Assembly (NCBI GenBank): GCA_012031415.1
Contig: JAAUTN010000013.1
Location: forward strand, 1 to 46,974
Direction of reading: 5' to 3'
Source of the DNA: Leptolyngbyaceae cyanobacterium SM1_4_3
Lineage (GTDB): Bacteria; Cyanobacteriota; Cyanobacteriia; Elainellales; Elainellaceae
DNA length: 46,974 bases
The number at the start of each line of letters is the position of its first letter. Position 1 is the stretch's first letter. Positions 1-46,974 of the stretch are shown here, piece by piece. The position numbers and the translations under genes are program-made. Below the pieces are notes generated by a model. That model made no database searches, had not been told where the DNA came from, and was given only the letters and a program-made list of their open reading frames with translations.

Positions 1-109
1 GCATAGCCATTGTGCGTATGGCGACAAAAGAATGGGTGATGAAGCGGGCGTGGAGAAGTTCCAGGTCGGCAAATTGGGGCGATCGCCAGAATTTAACTTG
101 TTCTTTCAT
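1..109 (-). CDS. AraC-family regulator, N-terminus (partial, apparent frameshift)
   Basis: Only the first part is in the window. It starts at the ATG whose complement is 107-109 and begins MKEQVKFWRSPQFADLELL, followed by ITHSF. This matches the N-terminal cupin (ligand-binding) domain of AraC-type transcriptional regulators, where ITHSF is normally followed by xRHxHxGYA. The expected residues CRHTHNGYA are encoded one base out of phase after the A run at 26-29, so one base seems to be missing there. Either the gene is broken or the base was lost in sequencing. The rest of the gene, with the DNA-binding helices, lies outside the window. Confidence 0.55.
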   Translation of the reverse strand, partial: MKEQVKFWRSPQFADLELLHARFITHSFVAIRTMAM

Positions 110-181
110 GGGGTGAGGAAAGGTTGTGAGTGAAGATTAGGGATCAAGGATAGCGAGAGAATCTTAAAAGTGTTTGAATAA

Positions 182-379
182 CTGAGATCTTGCACCAGTA
201 GCAGGAGTCATTGCACTGGAGCCTTGAGATCAATCTCAGGCTCAAAGCTAAAACTCGTTAAAACGAGTTGGAATGGTCTTTTGGTGGGCATTTGAGTCCG
301 TTTCAACGGACTTCAGCGACTAGCCCGGAATTGATTCCAGGGCGGGTCATCGGGCAACAGACTTGGTGCAAGATCTGAG
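182..379. repeat. 198-bp element with 16-bp terminal inverted repeats
   Basis: The left end reads CTGAGATCTTGCACCA (182-197) and the right end TGGTGCAAGATCTGAG (364-379), inverted matches at 15 of 16 positions. ATAA flanks both sides (178-181 and 380-383), as expected of a 4-bp target duplication. The inside has no coding potential. A truncated relative of the right half, in the opposite orientation, lies at 21876-21965. This is a MITE-like non-autonomous element; no matching transposase is in the window. Confidence 0.6.
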
Positions 380-431
380 ATAACACCCCCCCCACAGACT
401 CCTGGGTTACAACTAGACTTCTCAAACGTCT

Positions 432-704
432 TCAAAGACTGGTCGGAGAATCTCAAAGACTGGTCGGAGAATCTCAAAGACTGGTCGGAGAATCTCAAAG
501 ACTAATCGGAGAATCTCAAAAACTAATCGGAGAGTCTCAAAGACTAATCGGAGAATCTCAAAAACTAAGGATTGCGGATTTATTAATGTGTAATTCTCTT
601 GTGTAAGGGCATGGCATTGCCATGCCCTTACAGAGATTCTGGTTTTACAGGTTACTTGATCCACAATCCTAATCGGAGAATCTCAAAGACTAGTCGAAGA
701 ATTA
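432..704. repeat. 21-bp tandem array, interrupted by a MITE
   Basis: Six full units start at 432, 453, 474, 495, 516 and 537, followed by a partial one at 558. The unit is TCAAAGACTGGTCGGAGAAT plus C; later copies carry AATCGG instead of GGTCGG. The array resumes at 672 (ATCGGAGAATCTCAAAGACT) after a 102-bp insertion and fades out near 704. Because 21 is a multiple of three, the array gives spurious open frames of repeated heptads on both strands. There are no unique spacers, so this is not a CRISPR. Confidence 0.85.
568..669. mobile_element. MITE, AGGATTG family, inserted in the tandem array
   Basis: A 102-bp sequence bounded by TA on both sides (566-567 and 670-671). Its ends are inverted: AGGATTGCGGAT on the left and ATCCACAATCCT (658-669, one end base shared with the TA) on the right. 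It holds a strong hairpin at 603-631 (GTAAGGGCATGGCA, one base, then its complement). Removing it with one TA restores the flanking 21-bp unit. Related copies are at 11775-11853 and, degenerate, 18594-18680. The TA target resembles IS630/Tc1/mariner transposition. Confidence 0.7.
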
Positions 705-794
705 GGGCTATTCATCCAAGCGTCTGCCAAATCAGAAGACTTGGGTTAAGACCGACACAAGCAGGACACAAAATCAGCGATCGCCACATGAACA

Positions 795-842
795 AGGGGC
801 TTAAGCCCCTTGTCTTCCAGAGAAGTGCGTCAGTCCTACTGA
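795..842. repeat. Dispersed repeat with GGGGCTTAAGCCCC palindrome
   Basis: The palindrome AAGGGGCTTAAGCCCCTT is followed by a short tail ending GTCAGTCCTACTGAG. A diverged copy with the same order (AAGAGGCTTAAAC, then CAGAGGAATGTGTAAGTCCT) lies at about 20193-20240, and a weaker one at about 11284-11356. The function is unknown; it looks like another small dispersed intergenic repeat. Confidence 0.45.
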
Positions 843-854
843 GGTATCCGCCTC

Positions 855-878
855 GTTACCAAGCTCCAGCTTGGCAAC
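855..878. repeat. Short hairpin downstream of the oxidoreductase gene
   Basis: GTTACCAAGCT and AGCTTGGCAAC form an 11-bp stem with one mismatch and a 2-base centre. It lies 28 bases beyond the stop of the minus-strand oxidoreductase gene but has no T run, so a terminator role is only possible. Confidence 0.4.
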
Positions 879-905
879 AAGTTTAATCATCCCTCATCCC
901 TCCTA

Positions 906-1790
906 CTACCCTCCTGCCTGCTCCGACATCTCAGAAGCCAACCCCGTCCAATCGAGATCGCCTTTTCCCTTAGCGACAGCAGCCATCAGGCGATCGTGCA
1001 GCAGACTGGCAAGCGGCATCGGCATTTGGCTAGCTCTGGCAGTTTGCAGAGCCAGGGTGACATCCTTTAAGCCGAGGGAGAGCTTAAACCCGGCAGGTTC
1101 GTACTGCTGTTGGGCAATCATCCGACCGTAGTTTTGGTAGATTGGGCAGGCAAATAGCGTTTTGCCAAAGAGTTCAGCAATCTGGGTGCGATCGATGCCA
1201 TTCTTCTCCGCCAGGGTGAATGCCTCTGCCATTGCCTCAATCGCGGAGACGATCAGAAAATTGCCAGCGACTTTGACAACATTGGCGGCTTCTGGCGTTT
1301 CGCCAAAGTCAAATACGCCTTGCCCTAACGCATCCAGCACGGGGGCAACCTCAGCTTTGGCGGCTGGATTTCCTGATAGGCAAATCCACAGTTTTTGGGT
1401 GGCGGCAGCATCAGGACGACCAAACACGGGCGCTGCTAGATAGTGCGATCCTCGCTGGTGATGTCGTTCTGCGAGGTGCTGGGCGATCGCAGGTGAAATG
1501 GTACTCATCGAGAGGTGAATGCTACCGGGGCTAAGCCACTCCAGAATGCCATTTTCACCCAGCACGACTGCTTCTAGCGCCTGGTCGTTTGCCAGCATGG
1601 TAATGACAATCGCATCCTCGACTACAGCTTCGGCAGGGGTGTTTACTAGAACTGCGCCCTGGTCAGCGAGCGATCGCCCCTTTTCCATCGTCCGGTTATA
1701 CACCCGCAGGGCATAGCCCGCTTGAATTAAGTTCGTCGCCATCGGCAAACCCATATTGCCCAGTCCAATGAAGCCAATGGTTTTGCTCAT
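906..1790 (-). CDS. NAD(P)-dependent oxidoreductase, 3-hydroxyisobutyrate dehydrogenase family
   Basis: A 294-residue protein of the beta-hydroxyacid dehydrogenase family, cytosolic enzymes that oxidise or reduce small hydroxyacids or aldehydes with NAD(P). The N-terminus IGFIGLGNMGLPMATNLIQA (about residues 5-24) holds the GxGxMG dinucleotide-binding loop and the PMAxNL motif. A conserved Lys and Asn sit in VKVAGNFL (about residues 172-179), where the family has its catalytic Lys. The length is normal and the gene is intact. The exact substrate cannot be read from the sequence; glyoxylate or succinic semialdehyde reductase activity is as likely as hydroxyisobutyrate. It is divergent from sqdB and looks monocistronic. 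Confidence 0.85.
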   Translation of the reverse strand: MSKTIGFIGLGNMGLPMATNLIQAGYALRVYNRTMEKGRSLADQGAVLVNTPAEAVVEDAIVITMLANDQALEAVVLGENGILEWLSPGSIHLSMSTISPAIAQHLAERHHQRGSHYLAAPVFGRPDAAATQKLWICLSGNPAAKAEVAPVLDALGQGVFDFGETPEAANVVKVAGNFLIVSAIEAMAEAFTLAEKNGIDRTQIAELFGKTLFACPIYQNYGRMIAQQQYEPAGFKLSLGLKDVTLALQTARASQMPMPLASLLHDRLMAAVAKGKGDLDWTGLASEMSEQAGG

Positions 1791-2011
1791 GTCCTATTCC
1801 GGTGGTTCCTGCAATGTTCGCTCTTAGGATAGAGCGATCGCCCCAATTTACATCCTTCATTAGAAGGTCACGCTTGCAGTAATTCCTGACGTGAAATCAT
1901 CCCGCTTGCTTGAGGGTGTGCCAGTGTCAGGGGAGCAAAAAACTCGAAAGGGTTTGCTGCTGAATGTTTCAGACAATTATCTAATTAATTCTGCAAGAAG
2001 ATTTTATGTGA

Positions 2012-3241
<1,230 letters not shown>

Positions 3242-3276
3242 TTAGTCTGTCTGTTTGCCAAATCTGCGACTTTGCC

Positions 3277-3309
3277 AGATCTGCGACTTCTTAGAGAAGC
3301 CGCAGATCT
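3277..3309. repeat. 33-bp hairpin repeat (AGATCTGCGACTTCT family)
   Basis: AGATCTGCGACTTC, a short loop and GAAGCCGCAGATCT form a near-perfect hairpin in the sqdB-sqdX gap; a partial extra half-copy (AATCTGCGACTT) precedes it. Copies are at 13002-13034 and 46398-46428. All three lie between genes, just after a stop codon or before a start. Confidence 0.7.
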
Positions 3310-3390
3310 TGACCCCCTAGCAGAACGAAAAATTCTTACCCTCCCACTCCCCTACCCCCCCATCACCCCATCACCCATCCTGCCCTCTCT

Positions 3391-4524
3391 ATGCGAATTG
3401 CTCTATTTACCGAAACTTTTTTGCCCAAGGTTGATGGCATTGTTACCCGCCTCAGCCACACCGTTGAACAATTGCAGCGGTTGGGCGACCAGGTTTTAGT
3501 TATCTCTCCCGATGGCGGGCTGACAGAATATAAGGGAGCCAGGATTTATGGGGTTCCGGGGTTTCCGCTGCCGCTTTACCCAGAGCTAAAGCTAGCGCTG
3601 CCGCGCCCTTCCATTGGTCAGGTGCTAGAAGAGTTTAAGCCAGACCTGATTCATGTGGTCAATCCGGCAGTTTTGGGGCTGGCAGGGCTATATTACAGCA
3701 AAATTTTTAAGGTGCCGCTGGTCGCGTCTTATCACACCCATTTGCCCAAATATCTAGAGCATTACGGCTTAGGAATGCTGGAAGGCATGATGTGGGAATT
3801 GCTGAAGGTAGCGCACAATCAGGCTCAGCTTAACCTGTGTACCTCAACTGCGATGCAGGAAGAATTGGACGCTCATGGGATTGAGCGGCTAGCCGTGTGG
3901 CAGCGGGGAGTTGATACGGAGCTGTTTCAGCCCGGTTTGGCGAGTTTAGAGATGCGATCGCGCCTCACCCAAGGAAATCCTGACAGTCCCCTACTGCTGT
4001 ATGTGGGGCGGCTCTCTGCTGAAAAAGAAATTGAGAAAATCAAACCCGTGCTGGAGTCGATTCCGAATGCGCGGCTGGCACTAGTCGGCGATGGCCCCTA
4101 CCGCCAGGAATTGCAGCAGTATTTTGCCAACACGCCCACTCACTTTGTGGGCTATCTCACAGGCGTTGATCTGGCAACGGCTTTTGCCTCTGCGGATGCT
4201 TTCGTGTTTCCCTCTCGCACCGAAACGCTGGGTCTGGTATTGCTAGAAGCAATGGCAGCGGGCTGCCCGGTGGTGGCGGCAAACTCTGGCGGCATTCCTG
4301 ACATTGTGACCGACGGCGTAAATGGCTACTTGTTTGATCCCTACGACGAGCAAGGGGCGATCGCCGCTACCCAACGCCTGCTCAATCAGCAAACCGAACG
4401 CGAAACGCTGCGCCAGAGCGCCCGTCAAGAAGCCGAACGCTGGAGTTGGACTGCGGCGACCCGTCAGCTTCAGGGCTACTATCAGTCTGTCCTCATGCTA
4501 AGTTCCATGCCCACTGCGGCGTAG
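3391..4524 (+). CDS. sqdX: Sulfoquinovosyltransferase SqdX (glycosyltransferase family 4)
   Basis: Transfers sulfoquinovose from UDP-sulfoquinovose to diacylglycerol, the last step of SQDG synthesis, at the membrane. The 377-residue protein has the two Rossmann-like domains of GT4. The N-terminal part starts MRIALFTETFLPKVDG and has SYHTHLPKYLEHYG near residue 115. The nucleotide-sugar domain has LLYVGRLSAEKEIE and the ExxxxxxxE motif within TETLGLVLLEAMAAGCPVVA (about residues 280-299). It lies 149 bases after sqdB on the same strand, separated by a hairpin repeat and a C-rich tract, so the two may or may not share a transcript. It converges with mtnP. Confidence 0.95.
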   Translation: MRIALFTETFLPKVDGIVTRLSHTVEQLQRLGDQVLVISPDGGLTEYKGARIYGVPGFPLPLYPELKLALPRPSIGQVLEEFKPDLIHVVNPAVLGLAGLYYSKIFKVPLVASYHTHLPKYLEHYGLGMLEGMMWELLKVAHNQAQLNLCTSTAMQEELDAHGIERLAVWQRGVDTELFQPGLASLEMRSRLTQGNPDSPLLLYVGRLSAEKEIEKIKPVLESIPNARLALVGDGPYRQELQQYFANTPTHFVGYLTGVDLATAFASADAFVFPSRTETLGLVLLEAMAAGCPVVAANSGGIPDIVTDGVNGYLFDPYDEQGAIAATQRLLNQQTERETLRQSARQEAERWSWTAATRQLQGYYQSVLMLSSMPTAA

Positions 4525-4544
4525 GGTTGTTGGTCTACCCTTTG

Positions 4545-5417
4545 TTACAAATACTTTTGCAACAGCAAATTTAGCTTTTCTTTGGTAGCCGATGGCGCTT
4601 TGTCGAGTGGCGTAATGATGGCGTACTTCAGCGCAGAGTGGGCATCTGAGACGGGTGGATTTTGGCTGAGGCGGCGTACTGTTTCCTGGATGACGCGTTG
4701 AGCATTGACCGCATTTTTCATCAAATTGCCGATGACCATTTCTACGGTTACGCTGTCATGGTCGGTGTGCCAGCAGTCGTAGTCTGTCACTAGAGCCAGA
4801 GTTGCGTAAGCAATTTCTGCTTCTCGCGCTAGCTTGGCTTCAGGTAAGTTAGTCATGCCGATTACCGTCGCGCCCCAGCTTCGATACAAATTTGATTCTG
4901 CTCTGGTCGAAAAAGCAGGTCCTTCCATGCAAACGTAGGTACCCCCCGGATGCAGGGTTACGTCGGGAAAGTTGAGGCTGGCGATCGCCTCTGCTAAAAC
5001 TTCCGCCAGATTCTGACAGATCGGGTCGCCAAAAGCGATATGCGCTACGATTCCTTCACCGAAGAAGGTAGAGATTCGATTTTTGGTGCGATCGATAAAT
5101 TGGTCTGGTACTACCATGTCTAGCGGTTTTGCCTCTTCCTTGAGGGAACCGACTGCCGAAGCAGAAATTAGGTATTCCACCCCCAGGCTTTTCATCGCGT
5201 AGACATTTGCCCGAAACGGTAGCTCCGAGGGCGAAAGGCGATGATTGCGACCATGACGCGCCAAAAATGCCACTCGTGTTCCGTCCAATGTGCCCAAAAT
5301 CAAAGCATCCGATGGTGCACCAAAGGGTGTATCAACCTGCACTTCTTCGATATCTTTCAGCGCCTCCATTTTGTAAAGACCGCTGCCACCAATGATTCCA
5401 ATCCTTACGTCAGCCAT
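4545..5417 (-). CDS. mtnP: S-methyl-5'-thioadenosine phosphorylase
   Basis: Phosphorolyses methylthioadenosine to adenine and methylthioribose-1-phosphate in methionine salvage. It is a 290-residue member of the trimeric PNP/MTAP family. Visible motifs are [15 protein letters not shown] at the N-terminus, [21 protein letters not shown] (phosphate-binding region), the [13 protein letters not shown] segment with the substrate-contacting Met and Glu, and [15 protein letters not shown] followed by TDYDCW. Length is normal. It converges with sqdX, with only 20 bases between the stops. Confidence 0.93.
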
Positions 5418-5471
5418 AATTGCGTTTTTGCCCTTTGCTGCAATGCCAAGCCATTCTACCGGGAAAAGCGG

Positions 5472-6313
5472 CTAGTGTTCTGCCTTGAGTAGCCAAAATC
5501 CGCTGTAGGTCATGCCAGAATCATCGGGCTGAACGAGCAAAAAGTGTAACCCTTTAGCGGTTTGCTGTCGCTGACGAAAGGTTTGAGCCGCCGCAATCAC
5601 ATCCTGATCGTCAAAGGTGGTAACGACCCAGCGATCGACTAAGCCTGCTTCTAAAATTAGTCCATCTGGACTGCCCGGAATGTAGTTAAGTGAGACAGGA
5701 TGAGTTTCTTGCAGCCAACGCGCCAGTCGCATCGACTGCTTGCCCCCATCGATGATCACACCGGGCACTGAAACGGTAGAAGCAAGCTGTAAGTTGATTG
5801 GCAGAAGCGCTTCGGGCATTTCCAGAATAGGGATCGGTCTATTTTTGAAGGCGGGTTCTAAGTTAAAAGTGGCGATCGCCGCAAAGCGCCACTGTTCGCC
5901 CCACAAATTCTCAGGCAGCGGCACGGGCGGTGGCTGTTCTAGCTGAATCGGCTCATAGGGTTGCCCCGTGTAACCCTCCAGCTTGCGATAGGTCTCAACC
6001 CGCTCCTGAAGCAATTGTTTTAAGGCAGGAGTGCGGCGGGTTTGCTCCACAGCAATTCCCAAAGGCTGACAGGCTGCCGCAATCAGGCTAACCGACTGAG
6101 GACGAAATACCTGAATCTGTTGAGGTAAATTTTCTCGACTGCCCGCCATTGCAATAGCTGATCGGCAATCCAAACCGAATTTGCTTCAGATTGAGGACAA
6201 AACGCCTGCGCCGAAAACGTCCGTTCAGAGTGACATACCACCAGTTCCCAGAGCGGTTGCTTTGCCGCATCTTGCAGTGGACGACGGTAAAAATCAGCTT
6301 GCCAAACGGTCAT
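5472..6313 (-). pseudogene. Tab2/Atab2-family RNA-binding protein, frameshifted
   Basis: The Tab2/Atab2 family binds RNA and is linked to photosystem I (psaB) translation in algae and plants; cyanobacterial homologs are about 280 residues. The N-terminal part begins MTVWQADFYRRPLQDAAKQP and includes AFCPQSEANSVWIADQLL. The C-terminal part is in another frame and includes QQIQVFRPQSVSLIAAA and QTRRTPALKQLLQER. The switch falls between about 6144 and 6160. Adding one base restores 280 residues. Both halves are well conserved up to the switch, so this is either a very recent mutation or a sequence error. It lies 54 bases downstream of mtnP's start, on the same strand. Confidence 0.8.
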
Positions 6314-6530
6314 TCTGATCGAGCCTCAAGTTACCAATTCTTTCGCTATCCTTCTTCAAATGATTGTAGAGGCGTTGGGACAGCAAGTATGCAAAGGCTC
6401 ATTGTTTTATGATGGCGCTGTGTTGGTATGGGGGCGATCGCCCTCCCATTGCTCCTCCTCAACTATCGATATGCATCTATGACAATACGATTGATCATCA
6501 AGACACTCCTAATTTAAGGCTTGCAATCGT

Positions 6531-6655
6531 AATGTGATGGCTGCACATAGCAATGTGACGAGCAACATTGGCAATGTGATGGCTGACATTGTTAATGCGA
6601 TGGCTGACATTGTTAATGCGATCGCCACATTGTTAATGCAACGGCTGCATCTGTT
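6531..6655. repeat. Second 21-bp tandem array (AATGTGATGGCTGACATTGTT)
   Basis: Six units start at 6531, 6552, 6573, 6594, 6615 and 6635. The unit is about AATGYGATGGCTGACATTGT plus T; one unit is 20 bp and the outer units are diverged. The sequence is unrelated to the array at 432 but has the same period. It is followed directly by a MITE, after which AATGCAGGTC and AACGCAAGCC suggest the decayed end of the array. Confidence 0.8.
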
Positions 6656-6656
6656 A

Positions 6657-6799
6657 GAAGATGTTTGAAAAGTCTAATCTGTCATCCACAAGTTTGTAGA
6701 GGCGTGGCATTCGGGCAAGAATTTTCGGTCTATTCTACAATCTACCTGCCGAATGCCACGCCCTTACAGAGGACATCTGCTACTGTTCAGACCTCCTCT
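6657..6799. mobile_element. MITE, GATGTTTGAAAAG family, copy 1
   Basis: A 143-bp sequence flanked by TA (6655-6656 and 6800-6801). Its imperfect inverted ends are GAAGATGTTTGAAAAG and CTGTTCAGACCTCCTCT. Inside is a second pair of arms, GCGTGGCATTCGG and CCGAATGCCACGC. The same order of modules at similar length is found at 33329-33469. No coding capacity. Confidence 0.65.
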
Positions 6800-6855
6800 T
6801 AATGCAGGTCATCTCATTGCTAACGCAAGCCAATACAGGGGAACCCCTACAAAGC

Positions 6856-7035
6856 TTATTTGCCCAATCTTTCTCGCAGGATTCGACTGATCTCTTGAAA
6901 ATCCTCAGGAGTTTTGGGTGCAGGATAGCTGACTCGGTTCGGGTAATCTGCTTTGTACCGATCGACCAGTGCATGGAAAGCCGCCTCGTCCTCCCGATGC
7001 TCAAGCACATAGGCACGTAATTCATGAAGGCTCAT
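6856..7035 (-). CDS. DUF6887-like small protein (possible antitoxin)
   Basis: A 59-residue protein from the ATG at 7035, beginning MSLHELRAYVLEHREDEAAF; an open frame continues upstream to a TTG at 7110 without family similarity. The MSxxELRAYVLxHREDxxAF motif is characteristic of a small cyanobacterial family (DUF6887) often found beside DUF6888, a pairing that suggests toxin-antitoxin behaviour (inference from family context). I see no DUF6888-like partner next to it, so it may be an orphan. A MITE sits 57 bases downstream. Confidence 0.65.
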   Translation of the reverse strand: MSLHELRAYVLEHREDEAAFHALVDRYKADYPNRVSYPAPKTPEDFQEISRILRERLGK

Positions 7036-7245
7036 TGCTTGAAAAAATCTAACCGCACTAGATAGATTGGAACGTAAAATGTGGTCAACTCCTGACACAG
7101 TTTTGTACAAACTATAGATTGCTCAACAGTCGGAAAAATAGACGCTCCCTCACCTAAATGCTAGTCAATTACAGATTCCCTATGCTAAATCTGTAGCAAA
7201 TTCTTCGCCACTCTCCTAGCTTTGTGAAAGCTTTCGACATTCAAC

Positions 7246-7279
7246 AAAAAAATAGGGACAGCATCAAATGCCATCCCTA
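7246..7279 (-). terminator. Rho-independent terminator after the phosphorylase gene
   Basis: On the minus strand TAGGGATGGCAT, a 3-base loop and ATGCTGTCCCTA form a 12-bp stem with two G-T pairs, followed by seven T. It lies 30 bases past the stop of the phosphorylase gene. Confidence 0.75.
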
Positions 7280-7308
7280 CAAAAAATTAACCCTACGTTG
7301 AAGCGTCT

Positions 7309-9522
7309 CTAGGAGGGAACGCTAGCTAAAATCGGCTCCATGTGGATCGGCGCACCGGGCGCATACATCTTGGCAACATAATCGGCAATCATGCGATCGG
7401 TGTTAAACACGGGCGCATTCGTGCGAATCGAGGCTTTCATCATCTGCACCCAGCCGTGAGGAATGCCGTTCTCGTCTTGCTCATAGTAGAGCGGCACGAT
7501 TTCCTGCTCCATCAACTGATACAGAGATTCAGAATCGATTTGATCCTGCAAATCCTGATCGCTGGTGTGAGCATCTTCGCCGATCGCCCAGCCATTGATT
7601 CCTTTGCCGTTTGCGTCTGCCTGGTAGCCTTCACACCACCAGCCATCCAGCACGCTGCAATTGATGCCGCCGTTAAAGCAAACCTTCTGACCGCTAGTAC
7701 CAGACGCTTCCAGGGGACGACGGGGATTGTTTAGCCAGACATCGACACCCTGCACCAGCTTTTGAGCGGTGAAGATGTCATAGTCTTCGACGAACGCCAC
7801 CCGGCTTTGCAGGGCAGGATGTTTGCACCATTCCATCAGCCGTTGAATGATCCGCTTGCCCTCCTCATCAGCAGGATGCGCCTTGCCCGAAAAGACAATC
7901 TGAATCGGACGTTCTGGGTTGCCAAACAGCCGAATTGCCCGCTCAAAGTCACGCAGCAGCAAGGCTCCTCGCTTGTAGGGGCTAAAGCGACGGGCAAAGC
8001 CAATAGTCAGCACTTTAGGATCAAGCAACTGATCGGTTGCCTGAACTAGCCCCTGGTCTTCACCGCGCAGTTGCCGTGCGTGTCTAATCTTAAAGCGGGT
8101 ATGGGCAACCAAACGGTCTTTGAGAATTTGGTGGCGATGCCACAGTTCTTCATCAGGAATTTGGTCTACCTTTGCCCACATTTGCGGATCGACCACGTGG
8201 CTTGACCAGTCTTCTCCTAAGTATTTGGCGTAAAGGTCTGCCAGTAGGGGAGCCGTCCAGGTGCGGGCGTGAACGCCGTTGGTGATGTGACCAATGGGGA
8301 CTTTATCTTCAGCCCGCTCAGGATAGAGAATCGTCCACATTTTGCGCGATACCTGTCCGTGCAGTTCGCTTACGCCGTTGGCGGCACGGGTCAGGCGCAG
8401 CGCCAAAACGGTCATGCCAAAGGGTTCCCAGGGATCGCCCAAGCGCCGTGCGCCCAGAGCCAGGAACTGTTCGCGGGAAAGCCCCAGTTCTGCCCAGTAG
8501 TGAGCAAAGTAGGAGTCAATCAGGTCGGCTGAGAATACGTCATGTCCGGCGGGAACGGGCGTGTGGGTGGTGAAGATGGAGCGATCGCGCACCGAAGCTT
8601 CCACATCATAGAAAGACTTGCCCGTGCGCTGAATTTCCAGCTTTGCCACTTCTAGCAAGCAGAAAGCGGCGTGTCCTTCGTTCAGGTGATACACCGAAGG
8701 CTCAATTCCCAGCGCTTGCAGCGCCCGGACACCGCCGATTCCTAGCAGCACTTCCTGAGCAATTCGGGTTTCCTGGTTGCCGCCGTAGAGGTGTCCGGTG
8801 AGCCAGCGATCGATCGGGTCGTTGTCTTCCCGGTCGGTATCCAGCAAGTAAAGGCTGACGCGCCCTACTTGAACCCGCCAAATTTGCGCTCTGACTAACC
8901 GTTGGCGAACCTGTAGCTCGATCGTGATGGCTTGTCCCTGGTCGTTGAGCATGAGTTCCAGGGGCAGTTTCTCAAACTGGTTGTCTACGTAATAGTCTTC
9001 CTGCCAACCGCTGCGGCTGAGTCGCTGCCGAAAGTAGCCCTGACGGTAGAGCAAGCCCAGCCCTACCATTGGTACACCCAGGTCAGCGGCTGACTTGAGG
9101 TGATCTCCAGCGAGAATGCCTAAACCGCCAGAATAAATGGGCAGCGATTCGTGCAGACCAAACTCAGCGCAGAAATAAGCAACGGGATGTTCCTGCGAAA
9201 TTTGAGGGGCAATTCGACTGGCCCAGGTGTTGCGCTCTGACATATATTGATCAAGCTGAGTCGCCAGAGTTTGCAGTCGCTTGAGATAGTTGGGGTCTTC
9301 GGCAACCTGAGTGAGGCGATCGTAGGAGACGGTTTCTAGCAGGGCAACGGGGTTATGTCCACAGCGGTGCCATTCTTCGGGGTCAATGTTTTGAAATAGG
9401 GAGATGCGATCGCTTGTCCAGCTCCACCAATAGTTGTAAGCCAGATCCGCTAAGCGCTTAAGGGGAAGCGGTAATCTTGCGCCCAATCTGTTGGCAGGCG
9501 TTACAGAACTGTCGTTCACCAT
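7309..9522 (-). CDS. glgP: Alpha-glucan (glycogen) phosphorylase
   Basis: Releases glucose-1-phosphate from glycogen, using pyridoxal phosphate. The protein has 737 residues from the ATG at 9522; a TTG six codons upstream is possible. It belongs to the shorter alpha-glucan phosphorylase family. Motifs in order: the N-terminal NYWWSWTSDRISLFQNIDP, VAYFCAEFGLHESLPIYSGG (glucan-binding N-domain), HLNEGHAAF, FARRFSPYKRGALL, and EASGTSGQKVCFNGGINCS, whose Lys is the expected PLP-linked residue. The gene is intact, apparently monocistronic, and followed by a terminator. It supplies carbon from glycogen in the dark (family knowledge). Confidence 0.92.
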   Translation of the reverse strand: MVNDSSVTPANRLGARLPLPLKRLADLAYNYWWSWTSDRISLFQNIDPEEWHRCGHNPVALLETVSYDRLTQVAEDPNYLKRLQTLATQLDQYMSERNTWASRIAPQISQEHPVAYFCAEFGLHESLPIYSGGLGILAGDHLKSAADLGVPMVGLGLLYRQGYFRQRLSRSGWQEDYYVDNQFEKLPLELMLNDQGQAITIELQVRQRLVRAQIWRVQVGRVSLYLLDTDREDNDPIDRWLTGHLYGGNQETRIAQEVLLGIGGVRALQALGIEPSVYHLNEGHAAFCLLEVAKLEIQRTGKSFYDVEASVRDRSIFTTHTPVPAGHDVFSADLIDSYFAHYWAELGLSREQFLALGARRLGDPWEPFGMTVLALRLTRAANGVSELHGQVSRKMWTILYPERAEDKVPIGHITNGVHARTWTAPLLADLYAKYLGEDWSSHVVDPQMWAKVDQIPDEELWHRHQILKDRLVAHTRFKIRHARQLRGEDQGLVQATDQLLDPKVLTIGFARRFSPYKRGALLLRDFERAIRLFGNPERPIQIVFSGKAHPADEEGKRIIQRLMEWCKHPALQSRVAFVEDYDIFTAQKLVQGVDVWLNNPRRPLEASGTSGQKVCFNGGINCSVLDGWWCEGYQADANGKGINGWAIGEDAHTSDQDLQDQIDSESLYQLMEQEIVPLYYEQDENGIPHGWVQMMKASIRTNAPVFNTDRMIADYVAKMYAPGAPIHMEPILASVPS

Positions 9523-9811
9523 ATCGTTTTTTGCTCTCAATACTCTCTGTGCTTCGCTAGACTTCTCTGATCAGAACTGGATTGTGTCCGATTCAGCTTG
9601 GTGATCTGGCGTAATTTGAACTAGTTTGGCGATCGCCAGTCACCAAATTTAGCGCTGATCAAAATCCTGATCGACCAAAACGCACTGCAATGAAGTCTGT
9701 CTACAGGCTGACAGGATTTTACTCGAAAGGAGTATTTTTTCATACTCTTTACGGTTTTGTAGGATACAAAACGTGTTCTAAGGTAGACGCACAGTGCTAT
9801 ACCAATTCTGT

Positions 9812-11121
9812 TTAAAGCCCGTTCTGGTCGATGTGGTTGGCGATCGCATTAATCGTTTCGCGAATGGCGCGTTCATTGCCGCTATAGTCCAGCACGACGC
9901 TGACAATATAGTATTCATCGTCCAGCATGAAAGCGACCGTTGTGCCCAACGCCTTAGAGTTTTGCCCCGTCTTTTCGCCCATCCAGAAGGCCTTAGAATT
10001 TCTCAAGCCCTGATGCCCCAGCACCAGATCATCCTGGCTCATCAAGGTTTTAATTAACTCTTCATCACCCGGATGCTCTCGGTTGTAAATCGACACCATC
10101 ATCTCGGTCAGTTCATCGGTGTTAATTTGGTTTGGGCCAACGCCAGCATTGGCTGGATAGGTGCTTTCGCCGACCAATTTGGTATTGACACGAGTAACCT
10201 GGTAGCCGCGATCGCTCAAAATCTGGTTGATCCGGTCGCGACTACATAGTCGATTAGCTGATTGGTGGCAATATTGCTGCTATGTTCAATCATCCGCAGC
10301 AACACTCGCCGCAGCGGATACTCTGACCCCACCCAAACATCAGATGCATCTTCGGTGTAATTGCCTCGACTGATTGGAATCGGCGTATCGAGGTCAATGT
10401 TCTCGGAAGTTACCTTTTCCATGACAGCGATCGCCACTGGCACCTTAATCAGGCTAGCGGGACTAGCGGGCGGGGCGCTGCCATTCAAACGGCGACATTC
10501 TCGTGAAGCCGCACGGCAAACCGTAATGTGAACTCGGTCTGAGCCAAGCCCCGTTTTTTCGGCGATCGGCTCCAGATAGTCAGAACGAGCCGTGTCGTAG
10601 CTGTAGGAAGCAAACTTCAGGTAGCCCTCGTATTCTTCAATTTTTGCTTCGGCGTTTTCAGAGAGAAAGGACTGCTCTGGAACTGATTGAAGTGAGCTAA
10701 CTGCGTCGTTCCAGAGGGAATAGATTTTTTCTGCCCTTTGCAGAGAGCCGTCAGACTGCTTCTGCGCCTCAACCGCCTGGGTTGCCAGCCGAATTGCCTG
10801 ATCCCAGTTTTGTTTGGCGGCTTCTTCAACCTGAATCCGAATTTCTACTGCCTGAAGCGTTTGCAGCATTTCGGTGGGCGGCGAGAAAATTCCTGCTTCG
10901 TTGCCATCGGGAAACACAGAGGACTGATCCAGATCAGCCTGGAGGCGATCGCGCATCTGATAAAGCTGCTCCATCGACTCGATCGCAGGCAGCTCGGGTG
11001 GCTTGTCATAGGGAGTTTCAATGGGCGGAGCTAGCGCCAACGGAGGGTTAGCTGCTGCTAAACCTGCTGCAATGCCTACGGCAATCACTGGAATGACAAG
11101 TAGATATGCGACCCGGCGCAT
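9812..11121 (-). pseudogene. Class A beta-lactamase-like serine hydrolase, frameshifted
   Basis: A penicillin-recognising-type serine hydrolase with an N-terminal signal anchor (VAYLLVIPVIAVGIAAGLAA), a helical linker, then a catalytic domain. Three active-site motifs can be seen: SLIK (SxxK nucleophile, in PASLIKVPVAIA), SSN in EHSSNIATNQL, and KTG in GEKTGQNSKA. SSN and KTG lie in different frames. After NQLIDYV the frame is lost near 10241; adding one base gives GRDRINQILSDRGYQ and joins the two parts into 436 residues. Cyanobacterial members of this family are probably periplasmic cell-wall enzymes; no real beta-lactamase activity should be assumed. Confidence 0.8.
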
Positions 11122-11588
11122 TGATTAACCTCACACCGATGAGATATCAGCAGTAAACGCAAGCAGACTCAATCAAAATTAAATATATAGGTATTTACTC
11201 AATTCTTCGCAGTTTTTCAGCAAATGCTGAACTAAACAAGCAGACCTGATTAAATCAGAACCTATGTACCCCCCCTTATGGGACAAAAGGCTTAAGTCCC
11301 TCGTTAAGGGTGGCGATCGCTTGGATTTTCCCTCCTGCTTGCGTTAGTCCTATGAGTGGCGGACGAAAGGGGGTTGTTGATCATCGTCCGCTGGTCATTG
11401 GTCAGCGTTCAGCGCCTGTTGAGGGAACAAAATGTAGATTTTGAGGCTAAGGATCATAGATTTAATCAAACCGCAAACTGTACGGGCGGGTTTAGCGAAC
11501 CAATCTGCATCCCCACAATGAATTTGACAGCAAAACCCGCCCCTACCCAATGTCGAACTTATTGAATTCTCGTTCCTGAGTATGAAAT

Positions 11589-11660
11589 GTTGACCAGCCG
11601 CAAGAACGTTGAGACCAGCTACAGAAACGTTGTGACCAGCCGCAAGAACATTGTGAAGCC
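11589..11660. repeat. Third 21-bp tandem array
   Basis: Units start at 11589, 11608, 11629 and 11650 (GTTGTGACCAGCCGCAAGAA plus C); the first is 19 bp and the last is diverged. On the minus strand it reads as heptads such as NVLAAGH. It shares only the period with the other two arrays. Confidence 0.65.
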
Positions 11661-11774
11661 AGCACATTTGATGTTTCTCTATGACACTAAAGAAAACTAT
11701 AGGCAAACTAATTAATCAAGCCGTCACACTAAAGGTTTGTCTGCCTCAATTCAAGCCTGTGAGCGATCGCACTA

Positions 11775-11853
11775 AGGATTGCAGATTAAATAACCTGTGG
11801 GATGGGCAAGATGCCCATCCCACAAAAGGTACAGTTTATTTAATTTTCAATCC
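11775..11853. mobile_element. MITE, AGGATTG family, copy 2
   Basis: A 79-bp element flanked by TA (11773-11774 and 11854-11855). Its ends AGGATTGCAGATTAAATAA and TTATTTAATTTTCAATCC are inverted with a few mismatches. The core holds TGGGATGGGCA and TGCCCATCCCA as a hairpin. The end sequences match the element at 568-669. Confidence 0.65.
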
Positions 11854-12048
11854 TAAAGGTTCACGCAGGCAATTCAAAGAATTGACCCGAAACGACAAAG
11901 AGTTGCGAGTCAACAGGAATGGCGATCGCCGACTTTACGTTCTATTTGCGTAAGTCCTTGCGTAAATCCTGAAGATGCTAAATAGACAAAACCCAATGCC
12001 CGCTATTAGACATTGGGTTCCGCGATTGCGCTATTCAGCTTGCGATAC

Positions 12049-12069
12049 TTAAAAAAGCCCAAAGGCTTT
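12049..12069 (-). terminator. Terminator after the phage-holin-like gene
   Basis: On the minus strand AAAGCC, loop TTTG and GGCTTT are followed by more T, 12 bases beyond the stop codon of the membrane protein gene. Confidence 0.5.
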
Positions 12070-12080
12070 GCGATCCGATT

Positions 12081-12464
12081 CTACACTTCCGTTTTCGCAT
12101 CCGTGTTTAGGTTCAATGCAGGTCTACGCTCAGCAAAGTATCTGAGAATGAAAGTGTTAACCAGGGTCAGGATAACCGGGCCTGCGATGAAAGCCAGCAG
12201 TCCTCGGACAGCGAAACCAGGCGTTAATACAGAAGCTAGCCAAAAGCACAAACCGTTCACCACGAGCGAGAACAAACCAAAGCTGACGAAATTAAGCGGC
12301 AAAGACAGCGCTGACAAAACTGGCTTAGCAGTGGAGTTGACCAATCCAATCACCACAGCGGCAAGCAACGCTGCTGGGAAATTTGCCAAATCAACACCTG
12401 GGATAAAGTCAACAACTAGCAGACTTAAAGCGGTAGCCAGAACAGTAAAAAGGGCGCTAAGCAT
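12081..12464 (-). CDS. Phage holin family IV-like membrane protein
   Basis: A 127-residue integral membrane protein with four predicted helices: LFTVLATALSLLVVDFIPG, FPAALLAAVVIGLVNS, FVSFGLFSLVVNGLCFWLA and LLAFIAGPVILTLVNTF. The arrangement, the SLPLNFVSFGLFSLVVNGL core and the charged C-terminal tail match the superfamily IV phage-holin-like proteins (PF04020), which are widespread chromosomal proteins of unknown role and not evidence of a prophage. It is divergent from the next small membrane gene. Confidence 0.8.
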   Translation of the reverse strand: MLSALFTVLATALSLLVVDFIPGVDLANFPAALLAAVVIGLVNSTAKPVLSALSLPLNFVSFGLFSLVVNGLCFWLASVLTPGFAVRGLLAFIAGPVILTLVNTFILRYFAERRPALNLNTDAKTEV

Positions 12465-12726
12465 AAAAATTTCCTCAAACGAACTGCAAGGGGAAGCAAA
12501 ATACTAATCTGCTTAAACTACTCTTCCAATGGTCTGTTACGGAGACTGGTTTTCACCTCCCCATGCAGATAGATTCTAAGCCGCCCTAAAGTCGTCTCTA
12601 TGGAGGATTAGAACGGAAGCGCAAGAATTAATTCTCACGATGGAGGACAATCTAATCCTAAGTTAAGACAATAAGATAAAGGCTAGTGTAAAAGTCTCTA
12701 GTGCAAAAGTTTTTGGGAGAAACCTT

Positions 12727-12915
12727 ATGAACTTACTTCGATTGGTTTTAGCGATTGTTTTACCTCCGGTTGGGGTGTTTTTAACTTACGGTGTTAGCAC
12801 TACTTTGCTGATTAACATCGTACTGACACTCTTAGGTTGGCTACCGGGCAGCATTCATGCAGTTTGGGCGATCGCCAAGCACAGCGAGATGGCTCGTCGT
12901 CAAGAAAACTTCTAA
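12727..12915 (+). CDS. YqaE/Pmp3-family small membrane protein
   Basis: A 62-residue protein with two transmembrane helices (LLRLVLAIVLPPVGVFLTYG and TTLLINIVLTLLGWLPGSIH). The PPVGVF and GWLPGSIHAVWA motifs are typical of the Pmp3/YqaE family, small membrane proteins induced by stress in many organisms; the molecular role is unknown. GGGAG (12715-12719), 7 bases before the ATG, is a good ribosome-binding site. A terminator follows. Confidence 0.88.
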   Translation: MNLLRLVLAIVLPPVGVFLTYGVSTTLLINIVLTLLGWLPGSIHAVWAIAKHSEMARRQENF

Positions 12916-12940
12916 TCTCGGTTTGCTACGAGCAGCAGTG

Positions 12941-12970
12941 TAGGGTAAGCATTGCTTACTCTACTTTTTT
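12941..12970 (+). terminator. Rho-independent terminator after the Pmp3-like gene
   Basis: TAGGGTAAGCA and TGCTTACTCTA form a stem with one mismatch, followed by CTTTTTT. It lies 25 bases past the stop codon. Confidence 0.7.
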
Positions 12971-13001
12971 GTAAATCCTTTCAAGTAACCCCAGTGAATT
13001 A

Positions 13002-13034
13002 AGATCTGCGACTTCTTGAAGAAGTCGCAGATCT
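13002..13034. repeat. 33-bp hairpin repeat (AGATCTGCGACTTCT family), copy 2
   Basis: AGATCTGCGACTTCTT, one base, then AAGAAGTCGCAGATCT: a perfect inverted repeat. It is followed by another perfect hairpin at 13070-13090 (GAGGTGGATA, T, TATCCACCTC), which lies just beyond the stop of the coiled-coil gene and may help terminate it. Confidence 0.75.
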
Positions 13035-13119
13035 CAGCGCTCATCTAATTGCTTAAGTATCAATAAATAGAGGTGGATATTATCCACCTCAGAAATTGCA
13101 TTACCAATGGCTGCAAATT

Positions 13120-13899
13120 TTAACCTGCATCACTGTTTCTTACAGCGTGCCAAAGCTCTTTAAGCAGTTGCTTCACTCGTTGTTCTCCCCGCGCTAGAGC
13201 GGCTCCTGCTTCACCCATTTTCTGCTCAAACTCTACTTGCTTTTGATTCAGGCGAGGCGTTTCACCCACTTCCGCTTGTGCTTTGGTTTGGTCATACCAG
13301 GTTTTAGCGCTATCCAGATGACGCTTCACTTCTTCATAGCGGGTACCGTAGCGGGCAGCAAGGTTTGCCTGTAAAACTGAGAGTTGCGTTTGCAGTTGGG
13401 CATAACGCTTACGCATCAAAGACACTTCTTCACTGTCTTGCACTGAGCTAACCGCAGATTCGATCGCCGACTTGATCTCGGCGGATCGGCTGCTTCCAGT
13501 TTCTTCGATTTCCGTTAGAGCGCTGTCGATCTGTCCCTGAAGGGCTTTTTCTTCACTGTCGATTTGAGCTTGAAGCTGTTCAACTTCAGACTGAGTTTTG
13601 GCGATCGCCTGCCGTCTCAAGCTGCTGATTCCTTCAATTGCGCCTTCAATCGAAGCGGTAATTTCCTCTTTGGTTTCCTGACCCCGATCCTGTAAATTAT
13701 CGATGACCGTAGAAACTGCTTCTTTAACAATGGAGCGAATTTCGACAGTCCCTTCTTTGATTTCTGAAACGGCTTGCGAAACAGCAAGCTTGACGATTTC
13801 TCGAATCCGTTCTGTTCTTAGCTGTCCTTCAGTTTTTGCTTTTTGAAGGTCTTCTGTGATCTTGGTTTTAACAGAGTTTTCTTTGACCGAATTAGGCAT
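13120..13899 (-). CDS. Coiled-coil protein of unknown function
   Basis: A 259-residue soluble protein with no family I can name. It lacks a signal peptide or membrane segment. It is almost entirely charged amphipathic helix, with apolipoprotein-like spacing in residues 20-110 (IVKLAVSQAVSEIKEG, IVKEAVSTVIDNLQDR, ITASIEGAIEGI are successive similar helices) and coiled coil in 90-200 (VEQLQAQIDSEEKALQGQID and MRKRYAQLQTQLSVLQANL). The repeated helix pattern suggests membrane-surface or self-association, but that is inference. The codon pattern is clean over the whole length, so the gene is real. Confidence 0.75.
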   Translation of the reverse strand: MPNSVKENSVKTKITEDLQKAKTEGQLRTERIREIVKLAVSQAVSEIKEGTVEIRSIVKEAVSTVIDNLQDRGQETKEEITASIEGAIEGISSLRRQAIAKTQSEVEQLQAQIDSEEKALQGQIDSALTEIEETGSSRSAEIKSAIESAVSSVQDSEEVSLMRKRYAQLQTQLSVLQANLAARYGTRYEEVKRHLDSAKTWYDQTKAQAEVGETPRLNQKQVEFEQKMGEAGAALARGEQRVKQLLKELWHAVRNSDAG

Positions 13900-14068
13900 A
13901 ATTGGCTCCTGGCATCAAGCTGCCAATAAAACTGCTAATTCAAAAAGCCAAGCCTTATCCATTCGAGTGCAATCTATCGAGCTAGAAGCGCCTGACTTTT
14001 TTCCTCAACTCTTTTATGCTGGCGCAAATCTAAGGCAATTTAACACTCCCGTAGGCGTAAAAACCGAC

Positions 14069-15659
14069 CTATTCTGCACTACTCCCCAAAAGGAATAAGC
14101 CGATCATCGTAACGCTATTCCACAGGCTGTGTAGCAGAATTGGAGATAAGAGGCTGCGCGATCGCGTGTACACAAATCCTAAAACTGCCCCTAATAAAGT
14201 CAGCGGTAAAACTTCGGAGAGGCTGAGGTGAGCCGTTGCAAAAATTAGGCTGCTGAGGGCGATCGCCACCCAACGGGTAGATATCGCGTTAAAGATGGCA
14301 ACAAAAAGCCGCGAAATAGAATTTCTTCAAAAATGGGAGCGGCGATCGCTGCCGTCGCAAAAAACATTCCCAGCGCTACCGGATCGCCTTCTTCCAGCAC
14401 AATTTGCAGTAGCGGGTTACTGCCACCCTGCCCTTGCCAAATCTGCTGATTTGCCCACGACACCAGAATCATCAGAGGCAACGCCACCAGATAGCCCCCC
14501 ACGCCCCACAACAGCCAATTGCTTTTGCTCTTTAAGCGAAACCATTCCTTAGGCAGCGGCAAAAAATCGCGAACCGAAAGGTAAAGCACAAACAGCGATA
14601 TTCCTGCCATTGCAAGATAGTAAGTCAGCGCATAGGCAGCCCTGGCGCGACTGTCAAACGCAGAGAACCCCACCCCAAGCAACTGAGAAACCAGCGGCAG
14701 CACAATTTGTCCCGCAAAGAAGAAGCCAGCAATCAGTACTTGCCAGACAATTTCCCAATTCCAGGGGGTTTCCCAGGTAGCAGTGCTGTTTTGAGCTAGG
14801 AGCGCTTGCTCACCTCGAAAAGCCCGCTGCACCAGCAGCGAAATCAGGATTGCCGTGCCTGCCAAGCACCCGATAATTGGCACTACGCCAATCAGCGTCA
14901 GCTTGAGGAAAGTCTGTTGAGCCTCTGTCTGTGCGTTTTGCTGAAGGGCTGATGTGGCATCAGGACGCTGTTGCAGTTCATACAGGCGAGTCAAAGACTG
15001 ATTGCGAAACCACCCATCCAGATTTTCCTGAATTTGCTGCTCGGCATCAGGTAACAGCTGTGGCGGTTGATCCCACAGCCCTAACAGGATTTCAGCCATC
15101 CGAGTAGAAGCAGAAACCAGGGAGCTTGGGGAAGTGGGGGAAGTTGCGTCTGAGGCTATATCGCGGCTGGCAGTTAGTCTTGACCAGGTTTCCAGGGCGG
15201 TTTCGACTTGCCTTGCTCGACCTGGAGAATGCCGATTCGCAGGTCGAGTTGGTCAATCAGCGCTTGCTGTTGACGAATCGCAGTGCGTAACTGTCCCTGT
15301 TTGGAGGGAGCCGTAGAGGAAGTCGGAAATTCTGGTGCGGGTGCATCAACAGCAGTATGCTGGTCAAATCGCGACTGAAATTGGTCGAGTTCAGCCTGGG
15401 CCGTTTGCCGCACGTCCTGATATTGCTCTAATGAAGTGGCGATCGGGTCTTTGCCCAGAATGGCGGCACGGGTTGAATCTGCGCTTGCACGACTTTCCTC
15501 AGGCTGAAACTCACTTGCCTGAAGCAACAAATCTGTTTGGTAGAGTTGAAGCCGACTGGTGATTTGTGGCTCACTCCAACTGCCAACCAGGGAACTGCCG
15601 ACTAAAAAGAGGACAAAGAGGGTTAGGCCGGTTAAAACTAACCGTTTCAGTGTGATCAT
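14069..15659 (-). pseudogene. CPBP-family intramembrane protease, two frameshifts
   Basis: When the frames are joined this is a 530-residue membrane protein of the CPBP (CAAX/Abi) glutamic intramembrane protease family. The N-terminus (LVLTGLTLFVLFLVGSSLVG) is a signal anchor, followed by a periplasmic helical region that ends at GILQVEQGK in frame 1. Frame 2 continues with VETALETWSRLTASRD and runs through several membrane helices to the catalytic EEILFRG motif and LTRYLPV. Frame 3 continues VAIALSSLIFATAHLSLSE, with the conserved His of HLSL, and LLHSLWNS. Breaks are at about 15208 and 14272, each repaired by one added base (TT to TTT, AA to AAA on the plus strand). The whole catalytic core is otherwise intact. 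Confidence 0.85.
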
Positions 15660-15846
15660 TTCTCGCTGTAGAGGCGGGTGTGCAGACGGATTTAGATAGA
15701 ATTGCCTGATGAAGCTGAACTGGGCAGGCTGAATTTAACTCTACCTCGAATGGCATTATCGCACTGTTCGTTGGGTCAAGAATGTTCGAGTAGAGTGCCA
15801 TAGACAGGGTAGAATGCATCTGGTTTTAACTGTTTCTGTCTTTTGA

Positions 15847-17238
15847 TTGATCTCGTATCCAGTGGAGGATAAAGCCCTGACTACTCGCGTCATTCTCGTG
15901 CGTCACGGCGAGAGTACTTACAACGTTTTGCGTAAAGTTCAGGGTCACTTTGACGAGTCTTACCTGACCGAGGTGGGTGAAGCCGCTGCACGTCAGGTTG
16001 GCAATGCCCTGCAAGGTTTGAACTTTAGCGCTGCCTACAGTAGTCCGCTGCAACGCGCTAAGCAGACGGCTACGCTGATTTTATCGACCCTGGAACCGCT
16101 CGATCCTTCGGGGTCGGTGCCGCCGTTGCAACTGCGGGATGACTTAAAAGAGATTAATCTGGCGCTCTGGGAAGGGCTGGATTTTGAGGAGGTGGAGCGG
16201 CGCTTTCCTGAAGGCTATCGGATGTGGCGCGATCGCCCCCACGAACTCTCCATGCAGATTCCCACAGACAACGGCACAGCAGAGTTTTTTCCAGTGCCAG
16301 CCCTGTATGAGCAAGCCAAACAGTTCTGGCGGGAGGTTTTGCCTGACCATGCTGGGGAAACAATTCTCGTAGTCGCACACAGCGGTATTAACCGAGCCTT
16401 GATCAGCACTGCCATTGGGCTAGAACCTGAAAGCTACCAGTCGTTTTACCAGTCCAACTGCGGCATCAGCGTATTCAACTTTGCAGGCGGGCTAGGGCAA
16501 CCCGTGCAGCTTGAATCGGTCAACTTGACGGGGCACATGGGCGAAGTGCTGCCCAAGATCCGCAAAGGGCAGCAAGGCCCACGTCTGCTGCTGGTGCGTC
16601 ATGGCGAAACAGACTGGAACCGCCAAAAGCGCTTTCAAGGACAGATTGACGTACCGCTAAACGACCAGGGATGGGTACAGGCAGAACAGGCAGGCGCATT
16701 TTTGGAATCTGTGCCAGTGGCTAAAGCCGTGAGTAGCCCAATGCTGCGTCCTAAGCAAACGGCAGAGGCAATCCTGCAAAAACATCCAGGATTAACTTTG
16801 GAACTGGATGAAAACCTGCGAGAAATTAGTCACGGACTCTGGGAAGGCAAGCTAGAAGAAGAAATTGAACAGAGCTATCCAGGACTGTTAGCCCAGTGGC
16901 AGAGCGCTCCTGAGACGGTGCAGATGCCCGAAGGCGAAAACTTGCAGCAGGTGTGGAATCGGGCGATCGCCGCCTGGAATGCGATTGTTGAATCTGCTGC
17001 TCAGCTAGACCCGCCTGGAATTACCCTCGTCGTGGCCCATGATGCAGTCAACAAAGCAATTCTCTGCTATTTGGCGGGCGCTGGCCCTGAGCGGTTTTGG
17101 GCTTTTAAGCAGGGCAATGGAGCCGTTAGTGTAATTGACTACCCGCATGGCATTGAGGCTCGTCCTGTGATTCAGGCGATGAACATTACCACTCATCTTG
17201 GCGGGGTGCTAGACCGGACGGCAGCAGGGGCGTTGTAA
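15847..17238 (+). CDS. Histidine phosphatase / phosphoglycerate mutase-like, two domains
   Basis: Two fused histidine-phosphatase domains. Domain 1 has LVRHGESTYN and VVAHSGINRALI; domain 2, from about residue 250, has LLVRHGETDWNRQKRFQGQ and VVAHDAVNKAILCYLAG. The RHG and second His are present in both, so both may be active on phosphoesters; a role as 2,3-bisphosphoglycerate-dependent mutase is only one option. The given start is a TTG. A CTG at 15877-15879 gives the family-like N-terminus MTTRVILVRHG and sits 8 bases after GGAGG, so it may be the true start. The next gene begins on the base after its stop. Confidence 0.88.
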   Translation: MISYPVEDKALTTRVILVRHGESTYNVLRKVQGHFDESYLTEVGEAAARQVGNALQGLNFSAAYSSPLQRAKQTATLILSTLEPLDPSGSVPPLQLRDDLKEINLALWEGLDFEEVERRFPEGYRMWRDRPHELSMQIPTDNGTAEFFPVPALYEQAKQFWREVLPDHAGETILVVAHSGINRALISTAIGLEPESYQSFYQSNCGISVFNFAGGLGQPVQLESVNLTGHMGEVLPKIRKGQQGPRLLLVRHGETDWNRQKRFQGQIDVPLNDQGWVQAEQAGAFLESVPVAKAVSSPMLRPKQTAEAILQKHPGLTLELDENLREISHGLWEGKLEEEIEQSYPGLLAQWQSAPETVQMPEGENLQQVWNRAIAAWNAIVESAAQLDPPGITLVVAHDAVNKAILCYLAGAGPERFWAFKQGNGAVSVIDYPHGIEARPVIQAMNITTHLGGVLDRTAAGAL

Positions 17239-18504
17239 ATGGCTGAGCTATTTCGTCAGGTGCGGCTGCTTGACCCGGTATCTGACACCGATCGCATAGC
17301 GGATGTGCTGATTGCAGATGGGACGATTCAGCAAATCGAGCCGCAGATTGCCGATCTGCCCGAAGAGGTTGAGGTTTGCGATCGCCCCCATCTCATCCTT
17401 GCACCAGGCTTGGTAGACCTTTATAGCCATTCTGGTGAACCGGGATTTGAGTCCAGGGAAACGCTAGATTCACTCATGCAGGCAGCGCTAACAGGCGGAT
17501 TCACACGACTGACCCTGCTGCCGGACACCCATCCTGCAATGGATAATCCGGCGGGCGTGGATAGAATGCGATCGCTGCTTCCCCAGGCTGGCCCTACTCC
17601 TCAAATCGACTTTTGGGGTGCCCTTACCACACAGGTCAAGGGAGAACAAATGACTGAACTGGCAGAACTCGCCACTGCCGGAGTCATTGGCTTTGCCGAT
17701 GGCCGTCCGCTGCAAAACTGGGCGCTGCTGCGGCGGCTGTTGGAATACTGTCAGCCTTTAGGCAAACCGATCGCCTTGAGTTGCTGCGATCGCCAGCTAG
17801 CCGGAAATGGCGTAATGCGAGAAGGGTTAGAATCCGTGCAGTTGGGCTTGTCAGGCAGTCCGGCGATCGCCGAAACCATCGCCCTAGCCGCCCTGCTGGA
17901 ATGCATTGAAACCATTGGCACTCCCGTTCACATCATGCGCGTTTCGACCGACCGCAGCGTGGAACTGATTCGATCTGCCAAAGGCAAAGGCTTGCCGATT
18001 ACCGCCAGCACCACCTGGATGCATCTGCTGCTCAACACGTCCGACCTTCAAAGCTATGATCCAAGTCTGCGACTGGAGCCGCCGTTAGGCAATTCACCAG
18101 ATCAAACTGCCCTGATTCAGGGCTTACAGGAAGGGGTGTTGGATGCGATCGCCGTTGACCACACGCCCTATACCTACGAAGAAAAAACCGTTTCCTTTGC
18201 CGAAGCGCCTCCCGGAGCAATCGGGCTGGAACTGGCGCTACCGTTGCTCTGGCAGAAGCTTGTGGAGAAGGGAAACTGGGAGGGGCGATCGCTCTGGCGC
18301 TGCCTCAGCACCAATCCCGCTTGCTGTTTAGGGCAAAGCCCTGCTCAACTGCAACCGGGTCATACGGCTGAGCTAATCCTATTTGACCCGCAGCATCGCT
18401 GGCAAGTCACACCGCAAACCCTGAAGTCACTTTCCTCTAACACTCCCTGGTTGGAGCGAGAAATCAGCGGGCGCGTTTTGAGAACCTATCCGAGAAAAAG
18501 GTAG
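17239..18504 (+). CDS. Dihydroorotase-like protein (PyrC family, metal ligands missing)
   Basis: A 421-residue amidohydrolase of the type I dihydroorotase family (third step of pyrimidine synthesis). The fold motifs are all recognisable, but the metal site is altered. The usual DxHxH is DLYSHSGEP (residues 60-68), with Tyr for the first His and Gly for the substrate-binding Arg. The usual TPHHLLL is TTWMHLLL, and PPLR is PPLG. The late Asp in AVDHTPYTYEEK and the HIMRVST His remain. It may be a non-catalytic partner of aspartate transcarbamoylase, or have another substrate. It starts immediately after the phosphatase stop (TAA then ATG), so the two are surely co-transcribed. Confidence 0.85.
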   Translation: MAELFRQVRLLDPVSDTDRIADVLIADGTIQQIEPQIADLPEEVEVCDRPHLILAPGLVDLYSHSGEPGFESRETLDSLMQAALTGGFTRLTLLPDTHPAMDNPAGVDRMRSLLPQAGPTPQIDFWGALTTQVKGEQMTELAELATAGVIGFADGRPLQNWALLRRLLEYCQPLGKPIALSCCDRQLAGNGVMREGLESVQLGLSGSPAIAETIALAALLECIETIGTPVHIMRVSTDRSVELIRSAKGKGLPITASTTWMHLLLNTSDLQSYDPSLRLEPPLGNSPDQTALIQGLQEGVLDAIAVDHTPYTYEEKTVSFAEAPPGAIGLELALPLLWQKLVEKGNWEGRSLWRCLSTNPACCLGQSPAQLQPGHTAELILFDPQHRWQVTPQTLKSLSSNTPWLEREISGRVLRTYPRKR

Positions 18505-18593
18505 AAACCCTAATAACCCCTTGTCCATAGTGCGATGTGCCACTGTCAGGATGTCTCCATTCCTCAGCCCCTTGTATAGCTGTAGTCGGCTAG

Positions 18594-18680
18594 GTTAAGA
18601 CATGAACAACGTGGGATGGGCATCCTGCCCGTCTGGTCGGGTGAGACACCCACCCCACAGGTTATTTAATCCACAATCCT
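18594..18680. mobile_element. Degenerate AGGATTG-family MITE
   Basis: The right end GGTTATTTAATCCACAATCC matches the other copies and is followed by TA. The core keeps GTGGGATGGGCATCCTGCCC, and the left end is decayed. It lies between the convergent dihydroorotase-like and psaK genes, 11 bases from the psaK stop. Confidence 0.5.
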
Positions 18681-18690
18681 TAGCCAATCC

Positions 18691-18966
18691 TTAGCCGATA
18701 TAGTCAGCTAACGTCAGGATCAACAAAGAGCCAACAACGTGCCCAAAACTCATTGCACCCAGAAAGCCCCCTACGCTGATGTTGTTAAACACTTCCGGGA
18801 ATGGCAGGGGCATCTGGCGACCATCATGGGGACGCTCAATTCCCCGACTCGCCAATAATAGAATGACCAGACAAGAAATACTCATAATCAGAGCCTCTGG
18901 CACCCCCCAGGAATTTCCAGCACGAGCAGAGGTTTGAGCAGCAGCTAATAACAGTGATGAGATCAC
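18691..18966 (-). CDS. psaK: Photosystem I subunit PsaK
   Basis: A 91-residue thylakoid membrane protein with two helices (VPEALIMSISCLVILLLAS and the C-terminal GHVVGSLLILTLADYIG). PsaK is a peripheral subunit at the edge of photosystem I, involved in antenna coupling. The pattern LPFPEVFNNISVGGFLGAMS then FGHVVG corresponds to the conserved PsaK C-terminal half (LPxPxxFxxxxxxxLxxxSFGHxxG). Several cyanobacteria have more than one PsaK; this sequence is a somewhat diverged form. Intact, on its own transcript. Confidence 0.82.
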   Translation of the reverse strand: MISSLLLAAAQTSARAGNSWGVPEALIMSISCLVILLLASRGIERPHDGRQMPLPFPEVFNNISVGGFLGAMSFGHVVGSLLILTLADYIG

Positions 18967-19108
18967 AGATTTTTCTCCTCGACAAAACCAAATTAAATGA
19001 CACCCATCAGTGTTCGTCTTAATGGCAACCCAAACCTCTCCCTGTTGAGGGATTTGTAGCTTTGATCTTGCCGCACTACTGCGTTTGATTCCTGTTTCAT
19101 AGTTCGAG

Positions 19109-19804
19109 TTAACGATGCTTTTCTACCCCAACCCGCTGACACATTTCTGTGACCGGGCAGGTTGAGCAACGTGGCAAATTGCCTGTGCAGATATGTTTGC
19201 CAAATGGCACCAGCAGTTGATTAATTTCTACCCAGTGGGCAGTGGGTAGCTTGGCTTCCAGGGCTGCGAGCGTCTTTTCGGGGGTGCGGGTTTGCACATA
19301 GCCCCAGCGATTGGTAACTCGGTGAACGTGAACATCGACGCTAATGCAGGCTTGACCGCAGGCAATTCCCAGGGTCAGGTTGGCACATTTGGGACCAACG
19401 CCATCAAAGCTAAGCAGCACTTTTGCATCGCACGGTAGTTCACCGTTGTAGTCAGCCATGATGCGCTGGGCGATCGCATGAATCTGCTGCGACTTTGGCT
19501 CATGAAATGTGCAGTCTTGAATGAGCCGATCAATTTCAGCCGGAGACAAGCTGCTCATTTTTGCCGGGGTTCGGGCGCGGTCAAACAGCCGCCGAGAGAC
19601 GGGTAGGCTCACCTCGTCGTAAGTGCGAATAGAAATGACGCAAGAAACAAGCTGCTCAAATGGCGAACGATATCCTTCATCTGCCAGTGCAAACATTGCC
19701 GCTTTGGGAAAGGGACGCACTGCCTCACGAATGCGCTCCATAGCCCTGTTAATTTCAAATGGTTCAACCACTTTGGAATCACGATTGAAATGTATACCTG
19801 TCAC
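19109..19804 (-). CDS. Endonuclease III family DNA glycosylase
   Basis: A 231-residue base-excision repair glycosylase/AP-lyase. The helix-hairpin-helix is LLSFDGVGPKCANLTLG, with the Lys expected to attack the sugar. The catalytic Asp is in ISVDVHVHRVTNRWG. The C-terminal iron-sulfur loop has four Cys in CTGNLPRCSTCPVTEMC (C-x6-C-x2-C-x5-C), as in Nth. The N-terminal region is more diverged than in bacterial Nth (VSCVISIRTYDEVSLPVS in place of the usual LSAQTTD segment), so it may be a paralog rather than the main nth. Confidence 0.85.
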   Translation of the reverse strand: MTGIHFNRDSKVVEPFEINRAMERIREAVRPFPKAAMFALADEGYRSPFEQLVSCVISIRTYDEVSLPVSRRLFDRARTPAKMSSLSPAEIDRLIQDCTFHEPKSQQIHAIAQRIMADYNGELPCDAKVLLSFDGVGPKCANLTLGIACGQACISVDVHVHRVTNRWGYVQTRTPEKTLAALEAKLPTAHWVEINQLLVPFGKHICTGNLPRCSTCPVTEMCQRVGVEKHR

Positions 19805-19951
19805 TCCCTATTTTGCTACAGGCAGTTTTAGTCCGCTCCAACCAGGTTGTTAGGCTGCTTTAGCCTTGATGATTGTTAATCACGTGGCAATCCACATCAC
19901 CTTGAGGAGCTACAGCAGAGAACTCACTTCAGTTAATCATTCGGATTGGTA

Positions 19952-20083
19952 TTAGACACGAGCAGTGGGTTTTGCCCAGTCGTGGTGGCGCAAATAAGAT
20001 TCAAGGTCGGTCGGTGCAAAAAACTCACACTTCAATTGCTCCAAATCTGCATCATAACCAACCTTCTCAAACCAGCGATACAT
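19952..20083 (-). CDS. Possible 43-residue protein, unknown
   Basis: A short frame from the ATG at 20083, beginning MYRWFEKVGYDADLEQLKCE and ending HHDWAKPTARV. The composition is that of a normal soluble protein, rich in charged and aromatic residues, unlike the random frames around it. I recognise no family. It could be a real small protein or the remnant of a longer gene. No clear ribosome-binding site is visible. Confidence 0.3.
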   Translation of the reverse strand: MYRWFEKVGYDADLEQLKCEFFAPTDLESYLRHHDWAKPTARV

Positions 20084-20422
20084 CGTCTAAACCTTAGCGT
20101 TGCAAATAAAGTCACGTACTCAACCACACGGTAGATTTGTTAATACTATGGGGTTCTCAATAAGCAGTTCGGTGCGCGAGGCAGCCTAACAAGAGGCTTA
20201 AACTTCCTTGTTCTTACAGAGGAATGTGTAAGTCCTGATAGAGTAGGATTTTTTGAATTGCTCTATCAATCAATAAAAAAACCTGATATTTCTATCAGGT
20301 TAAACGTTGTCATTTTCAGCAAAATTACTTCAGCAAATGTCTCGCCAAATGATTTTCTGCTACTTTCATTAGTTTGCCCATTACGGATGTAGCATTAACG
20401 CAGTTCTATCCTTCAACTCCAC
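20084..20422. other. Intergenic stretch with repeat and terminator
   Basis: No gene seen. It holds a diverged GGCTTAAG repeat copy near 20193-20240 and the terminator at 20274-20301. Confidence 0.5.
20274..20301 (-). terminator. Rho-independent terminator
   Basis: On the minus strand AACCTGATA, loop GAAA and TATCAGGTT form a perfect 9-bp stem followed directly by a run of T. It serves the minus-strand gene ending at 20423. Confidence 0.8.
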
Positions 20423-20746
20423 TTACATCTCGTCGGAGTCTTTGTAAAGCTTCTGCCAAAGCGCCTGAACTTGCTGATCTTGCTCAGGGAAGGACGTATG
20501 TGTGGTTGGTGCTGACTCGCCTCGTTTAACGATGTCTTCTAAAATCTGGATATCTCGACGGATTCGTTGAATTAGCAGATCAAGCTCAGATTCCATTACC
20601 ACTTGTCGGTTGCCCCTTCTTAAGCTAGATTCAGGCGTGTTTAAAACCTGTGAACATATCTTCAAAGTACGATAGAAGTCGCGATCGCACTTCATCCAAT
20701 CGTCTCCTCTACCTGGGTGAATCGAACCAGTCCCAATGTCACCCAA
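20423..20746 (-). CDS. Small hypothetical protein
   Basis: An open frame of 107 residues; an internal ATG at 20596 would give a 57-residue protein starting MESELDLLIQRIRRDIQILE. The latter part is amphipathic helix and looks like the conserved core, while the first 50 residues are less protein-like and overlap the probable promoter region of the divergent gene at 20836. No known family. The terminator downstream supports a real transcript. The short form is my preferred reading. Confidence 0.55.
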   Translation of the reverse strand: MGDIGTGSIHPGRGDDWMKCDRDFYRTLKICSQVLNTPESSLRRGNRQVVMESELDLLIQRIRRDIQILEDIVKRGESAPTTHTSFPEQDQQVQALWQKLYKDSDEM

Positions 20747-20835
20747 CGTAAGCTGACCGCCCTAGATGGGTTGAGCGATCGCCCTGCCCGCACCACCTTT
20801 CTAATAAATCCTTAAAGTTAGATAGAGGCATCTAG

Positions 20836-21345
20836 ATGAATAAAATTCAAGCTCAAGCGGCACACCTTTGGCAGCGCCTATCTGCCCCCAATACAGGTGC
20901 AACTTATCAGCAGGCAGCCCTGCTTACCTGGGATATTCTCAAAGAAACAGCAACCTTACTCTGGCTAGTGATTTGTTTGTTTCTGGTTGCCTTTGAGTGG
21001 TTTTGGAAAACCTCAGTGCAGCTAGGCGGTGACTTTCGAGCATGGCTATCTGGCATTGAGCAGTCTAGCCCTGACCGGGTAGTATCTGAAGCGGGCAGAG
21101 CCTTATTGTCAGCCGGAAGAAATAGTGTTGACTATACGCTCTCTCAAGCAAAAGAGCAGTTGGGCATCTCCCTGGAACCTCCTGCGCCCGCAGCACTGCC
21201 AGCTAAGCCTGCGCTCGTTAACTCTTCAGTAGAGCCTTATGCATCGCCAGCACCAGCACCATCCTCAACTACACCGCCAGCCGCAACCCTCCCACAGACT
21301 CCAACTCAGCCCAAAATGCCAGATGCCAGTGACGCTGTAGAGTAA
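20836..21345 (+). CDS. Hypothetical single-pass membrane protein with Pro/Ala-rich tail
   Basis: A 169-residue protein. Residues 35-55 (ETATLLWLVICLFLVAFEWF) form one transmembrane helix, preceded by a helical region (HLWQRLSAPNTGATYQQAA) and followed by an amphipathic stretch. The last 55 residues are a low-complexity tail rich in Pro, Ala and Thr, as in flexible linkers. I do not recognise the family. GATAGAGG is only a weak ribosome-binding site before the ATG. The HLIP gene follows 65 bases later on the same strand. Confidence 0.7.
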   Translation: MNKIQAQAAHLWQRLSAPNTGATYQQAALLTWDILKETATLLWLVICLFLVAFEWFWKTSVQLGGDFRAWLSGIEQSSPDRVVSEAGRALLSAGRNSVDYTLSQAKEQLGISLEPPAPAALPAKPALVNSSVEPYASPAPAPSSTTPPAATLPQTPTQPKMPDASDAVE

Positions 21346-21410
21346 GGCACATTGGACATTGCTGAAATGCTATAGAATGTGTAAGTAATGCAAAGAGTTG
21401 TAACAAAGCG

Positions 21411-21581
21411 ATGACCCAACCTCAACCTACCGTCACACCCAAGCTAGAAGAGCCAAAGTTTGGATTTAATGACTATGCCGAGCGTCTGAACGGTCGTGCT
21501 GCAATGATTGGTTTCGTTTTGACGCTAGCTATTGAATATGTCACTGGACAAGGTTTGCTGTCTTGGTTGGGCTTGTACTAG
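21411..21581 (+). CDS. hli: High-light-inducible protein (chlorophyll a/b-binding-like)
   Basis: A 56-residue single-helix protein of the HLIP/Scp family, which binds chlorophyll and protects newly made photosystem components under strong light. The signature ExxNGRxAMxGF appears as ERLNGRAAMIGF (about residues 24-35), followed by the helix VLTLAIEYVTGQGLLSWLGL. The N-terminal part (MTQPQPTVTPKLEEPKFGFN) is the usual polar leader. The start ATG fits the family length. Confidence 0.92.
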   Translation: MTQPQPTVTPKLEEPKFGFNDYAERLNGRAAMIGFVLTLAIEYVTGQGLLSWLGLY

Positions 21582-21736
21582 TCTGTGCCAGAGAAATCCT
21601 GAAAAAGCGTTTTTAGTTTTTAATCTGTAAAGGTAAACGCAGCGATCTCAAGACGGGTTGTGAGAGGTATCCCTTGAAGAGGTGCGTTTTTCACAACCTG
21701 ATTGTTTAAGGAGCATGGATTAAATAAACCCTGGTG

Positions 21737-21843
21737 AGGAACCTACAGCACCTCTCAAGTGGTTAAGCCAAAGCGGGGGCTAACCGCGGTTAGCCCCCGC
21801 TGGATTTTGTACTTTACGCAAGTGAAAACTGCTGTAGGTTCCT
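21737..21843. repeat. Nested inverted-repeat element
   Basis: The outer arms AGGAACCTACAGCA (21737-21750) and TGCTGTAGGTTCCT (21830-21843) are perfect complements. Centred between them is a perfect 30-bp palindrome (21772-21801, AGCGGGGGCTAACCG and its complement). The whole 107 bp can fold into a long hairpin. No coding capacity; probably a small non-autonomous mobile element. Confidence 0.65.
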
Positions 21844-21875
21844 TGTTCCGTATAGCTTCACACCGAGTTGCCATT

Positions 21876-21965
21876 CTCAGATCTTGCACTAAGCTGATCT
21901 GTTGCCTAGTGACCCGCCCTGGAACCAATTCCGAGCTAAATGCCTCTGGTACAAGACTTCAGCAT
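21876..21965. repeat. Truncated copy of the TGAGATCTTGCACCA element
   Basis: The reverse complement aligns with 307-379: both contain GGAATTGRTTCCAGGGCGGG, a GGCAACAGA block and the terminal TGCAAGATCTGAG. The other end of the element is missing. Confidence 0.6.
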
Positions 21966-22147
21966 TGCTAACCGATTTAAAGTAGCTCGGATCTGCTGTA
22001 TTTGTATTTCCTATCATTACTTTTGCTGATGAGCTAGTTTAAAGATAAGAAGTTCACAAGCAGCAAATTCCAATGCTTAGGAGATTACAGTTTAAGAGAT
22101 TGCAATAGATTGCCCAAAAAGGCGTATTTGAAGATAAGCGAGTTGCA

Positions 22148-22447
22148 ATGAACCTACTCTCGTCACGAATGTTGAAGTCTGCATATCGTAAGGAACCCAT
22201 CTCAAGCTTCATTATCACGGTCGGGGCCGTCGATGCAGTAATTGGTGGCGTTGGCGATCGCCTCTCGCTGATGCTGTTAGGCGTTGGAGTCGTTGGAGTG
22301 GCGATCGCCTTCCGCTGGTGGAAGATTCGCCAGAGCAAAACTGAGTTTTCCAGTGGCGCACCAATCCACTATTTGCCAGGACATTCCTCTCGCCCACAAC
22401 TTCCCACGCTGAGTGTGTCTAGCAAAAAACCGTCCCGCCGAACCTGA
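22148..22447 (+). CDS. Conserved hypothetical membrane protein
   Basis: A protein of 99 residues; an ATG at 22169 (MLKSAYRKEPISSFI) may be the real start. It has two hydrophobic segments (SSFIITVGAVDAVIGGVG and LSLMLLGVGVVGVAIAFRWW) and a polar C-terminal tail. The pattern YRKEPxxSF...VGxVDxVIGGVxxRxSL resembles small proteins found widely in cyanobacteria with no known role. It lies 23 bases upstream of the MerR regulator and may share its transcript. Confidence 0.7.
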   Translation: MNLLSSRMLKSAYRKEPISSFIITVGAVDAVIGGVGDRLSLMLLGVGVVGVAIAFRWWKIRQSKTEFSSGAPIHYLPGHSSRPQLPTLSVSSKKPSRRT

Positions 22448-22470
22448 GATCTTCCAGGCAGGTTAAACCT

Positions 22471-22905
22471 ATGCCCAGTCGCACCCTTTTACCCCAAGAG
22501 AAGTTTTTAAAGATAGGTGAAGTTGCTTCCAACAGTGGCTTACCCGTTAAAACCATTCGCTACTACGAAGAAATTGGTTTGTTAACTCCAACGGTAGACC
22601 GATCTGAGACAGGCTACCGCCTGTTCAATCCCCAGGTTCTAAACCGATTGGCATTCATTCGACGTGCCCAATCGCTAGGGCTAAGCCTCAGTGAGATTCA
22701 CCAGATTCTAAACGTTCACGATGAGGGAGAGTTGCCTTGTGGTGAGGTGAAACAACATTTACAAGCTAAGGTACAAGCCATCACCGAACAAATTGAGGCC
22801 CTGGAAACCCTTAGGTCTGAGCTTCAGGGGATTTTGTCGGGTTGGGAGGAGCAGCCACCCAGCTACCGCATTGCTCAAACCATCTGCCCTAACCTTCAGG
22901 ATTAA
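22471..22905 (+). CDS. MerR-family transcriptional regulator, metal-responsive type
   Basis: A 144-residue activator/repressor. The DNA-binding domain includes LKIGEVASNSGLPVKTIRYY, EEIGLLTP and GYRLFNPQVLNRLAFIRRAQ, followed by LGLSLSEIHQIL and a long dimerisation helix (QAKVQAITEQIEALETL). Two Cys, in GELPCGEVKQHL and near the end in TICPNLQD, match positions used for metal in CueR/ZntR-like members, but the sensed ion cannot be deduced. No metal transporter gene is next to it. Its terminator-like hairpin is at 22966-23008. Confidence 0.88.
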   Translation: MPSRTLLPQEKFLKIGEVASNSGLPVKTIRYYEEIGLLTPTVDRSETGYRLFNPQVLNRLAFIRRAQSLGLSLSEIHQILNVHDEGELPCGEVKQHLQAKVQAITEQIEALETLRSELQGILSGWEEQPPSYRIAQTICPNLQD

Positions 22906-22965
22906 TCTACAGTCCTAAACTTGCAGCAATAACCTTTTGAGATATAGCGGTAGCCATATTGATTA

Positions 22966-23008
22966 GGGTATTTTGGTGGTGCGGTTCCGCCGCACCACTA
23001 AAATACCC
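22966..23008. repeat. Strong hairpin between merR and tRNA-Val
   Basis: GGGTATTTTGGTGGTGCGG, loop TTCCG and CCGCACCACTAAAATACCC form a 19-bp stem with one G-T pair. There is no T run, so it may be a repeat-type hairpin or a weak terminator for the MerR gene. Confidence 0.6.
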
Positions 23009-23071
23009 TTGTCCTAACTCGACTGACTCGCGTTATACTAAGGAACGATCATCACCGATCGTGCAATAGGT

Positions 23072-23146
<75 letters not shown>

Positions 23147-23153
23147 GATAAAT

Positions 23154-23644
23154 CTACCTTCTGCATTTGTAATGTCCGCCAATCCCTATGATGGAATGCA
23201 ATTGCTGCAATTGCCAAACTGCAACTGCTCCATCTCGACCGCCACTGACCAGAGTTTTGCCGTCAGGGCTAAAAGTAACAGACAAAATCCAATCTAGATG
23301 TCCGTTGAGGGTGGCAAGCAAGGTTTGATTCAGCGAAAGCTGAGCCTCTATAGGATGTTGGGAATTGGGTAATGTTTCAAGTTGGCGATCGCAAACCTCT
23401 GTGCTTTCACCAACAGAACTGAGTCCCTTAAGCAAACGGAAATTGAAAGACCCAGTCAGACTACCCAAAGCAAACCCAATCGCCAGCATTGCCAGACCAA
23501 CGCCAGCATAACCAAAAACAGACAACTGCTTCAGCGCTACAACAGTGGTTTCACTGTGCTAAACAGGGGAAGAAGAGTGACCCCAATGAGGAGGAGGGGG
23601 AGTTTGATAATCGATTGGATTGATAAGGGGAGAAACTTCATCAT
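23154..23644 (-). pseudogene. WD40-repeat membrane protein, truncated and frameshifted
   Basis: The N-terminus (MMKFLPLSIQSIIKLPLLLI) has a membrane segment and runs to LFSTVKPLL, where a stop follows. One base added near 23542 continues as VVALKQLSVFGYAGVGLAM, a second membrane helix. Then comes a linker and a single WD40 blade: LATLNGHLDWILSVTFSPDG then KTLVSGGRDGAVAVWQL. Relatives in cyanobacteria carry several blades; here the protein ends after one, 11 bases from the tRNA, so the 3' end seems lost at the putative integration boundary. Confidence 0.65.
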
Positions 23645-23758
23645 TAGCGATAATTGACTCCTACAAGAAGAAGCCACATTTTTGCTATCCCAGTTTCCAG
23701 AATATGTAGCTTCTAGCTTTAAGGCAAAGAAGATAAAGATGATTACCGTGTCCTTGCT

Positions 23759-24025
23759 TTAACAATATTGTGTAACATCTTCACCACATTGATCTGCCAA
23801 AAAGGATAGACACTTAAACCGTAAACCTGCTACTTGCTCCTATAGAGGATTTAGCTTGCAAAGCGGAGGAATACGAAGGTGATAGCCCAAACAGTTAATA
23901 TCGCGTTCAAAAGGACAGTGAGATGGAATTGTTTTACACACAAGGTGAGCTAACGGAGGGTTATGAATTTCGATCGCATCCAGGAATTGACGAATCGGAT
24001 TCCACAAGTCGAAGTATTTCAGCAT
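23759..24025 (-). pseudogene. Mo-dependent nitrogenase C-terminal-like protein, in-frame stop
   Basis: From the ATG at 24025 the frame reads MLKYFDLWNPIRQFLDAIEI, then LAHLVCKTIPSHCPFERDI and IPPLCKLNPL, matching the small cyanobacterial family named for the Mo-dependent nitrogenase C-terminus (PF06967; despite the name not an enzyme subunit). The usual next residue is Tyr, but the codon is TAG (complement of 23840-23842). Beyond it the same frame continues EQVAGLRFKCLSFLADQCGE to a natural stop, giving the full 88-residue family length. One base change (TAC or TAT to TAG) explains it. Confidence 0.7.
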
Positions 24026-24089
24026 AATCAGGGCCCCAAAGAAGCTGGAATTCAAAGTCTTTTTCCCCTTAATGTATGGAGGGGCTTCA

Positions 24090-24124
24090 GGTTTTTGTGA
24101 ACCGCTAGGCAGTTCACAAAAACC
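24090..24124. repeat. Inverted repeat after the RTX gene
   Basis: GGTTTTTGTGAAC, 9 bases, GTTCACAAAAACC: a perfect 13-bp stem 32 bases beyond the stop of the minus-strand RTX gene. It lacks a typical T tail but could stabilise or end the transcript. Confidence 0.55.
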
Positions 24125-24155
24125 CAAAGGTGCGCTCTATTGAATCTAGATAAAG

Positions 24156-25034
24156 TTAGACCACAACAAAGTTATTAGCAGAGAAAGTGTTCAAGTTATT
24201 GATGCCGTTTTGACCTGTTTGATTGGTCAAGTTAGCCAAGACGCTGATGTTTCCACCATCGCTGAGATCCTGTGAGTGGACAAGTCGGCTAACTCCAAGG
24301 TTGATGTTGAAGTAGACAAATACCCCTTCATCTGCCTTGATATTGTTGTTGTCCTGAATCGCTTTAGCTGCCGCCGCCGCATTTGCAAATGGGTTAGTCA
24401 GGACAATGACATTACCGTTACCTGCAATCTGAGCAGAATTACCTTTCTGGAAGGAGACCCGGTTTAGACCCAGGTCGCCACCAATCAGGACGAACTGATC
24501 CTCTACGATCGAGAAATCAGTGATTGCATCGGGCGGCAAGTTGGATGTATTGATCCCATTAGCAGCCGGGGCAAACACTGCACCTTTGAAGGAATCAGCG
24601 TTATAGACGAAGCGATCGCGGCCAAGTCCACCTGTGAGTACATCTGCACCTTCACCTCCCACAAGGATGTCATTACCCACGCCTCCATTGATACTGTCGA
24701 TGCCCGCTCCCCCCAGCAGAACGTCATCGCCCGCTTGACCAAAAATCGTATCGTCCCCCAGTTCACCCAAAACCACGTCATTTCCTGCTTCAGCCAGAAT
24801 GAAATCATTTCCCTTACCGGCAAAGACTAAATCTGCGCCGCCACCTGTGATCAGAATATCGTCACCTTCTCCGGCAATCACAAGGTCATCTCTGTTAGAG
24901 CCTACGAAAATATCTCGTCTTTCGGTTCCTCTCCATGGGCGCGCATCAGGATTATTGTTATCCAGGGCATCACTAGCCTGATCGGTTAGCCAATTTCCAA
25001 TTCTTTGATTTTTCACACGGTTTAGTCTTGACAT
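24156..25034 (-). CDS. RTX (hemolysin-type calcium-binding repeat) protein
   Basis: A 292-residue protein with about nine tandem calcium-binding nonapeptides (GGxGxDxUx) in residues 45-145, for example GEGDDILITGGGADLVFAG, GGAGIDSINGGVGNDILVGG and GGLGRDRFVYN, followed by a C-terminal domain (DAITDFSIVEDQFVLIGG) of the kind seen in type I secreted proteins. No N-terminal signal peptide, consistent with type I export by a C-terminal signal (family knowledge). Its substrate or function is unknown; cyanobacteria have many such proteins. Intact, unlike its neighbours. Confidence 0.85.
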   Translation of the reverse strand: MSRLNRVKNQRIGNWLTDQASDALDNNNPDARPWRGTERRDIFVGSNRDDLVIAGEGDDILITGGGADLVFAGKGNDFILAEAGNDVVLGELGDDTIFGQAGDDVLLGGAGIDSINGGVGNDILVGGEGADVLTGGLGRDRFVYNADSFKGAVFAPAANGINTSNLPPDAITDFSIVEDQFVLIGGDLGLNRVSFQKGNSAQIAGNGNVIVLTNPFANAAAAAKAIQDNNNIKADEGVFVYFNINLGVSRLVHSQDLSDGGNISVLANLTNQTGQNGINNLNTFSANNFVVV

Positions 25035-25819
25035 GATTGGTTCCTGTTAGTTGTGTTGAATGTGTGGATATCGATCTTTTCGCTGGAACGATCGCTTCTC
25101 ACCAGTTACGCAGTCGGCTATCTAATCGATTTGAGAATTCAGCAATCGTTTCTGGCGAGTTGTTTCTTGTCCACGAAAACTAGATTAAACAGGTTTCTCG
25201 ATTTTGCCAGTCTGAAAAAGTGTGAAAAGGTTAGAAGCTTGCTATTCTTAGGGTCAGTTTCTTCAATTAGATACCTTGCGACCTGGATATATGGCGGTTT
25301 CACGTCTCACCTGCCCAGACAGGTAAGATATCCATCTCACAAGAACTCGACTTTATCCAAATTTCAGAACTCACGGTCACGGGCAGCGCTCCAGCCATTT
25401 CAGTAAGGGAAATTCCACATCGGGTTATTTGTCATTCCCGTTGACACGGGAATCCAGGGTGCGAGAAGTTTTGCCAGTAGATTTCTTGCACGAGAATCAC
25501 AGATGAAGCCATCGGTAGAGCATCCCCACCAGATGGATGGAGCGCGATAGGTCTAGTGCTTCAAACCAAACTCCTGACTTTTTTAAGGTCGGTGATATTC
25601 AATGACATCTAAAGAGTTCCAGAGCTTGAGCATCGTTCAGGCTGCATCAAGAATGATCTCGATTTCAAATGGACAAAGTCGAGATTAGAAGAGCAGCTAG
25701 AAGTTATTACAGTCAGGTATAAAAACGCCTGACTTTTTAGGACTTTTTCAGACTGGCAAAGTCAACCAATCTGTTTACTTTGATTTTTGTTGGCAAAGAG
25801 GCGTTTCAGGAGAATTCCC
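25035..25819. other. Gene-free stretch, 0.8 kb, with inverted repeats
   Basis: I see no credible gene. Two inverted-repeat pairs start here: TTGCCAGTCTGAAAAAGT at 25204-25221 pairs with 25742-25759, and 25621-25684 pairs with 27417-27479. CATTCCCGTTGACACGGGAATC at about 25433-25454 is a short hairpin. This could be the decayed remains of a mobile element. Confidence 0.5.
25621..25684. repeat. 64-bp inverted repeat, left copy
   Basis: Pairs with the complement of 27417-27479. The best-conserved core is ATCAAGAATGAYCTCGATTT; similarity extends from AGAGC to AAAGTYGAGA. The two copies enclose the 4Fe-4S pseudogene. Confidence 0.6.
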
Positions 25820-27330
25820 GTGTTTGCAAAAATTTCAGAGAAGTATATGCACCTGACCCGATGGGGATTAACCATTGGTTGGCTAATCTTGATTGTGTCT
25901 CTGTTCTATGATCCTATCTCAGCCCAACTCACTGAACCTAATTAACTGTTTGCAGCTTCCACAACAACAGGCTGTTTTCAGTTTCAAGGCGAATGTCGCC
26001 CGTTGACAGCTTATCCCTTAGGTGCGCGAATTTTTTGGGCATGGTTCTGCCTCTGACAATCATCACCCTCCTGATGTTGGGGCATGAAGTTTGGCGGCGA
26101 GTATGTCCTTTGTCTTTTCTATCGCAAATTCCCCGTGCTTTGGGACGGCAGGGCAAACACATTGTTGATGAAAACTCCTGGCTAGGACGTAATGCTTTGT
26201 ATCTTCAGTTTTCTCTATTGTTTATTGGGCTAAATCTGCGCTTATTGCTGGTTAATTCCGATCGCTTTCTGTTAGGAATTTTCTTACTCTTCACGATTCT
26301 CTTAGCTGTCACCATAGGTTTTCTCTATGACGGGAAAACATGGTGCAATTATTTCTGCCCTATGGCACCTGTGCAAATGATTTACAGTGAGCCGAGTGGA
26401 TTACTTGGCAGCAAAGTGCACAGGGCACCACCCAAGATGATTACCCAATCTATATGTCGAACTATAGACAAAAGCGGGCAAGAAAAAAGTACTTGTGTAG
26501 CTTGTAAGCTTGCCTGTATTGATATTGATGCAGAAGGGGCTTATTGGGAAGGAATTAAAAAACCAGATCGCAAGCTGCTTTACTATGCCTATGCTGGACT
26601 AGTGATTGGATTTTATTCTTACTTTTGGTTGTATTCTGGGAGCTGGAGTTCTCTATCCGCTGGAGTTTGGAATGAAACGAACCAGTTTGCTACCCTGCTT
26701 CAGCCAGGTTTCTTTATTGCGGGTCGGGCGATCGCCATTCCCAAACTAATTGCTGTTCCCCTCACAATGACCGTCACTTCTGGCATCACCTATGCAATTG
26801 GGTTATGGGCAGAAGGGCAGTACAAACGCTACAACAGAAGGCAAAGACATCCACTCAGCCGCGAACAAATACAAAGTCGGATGTTTGCAGTCACCACATT
26901 CCTCGCGTTTAATCTGCTATTTTTTATGGGTGTTCAACCCACACTAGGCTATTTCCCCACACCAGTTCAGCAACTTCTGAGTTGGGCAGCGATCGCAGCC
27001 AGTAGTTTGTGGGTTGTCAAATCCTGGAATCGCAGTGCAGCGCGATATGCCCGCGAACAAGATGCGAATCTCTTACAGCGGCAGCTTAGTAAACTTAATA
27101 TCGACCTTTCCCAATTTCTCGAAGGCCGTTCTATTGAGCAGCTCAAGCCCGATGAGCTGTATGCGCTGGCAAAAGTGCTGCCAGGTTTTAGCAATAGCTA
27201 TCGGCTGCAAGTTTACCAAGGCACTCTGAGAGAGGCATTAGAACAGGGCAGTGTGACTCCAGCAAGAAGCCTGATGACCTGTTTAATTCTTCTCGTTGGC
27301 AGACTCACCATTCAGCTTCTACGGTTGTAA
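25820..27330 (+). pseudogene. 4Fe-4S membrane protein (NapH/NosR-like), nonsense and frameshift
   Basis: The start is the GTG at 25820, 7 bases after AGGAG. It reads MFAKISEKYMHLTRWGLTIG, WLILIVSLFYDPISAQLTEP and Asn, then TAA (25943-25945). The same frame continues FAASTTTGCFQFQGECRPLT and ARIFWA, then loses phase near 26040, where one added base gives MVLPLTIITLLMLGHEVWRR. The remainder is intact: a membrane bundle, CNYFCPMAPVQ, CVACKLACIDID (Cys for iron-sulfur clusters) and further helices. Relatives are about 500-residue electron-transfer membrane proteins of unknown partner. Two independent lesions argue for true decay here. Confidence 0.75.
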
Positions 27331-27416
27331 GGCAACCTTCTAATCACCCTACAACAGCAACAACAGAAGAAACAGTCTATCGTTCTCCTCATCACCGTAC
27401 CTAGACTTCTCCCTAA

Positions 27417-27479
27417 CTCAACTTTATCGATTTGAAATCGAGGTCATTCTTGATTCAGCCTGGATTACGCCCAGGCTCT
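27417..27479. repeat. 63-bp inverted repeat, right copy
   Basis: The reverse complement of 25621-25684 with scattered changes. It lies 87 bases beyond the stop of the 4Fe-4S pseudogene. Confidence 0.6.
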
Positions 27480-27503
27480 AGGACTTCTTAAACGTCAATG
27501 CTT

Positions 27504-27541
27504 AGGACATTGTTGTAGGTGCACGCCAACAACAATGTCCT
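27504..27541. repeat. Hairpin upstream of the FHA gene
   Basis: AGGACATTGTTGT, 12 bases, ACAACAATGTCCT: a perfect 13-bp stem 50 bases before the FHA start codon. Confidence 0.55.
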
Positions 27542-27591
27542 CGTCCTAACCGCCCTGGCGGTTGCTTTACTTCTCACTTATAATACAGAAA

Positions 27592-27906
27592 ATGCTCAAG
27601 CTCATAGTAAGTAACGCTCTAACTGGTGAATGTCAAGAAGCCACTCTAACCCCAGAATTGACTCCTCAAGGGGAGTGTTTAGTAGGACGAGCCTTAAACT
27701 GCGATTTAGTGTTGGAGAGCCGGGATGTGAGTCGTGTACATAGCAAGATTACAGTTCAAGCGGGAAAGTACTGTTACACGGATCTCGGCAGTGCCAATGG
27801 CTCATACATCAATAATAAAGAGGTTCAGCCTCACCAAAACGATGCCCTGAAGACAAACGACCTGATCCGAATAGCAGACTTTATAGGGTCACTGGTTCAA
27901 ATCTAG
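27592..27906 (+). CDS. FHA-domain protein, C-terminus rewritten by the tRNA copy
   Basis: A 104-residue protein that is little more than a forkhead-associated phosphothreonine-binding domain: CLVGRALNCDLVLESRDVSR, VHSKI and GSANGSYINNKEV carry the conserved Gly-Arg, Ser-Arg-His and Asn-Gly residues. The start is the ATG at 27592. After DLIRIADF, where the last strand should go on, the frame enters the tRNA-like repeat at 27886 and ends as IGSLVQI. The terminal residues are therefore encoded by a tRNA fragment, which suggests truncation by the recombination event. It may still fold. Confidence 0.78.
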   Translation: MLKLIVSNALTGECQEATLTPELTPQGECLVGRALNCDLVLESRDVSRVHSKITVQAGKYCYTDLGSANGSYINNKEVQPHQNDALKTNDLIRIADFIGSLVQI

Positions 27907-27918
27907 TATCGTCCATAC
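27886..27918 (+). other. Putative attachment site, distal copy of the tRNA-Val 3' end
   Basis: Reads GGGTCACTGGTTCAAATC and then the tRNA sequence with two C-to-T changes. No acceptor or anticodon arm precedes it, so it is not a tRNA gene. It ends the FHA reading frame. Confidence 0.55.
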
Positions 27919-28037
27919 ATCCGCAGATCTTCATCCCTATACAAAATCTACTGGATTGAATTCCTACGCTCTGTCAATGGGCTATTGTGTATGTATAAGT
28001 TGCAATAATGGCGGTCGTCAAAAACCCAATAGCTTAA

Positions 28038-29144
28038 CTACATCCATTCTTGCTGAATAGTGATATTACGAGACTGCATCGCCTGCTCAAATAAATTTGT
28101 CGGAAGTACTTGTTCGACGGCCCAAACGCCAGGTTTTTGAAGTTGACCAGAGAGTAGAAATTGAGCAATGCAGCCCGTACCGCAGCCCGTAGCGATCGCT
28201 GCACTGGGATGAACCAAAACTGAGCGGTAGCACCTGGACTGTCCGGCGTTTTGCCCAATGACTTCAGACTGGACTCCCACTCCTTTACCGCTAAAGTAAT
28301 CGGTGACAGAAGTCATGCGATAGCTAATGTGAGATAAAAACTCAACGCCATTTGGGTTTTGCAGCCAAGACTTAGGGAACACGTTAGCAGCAATCCAGGT
28401 GAGGTGATTGTAGAAATCGGGCACTGAACCAAATTTGGTGACAACGGTTTTAACTGGAAATGAGTTTACAAGTGTAAATGTCTCTGGCATCTCATACCAA
28501 TAAGTGTGAACTGTGCCGTAGGGGGCAGGTAAGTGAATCTTTTGGCGCTGGGTGTAAGGCTTAACCTGCCGCCATTGTCCATCTATCCAGGCTTCAAACG
28601 GTTTGAGTAATCCCAAAAAGGTTGTCCGCATGACGGTTACACCTGCTCCGCCGGAGCCACTTACCACGTAATAAAGGCGGATTTCTTCTAGCTGATCGAG
28701 TTGCTCTACGCCTTGACGCACCATGCTGTTAGAAATGCCTGGAAATACGCCGGAGTTAACGACCGCTGTGACTCCAGCCGCTTCTGCCTCTGCATGGTAG
28801 GACAAAGCCTTTTCAGTAAAGCCGCGTGTGTCACTGACATCGACATAGTTCACGCCCTGCTCAATGCAAAATTTGAGGACACTAGTATCGCGATAGTGAA
28901 AGGGTCCAGCACAGTGAACCACAATCTTGGATTGGGCGATCGCCCGCTTGAGCTTACCTTGATCTGCCAGCTCCAGTTGCAAAAACCGCACTCGTGACCC
29001 AAACTGCCGACTGATAGACTCACCCTTGAATGTGTCACTTCTACCAGTAACAATAATATCTGCCTGAGTGTGGTTGACTAAATCGGCAGCCACACTACTG
29101 CCAATTCGTCCCTGTCCGCCTATGACTAAAACCTGCTCTGTCAT
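28038..29144 (-). CDS. Saccharopine dehydrogenase-like NADP-binding protein
   Basis: A 368-residue protein with an N-terminal Rossmann domain (VLVIGGQGRIGSSVAADLV, dinucleotide-binding GxGxxG) and the family segment HCAGPFHYRDTSVLKFCIE, then NYVDVSD. The C-terminal half matches saccharopine dehydrogenase-like proteins whose real substrates are mostly unknown. Since cyanobacteria do not use the saccharopine route for lysine, the name gives only the fold. It is intact and monocistronic, the first gene outside the tRNA-bounded segment. Confidence 0.82.
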   Translation of the reverse strand: MTEQVLVIGGQGRIGSSVAADLVNHTQADIIVTGRSDTFKGESISRQFGSRVRFLQLELADQGKLKRAIAQSKIVVHCAGPFHYRDTSVLKFCIEQGVNYVDVSDTRGFTEKALSYHAEAEAAGVTAVVNSGVFPGISNSMVRQGVEQLDQLEEIRLYYVVSGSGGAGVTVMRTTFLGLLKPFEAWIDGQWRQVKPYTQRQKIHLPAPYGTVHTYWYEMPETFTLVNSFPVKTVVTKFGSVPDFYNHLTWIAANVFPKSWLQNPNGVEFLSHISYRMTSVTDYFSGKGVGVQSEVIGQNAGQSRCYRSVLVHPSAAIATGCGTGCIAQFLLSGQLQKPGVWAVEQVLPTNLFEQAMQSRNITIQQEWM

Positions 29145-29327
29145 CGATCAGCAATATTCGACACCAGTTTTAGTTCACCACTTTCAGGAGAAGGCTACAT
29201 CGGCAAAAAGCAAGAACTTACAAACATCACTTTGAGCCTATGGGTATAAGCACCATCAGTTCTCATGCTTCTCTATCTCAGTCTATTGTTAGTAAATAGC
29301 ATCTTGTCTTGTTATTAACCTGGACAC

Positions 29328-30197
29328 TTATGGCAGAGATGCGATCGCCTCCAAAAGATGTTGATGCACTGTAGCAGATATTGAAATCACTAAACCTGGG
29401 CGAGAATAGTCTGCACACTCATGCAGCGGTGGAAGTGTTGCTCCGGTGTGGGTTGTGACGATGCAGCCTGCCTCCTGAGCCAGAAATGCTAGCGCTGCCC
29501 CATCAATGAATTTGCCAGACCGAATCACTGCTCCTGCCAAATCTCCGCTCAACATTCCATTTACATTTGGAATTTGGACTTCTTTAGAATAAGAAGTAGC
29601 CACATCAATCACGGTGTAATGGTCTTTTAGAGAGGATGCAAGTGTCTCCATTCCCCAGCCCAACAAAATAGCTGGACTAGCTGAACTACTTTGACTAACC
29701 TGTAGCGGCTTACAGTTTGCTAACTCAGTGTCCAAACTTCCCTGCCAACAGCCCTCGCCCCGCAGCGCAAAACAGTAGGTGTTTTGAGCAGGAGTGATGG
29801 CGATCGCCGCCTCAAACTCATCCCAATTCAGCACAGCGAGAATAATCTGATAGTTTGAATGACCATCTAAATAAAATTGTGTACCATCGATTGGGTCAAG
29901 CGTCACCAGGTAATCATCTTTTTCGCCCAAAGTAATGGCTCGAAAGTACTTCGTATTGTAAGACTGCTCGTACTCTTCCCCATAGAAGCGAATCTCAGGA
30001 AATTTGCCTAATAGCGCCACTTCCACCAACGTTTGAATCGAAAGATCAGCATCACTCAGCGCCGCTCCAAAAAAGCTGTCTGAGTCCTTAGAGGGACGCG
30101 CTGCAATCATAGGCTGAACCTGACGGGCATAGGCAGCCGCAATTTCAAGATAGGGAAACAGCGTTTCCAAAATTGAACGAGGAGTTGGCTTTAACAT
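29328..30197 (-). CDS. Inositol monophosphatase family protein
   Basis: A 289-residue Mg-dependent phosphatase. Metal-site motifs are FYGEEYEQ (GEE) near residue 72 and DPIDGTQFYLDG (DPIDGT) near 101; the C-terminal WDxAA motif is altered to IDGAALAFLAQEAG. It could hydrolyse inositol phosphates, fructose-1,6-bisphosphate or PAP; the substrate is not readable. The gene is intact. Confidence 0.85.
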   Translation of the reverse strand: MLKPTPRSILETLFPYLEIAAAYARQVQPMIAARPSKDSDSFFGAALSDADLSIQTLVEVALLGKFPEIRFYGEEYEQSYNTKYFRAITLGEKDDYLVTLDPIDGTQFYLDGHSNYQIILAVLNWDEFEAAIAITPAQNTYCFALRGEGCWQGSLDTELANCKPLQVSQSSSASPAILLGWGMETLASSLKDHYTVIDVATSYSKEVQIPNVNGMLSGDLAGAVIRSGKFIDGAALAFLAQEAGCIVTTHTGATLPPLHECADYSRPGLVISISATVHQHLLEAIASLP

Positions 30198-30485
30198 CTA
30201 ATTTGACTCTGACAATCAGCGGCACGGCCCTAATCTTACCCCTTAAGCTCAACAGAACCTTATACTAATTCTCTTTAAGGCTGCACTTTTGGAGTGCGCG
30301 GGCCGCGCTTCAACAGATGCAGTTTTCCGTAGAAACGGTATGGAGATTTGAAACAAGCTAAACGTGAAACGCGCAGTTTAGAAGCTGTCTCTTTAGACGG
30401 ACGCAATCTATCTAAAACAGATCCAATACTGGCAGACATGGTTCGCAGTAAAACAACGTTTTCAGATTTTTTAGGAGTTCAGGAT

Positions 30486-30716
30486 ATGTCAACTGAGAAG
30501 CCTTCCAACAATCCCAATCCTCCCTTTCCCAAGCCTGACCCCGCCGAACTTCAATCTCGGTCGAGTCGAGATCGGGTTCACGAAACTCTTGCTGAAACGC
30601 AAGGGAAGGAAACTAATGTGATTGATGATGTAGACAACAGCGATGGCGACAGCAACTTTATGGATAAGCCTCAGCCAACTGCCTATGGGTTGAGCAGTCC
30701 CCCTCCTGCGGATTAG
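30486..30716 (+). CDS. Hypothetical acidic, Pro-rich small protein
   Basis: A 76-residue protein from the ATG at 30486, beginning MSTEKPSNNPNPPFPKPD, with GGAG (30473-30476) 9 bases upstream. An open frame continues upstream to a TTG at 30348. It is disordered-looking: Pro/Asn-rich start, then SSRDRVHETLAETQGKET, an acidic stretch and a Pro-rich end. No known family or motif. The clean reading frame and good ribosome-binding site favour a real gene. Confidence 0.6.
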   Translation: MSTEKPSNNPNPPFPKPDPAELQSRSSRDRVHETLAETQGKETNVIDDVDNSDGDSNFMDKPQPTAYGLSSPPPAD

Positions 30717-30841
30717 CCCCCAATAACCCATGACGACTGATGCTCCTCAACCTAAAATCTCGAAATTTGCTATTACGAAGAAAGAACATTCATCAGAGTC
30801 CGTTCACGATAGAGCTTTTTCTGTAATAGGAACTTTCTGAG

Positions 30842-32200
30842 ATGAGTCCCTTACGTTTTTTGATGGTGGCGATCGCCCTGGCGATCGCTTCTTGCAGCCA
30901 ACCTCAATCTACTCTAGAGCAAACTTCCTCAACCTCCGAAACCCAACCTGTTGACGCAGAATCCGTCGATGCTGACGGTGCCGAGGTCGCTCAAGCACCT
31001 CAGACACAAAGCCTGATTCCTACTGAACCTTTAACGCCTACACCTATCCGCATTACTCCGGCTGACCTACCTGAACCCTACGCTAGTCAAAGTGCTTCTC
31101 AACGTCCCAACGTTGTACCGATTCCTGAAAATCCTTCCCTGCAAGTCCCCGAAGGATTCACGGTTAACGTTTTTGCGGAAGGGCTAAACGAACCGCGCTG
31201 GTTAGCGTTGACTCCCTCTGGCGACGTGCTGGTGACAGAAACACCAGACAATCGCATTCGCCTACTGCGAGACACCAACGGCGATGGCGCAGCCGATGTT
31301 AACCAAACCTTTGCCGAAGCCGCTAATGGGCTAGATATTCCTTTTGGTATGGCGTTCGCCGACGGTTTCTTCTTCCTGGGTAACTCTGCCGAAGTGCGTC
31401 GTTATCCTTATGCTGAAGGGCAACAGCAGCTTACAGGTACAGGCGAAAAAATTGCCGACCTTCCCGGCGGTGGATACAACCAGCACTGGACGCGCAACGT
31501 GGTCGCTTCCCCAGACGGTCAGCGACTTTATGTATCAATTGGCTCCCGTTCTAATGCCGATCGCGAACCGCTACCTCGTGCTTCCGTGCAGGTGATGAAT
31601 CTGGATGGCTCAAACCAACAAACCTTTGCCTACGGACTGCGAAACCCAGTCGGATTAGACTTTCATCCAGAAACCGGAGAGCTTTACACCACCGTAAACG
31701 AGCGAGACGGGCTGGGTGATGACCTGGTGCCAGACTACTTCACTCGAATTCAGCAGGGAGAATTTTACGGCTGGCCCTATGCCTACTTCAGCCCTGATAA
31801 ACTTGATCCCCGTCAAACTTCGGGGGGGCAAAGCCTCAACCCAGAGCTAGCAGCCCAAACTAAAGCTCCCGATGTCCTATTTCAGGCTCACTCAGCCGCT
31901 CTAGGGCTACAGTTTTATGACGGTGATACCTTTCCCGAACGTTACCGCAATGGAGCCTTCGTCGCCTTCCGGGGTTCCTGGAATCGCAGCGCTGGGACAG
32001 GATACAAAATTGTGTTTGTGCCCTTTGAGAACGGTCGCCCCACTGGAGAGTACGAAGATTTTGTTACCGGATTCTTAACTGACCCATCTGGTCCAACGAC
32101 CTGGGGCCGCCCAGTCGGAGTGCTGGTGTTGCCTGATGGTAGTCTTCTGTTTACAGAGGAACCGAACGGACGGGTTTATCGGGTTCAGTATCAGGGATGA
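30842..32200 (+). CDS. Glucose/sorbosone dehydrogenase-like lipoprotein
   Basis: A 452-residue exported protein. The N-terminus MSPLRFLMVAIALAIASCSQ is a lipoprotein signal with lipobox IASC, so it should be anchored to a membrane facing the periplasm. After a Thr/Pro-rich linker comes a six-bladed beta-propeller of the PQQ-dependent sugar dehydrogenase family, with VFAEGLNEPRWLALTPSGDV, GGGYNQHWTRNVVASPDG, FAYGLRNPVGLDFHPETGEL and FRGSWNRSAGTGYKIVFVPF. Whether PQQ is bound, and the sugar used, are unknown. Confidence 0.88.
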   Translation: MSPLRFLMVAIALAIASCSQPQSTLEQTSSTSETQPVDAESVDADGAEVAQAPQTQSLIPTEPLTPTPIRITPADLPEPYASQSASQRPNVVPIPENPSLQVPEGFTVNVFAEGLNEPRWLALTPSGDVLVTETPDNRIRLLRDTNGDGAADVNQTFAEAANGLDIPFGMAFADGFFFLGNSAEVRRYPYAEGQQQLTGTGEKIADLPGGGYNQHWTRNVVASPDGQRLYVSIGSRSNADREPLPRASVQVMNLDGSNQQTFAYGLRNPVGLDFHPETGELYTTVNERDGLGDDLVPDYFTRIQQGEFYGWPYAYFSPDKLDPRQTSGGQSLNPELAAQTKAPDVLFQAHSAALGLQFYDGDTFPERYRNGAFVAFRGSWNRSAGTGYKIVFVPFENGRPTGEYEDFVTGFLTDPSGPTTWGRPVGVLVLPDGSLLFTEEPNGRVYRVQYQG

Positions 32201-32287
32201 GGGATGAAGAGTAATTCAATTCTTCCTGTTTCCTACTCTCTACTCTTCAAGCCTTTAAGATTAAGCTGTACCTGACCTAGTTGTGTT

Positions 32288-33238
32288 GTGTTCGGATTTC
32301 TCATTGTTTTATTGGGTTCTTTCTTTTTCTGTTTTCAGAATGTCATTGTCAGGGTTCTCTTCAACCAACACACCGTTTTAGGCATATTTCAAACGGGCGG
32401 GTTCGTTGCACCAAATCTGCAAAACTCGTTTTTGCTGATGTTTATGCGAATGCTGTTGGTGGTGCCACTAATGGCTTTTTTGGTGCCGAAACTACATCCG
32501 CTTACCTGGAAGGAAATTGGTCAGTTGCGGCAGATAGAACAGCGATCGCTCCTGGGGCGATCGCTTCTTGCTGGGGTTCTCATGTTCCTCTATCTGGCGC
32601 TGCTTTACATTTCCATTGGAGTGATTCCAGCAGGGATTGCGCTGACGCTATTTTTTACCTACCCCGTGTTTACGGCAATATTTTCCTGGCGTTGGTTTGG
32701 CGATCGCCCCTCCCTGTGGCGCTGGAGTATCATGGGATTTGTGCTGCTGGGCAGCTTTTTGACTCTTCCTCACGTTAGCCCCATCAGCGCTGATCGCAGT
32801 TGGCTGGGCATCATCACGGGCATCACCTCTGGCATTGCCTACGCTCTTTACACCGTTGTTGCCCAAAAGAGCTTTGAAAAACTGCATCCCTTTCCTTTTA
32901 CCTGGATTAGCTTTGCTACCACACTAGCGCTATCAGCGTTAAGCTTGCTCATCTGGCAGGTACAGGGTTCCCAACTTCCCTGGACAGCCCTGTGGATCGG
33001 GGGATTGCTTTCCGCTATGTTTACCTTTGCTGGACATCTGCTGAACAACCTCGGAATCCGTCTCATCGGAGCGACTTCAGCCGCCATGATTAGCGTCAGC
33101 AATCCAGCTCTGACAGTTGCCCTGGCATGGTTAACGATTCAGGAAAGGTTGAATCTCGTGCAGATTGTGGGAGTGGCGATTGTCACCCTGAGTGTTGCTC
33201 TTCTCAGTCAAGAGCGTCGATTCTCCAATCACCTATAA
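32288..33238 (+). CDS. EamA/DMT-family transporter
   Basis: A 316-residue inner-membrane protein with about ten helices in two EamA halves; the first helix is FLIVLLGSFFFCFQNVIVRV and the second half begins around LGIITGITSGIAYALYTVV. DMT proteins export or import small metabolites, and the substrate is unknown. The start codon is GTG at 32288; nearby TTG codons are possible alternatives. It follows the sugar dehydrogenase gene at 87 bases and may be independent. Confidence 0.88.
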   Translation: MFGFLIVLLGSFFFCFQNVIVRVLFNQHTVLGIFQTGGFVAPNLQNSFLLMFMRMLLVVPLMAFLVPKLHPLTWKEIGQLRQIEQRSLLGRSLLAGVLMFLYLALLYISIGVIPAGIALTLFFTYPVFTAIFSWRWFGDRPSLWRWSIMGFVLLGSFLTLPHVSPISADRSWLGIITGITSGIAYALYTVVAQKSFEKLHPFPFTWISFATTLALSALSLLIWQVQGSQLPWTALWIGGLLSAMFTFAGHLLNNLGIRLIGATSAAMISVSNPALTVALAWLTIQERLNLVQIVGVAIVTLSVALLSQERRFSNHL

Positions 33239-33768
33239 GGGGCTTGCAATCAAATCATGTCCCAGTTGCAGAATGTGTTAGGCGTTAGCCGTAACTCATT
33301 GCAGGGATTTTTTTCGCACACAGCTCTAAGAAAATGTTTGAGAAGTCTAATCTGTAACCCGAAAGCTTGTAGGAGCGAAGCATTCGGGCAAAGATTTTGG
33401 GTTATTCCAGAGTCTACTTGCCGAATGCTACGCCCTTACAGGGACATTAGCTACTTTTCAAACATCCTCTAATGTAATTATGTTTTTTAAGTGAAGTTAG
33501 AACGCTTCAGTTGCGATTTGTATGAAAGTCGTGCCAGCATTTCTGCGTATAGTTAGCCCGTAGTTAGCAAAGCATTAGCTGTATTTCCACAATAAATTTG
33601 CGCTGCCAAGCCACAAACTAATAAAAATTAGCTAGTTGAAATCGAATCTGTAAAGCTTTTATGTACTGAGTTTCAGAATTTACAGAATGTATGGTAATTT
33701 TTACGTAGAATCCTGATGGATTCCACTCCGGTGTAGCTTCTAAACTGTTTTTACGAAGGGTTAAGGGA
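33239..33768. other. Gene-free stretch with a MITE
   Basis: No gene seen. It holds the MITE at 33329-33469 and about 300 bases of AT-rich DNA upstream of the GT25-like gene. Confidence 0.6.
33329..33469. mobile_element. MITE, GATGTTTGAAAAG family, copy 2
   Basis: Flanked by TA (33327-33328 and 33470-33471). Its ends AGAAAATGTTTGAGAAG and CTTTTCAAACATCCTC are inverted, and the internal arms GAAGCATTCGGGCAA and TTGCCGAATGCTACG match the internal arms of the 6657 copy, as do TCTAATCTGT near the left end and ACGCCCTTACAG near the right end. Confidence 0.65.
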
Positions 33769-34671
33769 ATGGTTAGTACTGATCAAGCTAAAGCTACCGA
33801 GTCAACCGTCAATTCTAAAGCCAAACAGCATATCGAGATGCCTCGATTAGTTGACCAAATCAGCAAAGTACTGATTATTGCCTACCAAGAATCAACTCAG
33901 GTGCTTGAAGCTGCCCTGGTTAAGGAGGGTTTTGAGTGTGAGGTGGTAAGACAGGTTGACCGGGAAGAACTGCGCGGCTCGTCACCCAGCTACCTCTGTA
34001 TGCTCAACCATCAGCGGGCATGGCGGCAAGCGGCTGAGGCAGAACAATCAACCCTGATCGTAGAAGCAGATTTCGTTCCCGTTGAAGGCATAGGGAAGCT
34101 GCCAGTACCGTATGACTCAGATGACCAGAAGGTGGGAATTGCCTGGCTATATACCTGTGCGTCGCAGGTGTATAGCGTTTCTGAGCGGGGTTACGCACGC
34201 GGATTTTCAACTGCGATGGTGGCTTACATTCTCACACCTCAAAGTGCGGGCGCTCTGGTGGAAATGGTGGAGGAAATTCGCACAACCAGCGGAGCAAATG
34301 CTTACACAACCTGGGATTCTGAGGTTGAAGGCTTTTTGCGGGCAAGGCAATTCAGAAACTACATTCCCTTCCGCAACTATGGCGAACACGGCGGACGACC
34401 TAATCCAGAACATCGGCAGAACGGGCTAAGTTCCGTACATCGGGCAGATGTGCTGTATGGCAAGCTGGCGTTTCTGCCGCCCTACGCAGTTCAGCCAGAT
34501 GGAAGGGGTAGCCAGTTTCAGCTTTTGACCGCAAGGCTACAGGCTCGCCTTAAGGGAATTGCACGGCTGGTGCGGGGGCGCTTTCTGCGGTTTAAAATTG
34601 TCCGCACGTCGAGCGTTCCAGGTCGGCTGATTGGGTTTGCGCTACGCAGACAGCTATCGTTCTGGCTCTAA
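33769..34671 (+). CDS. Glycosyltransferase family 25-like protein
   Basis: A 300-residue protein resembling LPS-biosynthesis glycosyltransferases of family 25. After an unconserved 25-residue leader comes KVLIIAYQES, then LCMLNHQRAWRQA and STLIVEADFVP (the last resembles the family's EDD/EAD acidic nucleotide-sugar site), and ARGFSTAMVAYILTPQSAGAL. Donor and acceptor are unknown. The C-terminal 60 residues are basic and may touch membrane. It is followed after five bases by the next open frame on the same strand. Confidence 0.68.
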   Translation: MVSTDQAKATESTVNSKAKQHIEMPRLVDQISKVLIIAYQESTQVLEAALVKEGFECEVVRQVDREELRGSSPSYLCMLNHQRAWRQAAEAEQSTLIVEADFVPVEGIGKLPVPYDSDDQKVGIAWLYTCASQVYSVSERGYARGFSTAMVAYILTPQSAGALVEMVEEIRTTSGANAYTTWDSEVEGFLRARQFRNYIPFRNYGEHGGRPNPEHRQNGLSSVHRADVLYGKLAFLPPYAVQPDGRGSQFQLLTARLQARLKGIARLVRGRFLRFKIVRTSSVPGRLIGFALRRQLSFWL

Positions 34672-34823
34672 GTTGGGTGACAGTGGTATCTGAGGGGTTG
34701 GCTGAATGTCGTCCCAGTTTGATTCAGTTAGCGAGTGAAATTGGGTCGTTTCTTTTCCGGGTTCAACTTTCACGAGATGAATACCTAAACGAGTCATTCC
34801 TACCACCTCACTCCTACCCGTCC

Positions 34824-35870
34824 ATGATTGCACAACCGATTAACCCCATCCTCACCTTGCTTGCTGTGCAAACTGATGATTCCTCCAGCAGAATAACGCT
34901 GTGGAACGCGCCCGTGAAATTGATCAAAGCTATCCTAAGCAAGCAGCCCGAAATTAGTGAAGCGATGAAGTCTAAAGGGCAGGTGATTAACTGGACGGAG
35001 ACTCCTGCGGTGAAAGTGGCGAATGAGGCGATCGCCTCTACCCAAAACTCGGTAGGTCAACTGCAAGAAAAAGTCGCTTACTGGTTCACAGCCATTACTG
35101 TCTCAGCCCAGAAAAACATTGGCCACTTGACCGCCGAAAGCACTAAACCCTTTCAAGATGCTGCTTTGCAGGTTAGACAGACCCTAGACCAAACCATTCA
35201 CAGGGCAACAAACTCTCTCCAGTCCACTCAGTTATCTATTCAAACTACGATTCAGGAGACGGTTGACCACGCTACCGCTTCGACCACTGCATTCTTCCAA
35301 ACGGCTGTTCAAAACCTGCAAAGCTCTACGGCCGAATTCAGCACAAAAGCCTCGACAGGTTTTGAAGGCTCGGTTGAAACAGCCACTTCCTTTACTCTAG
35401 AGAAAATAGGCCAGGCGCTATCAGGAACCTCCTGGCTGGTCGTTAAAGGCTACCTGTGGGTCAGCAGCAAAGTCTCAACGGGGGCACAGCAGGCAATTCT
35501 GGAAACAACTGGCGCTGAAGTGGCTCCTGACCCTGCCCCAATTGTGAATATCGCTCCAGAAGTCAGTAATTGGGTCATTTTTGCAGAAGTGTGTGGGGTG
35601 CTGGTATTTTATGCGCTCCTGGGCTGGTATGCCTTCTGGGTCTGGCAAAACTTACCCTACCGTCCGGGTAAACAGTTGGTCAGCAAGCCCGTTGACCCTA
35701 GCCGCTGGATCTGGTGGAGCCAGACCAACCCCGAAGCCGGAATCGACCAGCCTCACTCAGAACAACCGTCTCACTCAGAGCAACAGTGGAACTGGCGAAT
35801 ACCTTATGCAGATATGTTTAAAGATCTGCTCAACAAAGCAGGAGCTTCTAATCGTTCCAATAACCAGTAG
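34824..35870 (+). CDS. Hypothetical membrane-anchored helical protein
   Basis: A 348-residue protein from the ATG at 34824; an upstream GTG at 34677 is in frame, but the intervening residues look unconserved. Residues 60-220 are long amphipathic helices with 11-residue-like repeats (for example LQVRQTLDQTIHRATNSLQ and IQETVDHATASTTAFFQTA), like the coiled-coil protein at 13120. Near residue 260 there is one membrane helix (VIFAEVCGVLVFYALLGWYA), with a short tail after it. No known family. A strong terminator follows. Confidence 0.7.
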   Translation: MIAQPINPILTLLAVQTDDSSSRITLWNAPVKLIKAILSKQPEISEAMKSKGQVINWTETPAVKVANEAIASTQNSVGQLQEKVAYWFTAITVSAQKNIGHLTAESTKPFQDAALQVRQTLDQTIHRATNSLQSTQLSIQTTIQETVDHATASTTAFFQTAVQNLQSSTAEFSTKASTGFEGSVETATSFTLEKIGQALSGTSWLVVKGYLWVSSKVSTGAQQAILETTGAEVAPDPAPIVNIAPEVSNWVIFAEVCGVLVFYALLGWYAFWVWQNLPYRPGKQLVSKPVDPSRWIWWSQTNPEAGIDQPHSEQPSHSEQQWNWRIPYADMFKDLLNKAGASNRSNNQ

Positions 35871-35892
35871 CCTCGTGTAGTGCTAAAGACAG

Positions 35893-35928
35893 AAAAGGGA
35901 GGTGAACTGAGTTTGCCTCCCTTTTTTG
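35893..35928 (+). terminator. Rho-independent terminator
   Basis: AAAAGGGAGG and CCTCCCTTTT form a 10-bp stem around a 13-base loop, followed by a T run. It lies 22 bases past the stop of the helical protein gene. Confidence 0.85.
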
Positions 35929-35939
35929 TCCTAACCTGA

Positions 35940-36293
35940 ATGATTAGCACTATAAAACTCGATATGACTCAAGTTTCTGGTCAGCACGGAATAGTTTTGG
36001 TTACGGCGGACTCGAGGGAAGAAGCAGAGGCGATCGCCCAAACCCTCGTCCAAGAGCGCCTTGCAGCCTGTGTTAATTTCATGCCGATTCGGTCTGTCTA
36101 CACCTGGCAGGGCAAAGTTCACCAGGAAGAGGAATGGCAACTGGTGATTAAGACCGACCTGAATCAGTTTGCCAAGCTGGAAGCCAAAATTCGAGAAATT
36201 CACTCCTATGAAGTTCCTGAAATTATTGCTCTGCCAATTCTAGTCGGTTCGCAGCCTTACCTGAACTGGATTTCTGAAATAGTTTCCCCTTGA
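35940..36293 (+). CDS. cutA: CutA1-family protein
   Basis: A 117-residue protein of the CutA1 family, PII-like trimers named for divalent cation tolerance but of uncertain role. Family motifs: IVLVTADSREEAEAIAQTLV, ERLAACVNFMPIRSVYTWQG and EEEWQLVIKTDLNQFAKLEA, then HSYEVPEIIALPI. A second ATG at 35964 (MTQVSGQHG) could be the start. Intact. Confidence 0.92.
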   Translation: MISTIKLDMTQVSGQHGIVLVTADSREEAEAIAQTLVQERLAACVNFMPIRSVYTWQGKVHQEEEWQLVIKTDLNQFAKLEAKIREIHSYEVPEIIALPILVGSQPYLNWISEIVSP

Positions 36294-36745
36294 AGGTTAA
36301 ATTTTGCGATCGCCATGATGTATGCAGTCTCAGTAGAAATCATTGCAAACCCAGGCAATTCTAAAAAAAGAATCTTAGTAATTTCCCTGTTAACATGACT
36401 CCTACAAAAAACTTCGGTCAATGTTCGCCACGTCAACCAGATCAGGGTTGAGTGAAGCCAAAACCTGCGAACTGAAAGGAATAACAGGATTAGCATAAAA
36501 ATTAAAGTTAAAGCTTATGTAAAGCTTCGATTTCAAGCAGAGAATATATCTCCGCTGAAACACATAAACAAAATTTGATCCTAAGCTCAGTGAATGTTCT
36601 GGGAAGTAATTTAGCCACAAGCAAACTTAGTAAAACAAACTAAAATTTCCGTAGATTAACGAGATTGTTTTTTAGTAGAAATCTTCCACTATCAAATTAA
36701 TGGCGCTATGCACATTCAACAACTAAGAACGCCAAAGGGACAACA
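36294..36745. other. Gene-free stretch upstream of the PEP-CTERM gene
   Basis: AT-rich DNA with no gene and no clear repeat that I can see; probably the leader and promoter region of the following gene. Confidence 0.5.
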
Positions 36746-37567
36746 ATGCGGTTTACTAACAAAGCTATCTCGATCGCAGTACTAGCTATCACTGCCACTT
36801 TTTCCTGTATGAATGATGCTCAAGCTGCATCCTTAACTAGTAGCCCCCTGACTATCTACGGTCAGGCTACTAAAGGTTCTGTGACAGCAAAAGTGACTCG
36901 TGGTGTTAATCCTACTGGAACTAACGGCACGAATGGTGCTTATTCCGAATTTCACAACCAGAACACTACAACTATTGATTTCAACAGCACTACTCAAGTA
37001 GGGAATAAGGCTTACACTTTTGGCTCTGCCCTGGCTACCTACTCTTTTCAAAATGGGATGTCCACCAGTTCGGGTCGAACAGGGGTATATAGCGATCGCT
37101 GGGCACCATCGGGCGCAAATGGTGAAGTAAATACCTCTAATTATTTGGCTGTATTCAACGGCAACAAAGTTACCATTGACTTGACCAACAAGCTGAACTA
37201 CTTCGGAATTGACTGGGGTGCCTTGAGCGCTGGAAATACATTTGGCTTCTACAGCAAAGGTCAGTTAGTGAGTGAGTTTAACTATAACGACATCAACCCC
37301 ATTGCTCCAGTTCGTGCTAGACAGCATGGAGGCGAAGGGAATGGATATCTTCACTTCTATGCCAACGATAGCGAAGGAACATTCGATCAAATTGTCATCT
37401 CTCAAGTAGGGGGCGGCGGATTTGAGTCTGACAACCACTCTTTCCGCATCAGCAACAAAGCCTTTGACTTTGAGAACGGTAGAGACGTACCTGAACCCAG
37501 CATGATAATCGGACTACTGGCGACTGGTGGAGCAATTCTGCTCAAGCGTAATGAGCAAACTGTTTAA
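36746..37567 (+). CDS. PEP-CTERM sorting-domain protein
   Basis: A 273-residue exported protein. It has a Sec signal peptide (AISIAVLAITATFSCMNDA, then AQAA), a beta-rich Asn/Thr/Gly-rich body, and the C-terminal VPEPSMIIGLLATGG plus LLKR, the PEP-CTERM sorting signal recognised by exosortase. Such proteins are exported and often associated with extracellular polysaccharide (family knowledge). The body, with KLNYFGIDWGALSAGNTFGF, resembles other cyanobacterial PEP-CTERM proteins. No exosortase gene is in the window. Confidence 0.85.
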   Translation: MRFTNKAISIAVLAITATFSCMNDAQAASLTSSPLTIYGQATKGSVTAKVTRGVNPTGTNGTNGAYSEFHNQNTTTIDFNSTTQVGNKAYTFGSALATYSFQNGMSTSSGRTGVYSDRWAPSGANGEVNTSNYLAVFNGNKVTIDLTNKLNYFGIDWGALSAGNTFGFYSKGQLVSEFNYNDINPIAPVRARQHGGEGNGYLHFYANDSEGTFDQIVISQVGGGGFESDNHSFRISNKAFDFENGRDVPEPSMIIGLLATGGAILLKRNEQTV

Positions 37568-37596
37568 CTCTTAACCCAGGCGCGTAGCCATACGGG

Positions 37597-37649
37597 TTAG
37601 GGTAGAAAAGGGAGGCAGGGCTTAGCCCTGCCTCCCTTTTCTACCCTAA
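37597..37649. terminator. Bidirectional terminator between the PEP-CTERM gene and metK
   Basis: An almost perfect palindrome: a 26-base arm beginning TTAGGGTAGAAAAGGGAGG, one base, and its complement. It lies between two convergent stops, 30 bases from one and 20 from the other. The stem contains A and T runs on both strands, so it can end transcripts from both sides. Confidence 0.75.
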
Positions 37650-37668
37650 TGTTGTAGCTCAGAGGGAT

Positions 37669-38931
37669 CTAGACCGTTGCACCCGATAGTAACTGAGAAG
37701 CTGCTTCTTTTAATAAAATAGCCTTATCAGTCTGCTCCCAGGGCAAGTCTAGGTCGGTGCGTCCGAAGTGACCATAGGCTGCAACATCCTGATAGAAACG
37801 TCCGCCGCGATCGCCCGGTAGCCGATTTAGACTAAAGGACTGGATAATTCCCGCAGGACGTAGCTCAAAATGCTGCTTTACTAGCTCAAGCAGGCGATCG
37901 TCATCGATTTTGCCAGTACCAAAAGTTTCTACCATGATGCTAACTGGACGAGCAACACCAATGGCATAGCTAAGCTGGACTTCACATTTTTCTGCTAGAC
38001 CCGCTGCCACAATATTCTTTGCGGCATACCGAGCAGCGTATGCCGCACTGCGATCAACCTTGGTTGGATCTTTCCCAGAAAAAGCACCGCCCCCATGCCG
38101 AGAATATCCGCCGTAGGTATCAACAATAATTTTGCGCCCCGTCAAGCCAGAGTCCCCTTGAGGACCACCAATCACAAATTTGCCAGTGGGATTAACCAAA
38201 AAGCGAGTGTTTTCATCTGGTTTTACATCAATGTCCGCAAAAACGGGTTGCACAACCATCGCCCACAGGTCTTTTCTGATCCGAGCCTGTACCTCTGACT
38301 CATCTGTGATGTTGTCGATGGTTGGTGTATGCTGCGTCGAAACCAGGATTGTATCAATGCCAACGGGCCGTCCATCTTCATAGGCGACTGTCACCTGGGT
38401 TTTGCCATCGGGACGCAGGTAGGTCAGTTGTCCTGTTTTGCGAACGGCTGCTAGCTTACGAGAAATGCGATGTGCCAAACTGATCGGCAATGGCATCAGC
38501 TCTGGAGTTTCATTACAGGCAAAACCAAACATTAGACCCTGGTCGCCTGCCCCGATTGCGTCTAGCTCTTCTTCGCTCTTCTGCTCGCGGCTTTCGTGTG
38601 CCTGGTCAACGCCCTGAGCGATGTCAGGAGATTGGGCATCTAAGGCGACCATTACCGCACAGCTATGGGAAGAGAAGCCATTGATTGCGTCGGTGTAGCC
38701 AATTTCAGTAATTTTCTGTCGCACCAGGTCAACGTAGTTAACCTGAGCTTTAGATGAAATCTCACCTGTGACTAACACCAAACCTGTGTTAACCACAACT
38801 TCGGCTGCAACTCGGCTGGTAGTATCCTGTGACAGAAGGGCATCCAGAATCGTATCTGAAATTTGGTCGCAGATCTTGTCGGGATGACCTTCAGTAACTG
38901 ATTCAGAAGTAAAGAGGTAGCGACGAGACAA
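37669..38931 (-). CDS. metK: S-adenosylmethionine synthetase
   Basis: Makes S-adenosylmethionine from methionine and ATP. The 420-residue protein starts [19 protein letters not shown] (the ATP site His is in EGHPDK). The family hexapeptide GAGDQG is present in [17 protein letters not shown], and the glycine-rich loop appears as [16 protein letters not shown]. Full length, intact. The start is the ATG at 38931. It lies downstream of the HAD phosphatase gene in the same direction. Confidence 0.97.
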
Positions 38932-39057
38932 GGGCAGTAACCTCTCTTAGGCTAAATGGACAAAAAAATATGGATAAGACTGGAGATTATCATACTTAAG
39001 ATTCGGAATAAACAGCATAGCGCGTTTTCCTGTCAACTTGATCGCTAAGTTGAAAAT

Positions 39058-39834
39058 TTAGGCGATCGCCACCTGAATATCGCTAAACTGATTAGCCAGC
39101 CCATCGGGCTGCTCCAACGCAAACGCACTTGTCCAGCCCCAGGTAACTCCGATGCAGCCTGCAATATTGGCTGTATGAGCCATCTGAACATCAGCCTGAG
39201 AATCTCCTACCATTAGCGTGGCTTCAGGTTCAACTGATAAACGGCGACAAGCTTCCTGCAAAAGGGCAGGGTCTGGCTTACTGTACCCTTCGTCTGATCC
39301 CATCTGAAGCTGAAAATAGGATTTTAGCTGATAGCGATCGCTAAAGTCTTTGACCCCTTCTGTAGTGTCTGCTGACAGAATGCCTAGTTTTACCCCCACT
39401 GCTGTTAGCGATTGAAGTAGCTCTCGTCCACTTTCAAAGAATGGCGTATGGTCAGCTTTTCGTAGCATCGGGCGATCGGCTTCGACAAAGGCTGAATGGG
39501 CAATGTTCAACGCTTCAATCCAGTCGCGCCCAGTTTCAGCAATATAGGCGGCAGCAACAATTTCGCTTTCTCGACGACTACCCACTGCTATTAGCCCAGC
39601 AGGATTGATGCGATCGCCCTCTAACCCAAATGCCATCAGCAGCGGCTCTTGCACACCGGGAATCTGAGCATCGATCAGGCGCGATCGCCGCTGTGCCAAA
39701 TTCCGCAAAAAAAGCTCAGAATTAGCCAGCGTTCCATCCTTATCAAAAATAATCGCCTGAATATTGGCAAAAGTAACGTCTTTACAGCGAATTTTAACCA
39801 AGGAACCTCTTTGGGGAGCGATATCGTTAGTCAC
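39058..39834 (-). CDS. HAD-family phosphatase (phosphoglycolate phosphatase-like)
   Basis: A 258-residue haloacid dehalogenase-type phosphatase. Motif I is IIFDKDGTLANSE (nucleophile Asp), motif II is ILSADTTEG, the Lys is in GYSKPDPALLQEA, and motif III is MVGDSQADVQMA. The GTG at 39834 lies inside an inverted-repeat element; a TTG at 39801, giving MVKIRCKDVTF and preceded by AGAGG, matches relatives better and may be the real start. The metK gene follows after 126 bases. Substrate unknown. Confidence 0.87.
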   Translation of the reverse strand: MTNDIAPQRGSLVKIRCKDVTFANIQAIIFDKDGTLANSELFLRNLAQRRSRLIDAQIPGVQEPLLMAFGLEGDRINPAGLIAVGSRRESEIVAAAYIAETGRDWIEALNIAHSAFVEADRPMLRKADHTPFFESGRELLQSLTAVGVKLGILSADTTEGVKDFSDRYQLKSYFQLQMGSDEGYSKPDPALLQEACRRLSVEPEATLMVGDSQADVQMAHTANIAGCIGVTWGWTSAFALEQPDGLANQFSDIQVAIA

Positions 39835-40083
39835 GAATCAGTGACGGAACGTGCAACTTTTTCCAAGACTCCTGTAGGATAGGCATTTTGCCTGTCCGAA
39901 TCAACAATCAAGATCCTATTGCTGCACAGACAACCAGGATGATTAGCACTCTAGTACAGAGTGCCGGAAGTTTGGCTACCACAGTGCGGGCATCTTGCCC
40001 GCTGTAAGCGAGACCGTTCACCTCTAAACGGTTGGCAAATTTAAGCCGAAATCTACGAGTTGCACGTTGTGTCAGTGACTAAC
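39826..40083. repeat. Inverted-repeat element overlapping the HAD gene start
   Basis: The left end GTTAGTCAC, then GAACGTGCAAC, and the right end GTTGCACGTTGTGTCAG plus TGACTAAC are imperfect inverted repeats (about 25 bp) 200 bases apart. Inside are a small hairpin (GGATAGGCATTTTGCCTGTCC) and a 67-bp block (39966-40032) also found at 44625-44687. Confidence 0.5.
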
Positions 40084-40170
40084 GAGCAGCAGCTAAAATT
40101 CAGGGTAACACAAGAAATGTGCCACCCTGAATTATGCCTTGAAGCTCACTAACTTTATATTTCCAGCAAG

Positions 40171-41184
40171 CTATTCGGTCACTAGAATAGGTTCTTCCTC
40201 AGCAGAAACATCCTCGTCCAGGACAATCTCTGCTTCTACCTCTGCCTCTACCTCTACCTCCGCCTCTGCTTCTACCTCTACCTGTGGTTGAGAAAGCTGC
40301 ATCATGCGTTCGCGGTACTTAGCCGCCATTTCCTCAGCTTTGTCATAAACCAAATCAGGATTCTTTACCATATCGCCGGGTTCGGGTTCCAGTTGCTTAG
40401 TGGAAAGCGAAATGCGCCCTCGTTCAGCATCCAGATCGATGATCATCACCTTAACTTCGTCGTTGACGTTAAAGACACTATGAGGCGTGTCGATGTGATC
40501 ATGAGAAATTTCGGAGATGTGGAGTAAGCCGCTGACACCGCCAATGTCGATAAATGCACCGTAGGGCTTGAGTCCCCGCACAGCACCAATAACCACTTCA
40601 CCTACTTCCAGACGGTTCATCTTACGCTCAACCAGAGCGCGTCGATGGCTCAGTACCAAACGGTTGCGATCTTCATCTACTTCCAAAAACTTTAGTGGTA
40701 GCTCTTCCCCAACTAGGTCTTCTTTGGGCTTACGAGTGCTAATGTGGGAGCCAGGAATGAACCCTCTCAGTCCCTCAATCCGGACGAGCGCTCCGCCCCG
40801 GTTTGTCGCAAATACATTAGAACGAACGGTTGCATCTTCGGTCTGAAGCTGACGAACTCTCTCCCAAGCCCGCATATACTCTATGCGGCGGATGGAAAGG
40901 GTTAGTTGCCCATCCTCGTTCTCATCAGTCAGGATGAAAAATTCGCGAGTCTCATTAGATTGCAGCACCTCATCGGGGCTATCAATCCGATTGATTGACA
41001 TCTCCTGGATTGGAATGTAAGCAGCGGTCTTAGCACCAATGTCAATCAGAGCGCCTCTCGGCTCTAGACTAAAAACTGTCCCAGCGACGATGTCTCCGGG
41101 GCTGAAATGGTAGTCATATTTGTCGAGAAGGGCGGCAAAGTCTTCGTGAGTAAAGCCAATATCTATTTTTTCCTGATTGACCAT
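40171..41184 (-). CDS. rpsA: 30S ribosomal protein S1
   Basis: A 337-residue S1 with three S1 RNA-binding domains, the shorter cyanobacterial/plastid form. Domain 1 has GDIVAGTVFSLEPRGALIDI, domain 2 RSNVFATNRGGALVRIEGLR and domain 3 GEVVIGAVRGLKPYGAFIDI, then GVSGLLHISEISHDHID. The last 36 residues are an acidic Val/Glu/Ala tail (VEVEAEAEVEVEAEVEAE), encoded by a low-complexity stretch at about 40227-40287. Full length and intact; the third gene after psbB in the minus direction. Confidence 0.95.
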   Translation of the reverse strand: MVNQEKIDIGFTHEDFAALLDKYDYHFSPGDIVAGTVFSLEPRGALIDIGAKTAAYIPIQEMSINRIDSPDEVLQSNETREFFILTDENEDGQLTLSIRRIEYMRAWERVRQLQTEDATVRSNVFATNRGGALVRIEGLRGFIPGSHISTRKPKEDLVGEELPLKFLEVDEDRNRLVLSHRRALVERKMNRLEVGEVVIGAVRGLKPYGAFIDIGGVSGLLHISEISHDHIDTPHSVFNVNDEVKVMIIDLDAERGRISLSTKQLEPEPGDMVKNPDLVYDKAEEMAAKYRERMMQLSQPQVEVEAEAEVEVEAEVEAEIVLDEDVSAEEEPILVTE

Positions 41185-41590
41185 GCTAATTGTTTCCTAG
41201 TGGTTTCTCCGTAATGGTAGTGGTCTCCTATCGATGCATACGCACTGCTCTAAATGTGCATCTGTAGCAAGCATCCTAATAGCTCTTATTGTATGAGATT
41301 TACATCTCAGTAGCATTTGACCCTAGACGAACTATCATAGCTCAATTAAATCCTATGGATACACTCTTTTGAGGGGATTTAGAGAGATTCAGTAAGAAGC
41401 TGTCAGTTAGAGCTAAAAAATTCGCTCTACAAAAGAGTGTTCTCACGGATGAAGCAGGGAGCGATCGCGCCTAATGACTCCGCTTCAGTATCCAAACGAC
41501 GGTAGAACGAGTTTGCCTGGTTCCCATCTACTTGGAAACGATCAAAAAGAATTCTCAATCCTCATGAGTAAGCCACAAAGAATTATGACT
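41185..41590. other. Intergenic region between nrdR and rpsA
   Basis: No gene seen. It must contain the rpsA leader and promoter; I cannot point to a specific element with confidence. Confidence 0.4.
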
Positions 41591-42109
41591 CTACTCTTTC
41601 ATCAAGATTTGGGGCAGGTCTACTTTGGAATTCTTGTGAATTTCTGTGCTGCTATCGCTCGATGCTTGCAGGTGAGTCAGTGCGTCTGCAAAATCTCGAA
41701 TGCCGCGAAACTGACGATACACAGAAGCAAACCGCACGTAAGCGACTTCATTTAGATTTTGTAAGTGATGTAGTACGAGTTCGCCAATTTCTTGAGTGGG
41801 CACTTCGCGCAAGGCCCGTTGCTGAAGCTCTGCCTCAATTTCATCCACAATGTTTTCAAGCGTAACCTGCTCAATTCCCGTTTTTTCGCAGGCACGAACG
41901 ATCCCCCGCAGCAGCTTGGAGCGATCGAAGGATTCGCGATCGCCCCCTCGCTTAATGACGGTAATAGGAACGTATTCAATGCGTTCATAGGTCGTAAATC
42001 GGCGGTTGCACTGCAAACACTCTCGCCGTCGCCGAACACTTTGCCCTGACTCAGCCGAGCGAGATTCTAATACTCGATTATCTGTAAATTGACAGAATGG
42101 ACACCGCAT
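41591..42109 (-). CDS. nrdR: Transcriptional repressor NrdR
   Basis: Represses ribonucleotide reductase genes in response to ATP/dATP. The 172-residue protein starts [20 protein letters not shown]; the zinc ribbon is CPFC and CLQC, followed by the ATP-cone ([20 protein letters not shown] and [20 protein letters not shown]). The ATG at 42109 matches the family start; four more codons upstream are possible. Lies between psbT and rpsA. Confidence 0.94.
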
Positions 42110-42263
42110 GGAAAAACCCAAAAGGGATATCTCTATTTAAGAACAAAACCTGAGCCAGACTTACAAAAGATGGCTCAGGTTGCTAAACACAACCTGGAAA
42201 TACACTCTCCAAGCTAAATTAAGCTGTGACTTTGAAATGTGAACATTTATCACACGCTATGCC

Positions 42264-42362
42264 CTAATCCTTATTGATCCGGGGTGGCTCTCGGAAAGCG
42301 ATCGCAAAGAACAGTACGCCGATCGCACCAGCCAAAACCAGGATGTAAGCAACACTTTCCAT
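42264..42362 (-). CDS. psbT: Photosystem II protein PsbT
   Basis: A 32-residue single-helix thylakoid protein that helps stabilise the PSII dimer near the acceptor side. It reads MESVAYILVLAGAIGVLFF, then AIAFREPPRINKD, the standard PsbT sequence. It lies 193 bases downstream of psbB on the same strand, as in other cyanobacteria. Confidence 0.94.
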   Translation of the reverse strand: MESVAYILVLAGAIGVLFFAIAFREPPRINKD

Positions 42363-42502
42363 AATCTTCGCGTTCCTATTCGCCCAGCACCTAATAGTTT
42401 ACAGATAAAAGAGGGAATTCGTTAGAAGCTGTAGTCTAAACGACACAAAACTATTCTCTCTGATCCCTCTCTCCTCAACCGAACCATCCTCTTCCATCTC
42501 CA

Positions 42503-42539
42503 AAGACGGCAAGAGTCGCGAGGCTGCTCTTGCCGTCTT
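42503..42539 (-). terminator. Hairpin between psbB and psbT
   Basis: AAGACGGCAAGAG, 11 bases, CTCTTGCCGTCTT: a perfect 13-bp stem 17 bases beyond the psbB stop. The T tail is weak, so it may be a partial terminator or an RNA-stability element that separates psbB and psbT levels. Confidence 0.65.
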
Positions 42540-42555
42540 GAAAAGAGTTTGGCTC

Positions 42556-44088
42556 TTAAACAGGCTCTTTCCGGCGGGTTGTTTTGTCACCCACTTTCTG
42601 GAAGAAGCCCCACTCTACTTGCTCCTCAGACAGATCGGGATCAACCCCAGCGAATACGTCGCGGAACAGCGTCCGAGAACCGTGCCAGATGTGTCCAAAG
42701 AAGAAGAGCAGCGCAAAGACGGCGTGACCGTATGTAAACCAACCGCGAGGGCTAGTACGGAATACTCCGTCAGAGTTTAGCGTTTCCCGGTCAAACTCAA
42801 ACGGCTCACCGAGTTGAGCTTTACGGGCATAGCGTTTCACAGTCGCCGGATCTTTGAACGTTTGACCATCCAATTCGCCGCCATAGAAGCTAACTGTTAC
42901 GCCCGTTTGCTCGAAGCTGTATTTGGACTCAGCCCGACGGAACGGAATATCAGCCCGGATAACACCATCTCTATCCGTTAAAACAACCGGGAAGGTTTCA
43001 AAAAAGTTGGGCAAACGGCGCACTGTTAACAGGCGACCTTCTCCGTCCCGAAATTCAGGGTGTCCTAACCAGCCTTGAGCAATTCCATCGCCTTTAACCA
43101 TTGGGCCAGTGCGGAACAAGCCACCCTTAGCAGGGTTGTTGCCTACATAGTCATAAAACGCCAGTTTCTCAGGAATGCCTTCCCAAGACTCTGACAGACT
43201 TGCGCCACCTGCTACACTTGCCTGAACGCGGCGATCGATCTCCTGCTGGTAATAGCCGCTATCCCACTGATAGCGAGTTGGTCCAAACAATTCAACCGGA
43301 GTTGCAGCACTGCCATACCACATAGTGCCAGCGACCACAAAAGCAGCAAAGAAGACAGCGGCAATACTGCTAGAGAGAACAGTTTCAATGTTCCCCATTC
43401 GCAGTGCTTTGTAGAGCCGCTCTGGTGGACGCACAGTTAGGTGAAATAATCCTGCAATGATGCCGACTACACCCGCCGCGATATGGTGGGCAACGATGCC
43501 GCCTGGATTAAATGGATCGAAGCCCTCTGGACCCCAAGATGGGGCAACAGGCTGTACGCTACCCGTCAAACCGTAGGGGTCAGACACCCACATCCCTGGA
43601 CCAAACAGCCCAGTCAAGTGGAACGCACCAAACCCAAAACAGAGTAGACCAGACAGGAATAAATGGATACCAAACATCTTGGGCAAGTCGAGTGCAGGCT
43701 CACCCGTGCGAGGATCTCTGAATAGCTCCAGATCCCAATAAACCCAGTGCCAGCAAGCAGCCAGGAACAGCAGACCCGATAGCACAATGTGTGCTGCGGC
43801 AACCCCTTCAAATGACCAAAAGCCAGGATCGACGGCTGCACCCCCTGTGACGCTCCAGCCACCCCAGGATTCGGTGACACCTAAACGTGCCATGAATGGC
43901 AGAACGAACATCCCCTGTCTCCACATGGGGTTCAAGATGGGATCACTGGGATCAAAAATGGCTAGCTCATATAAAGCCATCGAGCCAGCCCAGCCCGCTA
44001 CTAGGGCAGTATGCATCAGATGCACTGAGATCAGTCGCCCTGGATCGTTCAGGACAACTGTATGTACTCGGTACCAGGGTAGTCCCAT
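42556..44088 (-). CDS. psbB: Photosystem II CP47 chlorophyll apoprotein
   Basis: The 510-residue inner antenna of photosystem II, with six membrane helices binding chlorophyll a. It starts [19 protein letters not shown]; chlorophyll-ligand His residues are visible in [20 protein letters not shown] and [11 protein letters not shown]. The large lumenal loop spans about residues 260-440. The end, [20 protein letters not shown] then [18 protein letters not shown], is typical. Full length and intact. It heads a minus-strand series with psbT, nrdR and rpsA. Confidence 0.97.
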
Positions 44089-45326
44089 TGACTACGCTCC
44101 TCCTATATGTTTCAACGCTTCCTTCAGCATTTTATTAAGGCATCTAATAATACTGATGAGCTTATCTGAGATAAGACTATCAGAAATCAGATGCCAGCTA
44201 ACCAATCGAGGCTTACTGCTGTCTGCCCTCTCATGCTCAAGGACAAAACAATTTCGACAGTCTGACAATAAGCTTGTAAAAATGAAAGTGTATGTAGAAG
44301 TGTTCCATAAAAACACTTCTTTATGCAAGGGCAGATCGAACACGGACTTAGCCTGATCAAGCGATCTGGGGGTTGCTCACTGCCCTTTGGGGTCTGAAAT
44401 GCCCTGTGCGCTGTAATGTCCATAATATTTAGAAAACTTAAAAAATATTGAGAAATGTTTCGTTCGCCTCATTCAACCAGGGGCTAATGTCTTCCTGCTG
44501 CAAGGTCTTGTGGAGGTTAGCCGCTATTTCTGAGAAGTTGCAGCTTTTGCTACGGCAAATGGCAATCATGATTTTGATGTACGGCCGTAGTGCAGTTCTG
44601 GCGTACTTTGCAAGGGTGGCGGAAGTTTGGCTGCCATAGTGCGGGCATCTTGCCCGCGTGAGCGAGACGCTCACACTCTAAACGTTAGGGTTTGGGATAA
44701 TATTACTCCTTGAAACTCTCGAATCCCTTTCGCATGGATACGGCTCTTTACCTTTGGCAAGGGGAGAAGAATTATTACCAAAGGTAAATTGCAATGTTGA
44801 TCAAACTGGATGAACTGAGTAATACCCATACCGAGTTAGCTTCTAATTTTCAGACTAAATACAAGGGAAAGAGTGTAGTTGAAACAGCTTGGAAAAGTAG
44901 CAGGATGGTTGGTTACTTTGTAAAGTATATTCAACGTGAGTATAAATATATATCAAGACTGGTGCTGTTTTTTAATTGAATGTTTCACAATTAGATCAAA
45001 AGATGGCTATAAAATAGCCGGATTAATGAGACTAGTGCGCTCTAGGAAAGCTGTTTTTCCTGTACTTGATTCTGGAAAGACGGCAGGTGTAGAGGAATGT
45101 GAGGGCGATCGCTCATAAGTGATTACCCCTAGAAAGATCAGATCTGATTTTCGTTTTCTTCAACAAAACCATAGAACTTAACGTCAGTAGACTGTGAACT
45201 TCGCTGCAAAACTGGTTGACTGACAAATCTTTTAGGTGGGTTAAATTAGCAAGTTTTGTAGACAATTCAATTCAGTTTTCTTACGTTTTTTAGAAACTTG
45301 AATTCAAAACCTCAAGGAGGTTCATC
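44089..45326. other. Gene-free stretch upstream of psbB, 1.2 kb
   Basis: No convincing gene between the divergent psbB and ferritin genes; the frames present lack protein-like features. The first 250 bases should hold the psbB promoter and leader. A dispersed repeat is at 44625-44687. Confidence 0.6.
44625..44687. repeat. Dispersed repeat with GCGGGCATCTTGCCCGC hairpin
   Basis: Matches 39966-40032 over most of its length: GGAAGTTTGGCT, GTGCGGGCATCTTGCCCGC, GAGCGAGAC and CTCTAAACG. Same orientation in both places. Confidence 0.55.
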
Positions 45327-45905
45327 ATGGCTAAAGTTGCCCAGGAAATGGTGGAACAGGTTGGCATCGACGTTAATGAACTGCTTAACAAACTAGTGAG
45401 AGCCGCTTCAGCCGAATTCACCACTTATTTTTACTACACCATTTTGCGAGTGAATGCGATCGGATTTGAAGGCGAAGGTTTAAAGGAAATCATTGAAGAT
45501 GCTCGGTTAGAAGACCGCAATCACTTTGAAGTTTTGGTGCCTCGCATCTATGAACTGGGCGGTGCCCTGCCGCGTGATATTCGTGACTTTTCTGATATGG
45601 CTGCTTGCCCCGATGCCTACCTGCCCGAAAATCCGCGAGACATGAAACAGCTTTTGACGGTTCTGGTGGAGGCAGAACGCTGTGCCATTCGTGTCTATAC
45701 CGAAATCTGCAACATGACCTTTGGAAAGGATCACCGCACCTACGAACTGGCGCTAGCCATTCTGAATGAGGAAATCGAACACGAGTCCTGGTTTAGTGAG
45801 TTTTTGGGTGAGTCTCCTTCAGGACATTTCCGACGCGGCGCACTGGGCGCTTCTCCATACACATCTCGCTTTATGGTGGCTCCTCATAACGGACATCAAG
45901 GGTAG
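45327..45905 (+). CDS. Dps-like ferritin with conserved cysteines (DPSL / thioferritin type)
   Basis: A 192-residue four-helix ferritin-like protein. Candidate iron ligands are Glu30 ([11 protein letters not shown]), Glu62 and His66 ([10 protein letters not shown]), Glu115/117, Glu149 and His152 ([10 protein letters not shown]). Cys94 ([12 protein letters not shown]) and Cys119/Cys128 ([12 protein letters not shown]) are characteristic of the DPSL family, cage proteins that store iron using peroxide and carry a cysteine pair by the ferroxidase site (established for DPSL proteins). AAGGAGG stands 8 bases before the ATG, a very strong ribosome-binding site. The Rieske gene follows after 84 bases. 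Confidence 0.85.
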
Positions 45906-45989
45906 AGATTCAATCTGCTGATTGTGCTGATTTTGTTGTGTCGTTTGTGGATGGAGGCGTTCTAATGGAGCGTCTCCACTGTGGTTGGT

Positions 45990-46379
45990 ATGAGCGATCG
46001 CCCCTTAACCTACATTACTGTTGCAAAGGTTGAAGAAGTTCTTCCTGGACAGTCGCGACCCATTCAACTAGGACAATGCTCCATTCTGCTGATTAACGAA
46101 GCCGGAAGTTTCTATGCGCTGCAAGGCGTGTGTCCCCATCAAGACCTGCCTCTGGCAGACGGCAAGATCTGGAAAGGCGTACTCGACTGCCCCTGGCATC
46201 ACTTTCAATATGACATTCGCACGGGAGAAAACCTATATCCCAGACGAGTCTATCCGTTGAGGACTTTGCCTCACCTGTGCGACCAGGTGCGATCGCTACA
46301 AACTTACCCCGTTCAAATTGTTGGACAGGAGGTGCAGGTCGGTATTTCTGAATGTTGCCTGGAATGTTTTGCCAAATAA
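45990..46379 (+). CDS. Rieske [2Fe-2S] ferredoxin
   Basis: A 129-residue soluble Rieske protein. The cluster ligands are C48 and H50 in GVCPHQDLPLADG and C67 and H70 in LDCPWHHFQYD (C-x-H and C-x2-H). No membrane segment or fused oxygenase domain, so it is a stand-alone electron carrier. The ATG at 45990 is preferred over the TTG three codons earlier. Its position directly after the Dps-like ferritin suggests it may deliver electrons for iron release, as Bfd does for bacterioferritin (inference). Confidence 0.88.
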   Translation: MSDRPLTYITVAKVEEVLPGQSRPIQLGQCSILLINEAGSFYALQGVCPHQDLPLADGKIWKGVLDCPWHHFQYDIRTGENLYPRRVYPLRTLPHLCDQVRSLQTYPVQIVGQEVQVGISECCLECFAK

Positions 46380-46397
46380 GCGAAAAACGAGTACCTG

Positions 46398-46428
46398 GAT
46401 CTGCGACTTCTTTGAGAAGTCGCAGATC
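46398..46428. repeat. Hairpin repeat (AGATCTGCGACTTCT family), copy 3
   Basis: GATCTGCGACTTCT, a 3-base loop and AGAAGTCGCAGATC (perfect). It lies 19 bases after the Rieske stop and 21 before the next ATG. Confidence 0.75.
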
Positions 46429-46448
46429 TTAGCCCTAGAGGTAATGAT

Positions 46449-46974
46449 ATGAATGCCCATGAACTTTTGGAACGATATGCCGTAGGTGAGCGAAACTTTG
46501 ACACTGTAGACTTGAGCGGAACTTACTTGCGAGGTGCAGATCTGCGCGGTATAGATTTGAAAAAGGCAATTTTATATGAGGCCGATTTAAGTGGAGCCTA
46601 TTTAGTTGGGGCAGAGCTAAACGGGGTCGTATTAAGGGAAGCAAACCTGAATGGCGCACGGCTGAGTGGCGCACATTTAGTTGGGGCAGATTTGAGTAAA
46701 GCAAGTTTGGTGGGCGCAGATTTGAGCGGCACAACGCTATGGAGAGCTACCCTGAGGCGGACAAATCTCTCTGGCGCAAACCTGAATCGAGCTAGCTTAA
46801 ACGAAGCAAACTTATCAGAAGCAGTCCTGACTTCGGTTGATCTCAGAGATGCACGTCTGGCTGGGCGAATTTAACCGGAGCAAATTTGAGTGAAGCAACC
46901 CTAGCTAAGGCAGATTTGAGTAAAGCCAAACTGGTTTTGGCTAGCTTATGTGGTGCTGATTTAGAGCGGGCAAA
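46449..46974 (+). CDS. Pentapeptide-repeat protein (runs off the window, frameshift)
   Basis: Begins MNAHELLERYAVGERNFDTV and continues in A(D/N)LxG pentapeptides (for example LSGTYLRGADLRGIDLKKA and LVGADLSKASLVGADLSG), which fold into a right-handed quadrilateral beta-helix. Near 46863 the frame ends in GRI and stop. One extra G there gives LAGANLTGANLSEATLAKAD and continues to the window edge, so one base of a G run appears to be missing. The function of these proteins is mostly unknown. Type CDS is kept because the rest is outside. Confidence 0.8.

What the first reader, a model, noticed from the sequence alone, without database searches (positions are those of the whole stretch)
432..704. 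MITE inserted in a tandem array with an exact TA duplication
The flanking array unit is TCAAAAAC-TA-ATCGGAGAATC. The element 568-669 splits it at TA, with TA on both sides. Because neighbouring units give the original sequence, the insertion site and target duplication can be read directly from one genome.
Basis: seen in the sequence. Interest (0 to 1): 0.6.

Follow-up and report, generated by a model that had tools for sequence, protein, structure and literature searches.

The report
Mini-transposon inside a tandem repeat array
A 101-base non-coding mini-transposon jumped into a 21-base repeat array between genes of a cyanobacterium; it duplicated three bases (TAA, not two as first read) and belongs to a family of dozens of copies that carry the ends of an ISAzo13-type transposon, so it is a clean but ordinary case of a known kind.

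Summary
Eight 21-bp units (432-703) are interrupted once; removing 104 bp restores unit 7 exactly as TCAAAAACTAATCGGAGAATC.

Two details of the reading are wrong. The element is 101 bp (569-669, GGATTG...CAATCC), and the target duplication is 3 bp, TAA (566-568 and 670-672), not TA. Of 108 related elements from this genome and relatives, 81 have a direct repeat of exactly 3 bp, 80 of them TAA or TTA, with preferred context C-TWA-G; chance gives 0.14% for TWA. Three insertions of this genome have the uninterrupted site, with one TWA, in a congeneric genome.

The partner is not IS630. Complete 1.3-kb IS elements in relatives carry the same ends and TWA duplications and encode an ISAzo13-family transposase. 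Fragments of the same IS lie at contig breaks of this genome.

Verdict: a high-copy ISAzo13-derived MITE family in Leptolyngbyaceae, a new member of a known kind. One mildly unusual trait: similar ends around interchangeable hairpin cores, one of which also occurs in an unrelated repeat frame.

The parts
432..703 (.). Tandem array of eight 21-bp units, unit 7 split by the insertion (558-568 and 673-682 plus one TAA); unit 8 (683-703) diverged
566..568 (+). Left copy of the 3-bp target duplication, TAA
569..669 (+). 101-bp MITE, GGATTG...CAATCC
569..596 (+). Left end of the MITE, 22/28 identical to IS ends of the ISAzo13-type elements
642..669 (-). Right end of the MITE (read on the minus strand), 23/28 identical to the left end of the G007 IS
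602..632 (.). Perfect hairpin core TGTAAGGGCATGGCA-T-TGCCATGCCCTTACA, also found outside this family
670..672 (+). Right copy of the 3-bp target duplication, TAA
11776..11853 (+). Second family member in the window, 78 bp, different hairpin core (GTGGGATGGGCAAGATGCCCATCCCAC), TAA on both sides (11773-11775, 11854-11856)
   Evidence: (L176)
18611..18679 (+). Third family member, right end and core present, left end decayed; left boundary approximate; TTA follows at 18680-18682

Best explanation
Window 569-669 is a non-autonomous miniature transposon. Its ends are recognised in trans by an ISAzo13-family DDE transposase, which inserts it by a staggered cut at TWA (preferably C-TWA-G), so that gap repair leaves a 3-bp duplication. 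Here it landed in the TAA of one unit of an existing 21-bp array, and it has not been copied by later array growth. Shown: the insertion, the exactly restored unit, the 3-bp rule across the family, empty sites for three sister copies, and complete ISAzo13 elements with the same ends and the same duplication. Inferred: that this transposase moved this copy, the geometry of the cut, and that the MITE arose from the two IS ends by loss or replacement of the interior.
For: Unit restored exactly. 81 of 108 elements with exact 3-bp repeats, 80 of them TWA, against 0.14% by chance. Empty sites with a single TTA, TAA and TTA in G021 for copies L156, L063 and L155. Complete IS of 1299-1312 bp in G007, G025 and G015 with the same ends and TAA/TTA on both sides. 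Transposase halves match PF07592 (3e-24, 1.1e-76) and NF033519 (1.1e-50, 3.4e-84). Same-IS left ends (C408, C472) and right ends (C609, C481) in this genome. ISAzo13 elements are reported to make 3-bp duplications (PMC10045372).
Against: No intact copy of the IS is assembled in this genome; the two N-terminal fragments share an in-frame stop, so the source of active transposase today is unknown. No empty version of this very array was found. Identity between MITE and IS is limited to roughly the outer 28 bp, so another transposase with similar end recognition cannot be excluded.
Confidence: 0.9

Rival explanations
1. An IS630/Tc1-mariner-type MITE that duplicates TA.
For: TA is contained in every TAA and TTA; IS630 and ISAzo13 transposases are distantly related (weak IS630 model scores).
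Against: Repeats are exactly 3 bp in 81 of 108 elements; IS630 model scores (26 and 20 bits) are far below the cut-off of 100, ISAzo13 scores are 173 and 283; the same-ended complete elements are ISAzo13.
Confidence: 0.04
2. An IS5/IS1031-type (PIF/Harbinger-like) MITE, since that group also duplicates three bases of the form TNA (own knowledge).
For: 3-bp TWA duplications fit.
Against: No IS5-type element with these ends was seen; ISAzo13 elements with these ends were. IS5-type transposases were not searched for directly.
Confidence: 0.03
3. The mobile unit is the REP-like hairpin core, and the flanking ends are passengers.
For: The core occurs in another repeat frame and alone; GTAG-tagged hairpins are a known REP superfamily also found in cyanobacteria (PMC3733652).
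Against: The duplications abut the ISAzo13-like ends, not the core; elements with quite different cores share ends and duplication; empty sites lack the whole element.
Confidence: 0.02
4. Not an insertion: the 104 bp arose with the array or by an assembly error.
For: The genome is a draft of 700 contigs with many repeats, and no relative has the array.
Against: The element is flanked by an exact unit in register and has dozens of dispersed relatives with the same boundaries.
Confidence: 0.01

Closest known systems
ISAzo13 family insertion sequences (DDE transposase PF07592 / NF033519; related to eukaryotic Zator)
   Same: Ends, TWA 3-bp duplication; complete elements with these ends in G007, G025 and G015
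   Different: The window element is 101 bp, codes for nothing and has a hairpin core instead of the transposase gene
Bacterial MITEs in general, including cyanobacterial ones such as Nezha (named in PMC10969869)
   Same: Short, inverted terminal repeats, target duplication, high copy number, intergenic
   Different: Partner is ISAzo13-type; cores are interchangeable; Nezha's sequence was not compared here
REP / GTAG-tagged palindromic repeats (PMC3733652)
   Same: The core is a short GTA...TAC hairpin dispersed in intergenic DNA
   Different: Here the core is enclosed in transposon ends; association with a RAYT gene was not tested

Membership tests
MITE (general) | Short element without transposase gene | tested here: met
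   101 bp; lengths 63-146 bp in the family, mostly 94-102
MITE (general) | Terminal inverted repeats | tested here: met
   GGATTG/CAATCC and imperfect pairing further in
MITE (general) | Target site duplication at many independent copies | tested here: met
   81 of 108
MITE (general) | Presence/absence polymorphism (past mobility) | tested here: met
   Three empty sites in G021; not testable for the window copy itself
ISAzo13-derived MITE | Ends shared with a complete ISAzo13 element | tested here: met
   22/28 and 23/28 identities; 0 mismatches of the G007 IS ends to the family end pattern
ISAzo13-derived MITE | 3-bp duplication as in the IS | tested here: met
   reported for the family in PMC10045372
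ISAzo13-derived MITE | Transposase of the IS moves the MITE | not testable with these tools
   needs an assay
IS630-type MITE | TA 2-bp duplication | tested here: not met
   2-bp repeats in 2 of 108, 3-bp in 81 of 108
IS630-type MITE | Same-ended element with IS630 transposase | tested here: not met
   same-ended elements found encode ISAzo13 transposases
REP / GTAG repeat | Hairpin with unpaired GTAG tag and RAYT transposase | not tested
   only the resemblance of the core was noted

The most novel reading that the evidence does not exclude
The family is a modular vehicle: one pair of ISAzo13-type ends encloses several unrelated hairpin cores, and one core is shared with a different inverted-repeat frame, so hairpin modules appear to be exchanged between transposon families, by capture, conversion or repeated insertion.
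Probability: 0.35. Interest if true: 0.5.

Novelty: new member of a known kind. Interest (0 to 1): 0.3.

Why it matters
It gives a well-supported target rule (C-TWA-G, 3-bp duplication) for an ISAzo13-type system, with an exact pre-insertion sequence readable inside one genome. It also shows how a one-locus reading of a target duplication can be a base short and point to the wrong transposase family. If the exchange of hairpin cores is confirmed, the family is a natural series for asking whether the interior of a MITE matters for its spread.

Tried and rejected
A genome-contig scan with two array units found nothing; a plasmid search of 200-900, Rfam and viral contigs with the end pattern also found nothing. 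An orthologous empty array was sought: G022 lacks array and insert altogether and the G021 contig ends there. L054, an IS110-like C terminus (recognised from memory) near a family end, was considered as partner and dropped because the ISAzo13 copies have both ends and the duplication. More distant ISAzo13 transposases of this genome (C642, C362) lack these ends. The first end-pairing lists contain chance pairs; pairs over 150 bp and overlapping pairs were removed for the counts.

Full report
OBSERVATION. A 21-bp tandem array starts at 432, in the intergenic region on the 3' side of a dehydrogenase-like ORF on the minus strand (906-1790). Units at 432, 453, 474, 495, 516 and 537 read TCAAAGACTGGTCGGAGAATC or close variants. 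Unit 7 begins at 558 (TCAAAAACTAA), breaks after 568 and goes on at 673 (TCGGAGAATC); unit 8 is 683-703. Joining the two parts of unit 7 with one TAA gives TCAAAAACTAATCGGAGAATC, a perfect unit. So 104 bp are extra: a 101-bp element plus one 3-bp copy of the target.

WHICH DUPLICATION. At one locus TA (element 568-669) and TAA (element 569-669) describe the same DNA; the family decides. Searches of the own genome gave further full and partial copies, and the 17-bp end pattern has 135 hits against 9 for the reversed control. Of 108 distinct elements, 81 have a direct repeat touching GGAT...ATCC of exactly 3 bp, 3 of 1 bp and 2 of 2 bp. The 81 are 48 TAA, 32 TTA and 1 ATA. Random position pairs give 1.9% equal 3-mers and 0.14% equal TWA. 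The preferred site is C-TWA-G (49 of 81). Caveat: the end patterns included TWA on one side, so TWA itself was partly selected for on that side; the equal repeat on the other side was not.

EMPTY SITES. Joined flanks of nine copies of this genome were searched in G021 and G022. For L156, L063 and L155, G021 has uninterrupted DNA across the junction with a single TTA, TAA and TTA. The L055 copy is present in G021 too. Insertions are thus both shared and polymorphic within the genus. For the window copy no empty array is available: in G022, window 13-117 and 912-1300 are about 33 bp apart, and the G021 contig ends near the equivalent of 861.

PARTNER. A contig-end fragment (L061, C408) has the same end beside the start of a transposase frame that matches PF07592 and NF033519. 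A family-wide search found complete elements. In G007 a 1299-bp IS has GGATCGTGGATTAAATAA at both ends and TAA on both sides; G025 (1299 bp, TTA) and G015 (1312 bp, TAA) are similar. The transposase lies in two frames of about 200 and 230 aa that meet at an A-rich stretch, which suggests programmed frameshifting (inference). Both halves match the ISAzo13 models strongly and IS630 only weakly. The window MITE is 22/28 (left) and 23/28 (right) identical to the G007 left end; of the 173 GGAT starts in the window, other than the element itself, one reaches 20/28 (presumably another copy of the family) and the rest at most 16/28. This genome also has IS right ends (C609, C481). The two N-terminal fragments share an in-frame stop, so an active transposase in this genome is not shown.

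ANATOMY. The window copy folds as a long imperfect hairpin (DNA, z -7.3) around a perfect hairpin at 602-632. Other copies carry quite different cores between similar ends: a GATGGGCA/GTGAGAC type, a GGAAGTGCCGCGC type, a GTGCGTTA type and rarer ones. The core of the window copy also occurs in a repeat with ends like GGCRTTGCTGA...TCAGCAACRCC (L010, L013, L017) and outside any recognised frame. This suggests exchange or capture of hairpin modules; no mechanism was tested.

LITERATURE. ISAzo13 and eukaryotic Zator are reported to make 3-bp duplications (PMC10045372). A search for ISAzo13 together with MITE gave one paper, which describes no such element. The library holds open-licence papers only, so this absence is weak evidence; Elhai et al. 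2008, on very small mobile repeats in cyanobacteria, is not held.

VERDICT. A real insertion of a known kind of element, well spotted from sequence alone, with the duplication length, element boundary and transposase family corrected.

Noticed in passing
window 179-382: A second dispersed repeat of about 200 bp with inverted ends (CTGAGATCTTGCACCA / TGGTGCAAGATCTGAG), present in dozens of copies in this genome and G021, ends checked in six copies; probably another MITE family, partner unknown.
   Followed up: partly
L059 (G000:C306) 8-314: A related 21-bp array in this genome also contains a family-type left end (131-147) with a different core and no recognisable right end, so array and element meet at least twice.
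   Followed up: partly
L010, L013, L017 (G000:C484, C370, C376): The same GTAGGGGCATGGC hairpin core sits inside a different repeat with ends like GGCRTTGCTGA...TCAGCAACRCC.
   Followed up: partly
L003 (G000:C291) 1609-1638: A 30-bp element made of almost nothing but the two family ends (GGATTGTGGATTAAATAGAATCCACAATCC) lies directly beside a 101-bp copy; also seen next to a copy in G021 (L115).
   Followed up: no
L056 (G000:C268) around 1416-1514: A copy inserted at what reads as a TAA stop codon, so that the 3-bp duplication restores the stop.
   Followed up: no
window 422-664, minus strand: The array is open on the minus strand as a 7-residue repeat (LVFEILR), as expected of a 21-bp unit; nothing here shows that it is translated.
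   Followed up: no
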